Assembly: GCA_026392155.1 (NCBI GenBank)
Contig: JAPLCP010000079.1
Span: forward strand, 137,618 to 201,617
DNA: 64,000 nucleotides
Direction: 5' to 3'
DNA from: Armatimonadota bacterium
Lineage (GTDB): Bacteria > Armatimonadota > Armatimonadia > Armatimonadales > Armatimonadaceae
The position numbers and the translations under genes were made by a program. The notes under the pieces are model-generated. The model was given only the letters and a program-made list of their open reading frames with translations. It was not told the DNA's origin and did no database searches. Below are positions 1 to 64,000 of this stretch, piece by piece (position 1 is the first letter of the stretch; every line of letters begins with the position of its first letter).

Positions 1-573
1 CGTAACTGTCGCGGGATCGAACTCATCGGTGGAGACGCCGACGCCGTGGGTGAAGTAGACGCGCTCGGGGGGCATGAGCTTCTTGGCTTCTTCAAAGTCC
101 CACTGGTTGATCGTGAGCACCGCATCGGAGAGGAAGCGCCCGGCAAAGCTCTCGATGGCGCGATAGAGCGCATTGCTGAGCCTGCCACCGAGTGGGTGAA
201 AATGAAAACCGTGCGCGGTGTAGACGCGCTTCAGCCCCCCCCGCCCCCGAGTTTGGGGGAGCCAGTGTTTCGCCAAAGTGGCGGCGAGCCGCCCATAAAA
301 CCCGCCGCTGGGGTTGTGGCAGTGGACGATATCGGGCCGGAGCTTGCGGATAAGCTTGACAAGCTGGACGAGCGCCAGCATGTTCCTCGGATCGAGTGGG
401 TTGCGCTGGATCGGGACGTGGTGCAGACCGTCCGCATGGGCCGCGACATCGTCCTTGAAGCGTGTGAACTGGCAGGCGACATGGGTCTCGTAGCCCGCCG
501 CCTTTGCGCCGTCGAGGTGCGGCAGCATGACGCGGACGATGTGATCCAGGGTCGAGACGTAGAGGAGTTTCAT
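1..573 (-). CDS. Glycosyltransferase family 4 (GT-B), 3' end outside window
   Basis: The reading frame is open from an ATG at 573 to the window edge (191 codons), so the C-terminal half is missing. The N-terminus MKLLYVSTLDH, then PHLDGAKAAGYETHVAC, RKLRPDIVHCHNPSGG and YTAHGFHFHPLGG are the N-terminal Rossmann domain of family 4 glycosyltransferases of the EpsD/CapM/PimB type, which transfer a sugar from a nucleotide-sugar to a lipid-linked glycan on the cytoplasmic membrane face. Three more polysaccharide genes lie upstream on the same strand. Its Shine-Dalgarno (GGGGAG) lies inside the inverted-repeat element just upstream. A GC-rich palindrome interrupts the frame near residues 104-113, encoding WLPQTRGRGG between the conserved Tyr-Gly-Arg-Leu-Ala helix and the next strand. 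The acceptor and sugar cannot be told from sequence. Confidence 0.85.
   Translation of the reverse strand, partial: MKLLYVSTLDHIVRVMLPHLDGAKAAGYETHVACQFTRFKDDVAAHADGLHHVPIQRNPLDPRNMLALVQLVKLIRKLRPDIVHCHNPSGGFYGRLAATLAKHWLPQTRGRGGLKRVYTAHGFHFHPLGGRLSNALYRAIESFAGRFLSDAVLTINQWDFEEAKKLMPPERVYFTHGVGVSTDEFDPATVT
232..263. repeat. GC-rich palindromic element (type A1) inside a CDS
   Basis: A run of C, then CCGCCCC, a short spacer and GGGGGAGCC, lies in frame within the GT4 gene. On the gene strand it reads GCTCCCCC-N6-GGGGCGGGGGGGG. The same arrangement recurs at 62651-62683 inside the E2 gene, so it is a dispersed element and not only local base bias. Confidence 0.65.
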
Positions 574-578
574 GGAAC

Positions 579-752
579 CATCTCCCCGCCCTCGTCCCTC
601 GGGCGACCCTCTTCCTGATTCCGCTCATTCTTCGCGAGGAAGAGGGTGATGCCATCTCCCACTCGTTCATCATACCCTCTTCCCAGTGAGGAACGAACGG
701 CTGGGGAAGAGGGTCGCCTGGAGTGAGGGACGAACGCAGGGCGGGGAGATGG
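579..752. repeat. Nested inverted-repeat intergenic element
   Basis: The 193-bp gap between the GT2 and GT4 genes is almost entirely a repeat. The outer arms carry CCATCTCCCCGCCCT at 579 and its complement ending at about 752. Inside are two hairpins built on the unit ACCCTCTTCC/GGAAGAGGGT, at about 604-646 and 673-714. CCATCTCCC also occurs a third time near 652. There is no ORF of its own and no transposase. It resembles a REP/MITE-like non-autonomous element, and its left end supplies the ribosome-binding site of the downstream gene. Confidence 0.75.
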
Positions 753-766
753 CAAGAAGCTTAGCT

Positions 767-1618
767 TCACCGCAGGGCCTCTTGGGCGGCGGCGATCATG
801 GCTTGCTTACTGGCATCCCCACGCGTCGCGAGCTTCTTCAGCGCCAGCGCGAGCCGAAAGACGAACTTCACGCCGCGCTCGGAGCCGGGCCAGTACTTCT
901 GGATGTACTGCAGCGACGAGAGATGCGTGTTGGCGTAGGTGCGCGGCTTCTCCGTCTTCCACGACTGCCCGCCGGTGTGGACAATCCGCGCCTCCGGCCA
1001 GTAGCGAAGAAACCAGCCTCGCTCAGAGAGGCGGCGGCACAGATCAACGTCCTCGTACATCAGGAAGAAGCGCTCATCGAAGCCGCTGATGAGCTCCCAG
1101 TTGGCGCGACGTAAGAGAATAAACGCCCCTAGTACGCAGGGGACGACTTGCTCTTTGGTTTCATTGAAGTTCTTGATCGCGTCCCAGCGCTTGTAGGGGA
1201 AGAAGGCTTTGGCGCACTCAGACTCCACGGTCGGGAATTTGCGAGCACACTCCCACTGGAGCGAGCCATCCGGCGATTCGACGCGGCAGGTCATTCCGCA
1301 AACTTCGCTAGGCTGTGCCGAAAGATACGCCACGCAACGCTCCAGAATGCCGGGCTCAGAGATGATCGTGTCTGGGTTGAGGAGGAGTAAAAACTCTCCC
1401 GTCGCGTGCTTAGCGGCGAGATTATTGGCCCGCGCAAACCCAACGTTTTCGTCAAGCGCCAGCACGCAGACGGTGGGGAACTGTTGGCGAACTGCCTCCA
1501 CAGTTCCATCGCCGCTGGCATTATCCGCGACGATAACCTGGGCTTCAGTGGGGAGCGTGTCGAGGCACTTGAGCACGTCGTCCTTGCAGCGATAAGTGAC
1601 AATCACAATGGAGAGCAT
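767..1618 (-). CDS. Glycosyltransferase family 2, rhamnosyltransferase-like
   Basis: This GT-A fold transferase starts LSIVIVTYRCKDDVLKCL, followed by VIVADNASGDGT (nucleotide-binding loop) and LLLLNPDTII, the metal-binding DxD equivalent written NPD as in WbbL-type rhamnosyltransferases. It probably adds a sugar to a membrane-anchored polysaccharide repeat unit. The start is taken as the ATG at 1618, which overlaps the upstream stop as TAATG and implies translational coupling; an upstream in-frame TTG at 1624 is less likely. The length of 284 aa is normal for the family. It ends just before the inverted-repeat element. Confidence 0.88.
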   Translation of the reverse strand: MLSIVIVTYRCKDDVLKCLDTLPTEAQVIVADNASGDGTVEAVRQQFPTVCVLALDENVGFARANNLAAKHATGEFLLLLNPDTIISEPGILERCVAYLSAQPSEVCGMTCRVESPDGSLQWECARKFPTVESECAKAFFPYKRWDAIKNFNETKEQVVPCVLGAFILLRRANWELISGFDERFFLMYEDVDLCRRLSERGWFLRYWPEARIVHTGGQSWKTEKPRTYANTHLSSLQYIQKYWPGSERGVKFVFRLALALKKLATRGDASKQAMIAAAQEALR

Positions 1619-2652
1619 TACCAAATCAGCCTCCGTAGGATTTTCTTAAGCTTTCCTTTTCGATAGCCTTTGACATTATTAACAACTTCCATGCCTACAC
1701 TCTGGTTTGAAATCCACTTGAAAAATACAACCACGCACTTGGCCGCTTCACTTTCTGCCTGATCATGAACACGTTTATCGGCAAGTTTCCCTATGTATTG
1801 GCGAAGGTCAATATCATCGATGAGTCGACTTAATTTCTCCTCCCATTCCTCCATGCTATCGGCAAGAAATCCATCTTCTCCATCACGAACAACCTCAGCA
1901 AATCCTCCCCAATGACTTGCAAGACAGGGATTAAGATGACAACCAGCCTCCAACCACTTCAACTCACTTTTACAACTATTAAAACGAGTCTTCTCTAAAG
2001 GAGCAATGGCAATATCACATTGATGTGTAAAAAAGTGGTAATTATCCCAACCACCAGGCAACATTACAAAGTGCTTTACCCCCCAAAAGCGCCAGTCATA
2101 GCGAATCTTGCCGAGGAGAATGAGTTTCGCATGAGGTCGTGAATTTAGAACTTTCCTAATTACAGGCAAAATAAGGTCCAGATTACGATCATGGGTACGT
2201 GTTCCCGCAGAGAACAAAATCTCAACGGGTGCCAGTTTTGAACGCATAGAAGCATAACAGAGTTCTAGTGAGGTGTTCCAGTTACGAACTACTTCAACCG
2301 ACCGTGCCCCTACCTCCGTCGCAAACTTAGCCAATGCCTCTGTGGAAACCAACACGCCATCCGCTTGACGTAGCATCGCTAATTGTAATCCTTCTTCAAA
2401 CACAAGATCATCTGCACCGTAGATTAGGGTTGCGCCGGACTTGCGGACGGCATCCGCAAGCGCCTGGCCTTCTTTGTTGGCGCAGATACGGTGCAGGACG
2501 ACGATATCGTGCTCCAGGCGAATCATAGGATCGTAGATCGTGGCGACATCGGCGGTGTGGCCCGCAGACTTCAGCGCTTCGGCGAGGTGTGTGCAGCGGT
2601 AGCGGGTGACGGCTCCCTCAAGCGGGTCGCAGGAGACAAAAAGGACGCGCAT
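1618..2652 (-). CDS. Glycosyltransferase (GT4-like), compositionally mosaic
   Basis: The 344-aa product has an N-terminal MRVLFVSCDPLEGAVTRYR domain and a C-terminal half with AGTRTHDRNLDLILP, KLILLGKI, DIAIAPLEKTRFNSCKSELKWLEAGCHLNPCLAS and FAEVVRDGEDGFLADS, the donor-binding Rossmann domain of GT-B enzymes with the typical Glu in the KxLE region. It is likely a cytoplasmic enzyme of surface glycan assembly. It sits between the Wzy-like gene (adjacent stop and start) and the GT2 gene (TAATG). The 3' three quarters of the gene is clearly AT-rich, about 37-40% GC in the lines I counted (1681-1740, 1981-2040), whereas the 5' part near 2521-2580 is about 58%. This suggests a recombinant gene with a horizontally acquired C-terminal part. 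Confidence 0.8.
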   Translation of the reverse strand: MRVLFVSCDPLEGAVTRYRCTHLAEALKSAGHTADVATIYDPMIRLEHDIVVLHRICANKEGQALADAVRKSGATLIYGADDLVFEEGLQLAMLRQADGVLVSTEALAKFATEVGARSVEVVRNWNTSLELCYASMRSKLAPVEILFSAGTRTHDRNLDLILPVIRKVLNSRPHAKLILLGKIRYDWRFWGVKHFVMLPGGWDNYHFFTHQCDIAIAPLEKTRFNSCKSELKWLEAGCHLNPCLASHWGGFAEVVRDGEDGFLADSMEEWEEKLSRLIDDIDLRQYIGKLADKRVHDQAESEAAKCVVVFFKWISNQSVGMEVVNNVKGYRKGKLKKILRRLIW

Positions 2653-4212
2653 CTACCCTCCTCCCCCTGGCCCCCTCCTCCCAATCCTGGGAGGAGAGGC
2701 AGAAGGAGGGGGATTTTTCGTGCTTCCCTCCCCCAACCCACCTCCGCAGGGTTGGGAGGAGGGGCTGGGGGAGGAGGGCCGCCCCGCCTCACACCGGCAC
2801 ACATACACCCCCACGAGCATCCAGAAAACCGGCCAGGTGTAGTAGTACTCGAAGACATTGGCGCTCACCGCATGGACACACTCGCCTGCGAGGTAGGCAA
2901 TCAGTGCCATGCCAAGCGCCTTGAGCGCCGGATCATCGGTGGTGCGCTGCCAGCGGCCCAGCACCCAGAAGAGGCCCAGGAGCATTGCGATCAGGCCCAG
3001 TGCGCCAGGGATTCCCAGCTCCGCCAGATACGCGATGTAGTTACCATCGGCGACAATGGTAGAGGCAGCCCCGGAGCGTGAGGCCGCATAGCCCGCCGAA
3101 CCGAGCCCCGTGCCCGAGGGGTGCGCCAGGAAAATCTCCAGCCCCGCCTTCCACTGGTGCGCACGGTCTTGGCCGAACTTGCCGTCCAGAACCCCCGTGT
3201 TCTCAATCATCTGCATCCAGAACTTCACCTTGGGGCTATCCGAGAGGAAGAGAAGCCCCCCCGCAGCGAGCACGGTCACGGCGCTCAGCATCATGGTCAA
3301 GCGCCAGGAGTAGCGCCGCCAGAGGATCAGCAACACGATAACCCCCACCACCCAGCCCACGGTACTCCCGCGCGAGACGGACAGCAACAGAGCCGCCGTA
3401 CTCAGCGCCCAGAGCCAGAAAAACCTCCCAACCGCGCGGCGATTCAGGGTAAACCAGCTCAAGCAGTAGAGCGAGACAAACGCCGAGAGCGAGCCAAAGA
3501 CATTCTCCTCAAAGAGCAGCGACTGCATCCGAGCGTAGCGCTTCCAGAACTCCACGGCACTGCCAATCCCACTGTCCACGTTCATCGCCCACTTCGAGAC
3601 CTCAGGCCGGGCTGTCTCGGCAAGCTTGGCGATGAACTCCGGGTGTACCAAAAAGTCCACGAGGGAGAGGAGGGTCAGGATGACATAGGTGATAAGCAAG
3701 AGACGAACCGTCCGGCTGGCATCACGGGCGCTGGGACGAATCTGGCGGATAGCAAGATAGCCGAGGACGGGCGGAAGGGCGTAGTGCCAGCCAAAGAGCA
3801 AGACAAACGGGTGCTGGTTCTTGAAGGCGATCAGGGAGCCATAGGCCACCACAATAATCCACACCAGCGCGGGCCAGTCATCGCCGTAGAGCTTTAGCCG
3901 CCGCCGCTGGAGAGTCGCCTGCATCACGATTCCAATCCAGACTAAGCCCAGTAGCGCATCGGGCCAAAACTTAATCCCCATCAGCACCAGAGGCAGGTTC
4001 AGCTCAGCCCAGGATCGAAATAGGGGAAAGATCGGGAAGAAGATCAGCATCAGCCAGAAACCGACAATGGGGCGGCGGATCAGGGTCGCGCAGACAAGCA
4101 GTGCACCACTCCCCACCACTAGCGCAATCCCAAAAGGCTTAAAGGCGATTCCTCCCGCGCATGCAAGAATGGCAAGCAAAGCAACCAGAGCAGTTTTCAG
4201 GGATATCGGCAC
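2653..4212 (-). CDS. O-antigen ligase/polymerase (Wzy_C family) membrane protein
   Basis: This polytopic inner-membrane protein has about 12 hydrophobic segments. A large loop after SVSRGSTVGWVVG contains FGQDRAHQWKAGLEIFLAHPSGTGLGSAGYA, the signature region of the Wzy_C family, where polysaccharide units are joined or ligated to lipid A core. I place the start at GTG 4212 because TATAAT at 4220-4225 lies 7 nt before it. The longer reading from 4272 would run through that promoter and into the divergent gene. The last 45 or so residues are not membrane protein but a Pro/Gly/Ser-rich tail encoded by two GC-rich repeats, and the stop codon TAG lies at the end of the repeat. The next gene follows with no gap. 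Confidence 0.85.
   Translation of the reverse strand: MPISLKTALVALLAILACAGGIAFKPFGIALVVGSGALLVCATLIRRPIVGFWLMLIFFPIFPLFRSWAELNLPLVLMGIKFWPDALLGLVWIGIVMQATLQRRRLKLYGDDWPALVWIIVVAYGSLIAFKNQHPFVLLFGWHYALPPVLGYLAIRQIRPSARDASRTVRLLLITYVILTLLSLVDFLVHPEFIAKLAETARPEVSKWAMNVDSGIGSAVEFWKRYARMQSLLFEENVFGSLSAFVSLYCLSWFTLNRRAVGRFFWLWALSTAALLLSVSRGSTVGWVVGVIVLLILWRRYSWRLTMMLSAVTVLAAGGLLFLSDSPKVKFWMQMIENTGVLDGKFGQDRAHQWKAGLEIFLAHPSGTGLGSAGYAASRSGAASTIVADGNYIAYLAELGIPGALGLIAMLLGLFWVLGRWQRTTDDPALKALGMALIAYLAGECVHAVSANVFEYYYTWPVFWMLVGVYVCRCEAGRPSSPSPSSQPCGGGLGEGSTKNPPPSASPPRIGRRGPGGGG
2656..2790. repeat. Two type-B GC-rich palindromes forming a protein C-terminus
   Basis: There are two copies of a longer palindrome. 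Copy 1 is at about 2656-2713, with arms CCTCCTCCC and GGGAGGAG around AATCCT. Copy 2 is at about 2735-2790, around CCGCAGGGTT. Both are translated as the tail of the Wzy-like protein (GGGLGEGSTKNPPPSASPPR and similar). A third copy of the copy-1 type lies after greA at 19155-19198. Confidence 0.75.
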
Positions 4213-4219
4213 AACCACT

Positions 4220-4225
4220 ATTATA
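4220..4225 (-). promoter_or_regulatory. -10 element, predicted leaderless promoter of the polysaccharide operon
   Basis: TATAAT on the minus strand ends 7 nt before GTG 4212, so transcription would start at or next to the start codon. No Shine-Dalgarno is present. It is divergent from the esterase promoter 26 bp away. Confidence 0.6.
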
Positions 4226-4250
4226 CTCTGTACCCGAGACCCAAGCCGGG

Positions 4251-4256
4251 TACAAT
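4251..4256 (+). promoter_or_regulatory. -10 element, predicted leaderless promoter of the esterase gene
   Basis: TACAAT (in the context CGGGTACAATAG) ends 7 nt before ATG 4264. The same context, CGGGTACAATAG, occurs at 8181-8192 before the TRASH-protein gene, which supports it as a real promoter word. Confidence 0.55.
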
Positions 4257-4263
4257 AGGGGAC

Positions 4264-6540
4264 ATGAAGCAAGCAGTGATCGAGTTTCGTCAGGGTTTAG
4301 TCGCCGCGCCCAGCGGGGGGCGTGGAGGGCGATTTGCGTTTTCGGCAGACAATCTCCAGGCAAAGATAGTTTCGAGTGAGGGTTTGGAGAGCATTTCCTG
4401 GTCGCCGATCACGGCAAGCGAGTCGGGGGAGTTTTCGGGGCGGGGCCTTGGCATGCTACGATTCACGGTCGAGCTAAGTGCGCCTCAGAGCTTTCTCCTC
4501 GCCGCCAGTGGGCACAGCATGGCCTATGTCAATGGCGAGCCACGCATCGGGGATGTCTATAGCGACAATCGAATCGCAGTCCCTGTCCGGCTCAAGGCAG
4601 GCAAGAACGAGCTTGTCTTTCCTGTGGGGCGAGGGCGTTTTTCCGGCAGGCTAGTTCCCGTGACAGCCCCAATCTCGATCAACACGGCAGAGCTAACCCA
4701 GCCCGATATCGTCCTTGGTGAGAGCGGCCCGCTCTGGGCAAGTGTTGTCGTGGTCAATGCGAGTGAGAAGACCCAGCGGGGGCTGAAGCTCTTTGCCAAT
4801 GGCCATGCCACACCTATACCGCCACTGCCTCCACTCTCCGTGCGCAAGGCGGCGTTTCAGATCATGGTTCCCAAAGGAGTCGTCGGGGAAGAGTTTCCGG
4901 TGGTGCTGGAAGCCGATGGAGCGAATGCCAGCTTTAAGCTACGCATTCGCAAGCCAACATTAACACACAAGCGCACGTTTATTAGCCAGATAGACGGCTC
5001 GGTGCAGTACTACGCCGTCAATCCCGCGCAGAAACCCGCTCCCGACAACGCGCTGGTTCTCTCGCTTCACGGGGCCAGCGTCCAGGCACAAGGCCAGGCA
5101 GAGGCATATGGGGCTAAAGAGCAGATGACTCTCGCCGCCGCCACCAATCGCCGTCCCTTTGGCTTCGACTGGGAAGACTGGGGCCGCCTCGATGCTTTTG
5201 AGGTCTTCGCCGATGCCCAGAAGCGCTACCCACACGACCCCGCGCAGCGCTATCTGACCGGTCACTCGATGGGCGGGCATGGCACCTGGTCCATTGGCTC
5301 GCTTTTCCCTGGCCAGTTTGCCGTGATCGGTCCCAGCGCGGGCTGGATCAGCTTTGGAACCTACGGGGGAGCCAACCGGGTCGCCAGCACCAATCCTGTC
5401 ACGGCCGCCTTTAGCCGCGCCGCCAATCAGTACGACACGCTTCTTTTCAAAGAGAACCTGAAGCAGACCGCAATCTACGTGGTACATGGCGATGCCGATG
5501 ACAATGTCCCCGTAACTGAGGCGCGGACAATGCGCAAGGAGCTCGAGGCGATCAAGCACCCGCGTGTCCTCTGGCATGAGGAGCCCGGCGCGGGCCACTG
5601 GTGGGACAACGACGAGAAAACGCCCGGTGCGGCCTGCGTGGACTGGCCCCCGATGAACCGTCTTTTTGCCGCCTGTCGCCGCGAGGAGTCTCCAGAAACC
5701 GCCGCGCTTGTCACGGTCAACCCAGCCGTCAGCGCCACCAATGCTTGGGCAACCCTGGAGCAACAAGAAGTACCGCTGGAGGTCTCGTCGTTCGTGCTTC
5801 AGCGCTCGGGCAACAAGGTCGTAGGCACGACTAAAAACGCGGCGCGACTGACAATCGCCCTCACAGGAGTTCGCGAGGTTCTGCTGGACGGACAGACACT
5901 CAAGCCTAGCGGGGGCACGCTCACGCTGGAGAAAACCGGCGGGAAGTGGCAGATTGCTCCCAAAGCGCTCCCGGGTACGGCGAAAAGTGCACGCCGCTCC
6001 GGGCCGTTTAAGCAGGCCTTTACCCAGCGCTTCGTGCTGGTCTACGGTACCGCAGGCACGCCCGAGGAGAACGCCTGGGGCTACGGCAAAGCCCGCTTCG
6101 ATGCGGAGCAGTTTCTCTATCGCGGCAACGCTTCTCCAGACCTGCTCCCCGACACAGAGTTCGACGCAAAGCGCGAAAAAGACCGCAGCGTGATTCTCTA
6201 CGGCAACGCCGATACGAACCGGCTGTGGAAGCAGCTTTTAGGGAAGTGCCCGGTTCAGGTACGCCGTGACGGGATCACGGTTGGCAACAAGGCCCTACGC
6301 CAGCCCGATCTTGCCTGCCTCTTTGTCTACCCGCGCCCAGACTCGGCGATGGGGCTCGTCGGCGCGATTGGCGGCACGGGCCTTCCGGGCCTTCGTCTCA
6401 CCGAGCGAGCTGCCTACTTTACGTCTGGCACCCCCTACCCCGATTGGTGCGTCTTCGGCCCCAAGATTCTTACCGAAGGAATGGGCGGAGTCTTAGAAGC
6501 GGGCTTCTTCGACAATGTCTGGACTTTAGCCGCCCCATAA
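4264..6540 (+). CDS. Large modular alpha/beta-hydrolase (esterase/S9-like)
   Basis: The product is 758 aa. Residues 1-230 or so are beta-rich (SFLLAASGHSMAYVNGE resembles a carbohydrate-binding or PA14-like sandwich). A catalytic alpha/beta-hydrolase domain follows, with the nucleophile elbow GHSMGGHG (Ser335), acid region HGDADDNVP (Asp410-413) and His445 in GAGHWW, the order seen in polyhydroxybutyrate-depolymerase/prolyl-oligopeptidase-like esterases. The C-terminal part (about 480-758) has no catalytic motif I recognise. No clear signal peptide is seen at the chosen start. It may be a carbohydrate esterase acting on acylated glycans, but the substrate is unknown. It is transcribed divergently from the polysaccharide operon and ends before a strong hairpin at 6571-6615. 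Confidence 0.8.
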   Translation: MKQAVIEFRQGLVAAPSGGRGGRFAFSADNLQAKIVSSEGLESISWSPITASESGEFSGRGLGMLRFTVELSAPQSFLLAASGHSMAYVNGEPRIGDVYSDNRIAVPVRLKAGKNELVFPVGRGRFSGRLVPVTAPISINTAELTQPDIVLGESGPLWASVVVVNASEKTQRGLKLFANGHATPIPPLPPLSVRKAAFQIMVPKGVVGEEFPVVLEADGANASFKLRIRKPTLTHKRTFISQIDGSVQYYAVNPAQKPAPDNALVLSLHGASVQAQGQAEAYGAKEQMTLAAATNRRPFGFDWEDWGRLDAFEVFADAQKRYPHDPAQRYLTGHSMGGHGTWSIGSLFPGQFAVIGPSAGWISFGTYGGANRVASTNPVTAAFSRAANQYDTLLFKENLKQTAIYVVHGDADDNVPVTEARTMRKELEAIKHPRVLWHEEPGAGHWWDNDEKTPGAACVDWPPMNRLFAACRREESPETAALVTVNPAVSATNAWATLEQQEVPLEVSSFVLQRSGNKVVGTTKNAARLTIALTGVREVLLDGQTLKPSGGTLTLEKTGGKWQIAPKALPGTAKSARRSGPFKQAFTQRFVLVYGTAGTPEENAWGYGKARFDAEQFLYRGNASPDLLPDTEFDAKREKDRSVILYGNADTNRLWKQLLGKCPVQVRRDGITVGNKALRQPDLACLFVYPRPDSAMGLVGAIGGTGLPGLRLTERAAYFTSGTPYPDWCVFGPKILTEGMGGVLEAGFFDNVWTLAAP

Positions 6541-6544
6541 AATA

Positions 6545-6672
6545 GGGCGTCTACAGTAGCCTACGGCTGCAAAGCCCGTGCCGGGCTATCCATATTCCAG
6601 CCCGGCACGGGCTTTGCGGCGGCCCCGCAGGGGCATTTGAATGGCGCTCCGCGCCCGCCATTACAGACGCCG
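6545..6672. repeat. Structured intergenic repeat with 17-bp perfect hairpin
   Basis: The convergent gap holds AAAGCCCGTGCCGGGCT (6571-6587) and its exact complement at 6599-6615 (17-bp stem, 11-nt loop). GGCGTCT sits at the left edge and AGACGCC at the right edge. The unit CGGCTGCAAAG is shared with the element at 23044-23160. It lacks the T-run of a classic terminator but lies where both convergent genes need one. Confidence 0.65.
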
Positions 6673-6675
6673 ATT

Positions 6676-7002
6676 TCAATCGGCGGATGGCCAGTGGATG
6701 ATCTCGATGTGAGTCCCGCCGGGCGCTTCTAAGTAAAACGAGCGGGTTTTGTCGCGGTGGGTCTTGATCTCCTTGCCGTATCTCTGGGCCAGCGCCTCTA
6801 GCTCGTCCAGAGACACCCGCCAGGCAAGGTGATTGGGGTGCTGGTCTTTAACCACAAAGGCCAGCCGCGCGCCTCCAGCCTCGACAAAGGCCCAAGTCGC
6901 ATCTTGGTAGAGTACAACGGCCCCGACATGCGCTTCGTACCAGGCAACCGCCTCGGCGATATCCGGGACGACTTGGGCGACGTGATCAAAAATATAGCTC
7001 AT
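6676..7002 (-). CDS. VOC-family (glyoxalase/dioxygenase fold) protein
   Basis: This small protein of about 108 aa begins MSYIFDHVAQVVPDIAEAVAWYEAHVGA and ends PGGTHIEIIHW, the paired beta-alpha-beta-beta-beta halves of the vicinal-oxygen-chelate fold. His (FDHVA), His (NHLAW) and Glu (HIEII) are candidate metal ligands. Family members include methylmalonyl-CoA epimerases, glyoxalases and resistance proteins. The sequence does not decide between them, though a methylmalonyl-CoA epimerase-like role is possible. The start at 7002 was chosen because it falls 5 nt after the upstream stop; the longer frame would read back through the end of the SteA-like gene. Probably co-transcribed with that gene. 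Confidence 0.7.
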   Translation of the reverse strand: MSYIFDHVAQVVPDIAEAVAWYEAHVGAVVLYQDATWAFVEAGGARLAFVVKDQHPNHLAWRVSLDELEALAQRYGKEIKTHRDKTRSFYLEAPGGTHIEIIHWPSAD

Positions 7003-7007
7003 AAAAT

Positions 7008-8147
7008 TTACCGAAAGAGCGAGCGCATCAAGAGTGCCCAGGCGTTCTGGCCCCACGGCGTGCTCGCCGCTAAGACGATCACGGGAAAGAGTGCCGAGAG
7101 CGTCAGAATGAGAAGCAGCGGCACCGACGAGCGTCGGTTGCTGTAGAGCCGCGAGACCCCCCGCGCATCCACCAAGCGACTCCCGACTTTCAGGCGCACC
7201 AGAAACGTGCTCGCCATTCCTCCTCGGCCTTTATCTAAAAAGTCTTCGAGATTCGAGTGCGTGCCGACGGCGACAATTAAGTCAGCACCTTTCTCATAGG
7301 CCAGTAACAGCGCCGCGTCCTCACTTGTTCCCGCCATCGGAAAGAGAATGGAGGAGACTCCCAGGGCTTCGACCCGCTCTTTGCCAGGAGCACGGCCATC
7401 GGGGTAGGCGTGTACGAGAACTTCTGCCCCACAGCGCAGCGCCGAATCGCTCACGGAGTCCATATCTCCCAAGATGATCGCAGGACGAATCCCCAAGGCT
7501 AGCAGGGCATCTGCCGCCCCATCCACGGCGATCATGACCGGCTTCTGATCTCGCAGATAGAAGGTCAGGCGCTCCAGATCCTGTTCGTAGCCCTCGCCGC
7601 GCACCACCACGAGCACATGCCTCCCCACAAGATTGGTCTTGAGCTCGGGGAGCTCGCCTGTTTCCAGTAAGAGCGCACGCTCTTCAGGCTTTTCTAGGAA
7701 CTGTAGAGTGTTCTGGGCAAAGCGCTGAAGCTCTGTGTCTAGATTTTGCCGAGCCGCAGCAAGCTGTTGCTCCAGTAAAGCGGGCACGAGAGCGGTCAGG
7801 TGCGCCAAGCGAGAGTCGGCGAGGGTGAGCCGCTCCCCTTCTTTGAGCTCGCTAAAGAGATCTCTTTCTTGAGATTCGTAGAGAGGAATCCCCGCGTCCA
7901 GGAGCACACCCGGCCCACGGTTCGGATAGCGGCCGGTCACAAACGGCTGGCAGTTAATCACCGCATAGGGCCGAGCACGTACCAACATCTGCGCCACGAC
8001 AGCATCGAGGTCAGGATGATCGAGCACCACCAAACAACCCGGAGTCAGTGTCGGCGCAAGCACTTTGGTGCGTCGCCCCAGACGTACCTCAACAAGCAGC
8101 ATGCCCGCTTTTTCTTTTTCCCGAGTGAACAACTGGCTTCGGATCAT
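7008..8147 (-). CDS. steA: SteA-like protein (thiamin-pyrophosphokinase-like domain plus C-terminal TM)
   Basis: The product is about 380 aa. Residues 20-170 carry conserved VVLDHPDLDAVVAQMLV and YAVINCQPFVTGRYPNRGP. The centre holds the TPK-like catalytic fold (MIAVDGAADALLALGIRPAIILGDMDSVSD, where DGA and GDMDS are the family motifs). One membrane segment (SVPLLLILTLSALFPVIVLAA) lies near the C-terminus. This order matches SteA, which in Corynebacterium acts with SteB in cell separation at the division site; here it may work in envelope or division control. No SteB homologue is visible. A -10 element TATAAT at 8161-8166 lies 13 nt upstream, with TTGTAC 17 bp further upstream. Confidence 0.78.
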   Translation of the reverse strand: MIRSQLFTREKEKAGMLLVEVRLGRRTKVLAPTLTPGCLVVLDHPDLDAVVAQMLVRARPYAVINCQPFVTGRYPNRGPGVLLDAGIPLYESQERDLFSELKEGERLTLADSRLAHLTALVPALLEQQLAAARQNLDTELQRFAQNTLQFLEKPEERALLLETGELPELKTNLVGRHVLVVVRGEGYEQDLERLTFYLRDQKPVMIAVDGAADALLALGIRPAIILGDMDSVSDSALRCGAEVLVHAYPDGRAPGKERVEALGVSSILFPMAGTSEDAALLLAYEKGADLIVAVGTHSNLEDFLDKGRGGMASTFLVRLKVGSRLVDARGVSRLYSNRRSSVPLLLILTLSALFPVIVLAASTPWGQNAWALLMRSLFR

Positions 8148-8160
8148 TGTCTGAAAACCG

Positions 8161-8190
8161 ATTATATCCCCCACCAGAGTCGGGTACAAT
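8161..8190. promoter_or_regulatory. Overlapping divergent promoters (steA-like / TRASH protein)
   Basis: On the minus strand, TTGTAC (8184-8189) and TATAAT (8161-8166) are separated by exactly 17 bp, a good sigma-70-like promoter for the SteA-like gene. On the plus strand, TACAAT (8185-8190) serves the 8225 gene with a leader of about 28 nt. The minus -35 and plus -10 share the same bases, so the two promoters should compete for polymerase. Confidence 0.6.
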
Positions 8191-8224
8191 AGTGGGGTTT
8201 ATACCAAACATAAGGAAGACAAAA

Positions 8225-8758
8225 ATGACAAAGCTCACGTTTATCGCAGCCCTGGCTGCCTTCGGAGTTGGCGCCGTCGCCCTCGCACAAGATGCCGCTC
8301 CCAAGCCCGCACAGCGTCCCGGTCAGGGACAAGGCCGTAATGTGGTTCAAGTCTGCGCCATGAAAGGCGAGGCTCTCAAGACCCCTGGGAAGGCGGAGTC
8401 GGTTGAGTTCAACGGGAAAAAAGTTCTTTTCTGCTGCGCCAACTGCAAAGGTGCGTTCGAGAAGCTCGATGATGCCGCTAAGACCAAGACGGTTACCAAG
8501 GCAGGACTAATCAGCCAAAAGCTCACTGCGCTCAAGACGATTGAGCGTGTGGAGAAGCAGCTCAAGGAGCTTGATGGCGTCAAAGAAGTGGTGACAGCGG
8601 CTCCGGCAGGCAAGGTCAGCTGCGCCGTGACCGGTGAAGAGATCGAAAGCGCAGCCAAAGCGGCGGGCAAAGTGGAGTACAAAGGCAAGACCTACTACTT
8701 CTGCTGCCCTGGCTGCATCAAAAAATTCAACGAGACCCCCGATAAGTTCGTCAAGTAG
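8225..8758 (+). CDS. Exported protein with two TRASH/YHS-like metal-binding domains
   Basis: The 177-aa product has a signal peptide (KLTFIAALAAFGVGAVALAQ, cleavage after ALA-Q region), a Pro/Gln-rich linker, then two copies of a Cys motif: CAMKGE...VLFCCANCKGAFEKL, and CAVTGEEIE...YYFCCPGCIKKFNETPDKFVK. Each has a first Cys and a later CC-x2-C, the pattern of TRASH/YHS domains that bind copper, zinc or other soft metals. A charged helical segment (GLISQKLTALKTIERVEKQLKEL) separates them. A role in periplasmic metal handling or sensing is inferred. The start is supported by AAGGA 7-8 nt upstream. A strong bidirectional terminator follows. Confidence 0.8.
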   Translation: MTKLTFIAALAAFGVGAVALAQDAAPKPAQRPGQGQGRNVVQVCAMKGEALKTPGKAESVEFNGKKVLFCCANCKGAFEKLDDAAKTKTVTKAGLISQKLTALKTIERVEKQLKELDGVKEVVTAAPAGKVSCAVTGEEIESAAKAAGKVEYKGKTYYFCCPGCIKKFNETPDKFVK

Positions 8759-8773
8759 TACAGAAGAAATAAA

Positions 8774-8802
8774 CCCCGGAGTTTTTGCTCCGGGGCTTTT
8801 TT
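8774..8802. terminator. Bidirectional rho-independent terminator
   Basis: The stem CCCCGGAG/CTCCGGGG (8774-8781 and 8788-8795) is followed by CTTTTTTT on the plus strand. It separates the convergent TRASH-protein and parvulin genes. Confidence 0.9.
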
Positions 8803-8811
8803 TCGTCAGAA

Positions 8812-9774
8812 CTAAAATAGCTTGGCGTTTGGGTTGAACTCGATCTTAGCATTGCGAGCCATCTCCCCGAGCCACTTTTGTACGGCTTGTGGCTCGTTGA
8901 GCTTCGCATTAACTTGCTCTTTTTTGTACTTAGCTTTCTCTGCGGCGCTGATATCAGAGCCTTTTTCGAGAAGCTTGATGATATGCCAGCCAAACTGGCT
9001 CTTGATCACGGGGCTAATATCGCCGGGCTTCTGAAGGGCAAAAGCCGCCTTCTCAAAGTCTTGATCGAAGACTCCCTTACCGACCCACGGGAGCTCACCT
9101 CCCATCGCACCGCTTCCCTTATCGTCGGAGAACTGCTTAGCAGCCTCGTCAAACTTGAGCTTTCCAGCCTTGATATCCGCAAGAATCTGATCCACACGAA
9201 CTTTTTGATCTTCTTCTTTCTTCTTAAGCTGCTCCGGCGTCATCGGGGTTGCCTGCTCCGGCGTCGGCCCCAGCGGCTGGGTTGCCAGGAGAATATGAGC
9301 AAAGCGCCCCTGTCCCTCACGCCCAGGAACGATCTTGATCAAGAACTTTTCAAAAGACTTTCGGGCAAGCAAGTTTAGGCGTACGGTCTGGGTCACTTCC
9401 GCATCCGTTAGACCAAACTCACGCGTGATCTCCGCGAAGGTCATCATCTTGCCACTTTGTGCCATCTGAGCTACGACCTTGGCCTTCTCTTCTTTGACTT
9501 TCTCCGCAAGCTCAGAAGCCGTGACACTAACACCCGCTTTTTTGGCTTCCTGCTCAATCACGATCTTCTGAATCATCTCCGGGACAACACGCCGTGCCAG
9601 GGTTCCACTAAGCTGTTTCTTAATATCCGATGCCGTGATATTGACCCCATTGTAGCGTGCGATCACACTGGAAGACATCGCAGCAGGCTTGGCAGAGGGC
9701 TTGGCCGCAGGCTTTTTGTTGCCTTGGGGGGCAACTGCCAACACCAGGGCAATCGTCATGGTTGAAACTATCAT
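8812..9774 (-). CDS. Parvulin-type peptidyl-prolyl isomerase (SurA/PrsA-like)
   Basis: The 320-aa product begins MIVSTMTIALVLAVAP (short signal peptide), then a Lys/Pro/Ala linker, an SurA-N-like helical chaperone domain (SVIARYNGVNITASDIKKQL... to residue 150) and a parvulin domain: GRFAHILLAT, FDEAAKQFSDDKGSGAMGGELPWVGKGVFDQDFEKAAFAL, PGDISPVIKSQFGWHIIKLLE. These are the family landmarks (the His-Ile start, the GG-L-G-W stretch and the FGWHII end). It should help fold outer-membrane or secreted proteins in the periplasm. The start has a strong AGGAGAAAGG Shine-Dalgarno. It is a monocistronic unit directly downstream of the rpoC terminator. Confidence 0.88.
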   Translation of the reverse strand: MIVSTMTIALVLAVAPQGNKKPAAKPSAKPAAMSSSVIARYNGVNITASDIKKQLSGTLARRVVPEMIQKIVIEQEAKKAGVSVTASELAEKVKEEKAKVVAQMAQSGKMMTFAEITREFGLTDAEVTQTVRLNLLARKSFEKFLIKIVPGREGQGRFAHILLATQPLGPTPEQATPMTPEQLKKKEEDQKVRVDQILADIKAGKLKFDEAAKQFSDDKGSGAMGGELPWVGKGVFDQDFEKAAFALQKPGDISPVIKSQFGWHIIKLLEKGSDISAAEKAKYKKEQVNAKLNEPQAVQKWLGEMARNAKIEFNPNAKLF

Positions 9775-9790
9775 CTCTAAACCTTTCTCC

Positions 9791-9836
9791 TAAAAAAAGA
9801 CGCCCCCGCTACCGGTGGTGTTCCGGAGCGGGGGCG
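9791..9836 (-). terminator. rpoBC operon terminator
   Basis: The stem CGCCCCCGCT (9801-9810)/AGCGGGGGCG (9827-9836) is followed on the minus strand by TCTTTTTTTA. It lies 11 nt beyond the rpoC stop and just before the parvulin ribosome-binding site. Confidence 0.9.
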
Positions 9837-9846
9837 CTTATCTCAC

Positions 9847-14280
<4,434 letters not shown>

Positions 14281-14306
14281 TTTTTCCCTTTCGGAAACAA
14301 GGCAGT

Positions 14307-14337
14307 GCCCTGTGTGCTTTTAGAAACCACACAGGGC
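14307..14337 (-). other. Intercistronic rpoB-rpoC hairpin
   Basis: GCCCTGTGTG/CACACAGGGC form a perfect 10-bp stem with an 11-nt loop in the 81-bp gap. No T-run follows, so it is more likely an RNA-processing or stability element than a terminator. Confidence 0.65.
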
Positions 14338-14361
14338 CAAACCAACTCTTAGAAAAACAAA

Positions 14362-17300
14362 CTAGCTCAGAAGCAACGAGTCTTCTGACTCCTGCTGACG
14401 ACGAATCTGCGCACGGCGGCGGCTGGCTTCGTCATCAAGGAAGTCTTCATCCTTGTCCTTCAGATCAATCTCAGCACCGGCAACATCCTCGACCGTCACT
14501 TTTAGAGCGAGGCTCTGTAGCTCGTTGACCAGAATCTTAAACGACTCTGGCACACCAGGCTCCAGCATGGGCTCACCCTTGACGATAGACTCGTAGGTTT
14601 TCACACGGCCTAAGACATCGTCAGACTTGATGGTAAGAATCTCCTGAAGCGTGTAGGCTGCGCCATACGCCTCTAGGGCCCAGACTTCCATCTCGCCGAA
14701 GCGCTGTCCACCGAACTGAGCTTTACCACCGAGGGGCTGCTGAGTCACGAGGCTGTAGGGGCCAGTTGACCGAGCATGGATCTTGTCGTCCACCAGGTGC
14801 GAGAGCTTGAGCATGTAGATATTGCCCACGGTCACGGCCATGTTGAACTTCTCACCGGTTCGTCCATCGCGAAGATCCATCTTACAGAGATCCTCGTGGA
14901 AGCCCACTCGCCGCCAGACACGCTCCCGGATCTCCTTGATCAGGGCATCGTAGGGGAAGTCAGCAGGAATATTGTCGATGACTTCTGGTCCCATCAGGGT
15001 CGAAGAAACGCGCTCCAGAGTCTCGGCATCCAGGTCGCGGAGTGCGGCTTCCAGAGGCCCGAGGAGATCCTCTAGGTTCTGTCCACCCTCACTCACTTCC
15101 GGGAAATCCACCGAGAGCTGCAGATCACTCTTAACATAGTGCATCAGCATCTCGCGGCGGCGCTTCTCACCGAAGCGGTTCATCTCACCGAGAATCTCCT
15201 CTTCGTTAGACCCCTCAAAGATCGGCTCCACAAACTGGACACCAAACTCACGAGCGGCCAACCCAAGGTGCGTCTCCATGATCTGACCGATGTTCATGCG
15301 GCTAGGCACACCCAGCGGGTTGAGCACAATGTCCACCGGAGTACCATCGGGCAGGAACGGCATGTTCTCTTCCGGCATGATCTTAGAGACCACCCCCTTG
15401 TTGCCGTGGCGGCCCGCCATCTTGTCGCCTTCCATGATCTTACGCTTCTGGGCGATATAGACACGGACAAGCTTATTGACGCCCGCTTGCAGCTCATCGG
15501 GCGTCAGACGCTCCAGCTCACTGCCATCGTAGGGCGACTCCAGCGAGTCGGGCCGCTTGGAGAAGTTGAAGATATTGCCGCTCGCATCTTTGTACTTGTA
15601 GCGCGAGAAGACTTTAATGTCAACGATCTTGCCTTTTTCACCGTGTGGAACGCGCAGCGAGACATCGCGGGTCTCTTCGGCTTTTTTGCCAAAGATGGCG
15701 ATAATCAAGCGCTCTTCCGCCGTCAGCTCCCCTTGGCCCTTGGGGGCAACTTTTCCAATGAGAATATCATCGCTTCGGACTTCTGCTCCAATGCGAATAA
15801 TCCCCTCTTCGTCTAGGTCTTTGAGAGCATCTTCCCCGACATTGGGAATGTCGCGGGTCATCTCTTCAGGTCCTAGCTTGGTGTCGCGTGCCTCAAGCTC
15901 ATATTTCTCAATATGAATCGACGTGTAGACATCGTCGCGAACCATACGACGAGAGAGCAAGATAGCATCCTCGTAGTTGTAGCCATTCCAGGGCATAAAG
16001 GCGACTAAGACGTTCTGTCCCAGTGCCAGCTCTCCCCCGTCGGTACACGGCCCATCGGCGAGCACTTGCCCCTGCTTGACACGCTGACCCGGCTCGATGA
16101 TAGGACGCTGCGTGATACAAGTCGCTTGGTTGGAGCGGATCATGTTGAGCAGCCAGTAGCGATCAATCTTGCCCTCACGGGTCTCGATAATGATCTCCTC
16201 GCTGGTGACTTTCTTGACCCGACCGCCGCGCTTGGCAACAATGATCGCGCCGGAGTCCAGAGCCGCACGCCGCTCCATTCCCGTCTTGACCAGAGGCGCA
16301 TCGGGACGAAGTGTCGGAACAGCCTGGCGCTGCATGTTCGCGCCCATCAGAGCACGGTTGGCATCGTCGTTCTCAAGAAACGGAATCAGCGACGTACCAA
16401 CCGAGACAAGCTGCTGGGGCGAGACATCCATGTACTCCACCTCTTTGGCGGGAACATAGGGATACTCGTGGTTGTGGCGCACCTGCACCAGAGCCGTGGT
16501 AAAGCTACCATCTTCGGCGAGGCGAACACTCGCCGGGCAGATATGGTAGTGGTGCTCGTTGTCGGCAGGCAGCCAGTCCAGCTCGCGGCTGACCTTGCCC
16601 CCAATGACACGCCGGTACGGGGTCTCGATGAACCCAAACGGATCCACACGAGCGTGCACGGCGAGCGAGCCGATCAGACCAATGTTGGGGCCTTCAGGCG
16701 TCTCAATCGGACAGATACGACCGTAGTGCGAGTGGTGGACGTCACGGACTTCCAGCTTGGCGCTCTGACGAGAGAGACCACCGGGTCCAAGAGCCGAGAG
16801 ACGGCGCTTGTGGGTGAGCTCAGCCAGCGGGTTGGTCTGGTCCATGAACTGCGAGAGCTGCGAGGAGCCAAAGAAGCTCTTGATCGCGGCGCTCACGGGC
16901 TTGACCGAGAGCACGACCTGGGGAATGATATTCTCCGCATCGTACTGAGTCATGCGCTCTTTGGCCACTTTCTCCATGCGCAAGAAGCCCATGCGAAGCT
17001 GCGAGTAGAGCAGCTCCCCGACAGAGCGAACGCGCTTGTTCTCAAGGTGGTCAATGTCATCGGTCGTGAAGCGCATCTTCGCCTCTTCCGATGCCTCTGC
17101 ACGGGACGATTCCTGCATCCCGATAAGATACTCAATCACGGCGATCAGATCGTACTTGGTGATATTGCGCACCGAGAGCGGCAGCGAGATGCGCAACTTT
17201 TTGTTCAGCTTGTGGCGCCCCACCTTAGCCAGATCATAGCGACGTGTGTCGAAGAACATCGAGTGCAGTAGCGCCTTGGCAGAGTCATCGGTCACAGGGT

Positions 17301-18408
17301 CGCCGGGACGAATCTTGTGGTAGATATCGTGAAGGGCGCTCTTGCGATCGACGATCTTAGCCTCTTCTAGCTCAAGGCTAGCCCCGATGAAGCGGTGCAC
17401 TTCCAGCACCTCAACTTCGCGCTCTAAAACCGCCAGCTTCTTCGAGACCTCACGGTCAATTCGGGCGTAGGCCGGGACGATCAGCTTACCCGCCGCGTCG
17501 AAGAGATCGGTCGGGGCATAGCGCCACTTCGCTTCCGCATCCACATCCACCTCGGCGAGCTGCTCGCTGGTCACCATGGTGCGAGTGCTGAAGTACTCTA
17601 AAAACTGCGCATCGGTTTCGAGATCGAAGCCGGTTAGGAGACACTTGGTCTTGCGAGTACGAACCGCCTGCTCGCCGCCCAGCGCCTTGACAAGCTCACG
17701 GTAGTGATCCGCCGTGACATCGGTGCCCTTCTCCAGAAGAACCTCGCCCGTCACTTCGTCAACAATCGTCTCCGCCAGGGTCTTGCCCACGAGCTCACGG
17801 AACTCGATGACAAACTCACCCTCCGGGGAAGCGACATCGAAGGCGTGAAGTGCCCGCAGCAGGGTCATGATCGAGAATTTCTTGTTCTGCCCGATGCGCA
17901 CCGTAATGGCACCCGCATCCGTCTCAATATCTACCCAAGGACCTTCTGAGGGAATCAGAGTCGCAAAGAACTGCCACTCCAGTAAGTTGCTCAGAGAGTC
18001 GCGGAAGTAGATACCCGCAGAGCGTGAGAGCTGTGAGACCACGACGCGCTCAGCGCCATTGATCACAAAAGTCCCCTTCGCGGTCATCAAGGGCAGATCG
18101 CCCAGATAGACCTCAGACTCGATCACTTCCTGACCAGTACTCGTCAGTCGAACACGCGCCTTAATCGGCACTTCAAAGGTCACATCGCGTGACCTACACT
18201 GCTCCAAAGAATGTTTTGGTTCACCTAGAGTGAAGTCCACCAACTCAATGGCGGTTTGACCGGTGAAGTCATAGATGGGAGAAAAAGATCGGAACAGTTC
18301 ATGCAACCCATCTTCGAGGAACGAGCGAAATGAATCTAGCTGCAGTTCGACGAGATTGGGGATCGGGGCGGCATGCTCGGTACGCTTCGCCTGATGCTGA
18401 ATTTCCAT
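14362..18408 (-). CDS. rpoB: DNA-directed RNA polymerase subunit beta
   Basis: The product is about 1348 aa. Recognised blocks include the N-terminal [21 protein letters not shown], the rifampicin-pocket region [31 protein letters not shown] followed by [18 protein letters not shown], and C-terminal [34 protein letters not shown] prefer the ATG at 18408: AGGAGG lies about 13 nt upstream, and the 18 residues before PNL are close to the usual spacing. A GTG at 18492 would add 28 residues through a segment that also folds into two hairpins. The gene has its own promoter. The usual rplJ-rplL genes are not upstream. Confidence 0.95.
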
Positions 18409-18445
18409 ACGGACTGGAACCCCTCCTAATTCGGGCTTCGTGTGA

Positions 18446-18481
18446 CGAGGTCGGGGTACACAGACCTCGGCTCTCCGAGCC
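18446..18481 (-). promoter_or_regulatory. rpoB leader hairpins
   Basis: Within the roughly 125-nt rpoB leader, CGAGGTC (18446-18452) pairs with GACCTCG (18463-18469), and GGCTC (18469-18473) pairs with GAGCC (18477-18481). If the 18408 start is right this is untranslated and could control rpoB expression. Confidence 0.45.
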
Positions 18482-18539
18482 CAAAATGCCACTTATTGGG
18501 TCGCTTTCCGCGGCTCCTCCTATTGTGGCACGAATTCTT

Positions 18540-18568
18540 AATTTACCGCTGTATTATCTACCTGTCAA
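18540..18568 (-). promoter_or_regulatory. rpoBC promoter
   Basis: TTGACA (18563-18568) and TAAATT (18540-18545) are spaced 17 bp on the minus strand. The -35 is a perfect consensus. It is back-to-back with the greA promoter across about 30 bp of AT-rich DNA. Confidence 0.8.
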
Positions 18569-18598
18569 CAGTGTGAGCCTATTTTTTTTCAATTTTTC

Positions 18599-18627
18599 TT
18601 GACGGTGTGAAGAAACAGGGCTATAAT
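18599..18627 (+). promoter_or_regulatory. greA promoter
   Basis: TTGACG (18599-18604) and TATAAT (18622-18627) are spaced exactly 17 bp, giving a leader of about 50 nt before ATG 18683. AGGAAA serves as the Shine-Dalgarno. Confidence 0.82.
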
Positions 18628-18682
18628 CGCCTCACTGCCTCGAACACATTCGGGGCTATTTGTGTTGGTTTAGGAAACGGCT

Positions 18683-19153
18683 ATGGCTGAAGATATCGTC
18701 CTGACTGTATCAGGCAAGAAAAAAATCGAAGATGAGCTGGAGCAGCTACGCAGTGTTGAGATGCCTGCGCTTGCGATTCGCATCCGTGAGGCCCGCGACT
18801 TAGGGGATCTCTCGGAGAACTTTGACTACCAAGACGCCAAGCGTCAGCAGGGCTTCATTGGAGGCCGAATCGCCGATCTCCAAGCGATGCTAGAGCGCGC
18901 GATTCTCGTCCCTGAGAGCGTCCCCGGCAGTGGCATCGTGGGCTTGGGTTCGACGGTTCATGTCCGCGATACAGAGTTCGCGGAGGAGATCACGTATAGG
19001 CTCGTGGGCTCCTACGAAGCAGACCCCGCCAACGACCTCATCTCCGCCGCCTCGCCCGTAGGAGCCGCACTGATGGGTAAGAAGGTCGGGGAGAGTGTCG
19101 CGGTGACCACGCCTGGCGGGACGATGACCCTGGAGATTCTCAGCGTCGAGTAG
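18683..19153 (+). CDS. greA: Transcription elongation factor GreA
   Basis: The 156-aa product has the usual length. The N-terminal coiled coil (KKKIEDELEQLRSVEMPALAIRIREARDLGDLSEN) carries the GDLSENFDYQDAK tip, whose acidic residues reach into the polymerase secondary channel to stimulate cleavage of backtracked RNA. The C-terminal FKBP-like domain ends with SPVGAALMGKKVGESVAVTTPGG and LEILSVE. It works directly on RNA polymerase, whose two large subunits are encoded divergently next door. A type-B palindromic repeat follows the stop codon. Confidence 0.93.
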   Translation: MAEDIVLTVSGKKKIEDELEQLRSVEMPALAIRIREARDLGDLSENFDYQDAKRQQGFIGGRIADLQAMLERAILVPESVPGSGIVGLGSTVHVRDTEFAEEITYRLVGSYEADPANDLISAASPVGAALMGKKVGESVAVTTPGGTMTLEILSVE

Positions 19154-19154
19154 C

Positions 19155-19198
19155 CCTCCTCCCCCAGCCCCCTCCTCCCAATCCTGGGAGGAGGGGGA
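19155..19198. repeat. Type-B GC-rich palindrome after greA
   Basis: The sequence is nearly the same as the copy at 2656-2713, with CCTCCTCCCAATCCTGGGAGGAGG at its core (arms CCTCCTCCC and GGGAGGAGG). It fills the short greA to phosphatase gap and may also act as a hairpin terminator or attenuator. Confidence 0.7.
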
Positions 19199-19222
19199 GT
19201 AATGGTCAGAGTTTTGATTACG

Positions 19223-19711
19223 ATGCGTGTTCTGTTTATCTGCCTGGGAAATATCTGCCGCTCCCCGATGGCGGAGGCGATCTTTCGGCACAAAGTTGAG
19301 CAAGCGGGGCTAGAGACACGGATTCTATGCGACTCGGCAGGGACGGGCGGCTGGCACGCAGGCGAGCTGCCGCATAGAGGCACGCAGCAGATTCTTCAAC
19401 AGCACGGGATTGACTTCTCCAGCATCCGCGCTCGTCAGCTTACCCGCGCCGATCTTGGTGCTTTTGATTATCTCCTGACCATGGACAGCGCCAACCTGCG
19501 CGATGTCCGCCGACTGGGGGAACCTGTCGGCACGCTGCGCCCTGTGCTTGAGTTCGCTCCCGCGTTGGGCTACACCGAAGTGCCCGATCCCTGGTACGAC
19601 GGCAACTTTGCCCTTACCTATCAGCTCCTCGATGCTGCCTGCGACGGCTTGCTAGACCACTTCAGGTACACTCTCGGGGATGGATCGTATCGAGAACCTC
19701 TCGCTCCGTGA
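19223..19711 (+). CDS. Low-molecular-weight protein-tyrosine phosphatase
   Basis: The 162-aa product has the P-loop FICLGNICRSPMAEAIF near residues 4-20 (CxxGNxCRS, nucleophile Cys7 or so) and the general-acid loop VPDPWYDGNF, the two signatures of the family. Bacterial members dephosphorylate tyrosine kinases of exopolysaccharide export or arginine-phosphorylated proteins; the partner here is unknown. The start is set at the second Met (19223), seven codons into the longest frame, because the strand-1 motif MRVLFICLGN begins there. Its 3' end overlaps the OxyR-like gene by 32 bp. Confidence 0.88.
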   Translation: MRVLFICLGNICRSPMAEAIFRHKVEQAGLETRILCDSAGTGGWHAGELPHRGTQQILQQHGIDFSSIRARQLTRADLGAFDYLLTMDSANLRDVRRLGEPVGTLRPVLEFAPALGYTEVPDPWYDGNFALTYQLLDAACDGLLDHFRYTLGDGSYREPLAP

Positions 19712-20606
19712 CCTGCGCCTGCTGGTGACCCTAGCCGAGCGTCGGCACTTCGCTCGCACGGCCGAAGAGTTTGGGCTGAGCCAAGCGACTCTCTCTGCAA
19801 TCGTGAAGAAGATCGAGGCGGCCTTTGGCGTCCCCCTCTTTATCCGCACCAGCCGCAGTGTCTCGCTTACCCCCGAGGGCGAGAGCGTGGTGCGCCAGGC
19901 GCTGATTGTTCTAGACGAGTCCCTGATCCTCGCACAGACATTTCAGTCGGCGAGTGCCCCGCTCTGTGGCCGTTTTCGCCTCGGGGCGTTTCCGACCCTT
20001 GCGCCCTATCTCTTCCCGCTGATCTTGCAGCCCCTCCAAGCCGCCTACCCCAAGCTCCAGCTCGTACTCACCGAAGCGCTCACCGAGGAGCTTCTGCGTC
20101 AGCTCCGCGCCCGGCAGCTCGATGGCGTGCTGCTCGCCCTTCCTCAGGACGAGAGCGACCTAGCCGTCTACCCGCTCTTTCGAGAGCCGTTCTGCCTTGC
20201 GGTGAGCCACCAGCACGCACTGGCGCAGAAAACTGCGCTAACCGTGGCCGATGTCCCGCTCGACGAAATGCTCCTTCTGGAGCCAGGCCACTGCCTACGC
20301 GACCAAGTGCTCGCGGCGTGTGGAACGGCATTTCTGGCCCACAAGCGCATCGTCCACGCCGCCGGGCTAGAGACACAGCGTGCCCTCGTGGCCGCCCAGC
20401 TCGGAATCGCGATCCTTCCCGCGCTCGCCACTCGCAAGCCCGACGACTCCGTGTGCGTCCTGCCCTTTGTTTCCCCCAAGCCCGGTCGCGATATTGGCCT
20501 CGTGATCCGAAAAACCAGCCAAGACGACCGCGATGCCCAAAGCCTCGTCGCCTTCCTACGCCACCTCCCCGAGACGCAGCCATTGATCGAAAAATCCGAA
20601 GCTTAA
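19680..20606 (+). CDS. oxyR: LysR-type regulator, OxyR-like peroxide sensor
   Basis: The 308-aa product has an N-terminal winged helix (LRDLRLLVTLAERRHFARTAEEFGLSQATLSAIVKKIE) and a LysR substrate domain. In that domain GHCLRDQVLAAC places Cys205 and Cys214 nine residues apart, as are Cys199 and Cys208 of E. coli OxyR, which form a disulfide on contact with peroxide. With katG starting 51 bp downstream on the same strand, it is very likely the peroxide-responsive activator of katG. It overlaps the phosphatase gene by 32 bp. Confidence 0.88.
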   Translation: MDRIENLSLRDLRLLVTLAERRHFARTAEEFGLSQATLSAIVKKIEAAFGVPLFIRTSRSVSLTPEGESVVRQALIVLDESLILAQTFQSASAPLCGRFRLGAFPTLAPYLFPLILQPLQAAYPKLQLVLTEALTEELLRQLRARQLDGVLLALPQDESDLAVYPLFREPFCLAVSHQHALAQKTALTVADVPLDEMLLLEPGHCLRDQVLAACGTAFLAHKRIVHAAGLETQRALVAAQLGIAILPALATRKPDDSVCVLPFVSPKPGRDIGLVIRKTSQDDRDAQSLVAFLRHLPETQPLIEKSEA

Positions 20607-20615
20607 CATCGGTGA

Positions 20616-23042
<2,427 letters not shown>

Positions 23043-23043
23043 A

Positions 23044-23160
23044 TCCCGCCCGTTGGAGGGGCGGGACTGGAGAGCCTTCGGCTGCAAAGGCCGTTCCGGC
23101 CATCCCGAGTTTACTCGGGATCATGGGCGGCACGCCCTTCGTAGCCTAAGGCTCTCTGGC
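23044..23160. repeat. Multi-stem intergenic repeat
   Basis: An outer inverted repeat, GAGAGCCTTCGGCTGC near 23071 and GTAGCCTAAGGCTCTC ending near 23157, encloses GGCCGTTCCGGCC and ATCCCGAGTTTACTCGGGAT. CCCGCC/GGCGGG precedes it. The unit CGGCTGCAAAG matches the element at 6545-6672. No ORF is present. Confidence 0.6.
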
Positions 23161-23209
23161 CATGCCGTTCCAATCGGCGTGGTCTCTAATCGAGGGGACT
23201 CCAAGCGAG

Positions 23210-23215
23210 TATAAT
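23210..23215 (+). promoter_or_regulatory. -10 element, predicted leaderless GH172 promoter
   Basis: A perfect TATAAT ends 6 nt before ATG 23222, with no room for a leader. Confidence 0.6.
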
Positions 23216-23221
23216 TGCCAC

Positions 23222-24307
23222 ATGGAACTATTTGAGAAGCCTTGTGGAGTTGAGACACGCTGGGCGAGCTTTGAGAACCCAACGGCGGAGCGGGGTGCTG
23301 GTGGGCAGGAGAACCGCGGCGCAAAAGGTCATGCCTTTGACTCTTTAGAGCCCGGCGAGACCAAGACACTTCTTGAGGTAACGGGCAGCGGGACGATCAC
23401 GCGAGTCTGGATGACCGTCTCAGACCGCAGTCCCGAGATGCTGAGAGCAGTTCGGCTAGAGATGTTCTGGGATGGAGAAGCCACGCCTGCGGTCTCGGTG
23501 CCTCTGGGGGATTTCTTTGGCATTGGACTTGGGCGCACAGTAGCGTTCGAGTGCGCTCTTTTCTCTAGCCCCGAGGGACGTAGCTTCAATGCCTTTGTTC
23601 CGATGCCGTTTCGAAGCGCGGCGCGGGTGACGATCACCAACACCTCCAAGACGCGTCTCTCGCATCTTTTCTACGATATTGATTTGTTGCTTGGGGTGAC
23701 ACACACGGCGGAGATGCTCTACTTTCACGCGCAGTTTCGCCAAGAGTCGCCCAATGTACTTGGAGAAGACTTTGTGATTCTCCCTAAAGTGTCAGGCAAT
23801 GGGCGCTTTCTGGGCTGCAACCTAGGGGTGATCGCCGACGAGCGCTACGAGGGGGCATGGTGGGGGGAAGGTGAGGTAAAAGTATGGATCGGGGACGAGC
23901 CCTTCCCGACTCTTTGTGGCACCGGTACTGAGGACTACATTGGCACAGGCTGGGGACAGGGAGCCTATGCCCAGCGCACCCAAGGCTGCCCTATCGCCGA
24001 AAGCTCCAATCGGCAGTGGGCCTTCTACCGCTACCACGTAGACGATCCGATCTACTTCGACGGAAGCTGTAGAGTCGCGATTCAGACCATTGGCGGGACG
24101 GAAAAGGCAAAGGTGATGGGGCTACAGACTAACGGGACTCCCCTGATTCCGGTGAGCATTGACACCGGCCAGCTCGAGGGGTTTCTCAAGCTGATGGAGC
24201 TCCCTCAGCCTGTTGCACTTGCCGACCAGCCCAATGGCTGGTGTAACTTCTGGCGGCAAGATGACTGGTCAGCAACCGCCTACTATTATCTGGATAGCCC
24301 AACGTGA
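23222..24307 (+). CDS. DUF2961 / GH172-family glycoside hydrolase
   Basis: The 361-aa product has FDSLEPGETKTLLEVTGSGTITRVWMTVS, RLEMFWDGEATPAVSVPLGDFFGIG, FNAFVPMPFRSAARVTITN, CGTGTEDYIGTGWG and YRYHVDDPIYF, the conserved blocks of DUF2961, now GH172 (fructan-anhydride and arabinofuranosidase activities are known in the family). The Glu of GTEDY is a candidate catalytic acid. No signal peptide is seen with the ATG at 23222, which is fixed by the TATAAT just upstream, so it is probably cytoplasmic. It stands alone between katG and a regulator. The exact sugar specificity is not readable from the sequence. Confidence 0.88.
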   Translation: MELFEKPCGVETRWASFENPTAERGAGGQENRGAKGHAFDSLEPGETKTLLEVTGSGTITRVWMTVSDRSPEMLRAVRLEMFWDGEATPAVSVPLGDFFGIGLGRTVAFECALFSSPEGRSFNAFVPMPFRSAARVTITNTSKTRLSHLFYDIDLLLGVTHTAEMLYFHAQFRQESPNVLGEDFVILPKVSGNGRFLGCNLGVIADERYEGAWWGEGEVKVWIGDEPFPTLCGTGTEDYIGTGWGQGAYAQRTQGCPIAESSNRQWAFYRYHVDDPIYFDGSCRVAIQTIGGTEKAKVMGLQTNGTPLIPVSIDTGQLEGFLKLMELPQPVALADQPNGWCNFWRQDDWSATAYYYLDSPT

Positions 24308-24480
24308 GCCAGCGCCCGTGAGAGAGTGGGGAGAAGCTGATGGGGCTCTGCCGCTTCCAGTCGATGAAGAAGCTGACGTGCAGTCTCGTTGTGAGAATGC
24401 TCTGAGAGCAGTGCGCGTAAAAGTCCGGATTCCTGAGGGGAAAGAAGTAGGCAAAGAGCCGAATCTTTTGTCTCATGCAT
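24286..24480 (-). CDS. Possible small helical protein (64 aa)
   Basis: This reads MHETKDSALCLLLSPQESGLL, then RALLSEHSHNETARQLLHRLEAAEPH and ends HVGLSR. The LSPQE-x-LLRALL stretch and LLHRLE repeat look like a real amphipathic helical protein and not antisense noise, similar in feel to short uncharacterised proteins built around an LTPEEAxLLRxLL motif. Its 3' end overlaps the end of the GH172 gene by 22 bp, convergent. AGGGA upstream is a weak Shine-Dalgarno. Upstream on the same strand is a hairpin (24507-24544) followed by a T-rich tract. Function unknown; it may not be a gene. Confidence 0.4.
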   Translation of the reverse strand: MHETKDSALCLLLSPQESGLLRALLSEHSHNETARQLLHRLEAAEPHQLLPTLSRALAHVGLSR

Positions 24481-24506
24481 GGTTTTGTGTCCCTAAAAGT
24501 AAAAGA

Positions 24507-24544
24507 ATGCGGCGGGATAACGGCTAGCCAAGCCCCCGCCGCAT
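24507..24544 (-). other. Hairpin with T-rich tail (attenuator- or terminator-like)
   Basis: ATGCGGCGGG (24507-24516) and CCCGCCGCAT (24535-24544) form a perfect 10-bp stem. On the minus strand it is followed by TTCTTTTACTTTT. It lies upstream of the possible 64-aa gene, so it could terminate a short transcript or attenuate that gene. The rest of 24308-24677 holds only this hairpin and the GTTACC repeats. Confidence 0.45.
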
Positions 24545-24616
24545 GTGATCACTACTCTCCTCAATATTGAAGACGTCGCTTTATTCACCGAACGAGTCGA
24601 GTATCTCACCCTCGGT

Positions 24617-24657
24617 GTTACCAGAGACGTTACCAGCACGGCAGGATTTTTGTTACC
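24617..24657 (+). promoter_or_regulatory. Three GTTACC direct repeats upstream of the SARP-type gene
   Basis: GTTACC occurs at 24617, 24629 and 24652 (12 and 23 bp apart, about one and two helical turns). The last repeat lies 8 bp before a weak -10 candidate at 24666-24671. Known SARP regulators bind such in-phase direct repeats next to the -10, so this may be an autoregulatory operator. Confidence 0.45.
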
Positions 24658-24677
24658 GATGCCGAATTTAGTTGCGA

Positions 24678-27600
24678 ATGGACTTGACATTGCGGCTCTT
24701 TGGGACAATGGAGCTACGTGTGGAGGGCGATTTCTTACCCCACGGCCCACGTCACCTCGCCGGTGAAAAGCTCCTGGCTCTTCTTGCACTTCAGGGTCCA
24801 CAGTCTCGCGCCCGGCTGGCTGCCACTCTCTGGCCCGAAGTCACGGAGTCGCAGGGACGCTTTTACCTTCGTCGCAGCCTCATGGAGCTCAAACAACGCC
24901 TCGCCCATGTTGCAGATGCACTGACGGAGACAGCAGGCACTCTGGCGCTGGCACTCCCCCAAACCGCCTGTGATCTCTGGGGCTTTGATCACGCGCTTCA
25001 ACAGAGTGACGATACGACAGCCGTCTCTCTCTACCGGGGGCCACTTCTCACGGACTGGGACGATGACTGGATCCAGACCGAGCGCATGCAGCGTGAGCAA
25101 GAGTTTTTAGGGGCTCTGGAGCGCCTTGCACGATCCGCCACGACATTGCAGGACGCTATTATCGCGCTTAAACGCCTTATTGCCCTTGACCCTGCCCGCG
25201 AGTCGGCTTGGAGCGCTCTGATGGAGGCACAGGCACGGCGCGGCGACCCTGCCACACTGATGCAGACCTACCGAGATCTACGACTCTGGCTCAGCGAGAA
25301 CCTCCGTATCCTTCCCACACCCGAGACCACAGCGCTTTATGAGCAGCTTCTCGCCGAAGCGCGTCGCGCCCCCCCCCCTAAAATTGCCTTCCCCACACGC
25401 AGCCGCTTGCCTCTCACTCCCACCGCACTCATAGGCCGCCACGACGCGCTGGAGCAGCTACAGGCTCGCTTCGAGGAAACACGTCTTCTTACTTTAGTGG
25501 GCACGGGTGGTGTCGGTAAGACCCGCCTCGCCCTCGCCACCCTAGAGAGCCTCCAAGACGACCCACGATTTTCGGATGGCATCGCTTGGGTAGACCTAGC
25601 GGCTCTCAGTGACCCTAGCCTCGTGCGAGCCCGTATTGCTACCGCGCTTGAGCTCTCGGAGACGGCAGAGCTGGCCACGCTACTTGCCAACCGAAAGCTC
25701 TTGCTTGCGCTCGACAACTGTGAGCACCTGCTGGATGCCATCGCCGATGAGGTAGATACGCTCCTGACTGCCTGTCCAACGCTCTTCTTTCTCGCCACCA
25801 GCCGCGAGCCGCTGGGGCTCTCCAGTGAGACCATCTGGCGTGTTCCTGCCCTCGCCGAAGACGAGTCGTTTCAGCTTTTCCAGGCCCGTGCTCAGAAAGT
25901 CCTTCCTGGCTGGCAGCTCACAGAGCAAAATCGCCCTCTGGTGCGCCAGCTCTGCCAGCGCTTAGATGACCTGCCCTTAGCGATTGAGCTTGCGGCGGCG
26001 CGCCTCGGGTCGCTTCCCCTCTCGGAGCTAGTGCGCCGTCTAGATGCACGCTTTGATCTTCTCACGGGAGGCAGTCGCACCATGCTGCGCCGCCAGCAGA
26101 CCCTACGCGCCGCAATGGACTGGAGCTGGGAGCTTCTCACGAAGGACGAGCAGACGGCACTGCGCCAGCTTGCCATCTTCATTAGTCCTTTTTCCCTGGA
26201 TGCGGGCGAAGTGGCCTGCCCCGAGGGCCTGACTCAGCTTCCCGCACTGGTCTCCAAGTCGCTCATTGCCTTTTCTCCGGAACACGACTCCTATCGCCTT
26301 CTCGAAACCGTTCGAGAGTATGTCATGGAGCAAGAACTCGGGGATGCAGGCCGTGCGGCTCGTCAGCGCTACTTGCAGTATATTTCAAACCAAGCCAAAC
26401 AAGCGGTCGCCGAGTACTTTGGCCCGAACCGGCACTACTGGCACCAGCGCCTCGAAGCCGCCCACGACAATATCCGTCTTATCCTGAGTGATGCCGTCCA
26501 ATCCCACCCTGAGCTTGCGCTGGAGCTCGCCGGAAACCTCTGGCTTTTCTGGCGGGAGCAAGGCTACCGGCTAGAAGGGCTCAGAACGCTCCGTCAGCTT
26601 TTAGAGAGTGGCACTGCATTTCCCGAAGCACTTCAGGGACGGGCTTGGCTCGGGGCAGGGATATTGGCCTATGAGACGGCAGACTACGACACGACCTATC
26701 ACGCCTTAAACGAGGCTCTACAGCGGGCACAACGCCACCAAGATGGCTGGGCTGAGGGTGAGGCCCTACGCGTCTTGGGCCTAGCTCACTGGAACCAAGG
26801 CCACTCCGATCAGGCACGCGATCTCTACCTGCAAAGCCAAGCGTGTTTTGTGCGCTGTCAGCACAAAGGCGGACAGGCATCGGTTCTGGCAAGCTTGGGA
26901 CACTTGGCGTGGAACCTGGGGCAGCTCCAAGAATCCAGCGCGTACAATCGCCAGAGCCGTGCACTCTTTCAGGAGCTAGGTGACGAAGCGGGGCTGGCAG
27001 AGATCAACGCGAACCTGGGACTCATTGCCCGCAGCCTTGATGACTACTCAGCGGCGCGGCGCTACATGAACGAGGCCCTAGAGGCACGGCGACGGCTCGG
27101 AATGCGCGGCGGAGTCGCCGCAGTCGTTCATCAGCTTGGGGTACTCTCTTACCTGGAAGCCCGCTATAACGAAGCCATCCCGTACTTAAAAGAAAGTGCA
27201 CAGCACTGGCGTGAGCTGGGCGATCCCGGCTGGCTAGCCCTCTCTCTCTACTACCTGGGCCTCGTCCAGAAAGCACAGCGAGCGTTTCCTGAGGCGATTT
27301 GCTCTCTGAGTGAGTCGCTCCAGCTCCGCCGCCAACAAAAGGCAAAGCGCTCCATCGCGGGGCTTCAGTACGCTCTCGGAGCCATCTGGCTAGAACAAAA
27401 ACAGTACGATGATGCCATCCCAGCCCTGCACGAGAGCGCACGGCTTCGGCTGGAGATCGGCCTACCTGTCTTCTGTGGCGAGTCCCTGGATGTTTTAGCG
27501 TGCCTGCACGCCCGCCAAGGCAAGGCAGCTCTCGCCGTTCCGTACTTGAGCTACGCCGCAAAGCTCCGCGAAGGCAAGGACGAAGTCGAGGACAAGCACC

Positions 27601-27716
27601 CACACCGCGACGAAGCCACTCGCAGGACAAAAGAAGCACTCCCCGAGTCCTCGTGGCAGCAGCTCTGGGAGCAAGGAGCCGCTTTAGACTCCCTAGACGC
27701 TCTGCTCAGTCTCTAG
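24678..27716 (+). CDS. AfsR/SARP-type STAND transcriptional regulator (wHTH-BTAD-NB-ARC-TPR)
   Basis: The product is 1012 aa. Residues 1-90 form a small winged-helix-like domain (LTLRLFGTMELRVEGDFLP, LLALLALQGPQSRARLAATLWPE). Residues 95-230 are the bacterial transcriptional-activation domain (SLYRGPLLTDWDDDWIQTERMQ, ALDPARESAWSALMEAQARRGD). An NB-ARC ATPase follows with P-loop LVGTGGVGKTRL (273-284) and LLLALDNCEHL as Walker B. The last 400 residues are TPR repeats of about 40 aa. Such proteins switch on target genes when a ligand is sensed by the repeats and ATP is bound. I chose ATG 24678 over TTG 24672. Its stop codon overlaps that of the convergent redoxin fusion by 4 bp (CTAG). The targets are unknown. 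Confidence 0.88.
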   Translation: MDLTLRLFGTMELRVEGDFLPHGPRHLAGEKLLALLALQGPQSRARLAATLWPEVTESQGRFYLRRSLMELKQRLAHVADALTETAGTLALALPQTACDLWGFDHALQQSDDTTAVSLYRGPLLTDWDDDWIQTERMQREQEFLGALERLARSATTLQDAIIALKRLIALDPARESAWSALMEAQARRGDPATLMQTYRDLRLWLSENLRILPTPETTALYEQLLAEARRAPPPKIAFPTRSRLPLTPTALIGRHDALEQLQARFEETRLLTLVGTGGVGKTRLALATLESLQDDPRFSDGIAWVDLAALSDPSLVRARIATALELSETAELATLLANRKLLLALDNCEHLLDAIADEVDTLLTACPTLFFLATSREPLGLSSETIWRVPALAEDESFQLFQARAQKVLPGWQLTEQNRPLVRQLCQRLDDLPLAIELAAARLGSLPLSELVRRLDARFDLLTGGSRTMLRRQQTLRAAMDWSWELLTKDEQTALRQLAIFISPFSLDAGEVACPEGLTQLPALVSKSLIAFSPEHDSYRLLETVREYVMEQELGDAGRAARQRYLQYISNQAKQAVAEYFGPNRHYWHQRLEAAHDNIRLILSDAVQSHPELALELAGNLWLFWREQGYRLEGLRTLRQLLESGTAFPEALQGRAWLGAGILAYETADYDTTYHALNEALQRAQRHQDGWAEGEALRVLGLAHWNQGHSDQARDLYLQSQACFVRCQHKGGQASVLASLGHLAWNLGQLQESSAYNRQSRALFQELGDEAGLAEINANLGLIARSLDDYSAARRYMNEALEARRRLGMRGGVAAVVHQLGVLSYLEARYNEAIPYLKESAQHWRELGDPGWLALSLYYLGLVQKAQRAFPEAICSLSESLQLRRQQKAKRSIAGLQYALGAIWLEQKQYDDAIPALHESARLRLEIGLPVFCGESLDVLACLHARQGKAALAVPYLSYAAKLREGKDEVEDKHPHRDEATRRTKEALPESSWQQLWEQGAALDSLDALLSL

Positions 27717-29533
27717 CGCTTACCTCCACCAAGAAAGCTGGCGAAGAGTTTGACCATTGGGTCGTTCTCGTTGTCGGCGATATAGCCGATAAAGGCGATA
27801 GACATCTCGTCGGTGGTGGCTTCTCCCCAGGCGACATTTTGCGGGGGATTGTTGGGCTGGCGCGGGTTAGCAGCGGAGTTGTCGTAGCGTGCACGGAGCG
27901 TGAGCTGGGTTCCCTTGGGCAGCGAGACAAAGTCTTTGTAGTTGTAGGTGTCCTGCCAGTTAAAGTCCCAGTCATTGATCTGGATCAGGGGCAGCTTCTT
28001 CCCGCCCGGCAGGGTCGCCTCGATCCCAATCTCGCGTCCCAGTAAGTGCATGTGTGGAATCACAAAGATCGCCTTGGCATCAAAGGGCATGGGAAAGCTC
28101 GATGAGGTCTTGTAGTTGGCCTCACCGGCGGGAATACTCAGCGGCGCAATCAGCGGCAGGATTCCCAGGCGCTTGGTGATAGGCTTCTTGGCAAAGTAGA
28201 TCCCCACTTGCGTCAAATCCTCTTCGGGCTTACCATTGGAGTGGTAGTGCACCTGCATGACCAAGTCGCTTCCCTTGGGCAGAGACCGCGCGATGCCATC
28301 GGGGAGAAAGTAGGGCAGCTTTCCGGGAGCCCAGCCATCGAGCTCACCACTGGGCAGAAAACCGGGTCCGCCAAAGCTGGTGTAGCCCGGCCCCGCCTCG
28401 GCTTCGTCCATCTTACGAGCACGGCCTTGTGTGTCGAGGTAGCCAATCACGTGGTGTACCACGGCTTTATTGCCCGCCCGGTACTCCACGGCCACAACTT
28501 CTTTATCCTCGGTCACCCCGGTGGGAATCACAAAACAGCGGTAGACATCCGCCCCCGACGGCGCGACTTGGTAGCTCTGTGGCATCTTGAGGATGAGATC
28601 GGGCTCCCCGAGGGTCCAGCCCTTGGCAAACTTGGGAGGAGCGGGTGCTTTGGAGAGCTCTCCCGCCGGAGTCCCTGATTCCGCCCAGAGCGAGATAAGC
28701 TGAATCTGCGCCTCGGAGAGCTTGCGTACGCCCGCAAACTCCCCGTGCCCATCAACGGGCTTCCAGGGTGGCATCACGCGCTTCTGGGAGACTTGTGCGA
28801 TATTGGCCGCAACACGCTTGGCGCTGGCGTAGCTATCGAGAGCCATCGGGCCGATCTCGCCCGCACGATGGCACGAGACACAGTTGGCATTGAGAATGGG
28901 GGCGATATGCTCGGCATAGGTAACCTGAGCCCGCTGGCCACCACGCGCTGGGGAAAGCGGCTCGATCGTACAGCCAACGGCTTCGGTCTTGGTAACTTTG
29001 ATCGGCTTGCTCGCCAGAGTCGCGTTCAGCGCATCGGCGAGCTCGTGGTGCAGCGGCGCAGCGCCACGTGGCTTAGCCTGACCCGCTCCCCCATCGTCGC
29101 TGATGCGGCCCTGGTAGAGCACCTTGCCCTCTGCATTGAGCACAAACGCATGCGGCGTGACTTTTGCACCCAGAGAAGCTTTGATCGCTTGATTGGAGTC
29201 AAGTAGCACCGTGGCATCGCTCAGGCCATACTTCTTTGCATGTGTCATAGCCTCCGCCTGATCGCCGGGGTTGCTGTAGACAAGAACAAGCTGCCCACCA
29301 CGGGCTCTCGCCGACTTTGCCAGCGCTGCCAGCTCCGGCGCGTGACGATTCGCAATCGGGCAGGAGACGCCCGTAAAGACCACGGCTGTGGCACGCTTCC
29401 CGGCGTAGGGAATCGAAGCAGTTGCCCGTCGCCCGACTGGCTTTGTTGCATCGGCGAGCACCGTGCCGCCCCAGAGCACCAGCGAGGCGCTTAGCATCCA
29501 AACGAAACGATTTTTCACGATAAATTTTACCAT
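27713..29533 (-). CDS. Redoxin - cytochrome c - copper type II monooxygenase fusion
   Basis: The 606-aa exported protein has a hydrophobic signal segment (RFVWMLSASLVLWGGTVLA), then a thioredoxin/AhpC-like domain (AVVFTGVSCPIANRHAPELAAL, VTPHAFVLNAEGKVLYQGRI) with one active-site Cys. A c-type haem site follows (ILNANCVSCHRAGEIGPMAL, CxxCH). The C-terminal half resembles ascorbate-dependent copper monooxygenases, with histidine clusters VVHHVIGYL, MQVHYH and PHMHLLGREIG. All three modules are redox-active, so internal electron transfer is plausible. The start at 29533 gives the signal peptide at the N-terminus and lies 8 nt after the upstream pullulanase stop; the longer frame reads back into that gene. 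Substrate unknown. Confidence 0.82.
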   Translation of the reverse strand: MVKFIVKNRFVWMLSASLVLWGGTVLADATKPVGRRATASIPYAGKRATAVVFTGVSCPIANRHAPELAALAKSARARGGQLVLVYSNPGDQAEAMTHAKKYGLSDATVLLDSNQAIKASLGAKVTPHAFVLNAEGKVLYQGRISDDGGAGQAKPRGAAPLHHELADALNATLASKPIKVTKTEAVGCTIEPLSPARGGQRAQVTYAEHIAPILNANCVSCHRAGEIGPMALDSYASAKRVAANIAQVSQKRVMPPWKPVDGHGEFAGVRKLSEAQIQLISLWAESGTPAGELSKAPAPPKFAKGWTLGEPDLILKMPQSYQVAPSGADVYRCFVIPTGVTEDKEVVAVEYRAGNKAVVHHVIGYLDTQGRARKMDEAEAGPGYTSFGGPGFLPSGELDGWAPGKLPYFLPDGIARSLPKGSDLVMQVHYHSNGKPEEDLTQVGIYFAKKPITKRLGILPLIAPLSIPAGEANYKTSSSFPMPFDAKAIFVIPHMHLLGREIGIEATLPGGKKLPLIQINDWDFNWQDTYNYKDFVSLPKGTQLTLRARYDNSAANPRQPNNPPQNVAWGEATTDEMSIAFIGYIADNENDPMVKLFASFLGGGKR

Positions 29534-29541
29534 TCTCACGA

Positions 29542-31989
29542 TCAATCTTGAAAGAACACGCTGGCGGAGAGTGACGCTAGCACCGCACGGCCTCGAAACA
29601 CACCAAGGCTCTGAATTCCCGCCCGCTGATGATCCACTGCCTTCTTCCACAACCCTGGCGGAAGCGTGAAAGTTCCCGGCTTCTTGCTGCCATGGAGCAC
29701 CACCAGCACCTGCTGCCAGGAGTCCCCCACCCGCCCTCCGTTGAGCCGAAATGCCGCCCCACTGGCATGGGGAAGAAAGGTCAGGGTGCGCTTGACCTGC
29801 TCCGCCGTGCTCAGACGAAAGGCGGGGTGAGCGCGTCGTAACCGAATCAGCCCTGCCATGTAGGCACGAACGTCCTCAAACTCTGCGCCTCGTCGCCAGT
29901 CAAACTGATTGGCCCTATCCCCCGCGTTGTAGGAGTTTGGATTCCCGCCCTTGGTGCGCCCCAGCTCCACACCGCCTTCCAGAAACGGAATGCCCTGCGC
30001 CAGCAGCACGCTCGCGTGGGCGAGCTTGACCGCCGCGTGGTGAAGCTCTGGCTCACGGGGAAGGCTGAGGGCAACTTTATCCCAGAACGTCGCATTGTCG
30101 TGGGCAGAGACATAGTTGACCGTCTCAGTGGGAGAAGCCGCAAAGTCCGAGAGCGAGCCGCCCAGAAGCGACTCCAGCGTGGCGGCAGCGGTCTTGCCTC
30201 CCAGCGCAAAGCCGGGCTGAGAGCCATCTAGGTCGCCGCGCAGGGCATTGCGAAAGTGGTCGTTGAAGACCGCCACCGCGAGTCCTTTTTGGTCGCCTTT
30301 CCCAAAACGCAGGGGGCCACCCCCCGTCCAAGGCTCGCCGTAGATCACCGCGGAAGGGTTCTGGCGTCGAATCTCCTGGCAAAGCTCCGCGACAGTTGCT
30401 TTGGTAAACATGCCGAGCAAGTCAAACCGAAACCCATCTATCTTGAACTCCCGGCTCCAGTAGGCCAGGCTCTCACGGACAAACTTCCGCACCATGGGCC
30501 GCTCATCGTGGAGGGCATTGCCAACCCCGGACTCATTGAGAAGCTCGCCTTTGTCGTTGCTACGGAAGTAGTAGTAAGGGACACTCTCCCAGAACGCCGA
30601 GAGTGCCCCCTGGCTGGGAACCGTGTGGTTGTAGACCACGTCCATCACCACCCCGATTCCGCGTGTGTGGAGCGCTTGCACCAGCTGCTTCACTTCCCGC
30701 AAGTGACCAATCGGATCGCCGTGTGGCCGCGTGGCGTATTGCTCCTCAGGGACATTAAACAGCGATGTCTCGTAGCCCCAGTTGTAGTTTTCCGAGTGGG
30801 CAGCGTTGAAGTCCTGGAAAGGCAAGAGATGCACGTGGGTGATCCCGAGCTGTGCCAGATAGTCTACTTTCTGTGTGAGTCCCAGATACTTACCGCGCCA
30901 CTCCGGGCGGACGCCGCTGGAGGGATGGATGGTAAAGTCGCGCAGGTGCAGCTCGTAGAGAACCGCATCGGTGGGTTTCTTGCCCACGAAAGGCCGAGGC
31001 GCAGGCCAGCCCGGCGGGTTGGTGCGCGAGAGATCTACGACAATCGAGCGCGACGAGTCGGCAGTGGCCGCAACCCCGTAGAGATCGGCGGCGCGGCGCT
31101 TCTGGCCGTAGGAAACCAGCTCGAAGTGGTAGGGCGCGCCATGCCAGTCACCTAGCGCCGCGACCTGCCAGACCCCGGAGCCGCCCCGCACCATCGGGAG
31201 GCGCTGGGTGCCTAGGATCAGAGTCACTTGCGTTGCCACCGGGCTCCAGAGCTTGAAGACGGTCTGGGTACGACTCCAGCGTGCTCCCAAGTCCGACGGA
31301 GCATAGTAAAACAAAGGATCGGAGAGCGCCTCGCGGATATAGACCGTGCGCCAGGGCTGGGCCTGAAATTGAACCTGAAGAGGCTGTAGGATCTCACCTG
31401 CTGTCAGCTTCCGTGCGAGCGTGAGGCGAAACGACTGGTAGCTCATGTCGTCGGTGTGGGCTTGTGGAGGAGCAGGAAGGGACATTGGGGGCGGCACATC
31501 GCGAGAGTTCTCGACAGAGTTCTTGAGTGTCTTTTTCGAAAAATCGGCTACAAAGCGCACCAGGGTCGGCTTTTTAAGAACCAACATGAGGTTTGCGCCA
31601 CCGGGCGTAAAGTCCATGCCATAGTTCTCGTCCCAGGTGCCGCCTCGGGTGAGCTTGTAGGCGTGCGAGCCTGCGGGGAGCTTGACAACCAGCTCAAAGC
31701 GCCCGTCACTCAGGCGCGTCAGTTGCGTCTCTTTACCGCTCGGGTTCCACTCCTGCCCACCAAGAGACTTCTGAAATGTCCCGGCCAGAACCACGCGGCC
31801 AGGGTCTGGCTTCACGGGAGCTCTCTCGCCACCTTTCACCGCAACGACGGCAAGAGGCTGCCCGGCGAGACGCACTCGAAACTGGCCCTCAAGTGCCTTG
31901 GGCGAGGCGCTCTTAGGCAACCAGAGACAGACTTCATCAAGAGCATCGAGAAACGCAGGAAGATCCGTGGCAAGTGGCTGACGTAGCAT
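29542..31989 (-). CDS. Type I pullulanase-like GH13 alpha-glucan debranching enzyme
   Basis: The product is about 815 aa. N-terminal beta modules (residues 1-200; one resembles CBM48/PUD, with FELVVKLPAGSHAYKLTRGG) precede a CBM48 and the GH13 barrel. Signatures: pullulanase motif ENYNWGYETSLFNVPE, region I VVMDVVYNHT, region II IDGFRFDLLGM (nucleophile Asp), region III VIYGEPWTGG (acid Glu), region IV YVSAHDNATFWDK. It hydrolyses alpha-1,6 branches of pullulan, amylopectin or glycogen. No signal peptide is seen, so it may be cytoplasmic. The start at ATG 31989 is favoured because TAAAAT at 31997-32002 lies 7 nt upstream; the longer frame would cross the divergent promoter. Confidence 0.9.
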   Translation of the reverse strand: MLRQPLATDLPAFLDALDEVCLWLPKSASPKALEGQFRVRLAGQPLAVVAVKGGERAPVKPDPGRVVLAGTFQKSLGGQEWNPSGKETQLTRLSDGRFELVVKLPAGSHAYKLTRGGTWDENYGMDFTPGGANLMLVLKKPTLVRFVADFSKKTLKNSVENSRDVPPPMSLPAPPQAHTDDMSYQSFRLTLARKLTAGEILQPLQVQFQAQPWRTVYIREALSDPLFYYAPSDLGARWSRTQTVFKLWSPVATQVTLILGTQRLPMVRGGSGVWQVAALGDWHGAPYHFELVSYGQKRRAADLYGVAATADSSRSIVVDLSRTNPPGWPAPRPFVGKKPTDAVLYELHLRDFTIHPSSGVRPEWRGKYLGLTQKVDYLAQLGITHVHLLPFQDFNAAHSENYNWGYETSLFNVPEEQYATRPHGDPIGHLREVKQLVQALHTRGIGVVMDVVYNHTVPSQGALSAFWESVPYYYFRSNDKGELLNESGVGNALHDERPMVRKFVRESLAYWSREFKIDGFRFDLLGMFTKATVAELCQEIRRQNPSAVIYGEPWTGGGPLRFGKGDQKGLAVAVFNDHFRNALRGDLDGSQPGFALGGKTAAATLESLLGGSLSDFAASPTETVNYVSAHDNATFWDKVALSLPREPELHHAAVKLAHASVLLAQGIPFLEGGVELGRTKGGNPNSYNAGDRANQFDWRRGAEFEDVRAYMAGLIRLRRAHPAFRLSTAEQVKRTLTFLPHASGAAFRLNGGRVGDSWQQVLVVLHGSKKPGTFTLPPGLWKKAVDHQRAGIQSLGVFRGRAVLASLSASVFFQD

Positions 31990-31996
31990 GTTGCGC

Positions 31997-32002
31997 ATTT
32001 TA
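31997..32002 (-). promoter_or_regulatory. -10 element, predicted leaderless pullulanase promoter
   Basis: TAAAAT on the minus strand (context GGGGTAAAATGCG) ends 7 nt before ATG 31989. Confidence 0.55.
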
Positions 32003-32035
32003 CCCCTTGCGTGTATCCTGCCGCTCAGAGGCACT

Positions 32036-33667
32036 ATGAAAAACTCACTTTTCTTCGGTCTGAGCTTGCTCGGAGGGGTCGCATCGCTTTTTGTCCTATC
32101 CGCTCCCGTGCTGGCACAGGCTCCCAAGGAGCACCCCAACGTGCTCTTTATCGCGGTGGATGATCTCCGGCCCGAGCTGGGCTGTTACGGCAACACGGTC
32201 ATCAAGTCGCCCAACATAGATCGTCTTGCCAAATCGGGCATGGTTTTCCAGCAGGCCTACTGCCAGCAAGCGGTGTGTTCGCCCTCGCGCAGCTCACTTC
32301 TCACGGGACGACGGCCCGACGCCACAAAAGTATGGGACTTGGTGACACACTTCCGCACCGCCCTCCCTGATGTGGTCACTCTGCCACAGTACTTTAAGAA
32401 CAATGGCTACCATGCCGCAGGGCTGGGCAAGATCTACCACGGCGGCTACGACGATGCGCCATCGTGGAGCGTCCCGCACTGGACGCCCAAGACAAAAGAG
32501 CTGGAGACCACCAAGAGCCACGCCTACCTGGCCACCGACAAGCCCGAAGAAGCCCTCCCCGATGGAGCCGTGGCCGCTGAGGCGATCTCCCGACTCAAGG
32601 GCTATAAAAAATCGGGGCAGCCTTTCTTTCTCGCCGTTGGGTTTGTCAAGCCGCACCTGCCCTTTGTCTCCCCCAAAAAGTACTGGGATCTCTACGATCC
32701 CGCCAAGATCCCCGAGGGCGATAGCGACACGCTCCCCGAGGGTGCCCCAAAATTTGCGGGCCACGACAACGGCGAGCTTCACGGCTACGGCAATATTCCC
32801 GCCGGCAACCCCCTCTCCCCCACCATCTCCCGTGAGCTACGCCACGGCTACTACGCCGCCATTAGCTACATGGACGCCCAAGTCGGAAAGCTCCTCGACA
32901 CGCTCAAGGCCGAGGGGCTCGATAAAAACACGATTATTGTCCTCTGGGGCGACCATGGCTGGCAGCTAGGCGACCATGGACTCTGGCACAAGCACACCAA
33001 CTTCGAGCGCGCCACCCACGCTCCGCTGATTTTCAGTGCTCCGGGGATGACCCAAGCGGGCAAGACCACCCCGGCTCTGGCGGAGTTTGTGGATATCTAC
33101 CCCACCCTAGCCGACCTAGCGGGACTGACGAAGCCGACGGGCCTGGATGGCAAGAGCCTCAAGCCCGTCCTTGATAACCCCAGTGCCCGTGTCCGAAAAG
33201 TGGCGATCAGCCAGTACCCACGCAGTGCCGAGGGCAAGCCGGTGATGGGCTACAGCGCCCGCGACACCCGCTGGCGCTTAACACTCTGGCGGGATCGCAC
33301 AAGCGGCGCGACGGTCGCGACGGAGCTCTATGACGAGAAAAACGACCCGAAAGAGAGCGTCAATGTGGCCGCCAAGCCCGAGAACGCCGCTGTGATCGCG
33401 GAGCTGACCAAGGAGCTTGATGCGGCCTACGCGGGCTTGGGTGCCCCCGTTCCCACCACCAAGAACGCCAAGACACCGCAAAAAGCCGCATCGGATCGGG
33501 TGGCGCTCTTCAACCGGAAAGATACCAACAAGGACGACCAGCTGACCTACGACGAGTTCATGGCCAACCAAGCCGACCCAGAGCAAGCAAAAGAGCGCTT
33601 TAAGAAGTTCGATACCAACAACGATGGGAAGCTGAGCCGCGATGAGTTTATCAAACAAGGGAAGTAG
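32036..33667 (+). CDS. Exported sulfatase (iduronate-2-sulfatase-like) with C-terminal EF hands
   Basis: The 543-aa product starts with a clear signal peptide ending APVLAQ. The sulfatase core begins HPNVLFIAVDDLRPELGCYG (metal-binding DD). CSPSR at Cys81-Arg85 is the sequence converted to formylglycine, followed by LLTGRRPDA, GLGKIYHGG, FFLAVGFVKPHLPF and LWGDHGWQLGDHGLWHKHTNFE, which is typical of iduronate-2-sulfatase-like enzymes. Residues 495-543 carry two EF-hand loops, DTNKDDQLTYDEF and DTNNDGKLSRDEF, probably binding calcium outside the cell. It is the first gene of the plus-strand sulfatase island and overlaps the next gene by 26 bp. No maturation enzyme gene is in the window. Confidence 0.92.
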   Translation: MKNSLFFGLSLLGGVASLFVLSAPVLAQAPKEHPNVLFIAVDDLRPELGCYGNTVIKSPNIDRLAKSGMVFQQAYCQQAVCSPSRSSLLTGRRPDATKVWDLVTHFRTALPDVVTLPQYFKNNGYHAAGLGKIYHGGYDDAPSWSVPHWTPKTKELETTKSHAYLATDKPEEALPDGAVAAEAISRLKGYKKSGQPFFLAVGFVKPHLPFVSPKKYWDLYDPAKIPEGDSDTLPEGAPKFAGHDNGELHGYGNIPAGNPLSPTISRELRHGYYAAISYMDAQVGKLLDTLKAEGLDKNTIIVLWGDHGWQLGDHGLWHKHTNFERATHAPLIFSAPGMTQAGKTTPALAEFVDIYPTLADLAGLTKPTGLDGKSLKPVLDNPSARVRKVAISQYPRSAEGKPVMGYSARDTRWRLTLWRDRTSGATVATELYDEKNDPKESVNVAAKPENAAVIAELTKELDAAYAGLGAPVPTTKNAKTPQKAASDRVALFNRKDTNKDDQLTYDEFMANQADPEQAKERFKKFDTNNDGKLSRDEFIKQGK

Positions 33668-35072
33668 GCAAGCCACCCAGCCCAGCATTATCCTGATCTA
33701 CACCGACGACCTAGGCTTTGGTGATGTGGGTTGCTACGGCGCAAGATCCGTCAAGACGCCAAATATTGACCGTATTGCCCGTGAGGGACTGCGCTTTACC
33801 GATGCCCACGCGCCGTCGGCGACGTGCACGCCGTCGCGCTACGCCTTGCTCACGGGGGAGTACGCCTGGCGCAAGCCGGGCACGGGGGTGCTCCCTGGCA
33901 ATGCGGCGCTGATTGTTGAGCCGGGCCGCACGACCGTGGCGTCGGTGCTCCAGAAAGCGGGCTATGCCACGGGGATTGTCGGAAAGTGGCACCTGGGCCT
34001 CGGCGCGACCGGCGGGCCGGACTGGAACGAGCGGATCGCCCCTGGCCCGAATCAAGTCGGCTTTGGCTATCACTTCCTCATGGCCGCGACCGGTGACCGC
34101 GTCCCGTGTGTCTATATCGAGAACGAGCAGGTGGTCGGCCTGACCAAGACCGACCCGATCCAAGTGCGCTACACCAAGGAAAACTACGAGGGTGAGCTCG
34201 ACGGCGTCCGAGATCGCGCGGGCCTGCAGGTGGACTGGAGCCAGGGGCACAATCAAGCTGTGGTCAATGGGATCGGGCGGATCGGCTACATGAAGGGCGG
34301 CAAGTCCGCACGCTGGATCGACGAAGACATGGCGGATGTGTTTACGAAAAAAGCCGTCGCGTTCATCGAGAACAACAAAGCCCGCCCATTCTTTCTCTCC
34401 TTCAATACCCACGATATCCATGTCCCCAGAGTTCCCCACCAGCGCTTTGTCGGCAAGACCTCGATGGGCCCACGCGGCGATGCCATTGCCGAGCTAGACT
34501 GGTGCGTCGGGGAGCTTCTGAAGACACTCGACAAGCTCAAGCTCACCAAAAACACGCTCATCCTCTTTTCCAGCGACAACGGCCCCGTGCTCGACGATGG
34601 CTACAAAGATGGTGCGGTGGAAAAACTAGGCGACCACAAGCCCGCGGGGCCGTGGCGCGGTGGCAAGTACAGTCTGTTTGAGGGGGGGACACGCGTCCCG
34701 TTTCTCGTCCGCTGGCCCGCACGTGTCAAGCCCGGCGTCTCCGAGGCGCTGGTCTGCCAAGTGGATTTCCTCGCCTCGTTTGCCGCCCTCACGGGCCAGA
34801 GCTACGACAAGCGCACCGCCCCCGATAGCGAGAATATCTTAGCGGCCCTCTTGGGCGAGTCAAAAACGGGCCGCACCGCCCTGGTGGAGCATGCCGGAAC
34901 CCTGACCCTGCGCGTGGGAAGCTGGAAGTTCATCAAAAACGGCCGCCAGCTCTACGACCTCGCGAGCGACCCCGGCGAGACCACCAATGTCGCCACAAAA
35001 TTCCCCGAGCGCGTTGCCGCCATGGCCGCGACGCTGGAGAAAATCCGCGGTATCGGAGCGACCCGGCCGTGA
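33642..35072 (+). CDS. Sulfatase (arylsulfatase A-like)
   Basis: The 476-aa product starts SIILIYTDDLGFGDVGCYGA. CTPSR (Cys62-Arg66) carries the formylglycine cysteine, followed by LLTGEYAWRKPG, IVGKWHLGLG, FFLSFNTHDIHVPRVPHQRF and LFSSDNGPVLDDGY. No signal peptide is present at this start, unlike its upstream neighbour; it may act in the cytoplasm or its export signal was lost. The start overlaps the upstream gene by 26 bp, and its stop (TGA) overlaps the GTG start of the next sulfatase, so the genes are translationally coupled. Substrate not predicted. Confidence 0.88.
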   Translation: MSLSNKGSRQATQPSIILIYTDDLGFGDVGCYGARSVKTPNIDRIAREGLRFTDAHAPSATCTPSRYALLTGEYAWRKPGTGVLPGNAALIVEPGRTTVASVLQKAGYATGIVGKWHLGLGATGGPDWNERIAPGPNQVGFGYHFLMAATGDRVPCVYIENEQVVGLTKTDPIQVRYTKENYEGELDGVRDRAGLQVDWSQGHNQAVVNGIGRIGYMKGGKSARWIDEDMADVFTKKAVAFIENNKARPFFLSFNTHDIHVPRVPHQRFVGKTSMGPRGDAIAELDWCVGELLKTLDKLKLTKNTLILFSSDNGPVLDDGYKDGAVEKLGDHKPAGPWRGGKYSLFEGGTRVPFLVRWPARVKPGVSEALVCQVDFLASFAALTGQSYDKRTAPDSENILAALLGESKTGRTALVEHAGTLTLRVGSWKFIKNGRQLYDLASDPGETTNVATKFPERVAAMAATLEKIRGIGATRP

Positions 35073-36565
35073 AGCTCGCCCTGATTGGCCTAGCCCTTCT
35101 GGGAACCGCATTGTCCCCCCGCCCGGCGGGGGTTAGGGGGGAAACCAACCGGTACAACGTCCTCTTCATCGCCGTAGACGATCTCCGGCCCGAGCTGGGG
35201 TGCTACGGCGTCAAAGAAGCGCAGTCGCCGAACCTGGATCGACTCGCCCAATCGGGGATGGCCTTTAGCCGCCAGTACGCGGTCGTCCCCACGTGCGGGG
35301 CATCGCGGTATGCGCTGCTGACGGGGCGCTCGCCGTCACACTCTGGCGTAACAGCAAGCAATGAGGCACTGTATCAAGGCAAGGTGGCGCTAAGTCCGAC
35401 GCAGCTTCCGGGTGCGCAGACCATGCCCGAGCTTTTCCGGCGTAGCGGCTACCAGACCGTCAATATCGGGAAAATCTCCCACACCGCCGATGGTCGGGTC
35501 TACGCCTACAACGGCACGGGCGACGGGCGCCCGGAGCTGCCAAACGCCTGGGATGCGCTCCCGACCCCGTTTGGCGCGTGGCAGCGCGGCTGGGGAATCT
35601 TCTTCGCCTACGAGAGTGGCAAGCACCGCGAGGACGGCCAAGGGCACAACGCTCTGATGGAGTTCACGGCCAAGAACGACGACGATCTCCCCGACGGCCA
35701 AATGGCAAAAGAAGCCATTGCCCAGCTCAAGGGCTTCAAAAGCTCCGGTAAGCCGTTCTTCCTGGGTCTGGGGTTCTTCAAACCGCACCTGCCCTTTGTC
35801 GCGCCCAAGCAGGACTGGGACGCGTTCGAGGGCAAGCCGATCCCTCTGCCAAACTCCCCGCTCAAGCCCGCCGCGCCCTACTGGCACCCCAGCGCGGAGT
35901 TCTACAAGTACAGCCTGCCGTTCGCAAAAAAGCAGCCGCTCGACGACGACGCGGCACGCACGGCGCGGCGAGCCTATCTTGCCTGCATCCGCTACACCGA
36001 CCGGCAAGTGGGTAAGGTGCTCGATGCGCTGAAGGCCGAAGGGCTCGATAAAAACACGATTGTCGTGGTCTGGGGCGACCATGGCTGGCACCTAGGCGAG
36101 CAGCAGATCTGGGGCAAGCACAGCCCCTTCGAGCGCGCGGTTCGGAGCACGCTGATCGTCCGCGCCCCCGGAGTCGGCCCCACAGGGAAGGTCAGCGATG
36201 CGCTCATCGAGAACGACGACCTCTACCCAACTCTCACCGAGCTCTGCCAACCTCGCTTCACCCAGACCCACTATCCGCTCGATGGCAAGAGCTTCGCCCC
36301 TGTGCTCACCGGGAAACAGCGTACTGTCCGCGACTCGGCGATCAGCTACTGGCAAGATGCCGTCACGGTTCGTACTGCCACGCATCGCCTGATCGCCCGG
36401 CGCACCAAAGACCCTAAAAATCCTGGCTTCACCGACATCGCCCTCTATGATATGACTAAAGACCTCGACAGCACCGAAAACCTCGCCGACACCAACCCCA
36501 CCCTCCGCGACGCGCTCCTGAAGACCCTTCAGACAGCACTGACCGACCACCGCGAGAGCCTCTAA
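35069..36565 (+). CDS. Sulfatase with CGASR active-site variant and palindrome in signal region
   Basis: The 498-aa iduronate-2-sulfatase-like protein has VLFIAVDDLRPELGCYG, then CGASR at Cys76-Arg80 in place of CxPxR. The CxAxR variant is known to be accepted by some maturation systems. It also has NIGKISHTADGR, FFLGLGFFKPHLPFVAP and VWGDHGWHLGEQQIWGKHSPFE. The N-terminus MKLALIGLALLGTA is a signal peptide core that runs directly into LSPRPAGVRG, encoded by a type-A palindrome. The start is GTG at 35069, overlapping the previous stop. Followed by a 12-bp gap and an AAGGAG site for the next gene. Confidence 0.88.
   Translation: MKLALIGLALLGTALSPRPAGVRGETNRYNVLFIAVDDLRPELGCYGVKEAQSPNLDRLAQSGMAFSRQYAVVPTCGASRYALLTGRSPSHSGVTASNEALYQGKVALSPTQLPGAQTMPELFRRSGYQTVNIGKISHTADGRVYAYNGTGDGRPELPNAWDALPTPFGAWQRGWGIFFAYESGKHREDGQGHNALMEFTAKNDDDLPDGQMAKEAIAQLKGFKSSGKPFFLGLGFFKPHLPFVAPKQDWDAFEGKPIPLPNSPLKPAAPYWHPSAEFYKYSLPFAKKQPLDDDAARTARRAYLACIRYTDRQVGKVLDALKAEGLDKNTIVVVWGDHGWHLGEQQIWGKHSPFERAVRSTLIVRAPGVGPTGKVSDALIENDDLYPTLTELCQPRFTQTHYPLDGKSFAPVLTGKQRTVRDSAISYWQDAVTVRTATHRLIARRTKDPKNPGFTDIALYDMTKDLDSTENLADTNPTLRDALLKTLQTALTDHRESL
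35111..35141. repeat. Type-A2 GC palindrome in frame (sulfatase signal region)
   Basis: The core TCCCCCCGCCCGGCGGGGG is followed by TTAGGGGGG. It is read as LSPRPAGVRG at the predicted signal-peptide/mature junction. Confidence 0.8.
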
Positions 36566-36576
36566 GGAGAGTTTGA

Positions 36577-39500
36577 ATGTTTCAGAGTGACCAGCAAAAA
36601 CGCTTCGGTTTGTTCCTAGCCCTGGCGCTACTAACCGTCATGTCCCCCCGCCCGGCGGGGGCCAGGGGGGTGGGGGGGGCGCAGGGACGGGCACCGGAGC
36701 GCCCCAATATTTTATGGATTGTCAGTGAGGATAACGCGGCGCAGTGGTTGGGGTGCTACGGCAACAAAGAAGCGCAGACGCCACGCCTTGATGCCCTGGC
36801 AAAGACGAGCGTGCTGTTTGAGAAAGCCTACGCCAATGCCCCGGTCTGTGCGGTGGCGCGGGCGACACTGCTGATGGGAGCCTACTCCCCGACCATGGGG
36901 ACGCAGAACATGCGCTCGCGCCATGCCATCCCCACGGAGATCTTCAAGCCCTATGTGTCGTATCTGAGAGAGCAGGGCTACTACTGCACCAACAACGCTA
37001 AGACGGACTACAACTTTAAGGGCAACGATAACGCGCTCTGGAATGTGTCGTCGAACCAGGCGCACTACCGAAATCGCCCCGCGGGCAAGCCGTTTTTTGC
37101 GGTCTTCAATATCGAGATCAGCCACGAGAGCAACCTCTTCCCCACCAAGGTTAAGAACAACCGCGAGAAAGGGCTTATCCCAGAGACGCCGCGCCTCGAT
37201 CCCAAGACGTTATTTCTGCCGCCTTACGTGCCGGACTTGCCCGAGCTGCGCTCGGACTGGGCGATCTACCACGACACGATCACGGCGATGGACAAGCAAG
37301 TCGGGGCGCGCCTCGATGAGCTGGAGAAGAGCGGGCAGGCGGAGAACACGATTGTGTTCTACTACGCCGACCACGGCGGCCCGACACCACGCGGCAAGCG
37401 CTATTTGGAAGACACGGGCGTGCACGTCCCCTTGCTGGTTCATGTGCCTAAGAAGTGGCAGCATCTTGCGCCGTTTGCCCCCGGCCAGCGCACGAGCGAG
37501 CTGGTCTCGTTTGTAGACTTTGCCCCGACTCTTCTCTCGCTCTGTGGCCTGCGGAAACCAGCGCAGATGCAGGGCCGGGCATTCCTAGGCACCGAGCGCG
37601 TCGCTCCCAAACCCAACAGCACTGTTTTTCTCTACGCCGACCGCTTTGATGAGCTCTACGGCATGCGTCGCGCCCTCACCGATGGGCGTTTTCGGTATAT
37701 TCGGCGCTTCATGCCCTTTCTGCCGTCGGCTCCCTACAGCTACTACCAGCTGGAGATTCCCGGCTGGGCCGCGTGGCAGAAGGCCTGGCAAGAGGGCAAG
37801 CTCACGGGCTACCACAAAGCGCTCTGGGAGCCTGCCGAGGCGAGTGAGGAGCTCTTCGACACGCAGAGCGATCCCTGGGAGCTGAAAAACCTCGCCCGTG
37901 ACCCCGCGCAGGCAAAGCGGCTGGCAGCGATGCGTGAGCAGCTCAAGAAGATCATGACCGAGGTGCGCGACACCGCCCTCGTCCCAGAGCCGATGTACGC
38001 CGAGCTGGTGGGAAAGAGCACGATCCATGGCTACGTCAACAGCGCCACTTTCCCGCTTCAGCAAGTGCTGGACCTTGCGTTTCTGGCATCGGCGCGCGAC
38101 CCTAAGAACCTGCCGGCGCTGATCAAGGCACTCGAATCCCCGCACCCCGTGCTCCGCTACTGGGGTACGCTGGGCTGTGTCGCGCTGGGCAAGGAGGCCA
38201 AAGCGGCGAAAGAGCCCCTCACGCTGCTGCTGCTCAAGATGGAGGCGTCGCCCACCGTGCGCATCACCGCGCTTCATGCGATCTCCCTACTGAGCACCGA
38301 ACCAACCGCAAAAGAGATGATCGCGGAGGAGCTTGATGAAACCAGCGAGGAGTATGTCGCACAGCTCGCGGTCAATACCCTCATGCAGCTCAGTGCCCTC
38401 GATACGATTCCGATGTCGTGGGTGGAGCGCACGCTCAAAGACGACAGCGCCAATGAGTACCTAAAGCGCCTGGCAACCCGGCTCAACAAGGAGAAAGTTA
38501 CTATGGATACCGTGAAGAAACCCAACGTCGTGCTGATCCTCGCCGATGACATGGGCTGGTCGGATCTAGGTTGCTACGGCTCCGAGATCCAGACTCCGAA
38601 CTTGGACACGCTCGCCAAAAACGGCCTGCGCTTTACCCAGTTCTACAACACCGCGCGCTGCTGGCCCTCAAGAGCGGGGCTTCTCACAGGCTACTACGCC
38701 CAGCAGGTGCGCCGCGACACGGTGCCCGGCGTGAAGAGCGGCAACGGTGGCGTGCGCCCAAACTGGGCACCGCTGCTCTCGACCCGACTACACAACCTCG
38801 GCTACCGGTCCTATCACTCAGGGAAGTGGCACATTGATGGCAAGCCGCTGCAAAATGGGTTTGACCACAGCTACAGCCTCCAAGATCACGACAGGTACTT
38901 TGCCGCCAAGGAGCACACCGAGGACGACAAGCCGCTGCCGGAGATGGATCCGAAGAGCGGCTACTACTCCACGACCTATATCGCCGATCACGCCATTAAG
39001 TGCCTCAAGGAGCACGAGGCGCAGTTTAAATCACAGCCGTTTTTCACCTATCTCGCCTTCACATCGCCGCATTTCCCCGTTCAAGCACTCCCCGAGGACA
39101 TTGCCCGCTACAAAGATGCGTATATTCAAGGCTGGGACGCGCTACGTGAGGTGCGCTACAAAAAACAGCAAACGCTAGGGATCGGGGCAAGCAAGCTCTC
39201 CACAATCGAGCGCGAGGTCGGGCCGCCTTATGCTTTCCCCGATGCCATCAAGAAGCTTGGCCCAAGCGAAGTCAATCGGCCCGTTGCCTGGGACACATTA
39301 ACTGCCGACCAGAAGGCGTTTCAAGCCACCAAGATGGCGATCCACGCGGCGATGGTGGACCGCATGGACCGGGAGATTGGGCGCGTCCTAGCCCAAGTGA
39401 AGGCCATGGGCGAGGCGGAGAACACCATCGTGCTCTTCCTCTCCGACAACGGTGCGAGCGCAGAGATGATGGTGCGCGGCGACGGCCACGATCTCTCGCT

Positions 39501-40023
39501 CCCGATGGGCGCCGATGGCACGTTTTTGAGTATCGGCCCCGGCTGGTCAAGCCTCGCCAACACCCCGCTCCGCCGGCACAAGACCTGGGTGCATGAGGGC
39601 GGCATCTCCACCCCACTGATTGTCCACTGGCCCAAGGGGATCAAAGAGAAAAACGCGCTTCGGACAACACCCGCGCATTTAGTCGATGTCGTGCCGACCA
39701 TCCTAGAGCTGGCCGGAGGAAGCACTACCCTGGGCCACGCCGCGCCTGGCAAGAGCCTAACACCGCTGTTTACCCGTGACAGCAACTTCTCCCACGACTC
39801 ACTCTGGTGGGCGCACGAGGGGAACCGGGCGCTACGGGTCGGGGACTGGAAGATTGTCGCAGCGGGGAAAGACGCGCCGTGGGAGCTTTATAATCTCAAG
39901 GAAAGCCGTGCGGAGACCGAGAACCTGGCAGCAAAGCACCCCGAGCGGGTAAAAGAAATGGCCGCGCTCTGGCAGGCGCAGTGGGATGCCTATGTCAAAC
40001 AAGCGCTAGAAAAGGCTCCCTAG
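36577..40023 (+). CDS. Tandem sulfatase fusion (degenerate N-domain + HEAT-like linker + active C-domain)
   Basis: The product is 1148 aa. It has a signal peptide core (GLFLALALLTV), a palindrome-encoded segment, then a first sulfatase domain (about 40-480) with CAVAR at Cys91-Arg95 instead of CxPxR; the Pro is replaced by Val. Residues 490-635 are alpha-helical and HEAT-like (NLPALIKALESPHPVLRYWGTLGCVALG). A complete second sulfatase starts at Met643 (MDTVKKPNVVLILADDMGWSDLGCYG) with CWPSR at Cys695. The junction at 38488-38505 has AAGGAG 9 nt before that ATG, as for a separate gene, but there is no stop codon between the two. It may be made as one fusion, as two proteins, or both. Confidence 0.88.
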   Translation: MFQSDQQKRFGLFLALALLTVMSPRPAGARGVGGAQGRAPERPNILWIVSEDNAAQWLGCYGNKEAQTPRLDALAKTSVLFEKAYANAPVCAVARATLLMGAYSPTMGTQNMRSRHAIPTEIFKPYVSYLREQGYYCTNNAKTDYNFKGNDNALWNVSSNQAHYRNRPAGKPFFAVFNIEISHESNLFPTKVKNNREKGLIPETPRLDPKTLFLPPYVPDLPELRSDWAIYHDTITAMDKQVGARLDELEKSGQAENTIVFYYADHGGPTPRGKRYLEDTGVHVPLLVHVPKKWQHLAPFAPGQRTSELVSFVDFAPTLLSLCGLRKPAQMQGRAFLGTERVAPKPNSTVFLYADRFDELYGMRRALTDGRFRYIRRFMPFLPSAPYSYYQLEIPGWAAWQKAWQEGKLTGYHKALWEPAEASEELFDTQSDPWELKNLARDPAQAKRLAAMREQLKKIMTEVRDTALVPEPMYAELVGKSTIHGYVNSATFPLQQVLDLAFLASARDPKNLPALIKALESPHPVLRYWGTLGCVALGKEAKAAKEPLTLLLLKMEASPTVRITALHAISLLSTEPTAKEMIAEELDETSEEYVAQLAVNTLMQLSALDTIPMSWVERTLKDDSANEYLKRLATRLNKEKVTMDTVKKPNVVLILADDMGWSDLGCYGSEIQTPNLDTLAKNGLRFTQFYNTARCWPSRAGLLTGYYAQQVRRDTVPGVKSGNGGVRPNWAPLLSTRLHNLGYRSYHSGKWHIDGKPLQNGFDHSYSLQDHDRYFAAKEHTEDDKPLPEMDPKSGYYSTTYIADHAIKCLKEHEAQFKSQPFFTYLAFTSPHFPVQALPEDIARYKDAYIQGWDALREVRYKKQQTLGIGASKLSTIEREVGPPYAFPDAIKKLGPSEVNRPVAWDTLTADQKAFQATKMAIHAAMVDRMDREIGRVLAQVKAMGEAENTIVLFLSDNGASAEMMVRGDGHDLSLPMGADGTFLSIGPGWSSLANTPLRRHKTWVHEGGISTPLIVHWPKGIKEKNALRTTPAHLVDVVPTILELAGGSTTLGHAAPGKSLTPLFTRDSNFSHDSLWWAHEGNRALRVGDWKIVAAGKDAPWELYNLKESRAETENLAAKHPERVKEMAALWQAQWDAYVKQALEKAP
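36641..36670. repeat. Type-A2 GC palindrome in frame (fusion sulfatase signal region)
   Basis: This has the same core and reading frame as the copy at 35111, read as MSPRPAGARG, followed by a further G-run (GVGG). Confidence 0.8.
38488..38505 (+). promoter_or_regulatory. Internal ribosome-binding site and start inside the fused sulfatase ORF
   Basis: AAGGAG (38488-38493) lies 9 nt before ATG 38503, in frame with the large ORF and exactly at the beginning of the second sulfatase domain. Confidence 0.6.
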
Positions 40024-40026
40024 ATT

Positions 40027-41430
40027 ATGCTCGTTAGTATCTTCAACGATGTTTTAGGCCCCGTGATGCGCGGACCGTCCAGCTCCCACTGCGCGGCGGC
40101 GCTACGGATCGGGCGGCTGGCGCGAGATTTAATGGGCGGCAAGATCGAGCGCGTCTTAGTGGAGTTTGATAGAAGCGGCTCGCTCCCGACCACGCACGCC
40201 AGCCAGGGCTCGGACATGGGCTTGTTCGGCGGCTTGCTCGGCTGGGACGCCGCCGATGAGCGCCTACCGAACTCGGATAAGGCACTGCGCGATGCGGGAA
40301 TCGAGCTGATCATCAAGACGATAGATGTCGGCGACCCGCACCCCAATACCTACCGCCTCACGCTCTCGAACGCCACGGAGACGCACTCGCTCATCGCCAT
40401 CTCCACCGGCGGTGGAATGATCGAGGTTCTTCGGATTGATGACCAGCCCATCTCCCTCTTCGGTGACCAGGAAGTGAGTATTGCGGGGCGCACGCTGCAT
40501 CCAGTCTTGCCGGTCCTCACGCTGCCCAGCTCCACCGTCCCCTTCAAGAGTGCTCTGGGAATGCTGCGCCATGACGATGGCAAAGAGACGCCTCTCTGGA
40601 AGCTGGCGGCAGAGTACGAGAGGCAGCGTGGCGGGCTGACCGAGGACGAGGTGCTCGCCAAGGCGCTCAATCTCATCCAGATCCTGCGCCGCTCGATTGC
40701 GCAGGGCATCGCCGGGACGCACTACGAGGACCGGATTCTCGGAGCGCAGAGTCCTGGGTTCGCCCAGAAGCTCGCGGCGGGCCAGCTCCTCAATGGCGGC
40801 GCACTGAACCGGATCGTGCTCTACGTGACGGCACTGATGGAGGTAAAAAGCTCCATGGGTGTGATTGTCGCAGCGCCGACTGCTGGTGCCTGCGCCGCGC
40901 TTCCTGGTGCGGTGATCGCGATGGCAGAGGAGCTCGGCCTCGATGAGCTGGAGATGGCAAAAGCGTTTCTGGCAAGTGGCCTGATCGGGGTGTTTATCAC
41001 GACGCGCTGGAGCTTCGCGGCGGAGGTCGGGGGTTGTCAGGCGGAGGGCGGCTCAGCGGCATGCATGGCGGCGGCAGCGCTGGTGCAGCTCGGCGGTGGG
41101 ACGCTCACGCAGAGCCTTGCTGCCTCGTCGATGGCCTTGCAAAACATGCTTGGCCTGATCTGCGACCCTATCGCCAACCGGGTCGAGGCACCGTGCTTGG
41201 GCAAGAATGTCATGGCCGCCAGCAACGCGCTCTCCTGTGCCAACATGGCCCTTGCGGGCTACGACCCGCTGATTCCCTTAGACGAAGTGATCGAGACCGC
41301 CAAGCGCGTCTCCGCCCAGATGCCGCGTGAGTTGCGCTGCACCAATCTCGGTGGCCTCTCCATCTCCCCCACCTCACAAGCCATTGAGGAGCGCCTCGTG
41401 CAGCTCCAGCTTCGGAGAAACCAACCATGA
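40027..41430 (+). CDS. sdaA: L-serine dehydratase (iron-sulfur, single-chain)
   Basis: The 467-aa product has an N-terminal beta domain (FNDVLGPVMRGPSSSHCAAALRIGRLARD, SQGSDMGLFGGLLG) and a C-terminal alpha domain (APTAGACAALPGAVIA, AEVGGCQAEGGSAACMAAAALV, CDPIANRVEAPC). The last three stretches hold cysteines that ligate the 4Fe-4S cluster, which activates serine for deamination to pyruvate and ammonia. It is a strange neighbour for sulfatases but lies 3 bp after one and overlaps the next gene by 4 bp, so it is co-transcribed. It may process serine freed from glycoprotein or proteoglycan peptides. Confidence 0.92.
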   Translation: MLVSIFNDVLGPVMRGPSSSHCAAALRIGRLARDLMGGKIERVLVEFDRSGSLPTTHASQGSDMGLFGGLLGWDAADERLPNSDKALRDAGIELIIKTIDVGDPHPNTYRLTLSNATETHSLIAISTGGGMIEVLRIDDQPISLFGDQEVSIAGRTLHPVLPVLTLPSSTVPFKSALGMLRHDDGKETPLWKLAAEYERQRGGLTEDEVLAKALNLIQILRRSIAQGIAGTHYEDRILGAQSPGFAQKLAAGQLLNGGALNRIVLYVTALMEVKSSMGVIVAAPTAGACAALPGAVIAMAEELGLDELEMAKAFLASGLIGVFITTRWSFAAEVGGCQAEGGSAACMAAAALVQLGGGTLTQSLAASSMALQNMLGLICDPIANRVEAPCLGKNVMAASNALSCANMALAGYDPLIPLDEVIETAKRVSAQMPRELRCTNLGGLSISPTSQAIEERLVQLQLRRNQP

Positions 41431-42260
41431 CCCTTTTACCTCTGGTGCTGCTCTGGCAAGGGCAGGTTCCGGCAAACTCGATCACGCCTCCGCCTGCCTC
41501 GCTCAAGGCCCCTGCGTTCTACAAAAAGTACATCAGCGCCAATGGCTACCCCATTGTAGCGTCGGAGAAGGTCAATGACTATGCGCTCAAAGAGGCGGCG
41601 TATCTGGTGAACCTAATGCTCGCCAAGCGCCCTGATGTGCGAAAGGCGATGATCACGAGTGGTTCCCGAATGTCTATTCTCGCCTACAACGAGTTCACGA
41701 CCGACCAGCCGGACTTTGCCTGGCTCACTCCCAAGGACTTCTGGGATCGGCGGGCACGTGGCCTCGGCGGAAGTGAGACCGACCCACTCTGCTCGTGTGC
41801 GGAGGAAAATCTCCTGGCCTACCCCGGCGACCCGTACTCCACCGAGAACATCCTGATCCATGAGTTCGCCCACAATATTCATCTTCGAGGAATGGTAAAT
41901 GTCGATAAGACATTCGATAAGCGTGTCAAAGCCAGCTACGACAGCGCCATGAAGGCGGGGCTCTGGAAAGGCAAGTACGCCGCCACGAACCACCATGAGT
42001 ACTTCGCCGAGGGCGTGCAGTCCTGGTTTGATAATAACCGCGAGCCGGACCATGACCACAACCATGTCAATACCCGTGTCGAGCTCATCGAGTACGATCC
42101 CGGGCTGGCCGCACTCTGCAAGGAAGTCTTTGGCGACACCGAGCTCAAGTACACCAAGCCCGCCACCCGGCTGACCGGCCATCTTGCGGGCTATGACCCA
42201 AGCAAGGCCCCGCGCTTTGTCTGGCCCGAGCGCCTTCAGCCGAAGAAAACAACAAAATGA
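41427..42260 (+). CDS. Putative gluzincin metallopeptidase-like protein
   Basis: The 277-aa product has HEFAH at residues 145-149 within NILIHEFAHNIHLRG, and a downstream acidic motif HHEYFAEGVQSWFD (Glu191/Glu195) that could give the third zinc ligand, as in gluzincins. The segment before (GSRMSILAYNEFTTDQPDFAWLTPKDFWD, SCAEENLL) is conserved-looking but not recognised. A short hydrophobic N-terminus (LLPLVLLWQGQ) may be a weak signal. It is coupled to sdaA (ATGA) and to the next sulfatase (ATGA). A peptidase would suit a pathway that strips sulfated glycoproteins, but catalysis is not proven. Confidence 0.7.
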   Translation: MTLLPLVLLWQGQVPANSITPPPASLKAPAFYKKYISANGYPIVASEKVNDYALKEAAYLVNLMLAKRPDVRKAMITSGSRMSILAYNEFTTDQPDFAWLTPKDFWDRRARGLGGSETDPLCSCAEENLLAYPGDPYSTENILIHEFAHNIHLRGMVNVDKTFDKRVKASYDSAMKAGLWKGKYAATNHHEYFAEGVQSWFDNNREPDHDHNHVNTRVELIEYDPGLAALCKEVFGDTELKYTKPATRLTGHLAGYDPSKAPRFVWPERLQPKKTTK

Positions 42261-43642
42261 GTAATTCCGCATTGTCCCCCCGCCGGGCGGGGGTTAGGGG
42301 GGCGGATAAATCCCCCAATATCGTCTTCATCCTCGCCGATGATCTCGGCGTGCTTGACCTGGGGTGCCAAGGGAGCACGTTCTATGAGACGCCGAACCTG
42401 GATGGATTGGCGCACGAGGGCATGCGTTTCACCAGCGCCTATGCCGCATGCCCAGTCTGCTCCCCGACACGGGCCGCAGCGCTCACGGGAAAGTGGCCGC
42501 AACGCACGGGGATCACGGACTATATCAGTGAGGCAATTGGCAAGCTCGGCGGAACAAAACCAGGCTATCCCCTGCTCTGTCCGCCCGCGGCAGACAAACT
42601 GAGCCTATCGGAAACCACGATTGCTAAGAAACTCAAAAGCACGGGCTACGCGACGGGTTTTGTGGGCAAGTGGCACCTCGGTGGCGAGGGAACGCTCCCG
42701 GAAAACCATGGCTTTGACTTCAGTGTCGGCGGCGATGACCGTGGCGGCAATGCCCATGTCGGGCCGAGTAAGCTCCACAATCTTGAGCTAAAGCCGGGCG
42801 AGTGGCTGATGGATCGGCTCACGGATAAAGCGATTGAGTTTGTGGTGCAGAGCAAGGACAAGCCGTTTCTGCTCTGGTTCACCCCCTACGACCCACACAC
42901 GCCGCTGGTTGGCAAGCCGGAGCTGGTAAAAAAATACGAGGCAAAGGCCGCCAAGCTCACGGCAGAGTTTCGCGACGAGCCGCCACGCAAAGACCGACGA
43001 ACGCAGACGCATGCCGTCTATGCTGCGATGCTGGAGGACATGGACCGCAACCTCGGACGGCTCTTTGCAATGCTCCCCGAGAACACACTCGTGATCTTTA
43101 CGTCGGACAACGGTGGCCTCTCGACCTCGGAGGGCTCCCCGACCAGCAACGCGCCGTACCGTGCGGGCAAGGGCTGGCTATACGAGGGTGGCATCCGCGA
43201 GCCGCTCCTCGTGAAGTGGCCCGGCGTCGTTAAGCCAGGCACCACTAGCGACTCGCTTGCCATCACCTGCGACTTCTTCCCGACGTTTCTGGAGGCCGCT
43301 GGCTTGCGCCCCGAGAAGCCCAACGGGGTGAGCCTGGTTCCTGTGTTTCGGGGCAAGAAGCTTGCGCCACGCCCGCTTTTCTGGCACTATCCGCACTATG
43401 GCAACCAAGGTGGCGGGATGGCCGCCGCCCTCCGCGACGGCGACTGGAAGCTGATCGAGTGGTTCGTCACTGAGCGCATCGAGCTCTACAACCTGAAATC
43501 AGACCCCGGCGAGCAGAAAAATCTCGCAGCGCAGGAGCCAGCGCGTGTGAAGGCAATGCAGGCTACGCTCCATGCCTGGCAGAAGTCCGTGGACGCCAAG
43601 TTCCCTATCAAAAACCCCAACCCAAAGAGTGAGGCAAAGTAA
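42257..43642 (+). CDS. Sulfatase with palindrome-derived N-terminus
   Basis: The 461-aa product has NIVFILADDLGVLDLGCQG, CSPTR at Cys68-Arg72, GKWHLGGEGTLPENHGFDF, FLLWFTPYDPHTPL, LVIFTSDNGGLSTSEGSP and YEGGIREPLLVKWPG. This set is typical of N-acetylgalactosamine-6- or aryl-sulfatases. The first residues (MSNSA) lead straight into LSPRRAGVRG encoded by a type-A palindrome, so no signal peptide is present; the repeat may have replaced or destroyed one. It overlaps the upstream gene by 4 bp and the GH20 gene follows 1 bp after its stop. Confidence 0.88.
   Translation: MSNSALSPRRAGVRGADKSPNIVFILADDLGVLDLGCQGSTFYETPNLDGLAHEGMRFTSAYAACPVCSPTRAAALTGKWPQRTGITDYISEAIGKLGGTKPGYPLLCPPAADKLSLSETTIAKKLKSTGYATGFVGKWHLGGEGTLPENHGFDFSVGGDDRGGNAHVGPSKLHNLELKPGEWLMDRLTDKAIEFVVQSKDKPFLLWFTPYDPHTPLVGKPELVKKYEAKAAKLTAEFRDEPPRKDRRTQTHAVYAAMLEDMDRNLGRLFAMLPENTLVIFTSDNGGLSTSEGSPTSNAPYRAGKGWLYEGGIREPLLVKWPGVVKPGTTSDSLAITCDFFPTFLEAAGLRPEKPNGVSLVPVFRGKKLAPRPLFWHYPHYGNQGGGMAAALRDGDWKLIEWFVTERIELYNLKSDPGEQKNLAAQEPARVKAMQATLHAWQKSVDAKFPIKNPNPKSEAK
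42272..42302. repeat. Type-A2 GC palindrome in frame (sulfatase N-terminus)
   Basis: TTGTCCCCCCGCC with GGGCGGGGGTTAGGGGGG, read as LSPRRAGVRG in the same frame as the copies at 35111 and 36641. Confidence 0.8.
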
Positions 43643-43643
43643 A

Positions 43644-45797
43644 GTGCTTTTAACTGCCCTGATGGCAAGTGCCCTAACCCTGGCAACGCAGCCCCCTGCT
43701 ACCCTTTCCCTGATCCCCAAGCCAGTCTCTGTCACCCAAGCGAGCGGCGCATTTGTGCTCGATGAGCACGTCGTGATTGGCACGGATACCGCGAGCCGCC
43801 CCGCGGCAACGCTGCTCTCGGGCTGGCTGAAGGCGACCACGGGGCGTGCGACCAAGATCGCCAGCAAGGGCAGTATCACGATGAAGGTCAATCCGTCGCT
43901 GGCCAAGCTCGGTGCGGAGGGCTATCAGCTTGAGGTTAGCCCCAAAGGCGTGAGCTTGAGTGCCCCCAAGTACGCAGGGATTGTCAATGGCCTCCAGACC
44001 TTTCGCCAGCTCTGGCCGACGGGGAAAGTGCCGAAATTCACCCTACCCGCCCTCAAGATCGAGGATCAGCCAGCTTACGCCTGGCGCGGGATGATGCTGG
44101 ATGTCTCGCGCTACTTTATGGACAAGGCCTATGTCCTGCACTTTCTCGATATCATGGCCGCCCATAAGCTCAATGTTCTGCACCTGCATCTGATAGATGA
44201 CCAAGGCTGGCGGGTGGAGATCAAAAAATACCCCAAGCTCACCGAGATCGGGGGCTTTCGCGGCGAGGGCGCGGCGCGCGAGGGTGGCTTCTACACACAG
44301 GCCGATATCAAGGAGATGGTCGCCTACGCCGCGGCACGCAATATCACGATTGTCCCCGAGATCGAGCTCCCCGCCCACACGCTCTCGGCGGTCTGTGCCT
44401 ACCCGTGGCTCGCCTGCACCGGCAAGCAGCACACGATGCCCACAACCCACTTCATCTCCGACGATCTCTACTGTGCGGGGAAGGCGACCACCTGGACGTT
44501 TCTGAGCGATGTCTTGGGTGAGCTCTGTGCGCTGTTTCCGTCGCCGTACATCCATATCGGCGGTGATGAGGCCAAGTACACCAAGTGGAAAGCTTGCCCG
44601 GACTGCCAAAAGAAGAAGACCGAGCTCGGGCTGGCGGATGAGAAAGCACTCCAGGGCTGGATGACCCGCGAGGTCGAAGCGATCTTGGCGAAGAAAGGTC
44701 GGCGGATTCTGGGCTGGGACGAGATCCTGCGCTGCGGGGTGAGCCCGACAGCAGGGATCATGCCCTGGGCCGACCCGAAGGCGGCGGGCGATGCGGCCCG
44801 AAGCGGCAATCCCGTGATGATGGCCCTCACTGATCACTGCTACTTCGACTTTCCCGAGAGCAAGCTCCGGGGCGAGCTTCAGGGCGCTGGCTGGCGACCG
44901 CCGGTGACGCTCCAAGCCGCCTACGACTGGAACCCCGTGCCGACGGGCCTCACGCCAGAGCAGCAGAAGAATGTCATCGGAGTGCAGGGCTGCCTCTGGA
45001 CCGACATGTTCCTGCACAAGCCCGAGCTTAAAACAAACCCCGGCCCCGCACTCTACGGCGACTACTTCACGCTCCCCCGCGCCGCCGCCCTCGCCGAGGT
45101 GGCGTGGACCTCGCAGTCCCAGCGCAGCTTCCCGGACTTCACCGAGCGCATGAAGCGCCAGTATGTCCGCTACAGCGACTACGGCTGGAACTTCCGCCTG
45201 CCGCTCCCAGAGCTTGTGAGAAATGGCAACCAGGTAAGCGCGGTCTGCCCGATCGAGGGCGGCACCGTCCGCTACACCACCGACGGCACCGATCCTACGG
45301 CCAGCTCGCCGGAGCTCAAGGGCACCGTCACCGTCACGCGCTTCGAGGACTTCAAGGCCATCACGCTCGCCCCCGACGGCAAGCGCACCAGCCTGATCTT
45401 CGAGACCGTGGCTGCGGCAAATCAGTTCAAGCAATACGGCACCAAGCTCGGGGAGTGGAAATCGGGCAAAGTCGGCGACCGCAAGCCGCTCCCCGTCGAG
45501 TTCGACGCCACCGGCCTGATCTCCAGCGACGGCACCTACCAGGTTACTTTTGTCTACACAGGAGGCCGAGAGCGGCTGGACATTGATAAAGTCGAGGTCT
45601 TCCGCAACGCCGAAACCACAGCGCTGGCCACCGACACGCACCACGGCTTCACCGGCGGCGCAAAGAAAGACAACGCCTACACCCTAAAAATCAACGGCTA
45701 CCAGACCGGGGCGAGATTCACCGTCCGCGCCCACATCTACGGCGACGAAGGCAGTGACTCGAATGGGGTTGTGCTGATCAAGAAAATTTCGGACTAA
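43644..45797 (+). CDS. Beta-N-acetylhexosaminidase, GH20
   Basis: The product is about 717 aa. The N-terminal GH20b-like domain (LSLIPKPVSVTQASGAFVL... YAGIVNGLQTFRQL) is followed by the catalytic barrel: YAWRGMMLDVSRYFMDKAYVLHFLD, LNVLHLHLIDDQGWRVEIKKYPKLT, and HIGGDEA with the Asp308-Glu309 catalytic pair. The acetamido group of the substrate assists catalysis in this family. A C-terminal beta domain (residues 520-717) includes a chitobiase-C-like part. The GTG start at 43644 is 1 nt after the upstream stop; the N-terminus VLLTALMASALTLATQ is a weak signal peptide. It should release GlcNAc or GalNAc after the sulfatases act. Its last 23 codons are duplicated at 46831-46906. Confidence 0.92.
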   Translation: MLLTALMASALTLATQPPATLSLIPKPVSVTQASGAFVLDEHVVIGTDTASRPAATLLSGWLKATTGRATKIASKGSITMKVNPSLAKLGAEGYQLEVSPKGVSLSAPKYAGIVNGLQTFRQLWPTGKVPKFTLPALKIEDQPAYAWRGMMLDVSRYFMDKAYVLHFLDIMAAHKLNVLHLHLIDDQGWRVEIKKYPKLTEIGGFRGEGAAREGGFYTQADIKEMVAYAAARNITIVPEIELPAHTLSAVCAYPWLACTGKQHTMPTTHFISDDLYCAGKATTWTFLSDVLGELCALFPSPYIHIGGDEAKYTKWKACPDCQKKKTELGLADEKALQGWMTREVEAILAKKGRRILGWDEILRCGVSPTAGIMPWADPKAAGDAARSGNPVMMALTDHCYFDFPESKLRGELQGAGWRPPVTLQAAYDWNPVPTGLTPEQQKNVIGVQGCLWTDMFLHKPELKTNPGPALYGDYFTLPRAAALAEVAWTSQSQRSFPDFTERMKRQYVRYSDYGWNFRLPLPELVRNGNQVSAVCPIEGGTVRYTTDGTDPTASSPELKGTVTVTRFEDFKAITLAPDGKRTSLIFETVAAANQFKQYGTKLGEWKSGKVGDRKPLPVEFDATGLISSDGTYQVTFVYTGGRERLDIDKVEVFRNAETTALATDTHHGFTGGAKKDNAYTLKINGYQTGARFTVRAHIYGDEGSDSNGVVLIKKISD

Positions 45798-45801
45798 CAT
45801 C

Positions 45802-45834
45802 ATTGCCTAGCCGCCCAACGCGCGGCTAGGCAAT
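45802..45834 (+). terminator. Hairpin terminator after the GH20 gene
   Basis: ATTGCCTAGCCGC (45802-45814) and GCGGCTAGGCAAT (45822-45834) form a 13-bp perfect stem just after the GH20 stop. Only a weak T-tract follows. The remaining DNA to 45941 shows nothing recognisable. Confidence 0.7.
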
Positions 45835-45941
45835 ATTGCTATGTTGTCTAGGCCACGGTTGCCCATGCTAGGAAAACGTCCAAGATTTTCTCAAGAGTGT
45901 ACCTGCTTCACCCGCCGTCCCCATCTAAGGCGCGGATGGGA

Positions 45942-45947
45942 TAAAAT
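45942..45947 (+). promoter_or_regulatory. -10 element, predicted leaderless promoter of the two-gene cassette
   Basis: TAAAAT (context GGGATAAAATGT) ends 6 nt before ATG 45954. Confidence 0.55.
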
Positions 45948-45953
45948 GTACCG

Positions 45954-46478
45954 ATGCGTGAGTTGATCCTGACATACCTGCGTGGCGGAATGCCTGCTCT
46001 CACGCCTGCGTCCGGGGAGCGGCTTGCCGAAGCGGCATCACACTGTCTTGATGAGCAGGGGCATGAACTGCGTGTCGTCCTTGCGGTGGCGGGAAACCAC
46101 ACCGAGTCTTTTGTCTTGGAGCGCCTTCCCGTAGATGAAGTCATTCGACGCACCTACAACGACCCGGAAGAAGCCACCGAAGAAGGAGCCTGCGCGATTG
46201 CCATTCTCCTGGCACGGGAACTGACAGGCTGGAGCGTTGTGCGCCGCGCTCGCCGTGGCACGGGTTTTGATTACTACTTGGGAAGCGACCAGGCACTAGA
46301 TTTTCAAGCACGGCTGGAGGTTTCCGGGATTCGGCAAGGAACCCAAGCACAGATCGAAGCGCGGGTTCGTCAGAAACGAGCACAGACGACACAGTCGGAC
46401 AGCACTCTGGGGCACCTGAGCGCCTATGTGATTGTCGTAGAGTTCAGCCGCCCCGAAGCGAGGATAGAGAGACGATGA
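45954..46478 (+). CDS. Uncharacterised protein, first gene of a coupled pair
   Basis: I do not recognise a named family. The product is 174 aa, soluble and mixed alpha/beta. Visible patterns are VDEVIRRTYNDPEEATEEGACAIAILLARELTGW, then RRGTGFDYYLG followed by ARLEVSGI and, near the end, AYVIVVEFS. The spacing of Asp (GFDYYLG) and Glu (RLEVSG) across beta strands is reminiscent of PD-(D/E)xK nuclease cores, but no clear Lys completes the site, so this is only a hint. It has its own -10 element, follows the GH20 terminator and overlaps the next gene by 4 bp (ATGA), which implies a functional pair. Confidence 0.75.
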   Translation: MRELILTYLRGGMPALTPASGERLAEAASHCLDEQGHELRVVLAVAGNHTESFVLERLPVDEVIRRTYNDPEEATEEGACAIAILLARELTGWSVVRRARRGTGFDYYLGSDQALDFQARLEVSGIRQGTQAQIEARVRQKRAQTTQSDSTLGHLSAYVIVVEFSRPEARIERR

Positions 46479-46828
46479 CACTGGAACTGGAAGCGAAGCA
46501 CAACGAGGCGATGGCGCTGGTAGATCAAGCAGACGCCGCCCAGCGACGCCGTGACACGGTGCGCGAACAACAGCTACGGCACGAAGCCTTTTTGAAAGAA
46601 AAGGAAGTGGCGCTTGCCTGTGCGGAGCAAAAAGACACTCCCGCCGCGACTCTCGCCATTCTCCTCTGTAGCGCCGCCTCCCTCGCCAGCGAGACCGGCC
46701 AACCCCGCGAAGCCGAGCGCCTCATCGCCCGTGCGCTCTCCGGTGACCCGCCACACGCCCTCGCGGAAGAGCTTCGTGAGCTATGGGAGAAAGTGCGCCC
46801 TCAGCTCCGCAGCCTCCAAGCCGCCTGA
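46475..46828 (+). CDS. Uncharacterised TPR-like helical protein, second gene of the pair
   Basis: The 117-aa, all-helical product has two helical hairpins: HNEAMALVDQADAAQRRRDTVREQQLRHEAFLKEKEVALAC and AILLCSAASLASETGQPREAERLIARALSG. These look like TPR units (A-x3-A and G-x2-REAERLIARAL). It may bind the product of the overlapping upstream gene. The pair is bracketed by a duplicate of the GH20 tail, which suggests it entered this locus by insertion. Function unknown; a toxin/antitoxin-like or regulatory pair is possible but unsupported. Confidence 0.75.
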   Translation: MTLELEAKHNEAMALVDQADAAQRRRDTVREQQLRHEAFLKEKEVALACAEQKDTPAATLAILLCSAASLASETGQPREAERLIARALSGDPPHALAEELRELWEKVRPQLRSLQAA

Positions 46829-46830
46829 AA

Positions 46831-46906
46831 GTTCCGCCATGCCCATACCTACGGCGACGAAGGCAACGATTCCAATGGGGTTGTGCTGATCAAGAAAATT
46901 CTCTAG
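46831..46906 (+). pseudogene. Remnant of a GH20 3' end (duplicate of 45721-45797)
   Basis: The stretch reads FRHAHTYGDEGNDSNGVVL then IKKIL and a stop, against VRAHIYGDEGSDSNGVVL then IKKISD at the end of the intact GH20 gene. The DNA match is strong around TACGGCGACGAAGG and AATGGGGTTGTGCTGATC. It has third-position differences, so it comes from a diverged paralogue, not a fresh copy. No start or upstream coding remains. Confidence 0.75.
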
Positions 46907-47160
46907 CGGCGTATAAGCCTTCCCGCAGGAATGGAGAGTGCTCCTGCGCGAAGCACTCCCATCCTAAAGGGGACGAACTTACCCCCTTCGCGGAGCGTAC
47001 CCAGAGGGTGCCCAGGTCGCCGTCTCAGCGGCGGGGGGAGGTGCGCCGTCGCTTGACGATCACCAGCCCTCCCCTAAGTGGATGAACCTAAGCGATCCGG
47101 GATGTAAAAAACGCAATGGCTACGGCTTTTAATGGGCGGCAATAGGATTTTCAGGACGCG
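46907..47160. other. Gene-free stretch with short inverted repeats
   Basis: There is no plausible gene. GAGTGCT/AGCACTC (46937-46959 region) forms a small hairpin, and GGGTGCCCAGG, GCGGCGGGGGG and CCCTCCCC blocks resemble decayed pieces of the intergenic repeats found elsewhere in the window. No promoter for the next sulfatase is evident. Confidence 0.5.
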
Positions 47161-48999
47161 ATGCCGAATCTCTGGACAATGCAACCTGTCCTACCTCCGC
47201 GCCCCAATATCGTCTTTATCCTCTCCGATGATCTGGGCTGGGCGGACACGGAGCTGTATGGCAAGACGAAGCTCTACAAGACGCCGAACTTGCTGCGCCT
47301 TGCCAAGCGCGGGATGGTGTTCTCACGGGCGTACTCGGCGAGCCCGCTGTGCTCCCCGACGCGGGCGAGTATTCTGACAGGACAGAGCCCAGCGCGGATT
47401 GGAATCACCGCGCCCAACTGCCACCTGCCCGAGATCAAGCTTGCCGCATCGGTGCAGAAAAACGCGCCTCCGACGGCAAAAGCCTTGCCGTGCGAGAGTG
47501 CGACGCGGCTTAACACGAGCTACGTGACGCTGGCGGAGACGCTGAAGTCGGCAGGGTACGCGACAGCGCACTTTGGCAAGTGGCACTTGGGCGCGGAGCC
47601 CTACTCGCCGCTTCAGCAGGGCTTTGAGGTTGATCTGCCGCACACCCCCGGCCCCGGCCCCGCGGGGAGCTTTGTCGCCCCCTGGAAGTTTCCCAACTTC
47701 AAAGAGCACACGCCAAGTGAGCATATCGAGGACCGGATGGGCGACGAGGCCGTGGCCTGGATGACCAAGAACAAAGACAAGCCGTTCTTTCTCAACTACT
47801 GGCAGTTCTCGGTGCACGCCCCGTTCGATGCCAAAAAATCGCTGATAGAGAAGTACAAAGGGCTTGTAGACCCGAAAAGCCCGCAGCGTAGCCCCACCTA
47901 TGCCGCGATGGTGGAGTCCATGGACGACAGCGTCGGCAAGCTTCTGGATGCGCTGGATCGCCTCGGGATTGCGGATAAAACGGCGATTGTCTTTCTCGCG
48001 GACAACGGCGGCAACATGTACAACACGGTCGACGGCACCACGCCCACCAGCAATGCCCCGCTCCGAGGCGGCAAAGCGACGGTGTATGAGGGCGGGATTC
48101 GCGTCCCGTGCGTCGTGAGCTGGCCCAGCGTCACCAAGCCGGGCTCGCAGAACAACGAGGCAATAGTCCAGAGCACGGACTTCTACCCGACGATTCTGGA
48201 GCTGCTCAAGCTCAAGCCCGAAGGAAATCAAAGCTTCGATGGGCGCAGCATTGTCCGTGCTCTCAGCGGCAAGTCGCTCGCGCCCAAGCCGATCTTCACG
48301 TTCTTCCCCCACAGCCCCAATGTCCCCGACACGCTCCCGCCCGCCGTTACCGTTCACTCCGGCGACTGGAAGCTGATCCGGCTCTTTCACCAAGGAGAAA
48401 ACGGCGCACATGCCTACCAGCTCTACAACCTCAAGGACGATCTGGGCGAGGTAAATAACCTCGCGGCCAGTCAGCCGGAGCGGGTGAAGCAGCTCGATGC
48501 GCTGATCGCGGGATTTCTCAAAGACACCAAAGCGGTCGTGCCGCTCCCCAATCCCGCCTACCATGCAAACGCGAAGCCCGAAGCGGCGACTCCGCCTGGT
48601 GCTGATCCCTTGGGAGGCTGGAAGGCACGTGGCTGTGAGGCAGTTATCAAAGACGGCGCATTGATCGTCACCGGGACCAGCCCGATGCCGTTTCTGGGGT
48701 TCGCCGCGGGGAAAATCGGCGGCCCGACGACAGTCTCGCTCCGTGTGAAGAGTTCGGGCGGAGGCGAAGGCAAGGTCGAGTGGCTCCCGACGCCGCAAGC
48801 CACCGACAAGGCAAAGTCGGTCGCCTTTACCCTCAAGGCCAGCGGGGAGTGGCAGGAGCTTACCGTCACGCTGCCCGCCGAGGGCACACGGGGCATCCTA
48901 CGGCTGTATCTCCCCGCACAAAAAGACCCTCTCACCTTGGACTGGATTGAGGTCAAACCAACCCAAGGTAGATCCCAACGCTGGAATTTTGACAAATGA
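47161..48999 (+). CDS. Sulfatase with C-terminal beta-sandwich domain
   Basis: The 612-aa product has [25 protein letters not shown] at Cys64-Arg68, [45 protein letters not shown] and [14 protein letters not shown], matching the sulfatase group that includes N-acetylgalactosamine-6- and iduronate-like enzymes. Residues 480-605 ([23 protein letters not shown]... [22 protein letters not shown]) look like a carbohydrate-binding jelly roll. No signal peptide is seen at the ATG 47161 start ([16 protein letters not shown]). It overlaps the next sulfatase by 4 bp. Confidence 0.88.
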
Positions 49000-50969
49000 A
49001 ACCAAATATCATCGTGATTCTTGTGGACGACATGGGCTTTGCCGATATTGGCTGCTATGGCTCTGAGATTCCGACCCCTAACCTCGATGCGCTGGCGAAA
49101 AACGGCGTGCGCTTTCGGCAGTTCTACAACACCGCACGCTGCTGCCCGACGCGGGCGGCACTGCTCACCGGGCTCTACTCCCACCAGGCAGGCGTGGGGC
49201 ACATGGTGGAGGATAAAGGGCTCCCGGGCTACTCGGGCCGCCTCAATGACCAGTGCGTGACCCTGGCGGAGGTACTCAAACCTGCGGGCTACTTCACGAT
49301 CATGTGCGGCAAGTGGCATGTCGGGCAGAACCTCGGGGTCGTGCCCTGGGAGCGCGGCTTTGAGCGCTCGCTGAACGCCGCAGCGGGAGGGTTCTACCAG
49401 CCCGGAGACGAGCGAGCGAAGCTCTTTCTCAACGGCAAGGCGAACCCAGAATTGTCCAAGAGCTGGTACTCGACCGATCTCTGGACCGAGTACGGAATTA
49501 AGTTTATCGACGAGGCACGCACCGCCAAGAAACCGTTTTTTCTCTATCTGGCCCACAACGCGCCGCACTTTCCGCTCCAAGCCCCCGCGGAGGATATCGC
49601 ACGCTTCAGAGGAAAGTACCGAGCGGGCTGGGACAAGCTCCGTGAGGATCGCCTTGCAAAGCAAAAACAGCTCGGGCTGGCGGAGCGTGACTGGAAACTC
49701 GCGCCGCGTCCTGAGGCAATCAAGGCCTGGGAGAGCCTGAGCGAGACAGAGAAAGACCGCTTCGACCACATGATGGCGACCTACGCGGCGTGCGTCTGGC
49801 ACATGGACAAGGCAGTAGGGACATTGGTCGCGGCTCTGAAAGAGCGGGGCGAGCTGGAGAACACGCTGATTCTGTTTATGAGCGACAACGGGGGCAATGC
49901 GGAGGGCGGTCCCAATGGCACCACCAAGGGCGAGCCTACCCAGCCAGACTCCAACTGGTTCTCGGGGCAGTCGTGGGCGTGGCTCCAGAACACCCCGTTT
50001 CGGGAGTACAAGCACTACACCCACGAGGGCGGCATCTCGACGCCGCTGATCGCCCACTGGCCCAGCGGGATTCCGCGCAGCCGCAACGGAGCATGGGAGT
50101 CGCAGCCGGGGCACTTGATTGACATCATGGCGACCGTGGTGGATGTGGGCGGCGCAACCTATCCCGGCGGCAAGATCAAGCCAAAAGAGGGCGTAAGCCT
50201 GCGTCCCGCGTTCTTGGGCAAGCCACTGGCACGCACCCAGCCCCTCTTCTGGGAGCACGAAGGCAATCGTGCCGTGCGCGACGGACGCTGGAAGGCAGTC
50301 GCCAAAGAGAACCAGCCCTGGGAGCTCTACGATATCGAGAGAGACCGCAGTGAGCTAAAAAACCTCGCCGCCAGCGACACGGGGCGAGTCACAGCCTTGG
50401 CGGCAAAGTGGGATGCCTGGGCTGCGCGTGCCAGTGTGCTCCCTCTGGGTGGCTGGCGCGGCAAGAAGGGCGCGGCAGAGAAAACCTCGACAAAGACTCG
50501 CTTTGTTCTCAAGGCGGGCGAGCATCTAGACAAAGCCGATGCGCCTGCAATCGCCAACCGCGCTTTCACGATCACCGCGAGTTTTGACACCAAAACGGCC
50601 ACAGAGGGCGTGCTTGTCGCGCAGGGAGGCTCGGCGCTGGGCTACTCGCTCTTTCTGGAAGACGGCAAGCTGGTCTTTGCCTTCCGCACCAAAGCAGGTG
50701 TGGCCCGTGTGGCGACAACAGAGATAGTTACAGGGAGCCATACGGCGCTGGTTGCCGTGGCGAAAAACGGTGCGCTTCGCCTGAGCGTCGATGGCAAGTT
50801 GGTTAGCAAGGCAGCCGGAAACGGCCCGCTAGCCCCTCTTCCCACAGATGGATTAGACGTTGGCACGGATGCCGGTGGGCAAGTCCTGGCCTACAAAAAC
50901 GGAGAGAAGTTCGGTGGAACCATTGCCTCCCTTGTGATTGAGATAGAAGGTATAATCGAGCCGCTATGA
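48996..50969 (+). CDS. Arylsulfatase with C-terminal LamG-like domain
   Basis: The 657-aa product starts at once with [21 protein letters not shown], has CCPTR (Cys49-Arg53, formylglycine at Cys49), [29 protein letters not shown] and [12 protein letters not shown], the pattern of AtsA-like arylsulfatases. Residues 500-655 ([40 protein letters not shown]... [19 protein letters not shown]) form a LamG/concanavalin-like sandwich that may bind glycan. There is no signal peptide. ATGA overlaps join it to both neighbours. Confidence 0.9.
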
Positions 50970-52102
50970 CGCCAAACACTTACGCTCTCGCCTCTCTTGT
51001 CTTGCTCCTCATTGTGCCCAGCACACAGCAGAAAAACGACGCTATTGTCCCGCCTACGCAGCCCTCAAAGCTAAAGTTTGAGAAAATCACAATCAATGCG
51101 GCGTCTGATTTTGAGGCGGCGGGAGCTGGGGACATTAACGGTGATGGCAAGCTCGACCTTATCTCCGGCGATACCTGGTACGAAGCGCCGAGATGGACGC
51201 CGCATCTGTTTCGTGAAATCGGCGTCTGGGGGCGTGGGCCGGGCTCCAGCGGCTACCGCGCCAGCTTTGCCGAGCTGCCTTTAGATATCAATGGCGATAA
51301 AAAGCTCGATATCGTCTCATCGGACTATGCCAGCGGCGAGCTTTTCTGGCACGAGAACAACGGCAGCACGTCGGGAAGCTGGACGCGTCACTCCATCGCC
51401 AAGCCCGGAAGCGCTGAGACCACGGTCTTTGCGCCGCTGACGGGTAAAAACGCCAAAGACATTCTCCCCAACTGCGGCGGGCAAGTAGTATTTTATGAGC
51501 TGCGGGATAAAAATTGGGTGGAACATAAAGTTGGGACACAGGGCGCGGGGCATGGGATCGGGTTTGGGGATGTCAACGGCGATGGCAAGTGCGACTTGGT
51601 CACCCCAAGCGGCTGGTGGGAGAACCTCGACGCAAAAAACGACAAGTGGGCCTGGCATCCTGAGTTTACCTGCAAGCCCGGCGACCTGGGAATCTCTACC
51701 CCGGTCTACGACTTCGACGGCGATGGCAAGAACGACATTGTCTTTGGTAGCGGACACAGCTACGGCCTCTACTGGCTACGTAACCTTGGCGGTGGAAAGT
51801 GGGAACAGCTTCCCATTGACCTCTCGGCGTCGCAGTTCCACACACTCGTCTTGGTCGGCGATAAAGTCTTCACCGGCAAGCGCTACAAGGCCCACGACCA
51901 CGATCCGGGTGCCGAAGAGCCGCTGGGTCTCTACTACTACCAGTTCGACAAAAAGAAGAACGTCTGGCAGAAGTTCATCATTGACGCGGGGACGCAAGCG
52001 GGAACAGGCCTGCTGATGGTGGTGCAAGACATCACCGGCGATAAGCGCCTCGACATTGTCGCGCCCGGCAAGAGCGGCCTCTATCTCTTTCAGGGGAAGT
52101 GA
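50966..52102 (+). CDS. Exported FG-GAP/VCBS beta-propeller protein
   Basis: The 378-aa product has a signal peptide (YALASLVLLLIVPSTQQ) then at least five VCBS/FG-GAP repeats with calcium-binding DxNxDGxxD loops: AGDINGDGKLDLISGD, LDINGDKKLDIVSSD, GDVNGDGKCDLVTP, YDFDGDGKNDIVFG, QDITGDKRLDIVAPG. It should form a secreted or surface beta-propeller. It is coupled by ATGA to the upstream sulfatase, so a role in substrate binding or surface attachment is likely, though some such proteins are lyases or epimerases. No catalytic residues are evident. Confidence 0.82.
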   Translation: MTPNTYALASLVLLLIVPSTQQKNDAIVPPTQPSKLKFEKITINAASDFEAAGAGDINGDGKLDLISGDTWYEAPRWTPHLFREIGVWGRGPGSSGYRASFAELPLDINGDKKLDIVSSDYASGELFWHENNGSTSGSWTRHSIAKPGSAETTVFAPLTGKNAKDILPNCGGQVVFYELRDKNWVEHKVGTQGAGHGIGFGDVNGDGKCDLVTPSGWWENLDAKNDKWAWHPEFTCKPGDLGISTPVYDFDGDGKNDIVFGSGHSYGLYWLRNLGGGKWEQLPIDLSASQFHTLVLVGDKVFTGKRYKAHDHDPGAEEPLGLYYYQFDKKKNVWQKFIIDAGTQAGTGLLMVVQDITGDKRLDIVAPGKSGLYLFQGK

Positions 52103-52108
52103 TAAAAT
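52103..52108 (+). promoter_or_regulatory. -10 element, predicted leaderless promoter of the Dabb gene
   Basis: TAAAAT (context GTGATAAAATGC) lies right after the VCBS stop codon and ends 7 nt before ATG 52116. Confidence 0.5.
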
Positions 52109-52115
52109 GCTGTCC

Positions 52116-52418
52116 ATGTTCTTTCATGCCGTTTACTTTTACCCCCGCGAGGATGCCCAGCCCGGCGATGCTGAGACGCTTGCAGCGGGTTGCCGGACAC
52201 TCTCCGCCATTCCCGGGCTGACATTTTTTCAGGTGGGACACACCGCGGGCACACCGCGTGATGTCGTGGACAACACCTACGCCGTAGCACTCCTCACCGC
52301 CTTTGCCGATGTCGCGGGCCACGATGTGTACCAGGATCACCCGGTTCATCTGGCGTTTATCGCGGCCAACAAGCATCTCTGGAGCCGTGTCCAAGTCTAC
52401 GACTCGATTGTCGAATAG
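52116..52418 (+). CDS. Dabb (stress-responsive alpha/beta-barrel) domain protein
   Basis: The 100-aa product starts MFFHAVYFYPREDAQPGD, with FFQVGHTAGTPRDVVDNTYAVALLTAF and HDVYQDHPVHLAFIAANKHLWSRVQVYDSIV. It has the ferredoxin-like fold of Dabb proteins, with the typical His pair and the YQDHPVHLAFI motif. Family members are dimeric and include small enzymes and stress proteins. The start is set at 52116; another Met three codons upstream (52107) would lie inside the -10 element. It overlaps the next gene by about 11 bp. Confidence 0.82.
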   Translation: MFFHAVYFYPREDAQPGDAETLAAGCRTLSAIPGLTFFQVGHTAGTPRDVVDNTYAVALLTAFADVAGHDVYQDHPVHLAFIAANKHLWSRVQVYDSIVE

Positions 52419-53061
52419 CACGTTTCCCCGAGTCTTTGCGCTTGCGGACACGCACTTTGGCTTCGGGGTGAACAAGACCATGCACCGCTTTGGGGCGGAG
52501 TGGTGGCATCACCCCGAGAAGATTCTGAAGCGCGCCTGGCAAACTCTAGGCAGCGAGGACATTCTCCTCATCCCTGGCGATCTCTCGTGGGCCACCAAGC
52601 CCAGGCAAGCCCTCCCAGACTTGGAGTTTATCGCGCAGCTTCCGGGCATCAAGATCTGTATCAAGGGCAACCACGACTACTGGTGGGAGTCCGATAAGCA
52701 CCTCAAGTTCCCGGGCTTGCTCGATCCCCCACATCGCCTTGGGGACTTAGGCATCGCGGGGACGCGTGGCTGGGACTTGAGTAAGCCTGAGATTCTTGCC
52801 CGTGAGCGCAAGCGCCTAGAGAAAAGCCTCGCCGCCATCGCCGATGCGCCCGTAAAAATCGCAATGCTCCACTACCCTCCCCAGCCCTTTCTGGATCTCC
52901 TAAGCGCCGCAGGTGTCTCGCACTGTGTCTATGGCCACGTCCACCTGCGCTCCTTCCCCGAAGACGAGGCGCTCGTCTGCCAGGGCGAGGAGCTTGAGGG
53001 CATTAAGTGCTACTGTGTCGCCTGTGACCGCATCAACTTCACACCACTACAGATTGCATGA
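52408..53061 (+). CDS. Calcineurin-like metallophosphoesterase
   Basis: The product is about 217 aa. All five metallophosphoesterase blocks are present: ALADTHFGFG, IPGDLSW, IKGNHDYWW, MLHYPPQP and CVYGHVHL. They supply Asp, Asn and His ligands for two metals. It hydrolyses a phosphoester, but the substrate is not predicted. The start is uncertain: no ATG is well placed, and TTG 52408 (11-bp overlap with the Dabb gene) or GTG 52387 are candidates. It is the last gene of the plus-strand island. Confidence 0.85.
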   Translation: MSNSTFPRVFALADTHFGFGVNKTMHRFGAEWWHHPEKILKRAWQTLGSEDILLIPGDLSWATKPRQALPDLEFIAQLPGIKICIKGNHDYWWESDKHLKFPGLLDPPHRLGDLGIAGTRGWDLSKPEILARERKRLEKSLAAIADAPVKIAMLHYPPQPFLDLLSAAGVSHCVYGHVHLRSFPEDEALVCQGEELEGIKCYCVACDRINFTPLQIA

Positions 53062-53125
53062 CCCCACCAGAACCCGGCCCCCTTCCCTACCTTGAGGGTG
53101 GGTGGGTTCCTGGGTGGGTCGGGCT
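53062..53125. repeat. GC-rich convergent spacer
   Basis: The 64 bp between the metallophosphoesterase and the HAD/ECH paralogue is a run of CCC/GGG blocks (AACCCGGCCCCCTTCCC, GGGTGGGTGGGTT, TGGGTGGGTCGGG) resembling a decayed member of the palindromic repeats. It may act as a terminator for both genes. Confidence 0.45.
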
Positions 53126-55144
53126 CTAGTTTCGCAGGGGCTGGCCAGTTTCGATCAGGTGCCGGATGCGCTCGTGGGTGAGCGGCTCGTGGCAGAGCTC
53201 CAAACACGCGATCCGCTCACGCTCTCGAAGTGACGTTGGGTCAGTGGGGCCACCACAGAGTACCTGAATCACGGCCCCAGAGAGACGCAGCTCGTGCGGT
53301 GTGATACGTCCTTGCGCGTGCATCTCCGCCATCGCGGCACGGAGAGGCGCAGGATCGGTGGGCGGTGGCGGCAGTGGCGCGACGGGGAGCGGAGAGTCTG
53401 TCAGCTCCAGGGCACGCTGCCTTGCTTCATAGAACAGGCGATCCGCATTGCGAGCGATCGTGTCCTGGGGCCGCAGAAATCCCCGGCGCTGTGCCTCGTA
53501 CGCCGACGTACTGACCTGTCCCCCCATCACAAGCTGAAGCACACTGCGGGCATCTCCTACCCGTGCGTACAGCTCGGAGATTCCCCCGAAACTCGGCAGC
53601 AAGCCCGCACTCACTTGAGTCAGCCCCAGGTAGGTCTCTGGCGAGAGGTGCAGTGTGGGAAGATGTAGTGCCAGCTCCGCCCCTCCCCCCCGCGTAAAGC
53701 CCTGAATTGCCCCCACCAGAGGAATCGTGGCATGGGCAAGCCGCAGGTACACCGCCTGCGCCACCGTGATATCGTCCTCAATCTGTGCGAAATCCCCTTG
53801 AGAGATCGCCTCCCACCAGCGCACCAGGGAGAAACCTGCCGTAAAATCTCGACTCTCTCCGGTCACGACAAGGGCAAGGAACTCACTCTCCGCTCGCTCC
53901 AGAGCCTTCAGAAGGAACTCCAGCGTGGGTATCGTCAGGCGATTGTCCGGGGGGTGCAGGCAAAAGCAGGCGACTCCATCTCCCAGATCTCGAAAGGCTC
54001 CTAGCGGGCCTTGCTCGATAATCGGCCAGTGGCTCTGGGTCAGGTACTGGGGCGAAGGGGAAGGAGCCGCGTAGAGCCGCCCCCGCCGCTCTGCCTCCAG
54101 TACAAAGGGTCCCTTACTCCAGCCGAACCCCCACTCCATCGCCTGATCCACCGCAAGCTCCGTCGTGGCAATCTGTGGACGGATCGCATCGAGATACGCA
54201 AAGAGGCTCTCTTGCACACAGACCAGAAAGGGGTCATTTGGGTCTATGGTGACAGTCTGTGGGGGGCGGTACTCACCTGTTTGCAGATCCAGAACCAGGT
54301 TTCCCTCCTGTGGCCAGAACCCGCGCCAGTGCTTCTCGGTAAGGAGTGTCTCCAGCACCGAGGGAAGGTACATCCGGTTGTGTAGCGGATCGTCGGGGAT
54401 AGCGCTCGAGAGGGCACGAGCCTGCTGCACCAGAGTCTCCAGACCGAGGCGATCGGCCATCTGAAAGATACCATAGGGCCGCCCTATCAGCGGGCCGGTC
54501 AGAGCATCCACTTTTTCAATGTCCAGCTCACTCTCCAGCGCTAGATGAAGGACATCGAAGAAGTGTGCGGTAAAGACCCGCATCGCCACAAATCCGGGGC
54601 TGTCGTGAACCATCACCACACGATGCCCCAGTGTCTCTTCCGCGAAAACACAAAAACGCTCTAGCAGATTGGGATCGGTGGTCTCTGTGGCGGCCACCTC
54701 CACGAGCTTGTGGTAACGAGGCGGAGCGGAAAAGTGCGTCGCAAAAAGCCGCTGGTGCAGCATGTCGCTACTCCCTACCAACAGACTACGTAGCGTAAAA
54801 AACCGGGTCGTCGTGCTGAGCATGGTCTCCGGCCCAAGAAATAGCTCCAGCCGATGCAGGAGCCGACGCTTAAGCTCAAAATTATCCGCAATGGCCTCGA
54901 CTACCCAGTCTGCCTCCCGGCAGACCGTCAAGTCACTGAGCCCCCCTAGCTTAATCTGGCTGAGATACTCCGGCAGAAAGAGGAGCGGCGGACGTAGCAC
55001 CCGAAGCTGTGCCACCGCTTTTCCCGCTAGATCCGGCGAGGAGTCCAGTAGATGAACCTGCCACCCCGCATTCAGAAGCTGAGCCGCAATCCCAATACCC
55101 AGTGCACTTGCGCCAATGACAACTCCGACACCCTTTTCGCTCAT
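53126..55144 (-). CDS. Degenerate 3-hydroxyacyl-CoA dehydrogenase/enoyl-CoA hydratase paralogue
   Basis: The 672-aa product has the same domain order as its neighbour: N-terminal NAD-binding dehydrogenase, central helical domain, C-terminal crotonase. The first 150 residues align to the neighbour without gaps. Key sites have drifted: the dinucleotide motif is GASALG (Gly13 to Ser) instead of GAGTMG, the SNTSGLS loop is TTTRFF, and in the crotonase part the second catalytic Glu is Gln510 (GLTQ against GLPE) while Glu490 remains. His137 and Glu149 are kept. It may be inactive, a one-reaction enzyme or a regulatory partner. A 63-bp gap separates it from the paralogue. Confidence 0.85.
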   Translation of the reverse strand: MSEKGVGVVIGASALGIGIAAQLLNAGWQVHLLDSSPDLAGKAVAQLRVLRPPLLFLPEYLSQIKLGGLSDLTVCREADWVVEAIADNFELKRRLLHRLELFLGPETMLSTTTRFFTLRSLLVGSSDMLHQRLFATHFSAPPRYHKLVEVAATETTDPNLLERFCVFAEETLGHRVVMVHDSPGFVAMRVFTAHFFDVLHLALESELDIEKVDALTGPLIGRPYGIFQMADRLGLETLVQQARALSSAIPDDPLHNRMYLPSVLETLLTEKHWRGFWPQEGNLVLDLQTGEYRPPQTVTIDPNDPFLVCVQESLFAYLDAIRPQIATTELAVDQAMEWGFGWSKGPFVLEAERRGRLYAAPSPSPQYLTQSHWPIIEQGPLGAFRDLGDGVACFCLHPPDNRLTIPTLEFLLKALERAESEFLALVVTGESRDFTAGFSLVRWWEAISQGDFAQIEDDITVAQAVYLRLAHATIPLVGAIQGFTRGGGAELALHLPTLHLSPETYLGLTQVSAGLLPSFGGISELYARVGDARSVLQLVMGGQVSTSAYEAQRRGFLRPQDTIARNADRLFYEARQRALELTDSPLPVAPLPPPPTDPAPLRAAMAEMHAQGRITPHELRLSGAVIQVLCGGPTDPTSLRERERIACLELCHEPLTHERIRHLIETGQPLRN

Positions 55145-55207
55145 GATAACCCCCGTCTTTGAGAATCATCTGCAGTATACTAATAATTTGGTCAAAGTGG
55201 GGAGGAA

Positions 55208-57142
55208 TCAGTTTCGGAGTGGTTTTCCGGTCTCCAGCAGGTGCCGCATCCGCGCCATCGAGAGCGGCTCCTGGGCAAGCTGCTGAAACGCCGCACGCTC
55301 ACGAGCGAGAAGCGCAGTCTCCGTCGTTTTCTCTTCCGTCAGCACCCACGCTAAGGCCTGTGCAATTCGCCGATCGTGTCCCATCAGAGTAACAGGCAGG
55401 ACTACCTTGCCAGGTTCCCGATCCGGGCCAGACCAGGGTTGCGTTGCCTCTGGTGCCACCCGAAGAGCCTCTGTTAGTAGCTGGTCCGCATTGGCGACGA
55501 TGCCATCTGTGGGACGAAACCAGCCGCGCTTTCTTGCCTCGTGAGCACTGGTGGAGTTCTGATTGAAGAAAATCGCCTCAAAGGCGGCCTGGGCGGAGCC
55601 AAAGCGGTAGAGTGCCTCTTTGACACCGCCCCCACAGGGGATCACGCCCACCGCGCACTCGGGCAGGCCTAGCACGGTCTCGGGCGAGGCGACGATGCGC
55701 CCGCAGTGTAGCGCCAGCTCGCACCCGGCTCCCAGTGTGTAGCCATGGATCGCGGCAACAGTGGGGATCTTGGCGTACTTGACCCGTAGAAACGTCTCCT
55801 GGCACTGCTTCATGTCAGCCTCGATCCCCACAAGATCACCCTGCTCCATCGCCGTGACCAGCCGGGCGAGGTTGTAGCCCGCAGAGAAGCACGGCCCCTG
55901 TCCGGTGAAGACCAACGGAAGCCCCTGTCGCTCGGCCTCGTCCACGGCGGCGATAACCGCGTCGCACTGGGCCGGGTCAAAGACATTGAGCTTGCCGCGT
56001 AGCTCCAAGATCAGTGTGCCTTGCTCTTGCCGCAGAGCAGGATAGGCTGGCTTTTGAGGTGCGTTTCCTGCCAGAGCAAACGGCCCCTTCTCCCAGCCGA
56101 AACCCCAGCACATCGCATTGTCAATCGCCTCGTGGCTCTCGGCGATCTCGCCTGCGATAGCGGCGGCATAGTCACAGAAGCGCGGCACGACTGTCTCGAC
56201 CAGCGCATTGCCTGCCTCAGTGATGGTTTCCTCTCTAGGGCGATAGGTGAGCGTTGCCCAGTCGAGGGCGAGAATCTCCTTGCCCACGCGCTTGTAAAAC
56301 CCTGCACCCGATTTCTGGCCTGTCCGTCCCTCAGAGATTAAGAGATTGAGCTTCTCTGGCAGGCGCAGGCGCTCACGCAGTGGGTCATCCGGGAGGGCAT
56401 CGTATTGATTCTTCGCGATACTGGCGATGATGTCCAGGCCCACTAAGTCCGCCATGCGAAATGTCGCGCTACGGGGCCGGCCTAGCGCGGGGCCGGTGAG
56501 TGCATCCACCACTTCGACGGGAACATTTTGCTCAATGGCCGTGTGGATCGTGTCTAGCAAGTGCGTGATCCAGAGCCGCGTCGAGATAAAGCCCGGCGTG
56601 TCCTTGGCAACGACTACACGATGATTGGTCCGCGCTTCCATACCGGCAATAAACGCCTGGAGAAGCGCGCTATTGGTGACGGGTGTCGGCACGACCTCAA
56701 CGAGCTTCAAGTAGCGTGGCGGGTTAAAGAAGTGCGTCCCAAAGAACCGCCGCCGAAACGCCATCCCGCAGTGCTTGGACATCGCCGTGAGCGAGAGCCC
56801 GCTCGTGTTGCTTGTGACAAGCGTTTCGGGCCCTACCACGCTCTCCAGGCGAGTAAGAAGCGCTTGCTTGAGCGCTAAGTTCTCCGCAATCGCCTCGATG
56901 ACCCAGTCGGCACTGCCGCAGACACTCAGCTCCTCCGATGAGCCCGCCACGATGCGCTCAGCGTACTCAGGGAGATAGAGAAGCGGCGGGCTACTCTTCA
57001 CCACCCGCATTTTCCCGGACGCCGCTAGCTCTACCGACTGGTCAAGCAAGTGTACCGTCCAGCCCGCGTTGGCCAGATCGGCGGCGATTCCCCCGCCCAT
57101 TGTCCCTGCACCGATCACCACGGCAACGCCTTTCTCTTTCAT
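55208..57142 (-). CDS. Bifunctional 3-hydroxyacyl-CoA dehydrogenase/enoyl-CoA hydratase (FadN-like order)
   Basis: The product is 644 aa. The N-terminal Rossmann motif GAGTMGGGIA (11-20), SNTSGLSL (111-118), GTHFFNPPRYLKLVEV (His137, Glu149) and KDTPGFISTRL mark the dehydrogenase. The C-terminal crotonase domain has AGYNLARL, HGYTLGAGCELALHCGR (Glu475) and LGLPECAVGVIPCGGG (Glu494), both catalytic glutamates. The dehydrogenase-first order resembles Bacillus FadN and is opposite to E. coli FadB. It carries out hydration and oxidation of enoyl-CoA in fatty or branched-chain acid breakdown. It overlaps the citrate synthase-like gene by 4 bp. Confidence 0.92.
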   Translation of the reverse strand: MKEKGVAVVIGAGTMGGGIAADLANAGWTVHLLDQSVELAASGKMRVVKSSPPLLYLPEYAERIVAGSSEELSVCGSADWVIEAIAENLALKQALLTRLESVVGPETLVTSNTSGLSLTAMSKHCGMAFRRRFFGTHFFNPPRYLKLVEVVPTPVTNSALLQAFIAGMEARTNHRVVVAKDTPGFISTRLWITHLLDTIHTAIEQNVPVEVVDALTGPALGRPRSATFRMADLVGLDIIASIAKNQYDALPDDPLRERLRLPEKLNLLISEGRTGQKSGAGFYKRVGKEILALDWATLTYRPREETITEAGNALVETVVPRFCDYAAAIAGEIAESHEAIDNAMCWGFGWEKGPFALAGNAPQKPAYPALRQEQGTLILELRGKLNVFDPAQCDAVIAAVDEAERQGLPLVFTGQGPCFSAGYNLARLVTAMEQGDLVGIEADMKQCQETFLRVKYAKIPTVAAIHGYTLGAGCELALHCGRIVASPETVLGLPECAVGVIPCGGGVKEALYRFGSAQAAFEAIFFNQNSTSAHEARKRGWFRPTDGIVANADQLLTEALRVAPEATQPWSGPDREPGKVVLPVTLMGHDRRIAQALAWVLTEEKTTETALLARERAAFQQLAQEPLSMARMRHLLETGKPLRN

Positions 57143-58242
57143 CGTGGCGCCAAGCTCCGTTTTTCAAGGCCATTGTAGAGATGCCCCGGTCGGATGATGC
57201 GGTTGTTTTCAAGCTGTTCGATAATATGGGCACTCCAGCCGGTGGTGCGGCTCAGCACAAAGATCGGGGTGTAGACGGGGATCGGTAGCTCCATCAGGTA
57301 GTAAACACTCGCCACGGGAAAGTCCAAGTTGGGGTGGAGCTTCTTGGCCGCCAGCATCTCTGCCTCGACCAGCTCGGAGATCTCCCACCAGAGCGTATTG
57401 CCCGTGCGCTCAGCGAGCTCTTTGGCGTAGCCTTTGACGATCTTGGCGCGCTCGTCGCCGTGCTTGTACTCCCGGTGGCCAAAGCCCATGATCTTTTTCT
57501 TTTGCACCAAGGCATCCCGAACCCACTGTTGTGCACTCTCCGGACTCCCGATCTCCTGTAGCATCTCCATCGCCGCCTCGTTGGCTCCGCCATGAAGAGG
57601 GCCCTTGAGGGTTCCGATGGCGCTAACCACGCCACTGTAAAGATCAGAGAGCGTCGAGACGGTGACCCGCGCAGCAAAGGTGCTGGCATTGAAGCCGTGC
57701 TCGGCGTAGAGAATCTGGGTCACGTTAAAAACGTGGGCAAGGTAGTCCGTGCGTGGTGTCCCGGTGAGCAGGTGGAAGAAGCTGGCGTTGTGATCGAGGC
57801 TTGAATCGGGGGCAATCGGCTCCTGCCCCTGGCTGATTCGCCACGACGCACAGACGAGAGTAGGCAGCTTTGCATAGAGACGCTCCGCCTTTCGGAGATT
57901 ACTCTCGTCTTCAGGCAAAAACATCGCCAGCAGCGCGACAGCGGCTTTGAGCCGATCCATCGGGTGCGCGTTGTTTGGCATCGTACGAAAGAGTTCATAG
58001 AGGGCAGGGGGAACCTCACGATCCGTGCGGATGCGCTGGTTAAATGCCTCTAGAGCGGCTCTCTCGGGAAGCTCGCCGTAGAGAAGCAGATACGCCACCT
58101 CATCCATTGAGCAGTGCTTCACTAGGTCGTGGATGTCGTAGCCACGGTAGAGAAGCTCATTTTTCTCCGCGTCCACCATTGAGACAGCGGAGATTCCGGC
58201 GATTACCCCTTCAAGTCCGGGTTTATAGCTGCTTGTGTCCAA
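57139..58242 (-). CDS. prpC: Citrate synthase / 2-methylcitrate synthase
   Basis: The 367-aa product starts YKPGLEGVIAGISAVSMVD and has LLYRGYDIHDL, SLDHNASFF, GPLHGGANEAAMEML (catalytic His) and MGFGHREYKHGDERAKI (second His), then the Asp region near DFPVASVYYLMELPIPVYTPIF. It condenses oxaloacetate with acetyl-CoA or propionyl-CoA. Placement beside methylisocitrate lyase, with a 40-bp overlap, favours the 2-methylcitrate role; a general citrate synthase function is not excluded by sequence. Confidence 0.88.
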   Translation of the reverse strand: MDTSSYKPGLEGVIAGISAVSMVDAEKNELLYRGYDIHDLVKHCSMDEVAYLLLYGELPERAALEAFNQRIRTDREVPPALYELFRTMPNNAHPMDRLKAAVALLAMFLPEDESNLRKAERLYAKLPTLVCASWRISQGQEPIAPDSSLDHNASFFHLLTGTPRTDYLAHVFNVTQILYAEHGFNASTFAARVTVSTLSDLYSGVVSAIGTLKGPLHGGANEAAMEMLQEIGSPESAQQWVRDALVQKKKIMGFGHREYKHGDERAKIVKGYAKELAERTGNTLWWEISELVEAEMLAAKKLHPNLDFPVASVYYLMELPIPVYTPIFVLSRTTGWSAHIIEQLENNRIIRPGHLYNGLEKRSLAPR

Positions 58243-59093
58243 GAATTCACCTCTTTGTCAAACTCTGTGTATTTTTCGTAGCCGATAAGCTCATAGAGCT
58301 CGGTGCGGGTCTGCATGTGCCCCAGTAGGCTTTGCTGCGTCCCCGTTTGCTGTAGCGTTGTGTAGACCTCACGGGCAGTAAAGAGCATTGCACGAAATGC
58401 CGTCATCGGAAAGATCACGAGCCGATAGCCAAGCCGTGCAAACTCTTCTGCAGAGATCATCGGGGTCTTGCCAAACTCTGTCATATTAGCCAGTAAGTAG
58501 GTTCTGGGGAGGGCGCGGGCAAGGGCTTCAAACTCTTCGGGACTCTGCAAGCCCTCGGGGAAGATCGCGTCCGCCCCCGAGTCCACGTAGCGCTTGGCAC
58601 GCGCAATCGTATCGTCTAGGCCCGTCACGCCCCGCGCATCGGTGCGGGCAATGAGAAAGAACTCTGGGTTTGACCGTGCTCTCACGGCGGCGCGAATTTT
58701 TGCGGCCATTGCCTCGGGCGCGATCAGGCTCTTGCCCTCTAAGTGCCCACAGCGCTTGGGGGAGAGCTGGTCCTCCAGATGGAGCCCCGCCAGCCCCGCA
58801 TGCTCGTACTCCTCGACCGTGCGAGCCACATTGAGCACATCGCCAAAGCCCGTGTCAGCATCGGCGATGACGGGTGTTCCAGGGACAGCGCGACAGATAT
58901 AGCGTGCCTGCTGGGCAAACTCAGTGAGCGTGAGCAGCGCAATATCAGGGTAGCCCGTCAGCGCGTTGGTGAGGCCTGCGCCCGAGAGATAGAGCGCGGG
59001 GTGTCCACACGCGACGGCTTGCTGTGCCGTGATGGCGTTAAAAATGCCCGGCAGGACGACCTGGCTTTCGGTAAGGAGTGTCCGCAGGCTCAT
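58203..59093 (-). CDS. prpB: 2-methylisocitrate lyase
   Basis: The 296-aa product is of the isocitrate lyase/PEP mutase superfamily. It has PGIFNAITAQQA, ALYLSGAGLTNALTGYPD, VIADADTGFGD (metal-binding Asp), GLHLEDQLSPKRCGHLEGK (KRCGH, catalytic Cys) and GVTGLDDTIARAKRYVDSGADAIFPEG. It splits 2-methylisocitrate into pyruvate and succinate, the last step of propionyl-CoA oxidation by the methylcitrate cycle. The start at ATG 59093 makes a 4-bp overlap with the acyl-CoA dehydrogenase gene; a longer frame would read 39 codons back into it. No prpD or acnD is in the window. Confidence 0.9.
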   Translation of the reverse strand: MSLRTLLTESQVVLPGIFNAITAQQAVACGHPALYLSGAGLTNALTGYPDIALLTLTEFAQQARYICRAVPGTPVIADADTGFGDVLNVARTVEEYEHAGLAGLHLEDQLSPKRCGHLEGKSLIAPEAMAAKIRAAVRARSNPEFFLIARTDARGVTGLDDTIARAKRYVDSGADAIFPEGLQSPEEFEALARALPRTYLLANMTEFGKTPMISAEEFARLGYRLVIFPMTAFRAMLFTAREVYTTLQQTGTQQSLLGHMQTRTELYELIGYEKYTEFDKEVNSWTQAAINPDLKG

Positions 59094-60433
59094 GGTTTCT
59101 TTGCTCCCTCCACATAGAGCGCAATGGCGGCATCTGCCAGAGCGATTGCCTGAAGCTGACTCTTCGGCGCAGCCTCCAGAGCACTCAGGGAGTCTTGGAG
59201 GGGGTGCCACGCGAGGAGTGGCGGGATTCGTCCTGTGATCAGGCGCTTGTGGAGCTGGGTCGCAATCGTCAGGCGGTTGATCTCATTGGTGCCCTCAAAG
59301 ATGCGGAAGATACGAGCATCGCGGTAGAGGCGAGCGATAGGCACCTCCTCGGAGAAACCCAAGCCGCCGTGGATCTGCAGCGCTTCGTCGGCCACAAAGT
59401 CTAGGACCTCGGTGCAGAAGACCTTGGCGATAGCGCACTCAATAGCAAACTCCTCTCCCGCCGCCAGCGAGCCTCCCGGGAAACGATCCAAGAGCGCTGC
59501 CGTCCGGTAGATCACACTCTCGGCGGCAGCGACTTTCTGTGTCATGCGTGCAAGCTTATCGGCGATGATCTCAAATCTATCCAAGGGCTGACCGAACTGC
59601 TTGCGGGTGCTGGCGTGGGCACGGGCGAGGGCAAGAGCTTCTTTTGCCATTCCCAGCGCCGCCGCACCGATATTGAGCCTCCCGACATTGAGAGGAAAGA
59701 GCGCCGCCTTATGCCCCTTCCCGACCTCCCCCAGCACAGCCGCATGTGGGATGAGCGCGTTGTCCAGAAACAGTGCCGCAGTAGACGAGCCCTTCAGCCC
59801 CAGCTTTTTCTCGTCCTTGCCCCGGCTCAGGCCAGGCGTGTTTTTCTCCACCAAAAACGCTGTCAAGTGCTCCCCATCCACTTTAGCAAAGACGGTGAAG
59901 AGATCTGCAAAGCCCGCGTTGGTGATCCAGAGCTTCTGTCCACTGAGACGCCAGCCTTCATCAGTTTGGGTCGCGCGGCAGGAGAGCCCCAGTGCATCCG
60001 AGCCCGCCCCCGGCTCCGAGAGAGCAAAAGCCCCTATCGCCTCCCCCGTTGCCAGCTTGGGAAGCCAGTGCGTCTTCTGGGCCTCGCTCCCAAACCAGAG
60101 CAGGGGCAGGATCGCAACTCCCGTGTGGACATTGAAGGGAATCGCAAAGCTCGGGCAGGCACGCGCCGTCTCCTCGCAAAACCGTGCGATGAGGGTTCGG
60201 GTCAGCGCAATCCCGCCCAGCTCCTCAGGAATCGCCCCACCGAGTAGCCCCAGCTCTCCTGCTTGCCGCAACAAGCGCTCTAAAAGCCCATCCTCGCACG
60301 CCTCAATGCGATCTGCGGCGGGCCGCACCTCGCCCTCCAGAAACGGTAAGATCGCCGCGAGGCACTGCTTCTCAAAGCTGTCTAAAAGTCGTGGAGCCGA
60401 AAACTCCCCTCGTAGAAACGCTCCCCCGGTCAT
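59090..60433 (-). CDS. Acyl-CoA dehydrogenase
   Basis: The 447-aa product has a helical N-domain (LGLLGGAIPEELGG), FALSEPGAGSDALGLSC and KLWITNAGFADLFTVFAKV (FAD and substrate contacts), FGQPLDRFEIIADKLARM and C-terminal LQIHGGLGFSEEVPIARLYRDARIFRIFEGTNEI, whose Glu is the usual catalytic base in this family. It oxidises an acyl-CoA to the enoyl-CoA and passes electrons to the ETF encoded just upstream. A C-terminal extension of about 50 residues after the FEGT motif is longer than in short-chain enzymes. It follows etfA by 5 bp. Confidence 0.92.
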   Translation of the reverse strand: MTGGAFLRGEFSAPRLLDSFEKQCLAAILPFLEGEVRPAADRIEACEDGLLERLLRQAGELGLLGGAIPEELGGIALTRTLIARFCEETARACPSFAIPFNVHTGVAILPLLWFGSEAQKTHWLPKLATGEAIGAFALSEPGAGSDALGLSCRATQTDEGWRLSGQKLWITNAGFADLFTVFAKVDGEHLTAFLVEKNTPGLSRGKDEKKLGLKGSSTAALFLDNALIPHAAVLGEVGKGHKAALFPLNVGRLNIGAAALGMAKEALALARAHASTRKQFGQPLDRFEIIADKLARMTQKVAAAESVIYRTAALLDRFPGGSLAAGEEFAIECAIAKVFCTEVLDFVADEALQIHGGLGFSEEVPIARLYRDARIFRIFEGTNEINRLTIATQLHKRLITGRIPPLLAWHPLQDSLSALEAAPKSQLQAIALADAAIALYVEGAKKP

Positions 60434-60438
60434 CGGTG

Positions 60439-61266
60439 CTACAGCTTCCCTATGAGCTCAGGGATCGCCTGATGGATATCGGCCACTAAGCCATAGTCCG
60501 CGATCTCGAAGATCGGGGCATCAGGGTCGGTGTTGATGGCGACAATTACCTTGGAGTCTTTCATGCCCGCCAGGTGCTGGATACTCCCCGAGACTCCCGC
60601 CGCGATATACAGATCGGGCGCGACCACTTTCCCGGTCTGGCCCACTTGCAGCTCATTGGGTGCAATCTCTGCATCCACGGCAGCCCGGGTCGCTCCTGTG
60701 GCTCCGCCAAGCGCGTCCGCCAGTCCGCCGATGAGCTTCTCGAAAGTCGCGGCATCGCGTGTCGGTCGCCCCCCCGAGACCACGACGCGGGCTTGGGCCA
60801 GCTCAGGACGCTTCTGCTTGGGTGCATCGAGGCTCAGAACCTCGCAACCCGGCGTTGTGTGAGTAGGGATTTGAATTGGCTCTGGTGCGCTGGGTTCGGG
60901 CAGAGCAAAAGCGGCGCTACGCACACTATAGACGCCCACATCGCCAAGCGTGCGAACCCGGGCCAGCACATTGCCGGCGTACATCGGGCGTGTGAGCGTG
61001 AGCCGACCGTCGCGACTCTCAACACTCAGCACGTCTGAGATCATCGAAAGATTGAGGAGTCCCGCCGCTCGGGCAAGAAGATCGCGCCCCAGCGAGGTAG
61101 AGGCGCCTGCCAGTGAGTCGCAGCCCTCACTCTTCATGAGTGCGACCAGCCCGTCTGCTGTGGCCCCCTCAGGCGCAGCAACCACAAAGCTGCCGCCGGT
61201 TACAGCCGCCCACTGCTGGGCAAAGGAAATCACCTGCGGGGTCTCCGCCAACACTAAGAGTCTCAT
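60439..61266 (-). CDS. etfA: Electron transfer flavoprotein alpha subunit
   Basis: The 275-aa product has a variable N-domain ([23 protein letters not shown]) and a conserved FAD domain: [102 protein letters not shown]. These are the strongest signatures of ETF alpha. It is somewhat shorter than the typical 310 aa because of the N-domain. With ETF beta it carries electrons from the acyl-CoA dehydrogenase next door to the membrane quinone pool. It overlaps etfB by 4 bp. Confidence 0.93.
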
Positions 61267-62009
61267 AAAACCTGTGCCTCCTCGCGAAGTGCCGTCAGAA
61301 GCTCGTCCACACTGGCAACTTTTCGACCCGCCTTTCGGGTCGGTGGTGCAAACAGCTCCACAACTTCGATGCGCGCGGGTAGCACGCCCCCAAAGTCGTC
61401 CGCGGAGAGCCGCTCCAGCGGCTTGCTTCGTGCCTTGATAATCGCGGGGAGCGCCACATAGCGCGGCTCGTTCAGGCGCAGATCTACGGTCACGACGGCA
61501 GGGAGTGTTACACGAACCGTCTCCCGGCCCGCATCAACTTCGCGCACCACAACGGCGTGCGCGGGCTCCAGCGTGAGCTGCGAGGCAAATGTCGCCTGAG
61601 ACACTCCGAGACGAGCCGCAAGAAGCTGCCCAGTCTGGTTGTAGTCATCGTCAATGGCTTGCTTGCCCATCAGCACCAGCGCGGGAGTCTCCCGCTCACA
61701 AATGGCCGCAAGCAATGTCGCCACACTGTCTGGCTCCAGAGGCTCATCAGTCTCGACCAAGATCGCCCGATCCGCTCCCATCGCCAGCGAGGTTCGGAGC
61801 TGCTCATCGCACTCTGCGCCACCTATACTTACCGTGACGATTGAGACATCCGCTCCGCCCTCTCTCAGCCGCACGGCCTCTTCTAGCGCGATCTCATCAA
61901 ACGGATTGATCACCCATTTTGTCTCATCGAGGCTGAGCGTGCCGTCGTCGCCGACTTGGATACGCTCATAGGGATCGGGGACACGCTTGATCGGCACTAA
62001 GATCGTCAT
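61263..62009 (-). CDS. etfB: Electron transfer flavoprotein beta subunit
   Basis: The 248-aa product starts [17 protein letters not shown] and has [75 protein letters not shown] (the beta-ETF signature) and a C-terminal [27 protein letters not shown]. It binds AMP and docks acyl-CoA dehydrogenases. It overlaps both etfA and the E2 gene by 4 bp, so the operon is tightly coupled. Confidence 0.95.
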
Positions 62010-63142
62010 GCTAGGCTCTCCACATTTCGGGCAATCGTCCTCAGAAACTCCGCTGCCTCGACCCCATGAACCAGCCGATGGTCAAACGTCAGGACAATAT
62101 TGACGACTTGCTTGCCCCCCTGCTCAAACGGCGAGCCGATAAAAAGCACGGCAGCGGCAGGAGCGACTAACACGGGCACCGCATCAATGATCTCATACGG
62201 CCCCATGTAGGTCAGCACAAGCTGAGTGGACTCCGTCGCCTGATCGCGACCCTCCCGAGCACTGGCAATATTAGTCTTTGACTGCGCCACAAAGTCCTCG
62301 AAGCTCAGCGAATCGGCGGCACTCACCACCGCGACAACGAGCTCGCCGGTTTGCATTGCGACGGCAATTCCGAGGTTTACGTGGCGGTGCTCCCGGATCA
62401 CTTCCTCACGCAGCAGCGTCGAGCGAAACTTCGGGTGCTCCGCCGTGGCTTTCGCAATGGCGTAGGCCACGCAGTTAAAGGCCGACGGCGGATTGTCTGC
62501 CAGCTCCGCCTTTTTCTTATCCGCGTAGCTGCGCACCGGCCCCCAGTCGAGCTGGCGCTTGGCGGTGGCGGGAATCACCTGCTCTGCACTGCGCTTCAGC
62601 CGGTAGATAAAGGTCTTGTCCTGAGGCGAGACAGGCCGCTCGGTGTAGCCGTCCCCCCCCGCCCCTACACGCGGGGGAGCCTGCGTGACGAACGCATCGA
62701 TATCTTCCGGCATCAGCTTGCCACTCGCAGCGGGAATCGTCACCAAGGCTTCGTCGGTGATGCCTTTTTCTTTGGCGTAGGCGCGGGTTCGCGGTGGGAT
62801 CGTGCGGAGGTCAACGGTGGCAGCCCCCCCAGCCCCCGCCGAGCGGGGGGGATTTGCGGTTTCTTCCTTATTATCCCCCCGCGGCGCGGGGGTTAGGGGG
62901 GAAGTCACCTCCATCCGACAGACAGGAGCGCCAATATCCAGAGTGTCCCCCTCGGACGCAAGCCACTCAACCAAGACTCCCTCGTGCGGACACTCCACCT
63001 CCATGGTCGCCTTGTCTGTCTCCATGGAGTAAAACGGCTCATCGCGCTTGATGCGATCACCGGGCTTTTTGAAAAGCTCCACCACGAGCACTTCCTGAAG
63101 CCCCTCCCCCATCTGGGGAACCAGGATATCAATTACCGGCAT
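62006..63142 (-). CDS. Dihydrolipoamide acyltransferase (E2) with palindrome-filled linkers
   Basis: The 378-aa product has a lipoyl domain (residues 1-80, [14 protein letters not shown], lipoyl Lys44), a peripheral-subunit-binding domain ([14 protein letters not shown]... [11 protein letters not shown]) and a C-terminal catalytic domain ([36 protein letters not shown]). The usual HxxxDG motif reads HRLVHG, so the Asp is replaced by His and activity needs checking. Both linkers contain type-A palindromes: SPLTPAPRG and PPRSAGAGG in the first, PPRVGAGG in the second. The start has a GAGGAG site. It overlaps the phenylalanine hydroxylase gene by 14 bp. It is probably part of a 2-oxoacid dehydrogenase, with E1 genes outside the window. 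Confidence 0.88.
62651..62683. repeat. Type-A1 GC palindrome in frame (E2 second linker)
   Basis: The gene strand reads GCTCCCCC-N6-GGGGCGGGGGGGG, the same arrangement as at 232-263. It is translated as [10 protein letters not shown]. Confidence 0.75.
62822..62853. repeat. Type-A2 GC palindrome in frame (E2 first linker, copy 1)
   Basis: In gene sense this is CCCCCCCGCTCGGCGGGGG then CTGGGGGGG, read PPRSAGAGG in the same frame as the sulfatase copies. Confidence 0.78.
62871..62901. repeat. Type-A2 GC palindrome in frame (E2 first linker, inverted copy)
   Basis: TTATCCCCCCGCGGCGCGGGGG then TTAGGGGGG on the plus strand, opposite to the gene and read as [10 protein letters not shown]. It lies only 17 bp from the previous copy, in the opposite orientation. 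Confidence 0.78.
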
Positions 63143-64000
63143 CTAAAAAACTCCTCAAATCTGCCTCGGAGACACCAGGTTCTCCGGGCGCAACATGGCT
63201 CAGTTTACCCAAGCGCATCCACTTTTCGAGCGTGTCCACCAGCTCAAACAGATGGTCAAAGCTGGCAACAATAAAGAGTAAAGGCTGGTAGTGGTCAATC
63301 TCAAAGCTCTGGTTGATCACCCACTCCAGCTGAATCGGGTAGCGCTGAACCTCGGGTGAGACAATCGCATGCTCAATCTCCCCATGCGAGCTGAGCAGGC
63401 CCGAGCCGTAGACTTTTATCTCATCGCCCTCACGCATCAGGCCAAACTCAATCGTGAACCAGAAGAAGCGTGCCATCGCTCGGATGATGCTAGAGAGCTG
63501 CTGAACCTGCTGACTCTTGTCCTTGATCCCCGCCGCCAGCTCCGCTGCTGTGTGGGCGCAGTCGCCAAAGCGCACAAGGGCATCGGCGAATGCGGGGTCG
63601 GTGTGCATGGGGACATGGCCCGCAATATCATGAAAAATATCGGGCTCCGGGAGATAGTCCAGCCGCTCGGCATCGCGAATCGTGATGGTGGTCGGAAAAG
63701 CACGCTGGCGCAAACAGTCGAAAAACGCATAGGCGGGCACGTAGCCCGAGACAGGCCGCGCCACAAACCCCGTGCGCGGCGAGAGAAACTGGTTCACATC
63801 ATCAAGGTTGGGAACGTGCCCGGTGTCGAGATGTAGCGTCTCCAGGCCACGCAAGAAATGCCGGTTGGCAAAGCGCCGCCAAGAGCTTTCTTGCCGCGCA
63901 TAGAGTCGCCGCCACGCCTCGTGGTTGCTTTCGGTGTAGAGCGCGTAGGGCTGCTCGATAAAGCGCTGCCCCGCATCTTTGGCCGCCTCAATAAACGGCG
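63129..64000 (-). CDS. phhA: Phenylalanine 4-monooxygenase, 5' end outside window
   Basis: The frame is open to the window edge; the visible 290 residues include PYALYTESNHEAWRRLYARQ, LSPRTGFVARPVSGYVPAYAFFDCLRQRAFP, the iron site DIFHDIAGHVPMHTDPAFADAL (two His) and FWFTIEFGLM (Glu). This is the catalytic domain of pterin-dependent monomeric bacterial phenylalanine hydroxylases. It converts phenylalanine to tyrosine with tetrahydropterin and iron. It is followed directly by the E2 gene (14-bp overlap), so phenylalanine breakdown seems linked to the acyl-CoA genes of this operon. Confidence 0.92.
   Translation of the reverse strand, partial: PFIEAAKDAGQRFIEQPYALYTESNHEAWRRLYARQESSWRRFANRHFLRGLETLHLDTGHVPNLDDVNQFLSPRTGFVARPVSGYVPAYAFFDCLRQRAFPTTITIRDAERLDYLPEPDIFHDIAGHVPMHTDPAFADALVRFGDCAHTAAELAAGIKDKSQQVQQLSSIIRAMARFFWFTIEFGLMREGDEIKVYGSGLLSSHGEIEHAIVSPEVQRYPIQLEWVINQSFEIDHYQPLLFIVASFDHLFELVDTLEKWMRLGKLSHVAPGEPGVSEADLRSFLDAGN

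Follow-up and report, generated by a model that had tools for sequence, protein, structure and literature searches.

An apparently unnamed two-gene unit at the 3' end of a GH20 gene in an Armatimonadota bacterium: probable insertion with long target duplication

A mobile two-gene unit has probably entered the 3' end of a GH20 beta-N-acetylhexosaminidase gene by insertion with long target duplication, a reading to which we give a probability of about 0.7. The window (the whole stretch of Armatimonadota DNA that was analysed, 64,000 nucleotides) carries the end of this gene twice, once in the gene itself and once as a remnant on the far side of the unit. The remnant had been read before, as one of two options, as the trace of a lost hexosaminidase gene, and the present analysis corrects that reading. 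Some of its relatives, in bacteria unrelated to this one, are flanked by a scar of the same kind, a hint as to how such units move. The finding bears on the question of how defence or addiction genes without a transposase or integrase spread between genomes.

Results

The GH20 tail is present in two copies at the locus (Table 1). Without gaps the direct repeat spans 60 nt, 45729-45788 against 46841-46900, with 54 of the 60 positions identical (90%). An independent search of the whole genome with the GH20 tail gave one further match only (E 1.9e-16); the recurrence of the tail after the cassette, claimed in the preliminary description, is thus confirmed and chance similarity is rejected, while the 75 bp given there for its length are a little long. 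The six mismatches fall at repeat positions 6, 8, 26, 27, 30 and 33, that is, all within the first 33 positions, and the final 27 nt are identical; such clustering has a chance probability of about 0.02. Three of the codon changes (CAC/CAT, GAC/GAT, TCG/TCC) are silent, another two (ATC/ACC, AGT/AAC) alter the amino acid, so the differences are partly silent, as had been stated. The remnant stays in frame up to its own TAG at 46904-46906 and ends with KK-I-L-stop, unlike the GH20 gene, which ends with KK-I-S-D-TAA. From 46841 back to 46829 its homology is gapped and uncertain, and it begins at most 12 nt from the stop codon of cassette gene 2. A leader of 156 nt and the two overlapping cassette genes lie between both tail copies. 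It should be noted that the GH20 reading frame of 741 aa is counted from the first ATG and the true start may be further 3'.

Table 1. Features of the insertion locus (positions in the window)
Feature	Position	Strand	Evidence
GH20 beta-N-acetylhexosaminidase gene	43572..45797	+	ORF; Pfam Glyco_hydro_20 (E 3e-97), Glyco_hydro_20b, CHB_HEX_C_1; 83% identical ortholog in the sister species
Left repeat copy, 3' end of GH20	45729..45788	+	Repeat alignment, genome search
Last GH20 codons TCG GAC TAA, unlike remnant and sister	45789..45797	+	Alignment; Nostoc parallel
Cassette leader, contains inverted repeat	45798..45953	+	Absent from sister
Cassette gene 1, P0001, 174 aa, predicted PD-(D/E)XK-type nuclease fold	45954..46478	+	ORF, conservation, structure model
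Cassette gene 2, P0002, 117 aa, TPR-like helical protein; 4-nt overlap with gene 1	46475..46828	+	
Right repeat copy, GH20 tail remnant with own TAG stop	46841..46906	+	Repeat alignment
Short dispersed repeat of the genus, REP-like	46977..47042	+	Similar copies in own and sister genome
Sulfatase gene, directly after GH20 at the sister's empty site	47161..48999	+	ORF, locus comparison

Two further features belong to the same region. The leader contains an inverted repeat with arms at 45795-45814 and 45822-45841, which might serve to terminate GH20 transcription. The idea that a hairpin end plays a general part was rejected, the inverted repeat not being evident in the leaders of other units that were inspected. 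The REP-like segment between the remnant and the sulfatase gene is probably a separate insertion. Its folding is no better than that of shuffled sequences (z 0.07).

The locus was compared with that of one other species of the genus (genome G001, locus L021, minus strand), whose GH20 protein is 83% identical to that of the window. In this sister only 2 nt separate the stop of GH20 (9655) from the start of the sulfatase gene (9652); there is a single tail and the cassette is absent. The empty site that the preliminary description had proposed to look for in relatives thus exists, and the remnant marks a boundary, as had been suggested, namely that of an insertion. The extra DNA of the window lineage with respect to the sister is 45789-47160. 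Entry of the cassette in the window lineage is a simpler polarity than deletion in the sister, since the 254 nt that follow the remnant would have survived a deletion from tail to tail and the sister does not have them. The other family members have distant GH20 genes only, so none of them is a usable outgroup for the polarity. No copy of gene 1 was found in the sister or in close family members. Identity with the sister, profiled along GH20, points to no clear donor segment at the 3' end.

Over the 60 nt the GH20 tail and the remnant differ at 6 positions, the GH20 tail and the sister at 5, and the remnant and the sister at 7. The derivation of the remnant from an older GH20 paralogue, put forward in the preliminary description, does not follow from these figures: the three tails are about equidistant, and the remnant could equally be a congener's allele or a displaced native end that has decayed. 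Three histories would fit: the two copies date back roughly to the species split, one of them stems from a congener, or the remnant decayed after its displacement. The remnant and the sister agree in C-terminal length and in the TAG stop, whereas the GH20 gene has one extra codon and TAA. This agreement speaks, weakly, for the remnant as the native GH20 end, now displaced, which is the more likely reading; the call is one of stop codon and length only, and at the nucleotide level it is the GH20 tail that is a little closer to the sister (5 differences against 7). The codons with which GH20 now ends (TCG GAC TAA) probably came with the insert.

The strongest support for a native remnant in the window comes from a parallel in Nostoc. 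At Nostoc locus L052 the gene upstream of the pair is alpha-2-macroglobulin-like (A2M), and its 3' 158 nt recur with 98.7% identity right after gene 2. The last codons differ here as well: the gene ends in LILEDGK-stop and the remnant in LVVEDKS-stop. In Nostoc G058 (L153), which does not carry the pair there, the gene ends in LVVEDKL-stop, and the DNA downstream of it is that found behind the L052 remnant; this arrangement is the state before insertion. The end of the G058 gene resembles the L052 remnant, which shows that at this spot the remnant is the native end and that the pair brought the new gene end along. Other cargo is found at this spot also. In genomes G047 and G050, A2M tail copies with the same start position separate an AbrB-PIN pair, and in G058 and G060 they flank other small inserts; the insertion spot in the Nostoc A2M gene is thus common to the pair and to AbrB-PIN and Phd-PIN-type pairs.

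Relatives of P0001 were collected, and 80 loci were kept out of 124 candidates. Direct repeats were then scanned in 450 nt on each side of the units at E <= 1e-8, with shifted positions on the same contigs as controls. Flanking direct repeats were found around 9 of 77 units including the window, as compared to 12 of 1544 shifted controls. With the window excluded the counts are 8 of 76 against 12 of 1544 (Fisher p 1.3e-6, a value that is indicative only as the controls overlap each other). An extra set of loci from the phylum and from viral contigs gave a flanking repeat in none of its 7 usable units. Most units are without a flanking repeat; the scar is not universal, or it fades. The lengths of the repeats around homologous units are 60, 76, 142-155, 158 and 309 nt. 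Besides Nostoc L052 (158 nt, 98.7%), the clear cases are L071 and L076 (142-155 nt) and L088 (309 nt); L071 and L076 represent one event, in which the repeat is the 5' end of a caspase-like gene. An empty site of the caspase gene was sought in other Nostoc genomes, where the stretch holds a dispersed repeat that makes the comparison uninformative. Loci L073, L115, L116 and L118 are less clear, and the repeats at L115, L116 and L118 may be tandem or dispersed repeats.

The two genes occur as a pair. A relative of P0002 comes directly after the P0001 relative in nearly all of the 80 loci, mostly with a 4-nt overlap, and the hosts are spread patchily over Cyanobacteria, Planctomycetota, Latescibacterota, Bacteroidota and others. 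Within the phylum of the window a relative occurs in 9 of 291 genomes. The genome of the window itself has two, at 51% identity to each other, and the gene 1 tree does not place the window copy. Neighbours of the pair are not conserved across the loci. The pair is found on plasmids also, one of them conjugative, and predicted viral contigs yielded 7 relatives; phage records contained none. In the window the third-position G+C of the cassette genes is 0.59 and 0.68 as compared to 0.74-0.80 in the neighbours. P0002 has a C-terminal extension of about 250 residues in several phyla, and alignment with its kin indicates that the window protein is complete at its stop by the remnant. The pair is widespread, and its family is apparently unnamed.

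Neither P0001 nor P0002 had a significant match among the Pfam, NCBIfam or PADLOC models, and a profile search of the PDB gave no match. The structure model of P0001 (mean pLDDT 96) had weak matches in the PDB by Foldseek, all with E of at least 0.0096 and mostly to PD-(D/E)XK-type nucleases; they include tRNA-splicing endonuclease, lambda exonuclease, SPARDA, Rai1/DXO, MGME1 and a Cas4-like protein. Across the gene 1 family D106, E122 and Q144 are invariant and K141 is near-invariant. The family has E-V-S where PD-(D/E)XK has E-x-K, the motif lysine being a serine, and the conserved K141 may take the role of this lysine. The fold predicted for gene 1 is of the PD-(D/E)XK type, and the gene probably codes for a nuclease. 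The domain of P0002 looks TPR-like.

The unit could be playing a part in anti-phage defence or addiction, as a nuclease with its regulator or partner; we consider such a role probable from the company that some relatives keep. The second copy in the genome of the window adjoins a type XIII retron reverse transcriptase and a SWIM protein. In Mucilaginibacter (L106) MzaB and MzaC enclose a gene 1 homolog, and the MzaC (Z1) protein carries the gene 2 domain at its N-terminus. Other relatives are near Avs3a, a pAgo-like protein and a GmrSD/SspE-like protein. These neighbours were picked by eye and are not a random sample, and many loci have none.

Discussion

The GH20 gene would keep its complete reading frame on insertion, to be followed by the leader and the unit, and a second GH20 end of about 60-75 nt would be left on the far side as a dead remnant. 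For the joining we infer, as a likely route, a single crossover between the resident tail and a circular or linear donor of the form GH20 tail plus unit; such a crossover would produce two tails that have their core in common. Neither a recombinase nor an att core nor a circular form came to light. The preliminary description had offered recombination between two GH20 copies as one origin, which comes close in spirit to this, the difference being that the shared piece is only the last 60-75 nt or so of the gene. One could go further and suppose that the PD-(D/E)XK-type protein of the pair makes staggered breaks in the target itself, which would turn the pair into an autonomous unit with a duplication of 60-300 nt and without a transposase or integrase; we hold this to be very improbable.

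The same arrangement can be explained by other routes. A fragment consisting of GH20 tail, leader and pair could have come from a congener through a homologous join at GH20 and an illegitimate join on the other side, without the pair being specially mobile. The three tails are about equally distant from one another, as expected if one tail is from a congener, and the genome contains another GH20 mosaic, at C130. But such a transfer does not by itself explain the similar scars by unrelated genes in Nostoc and other cyanobacteria, and the first insertion in the donor would still call for an explanation, which makes it unlikely. It is also quite unlikely that the GH20 3' end and the remnant represent the attL and attR sites of a cis-mobilisable element whose integrase was lost, or never present, and was supplied in trans, with restoration of the gene end, as is usual for elements that integrate into the 3' ends of tRNA or coding genes. 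The repeat does lie at a gene 3' end, the frame is restored with new last codons around an identical core of 27 nt, and the successive Nostoc cassettes parted by copies of a gene tail resemble accretion at an att site. However, no integrase is found among the ORFs of the insert or the conserved neighbours, and the repeats of different units are unrelated in sequence, differ in length and lie in some cases at gene 5' ends (L071/L076, L088), unlike the product of a single integrase specificity.

Replacement of a tandem second GH20 gene by the cassette, with its 3' end left behind, was the other origin offered in the preliminary description, and the remnant is indeed a genuine 3' end of GH20 and has a stop codon of its own. 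The findings speak against it at several points: the sister has one GH20 gene at this locus, beside the sulfatase; no GH20 sequence extends beyond the last 60-75 nt or so; the protein of gene 2 comes to its natural end directly before the remnant; and the same architecture, cassette with tail duplication, recurs beside unrelated genes elsewhere. We therefore regard it as highly improbable. That the assembly is in 228 contigs might raise the thought of an artefact, and chance has been dealt with above; the tail copies differ at 6 of 60 positions, their flanks and stops differ, the match has the E value given above, the cassette genes are intact and have kin, and parallel cases occur in other assemblies, so that artefact or chance is the least credible of all. 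Insertion with long target duplication is hence preferred. The pair, together with duplications of gene ends beside unrelated targets and the empty sites, offers dated insertions that lend themselves to a test of the joining mechanism. Attention is drawn, too, to an apparently undescribed pair, one nuclease-like and one TPR-like protein, that is often near known defence systems.

Among known systems a toxin-antitoxin module would fit, as far as the sequence tells, only in the gene overlap and the size of the pair. The Mza system (PADLOC MzaB, MzaC, MzaE) is approached in Mucilaginibacter L106, with the gene 1 homolog inside the Mza locus and the gene 2 domain fused to MzaC, but the window pair is without any Mza gene. 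As for the PD-(D/E)XK superfamily, the model of gene 1 has its helices and strands near D106, E122 and Q144 in an order that fits the core; gene 1 departs from the superfamily in E-V-S for E-x-K and in the lack of a significant sequence match in Pfam, NCBIfam, PADLOC and PDB. Cis-mobilisable elements and islands have attL/attR direct repeats at the 3' end of the target gene, whose end is restored, and they undergo tandem accretion. Unlike these, the unit in the window has no integrase, and the repeats around its kin vary in length and sequence and lie in some cases at gene 5' ends.

The closest likeness is to insertion with long target duplication. According to passages in PMC1643837, PMC3031569 and PMC4978471, such insertion was described for restriction-modification genes by comparison of two Helicobacter pylori genomes (Nobusato et al. 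2000, Gene 259:99-108), and long target duplication is frequently associated with restriction-modification genes. As far as those passages describe it, the likeness consists in a small unit between neighbours, a long and variable target repeat and an empty site in a close relative; here these are a flanking repeat of 60 nt at 90%, the single-tail empty site of the sister and a repeat length that varies among kin. As to a restriction-modification or similar mobile unit as cargo, the pair has a predicted nuclease-type fold and some defence neighbours, but it has no methyltransferase. By the same passages the insertion in the window differs from the H. pylori cases in this absence and also in its phylum, in the diverged tail copies and in the new end of the left gene. 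The locus would thus present a known kind of insertion event with an apparently unnamed cargo pair.

Copies and fragments in the source genome

In the source genome a second copy of the pair lies immediately after the genes for a type XIII retron reverse transcriptase, a SWIM/BRCT protein and a HEAT/WGR-like protein, with which it apparently forms one operon. On another contig, C130, three pieces of the GH20 gene are fused to an unrelated C-terminus in a single ORF that lacks the GH20 catalytic core. These pieces match window positions 43794-43966 at 84%, 45006-45185 at 92% and 45266-45406 at 98.6%, and the increase in identity along them suggests gene conversion. The genes flanking this ORF lie far from each other in the sister genome. 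Near the GH20 remnant of the window there is a short repeat, with copies spread over the source and sister genomes.

Features and their locations
Feature	Location	Strand	Remark
Second copy of the pair	G000:C70, L022:1581-9554	minus	retron neighbours
Mosaic GH20 ORF, 415 aa	G000:C130, L020:8158-9405	minus	matches to window GH20 gene
GC-rich dispersed repeat, REP-like	window 46977-47042		copies in source and sister genomes
Gene 2 homologs with C-terminal extension	L039, L040, L051, L060, L066, L089, L101, L110, L111, L114, L116

Relatives in other genomes

The 3' end of the alpha-2-macroglobulin gene is an insertion hotspot in Nostoc genomes (L151-L154), where toxin-antitoxin-type pairs and the present pair occur with copies of the gene tail in between, every copy beginning at GCGATCGCATTATCGCC, a HIP1-like octamer. 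Gene 2 homologs of 11 loci carry a conserved C-terminal extension of ~250 residues, for which a Pfam search gave no match. In Mucilaginibacter pankratovii (L106) a gene 1 homolog is flanked by MzaB and MzaC in a Mza-type locus, and the Z1 protein MzaC itself carries the gene 2 domain as a fusion.
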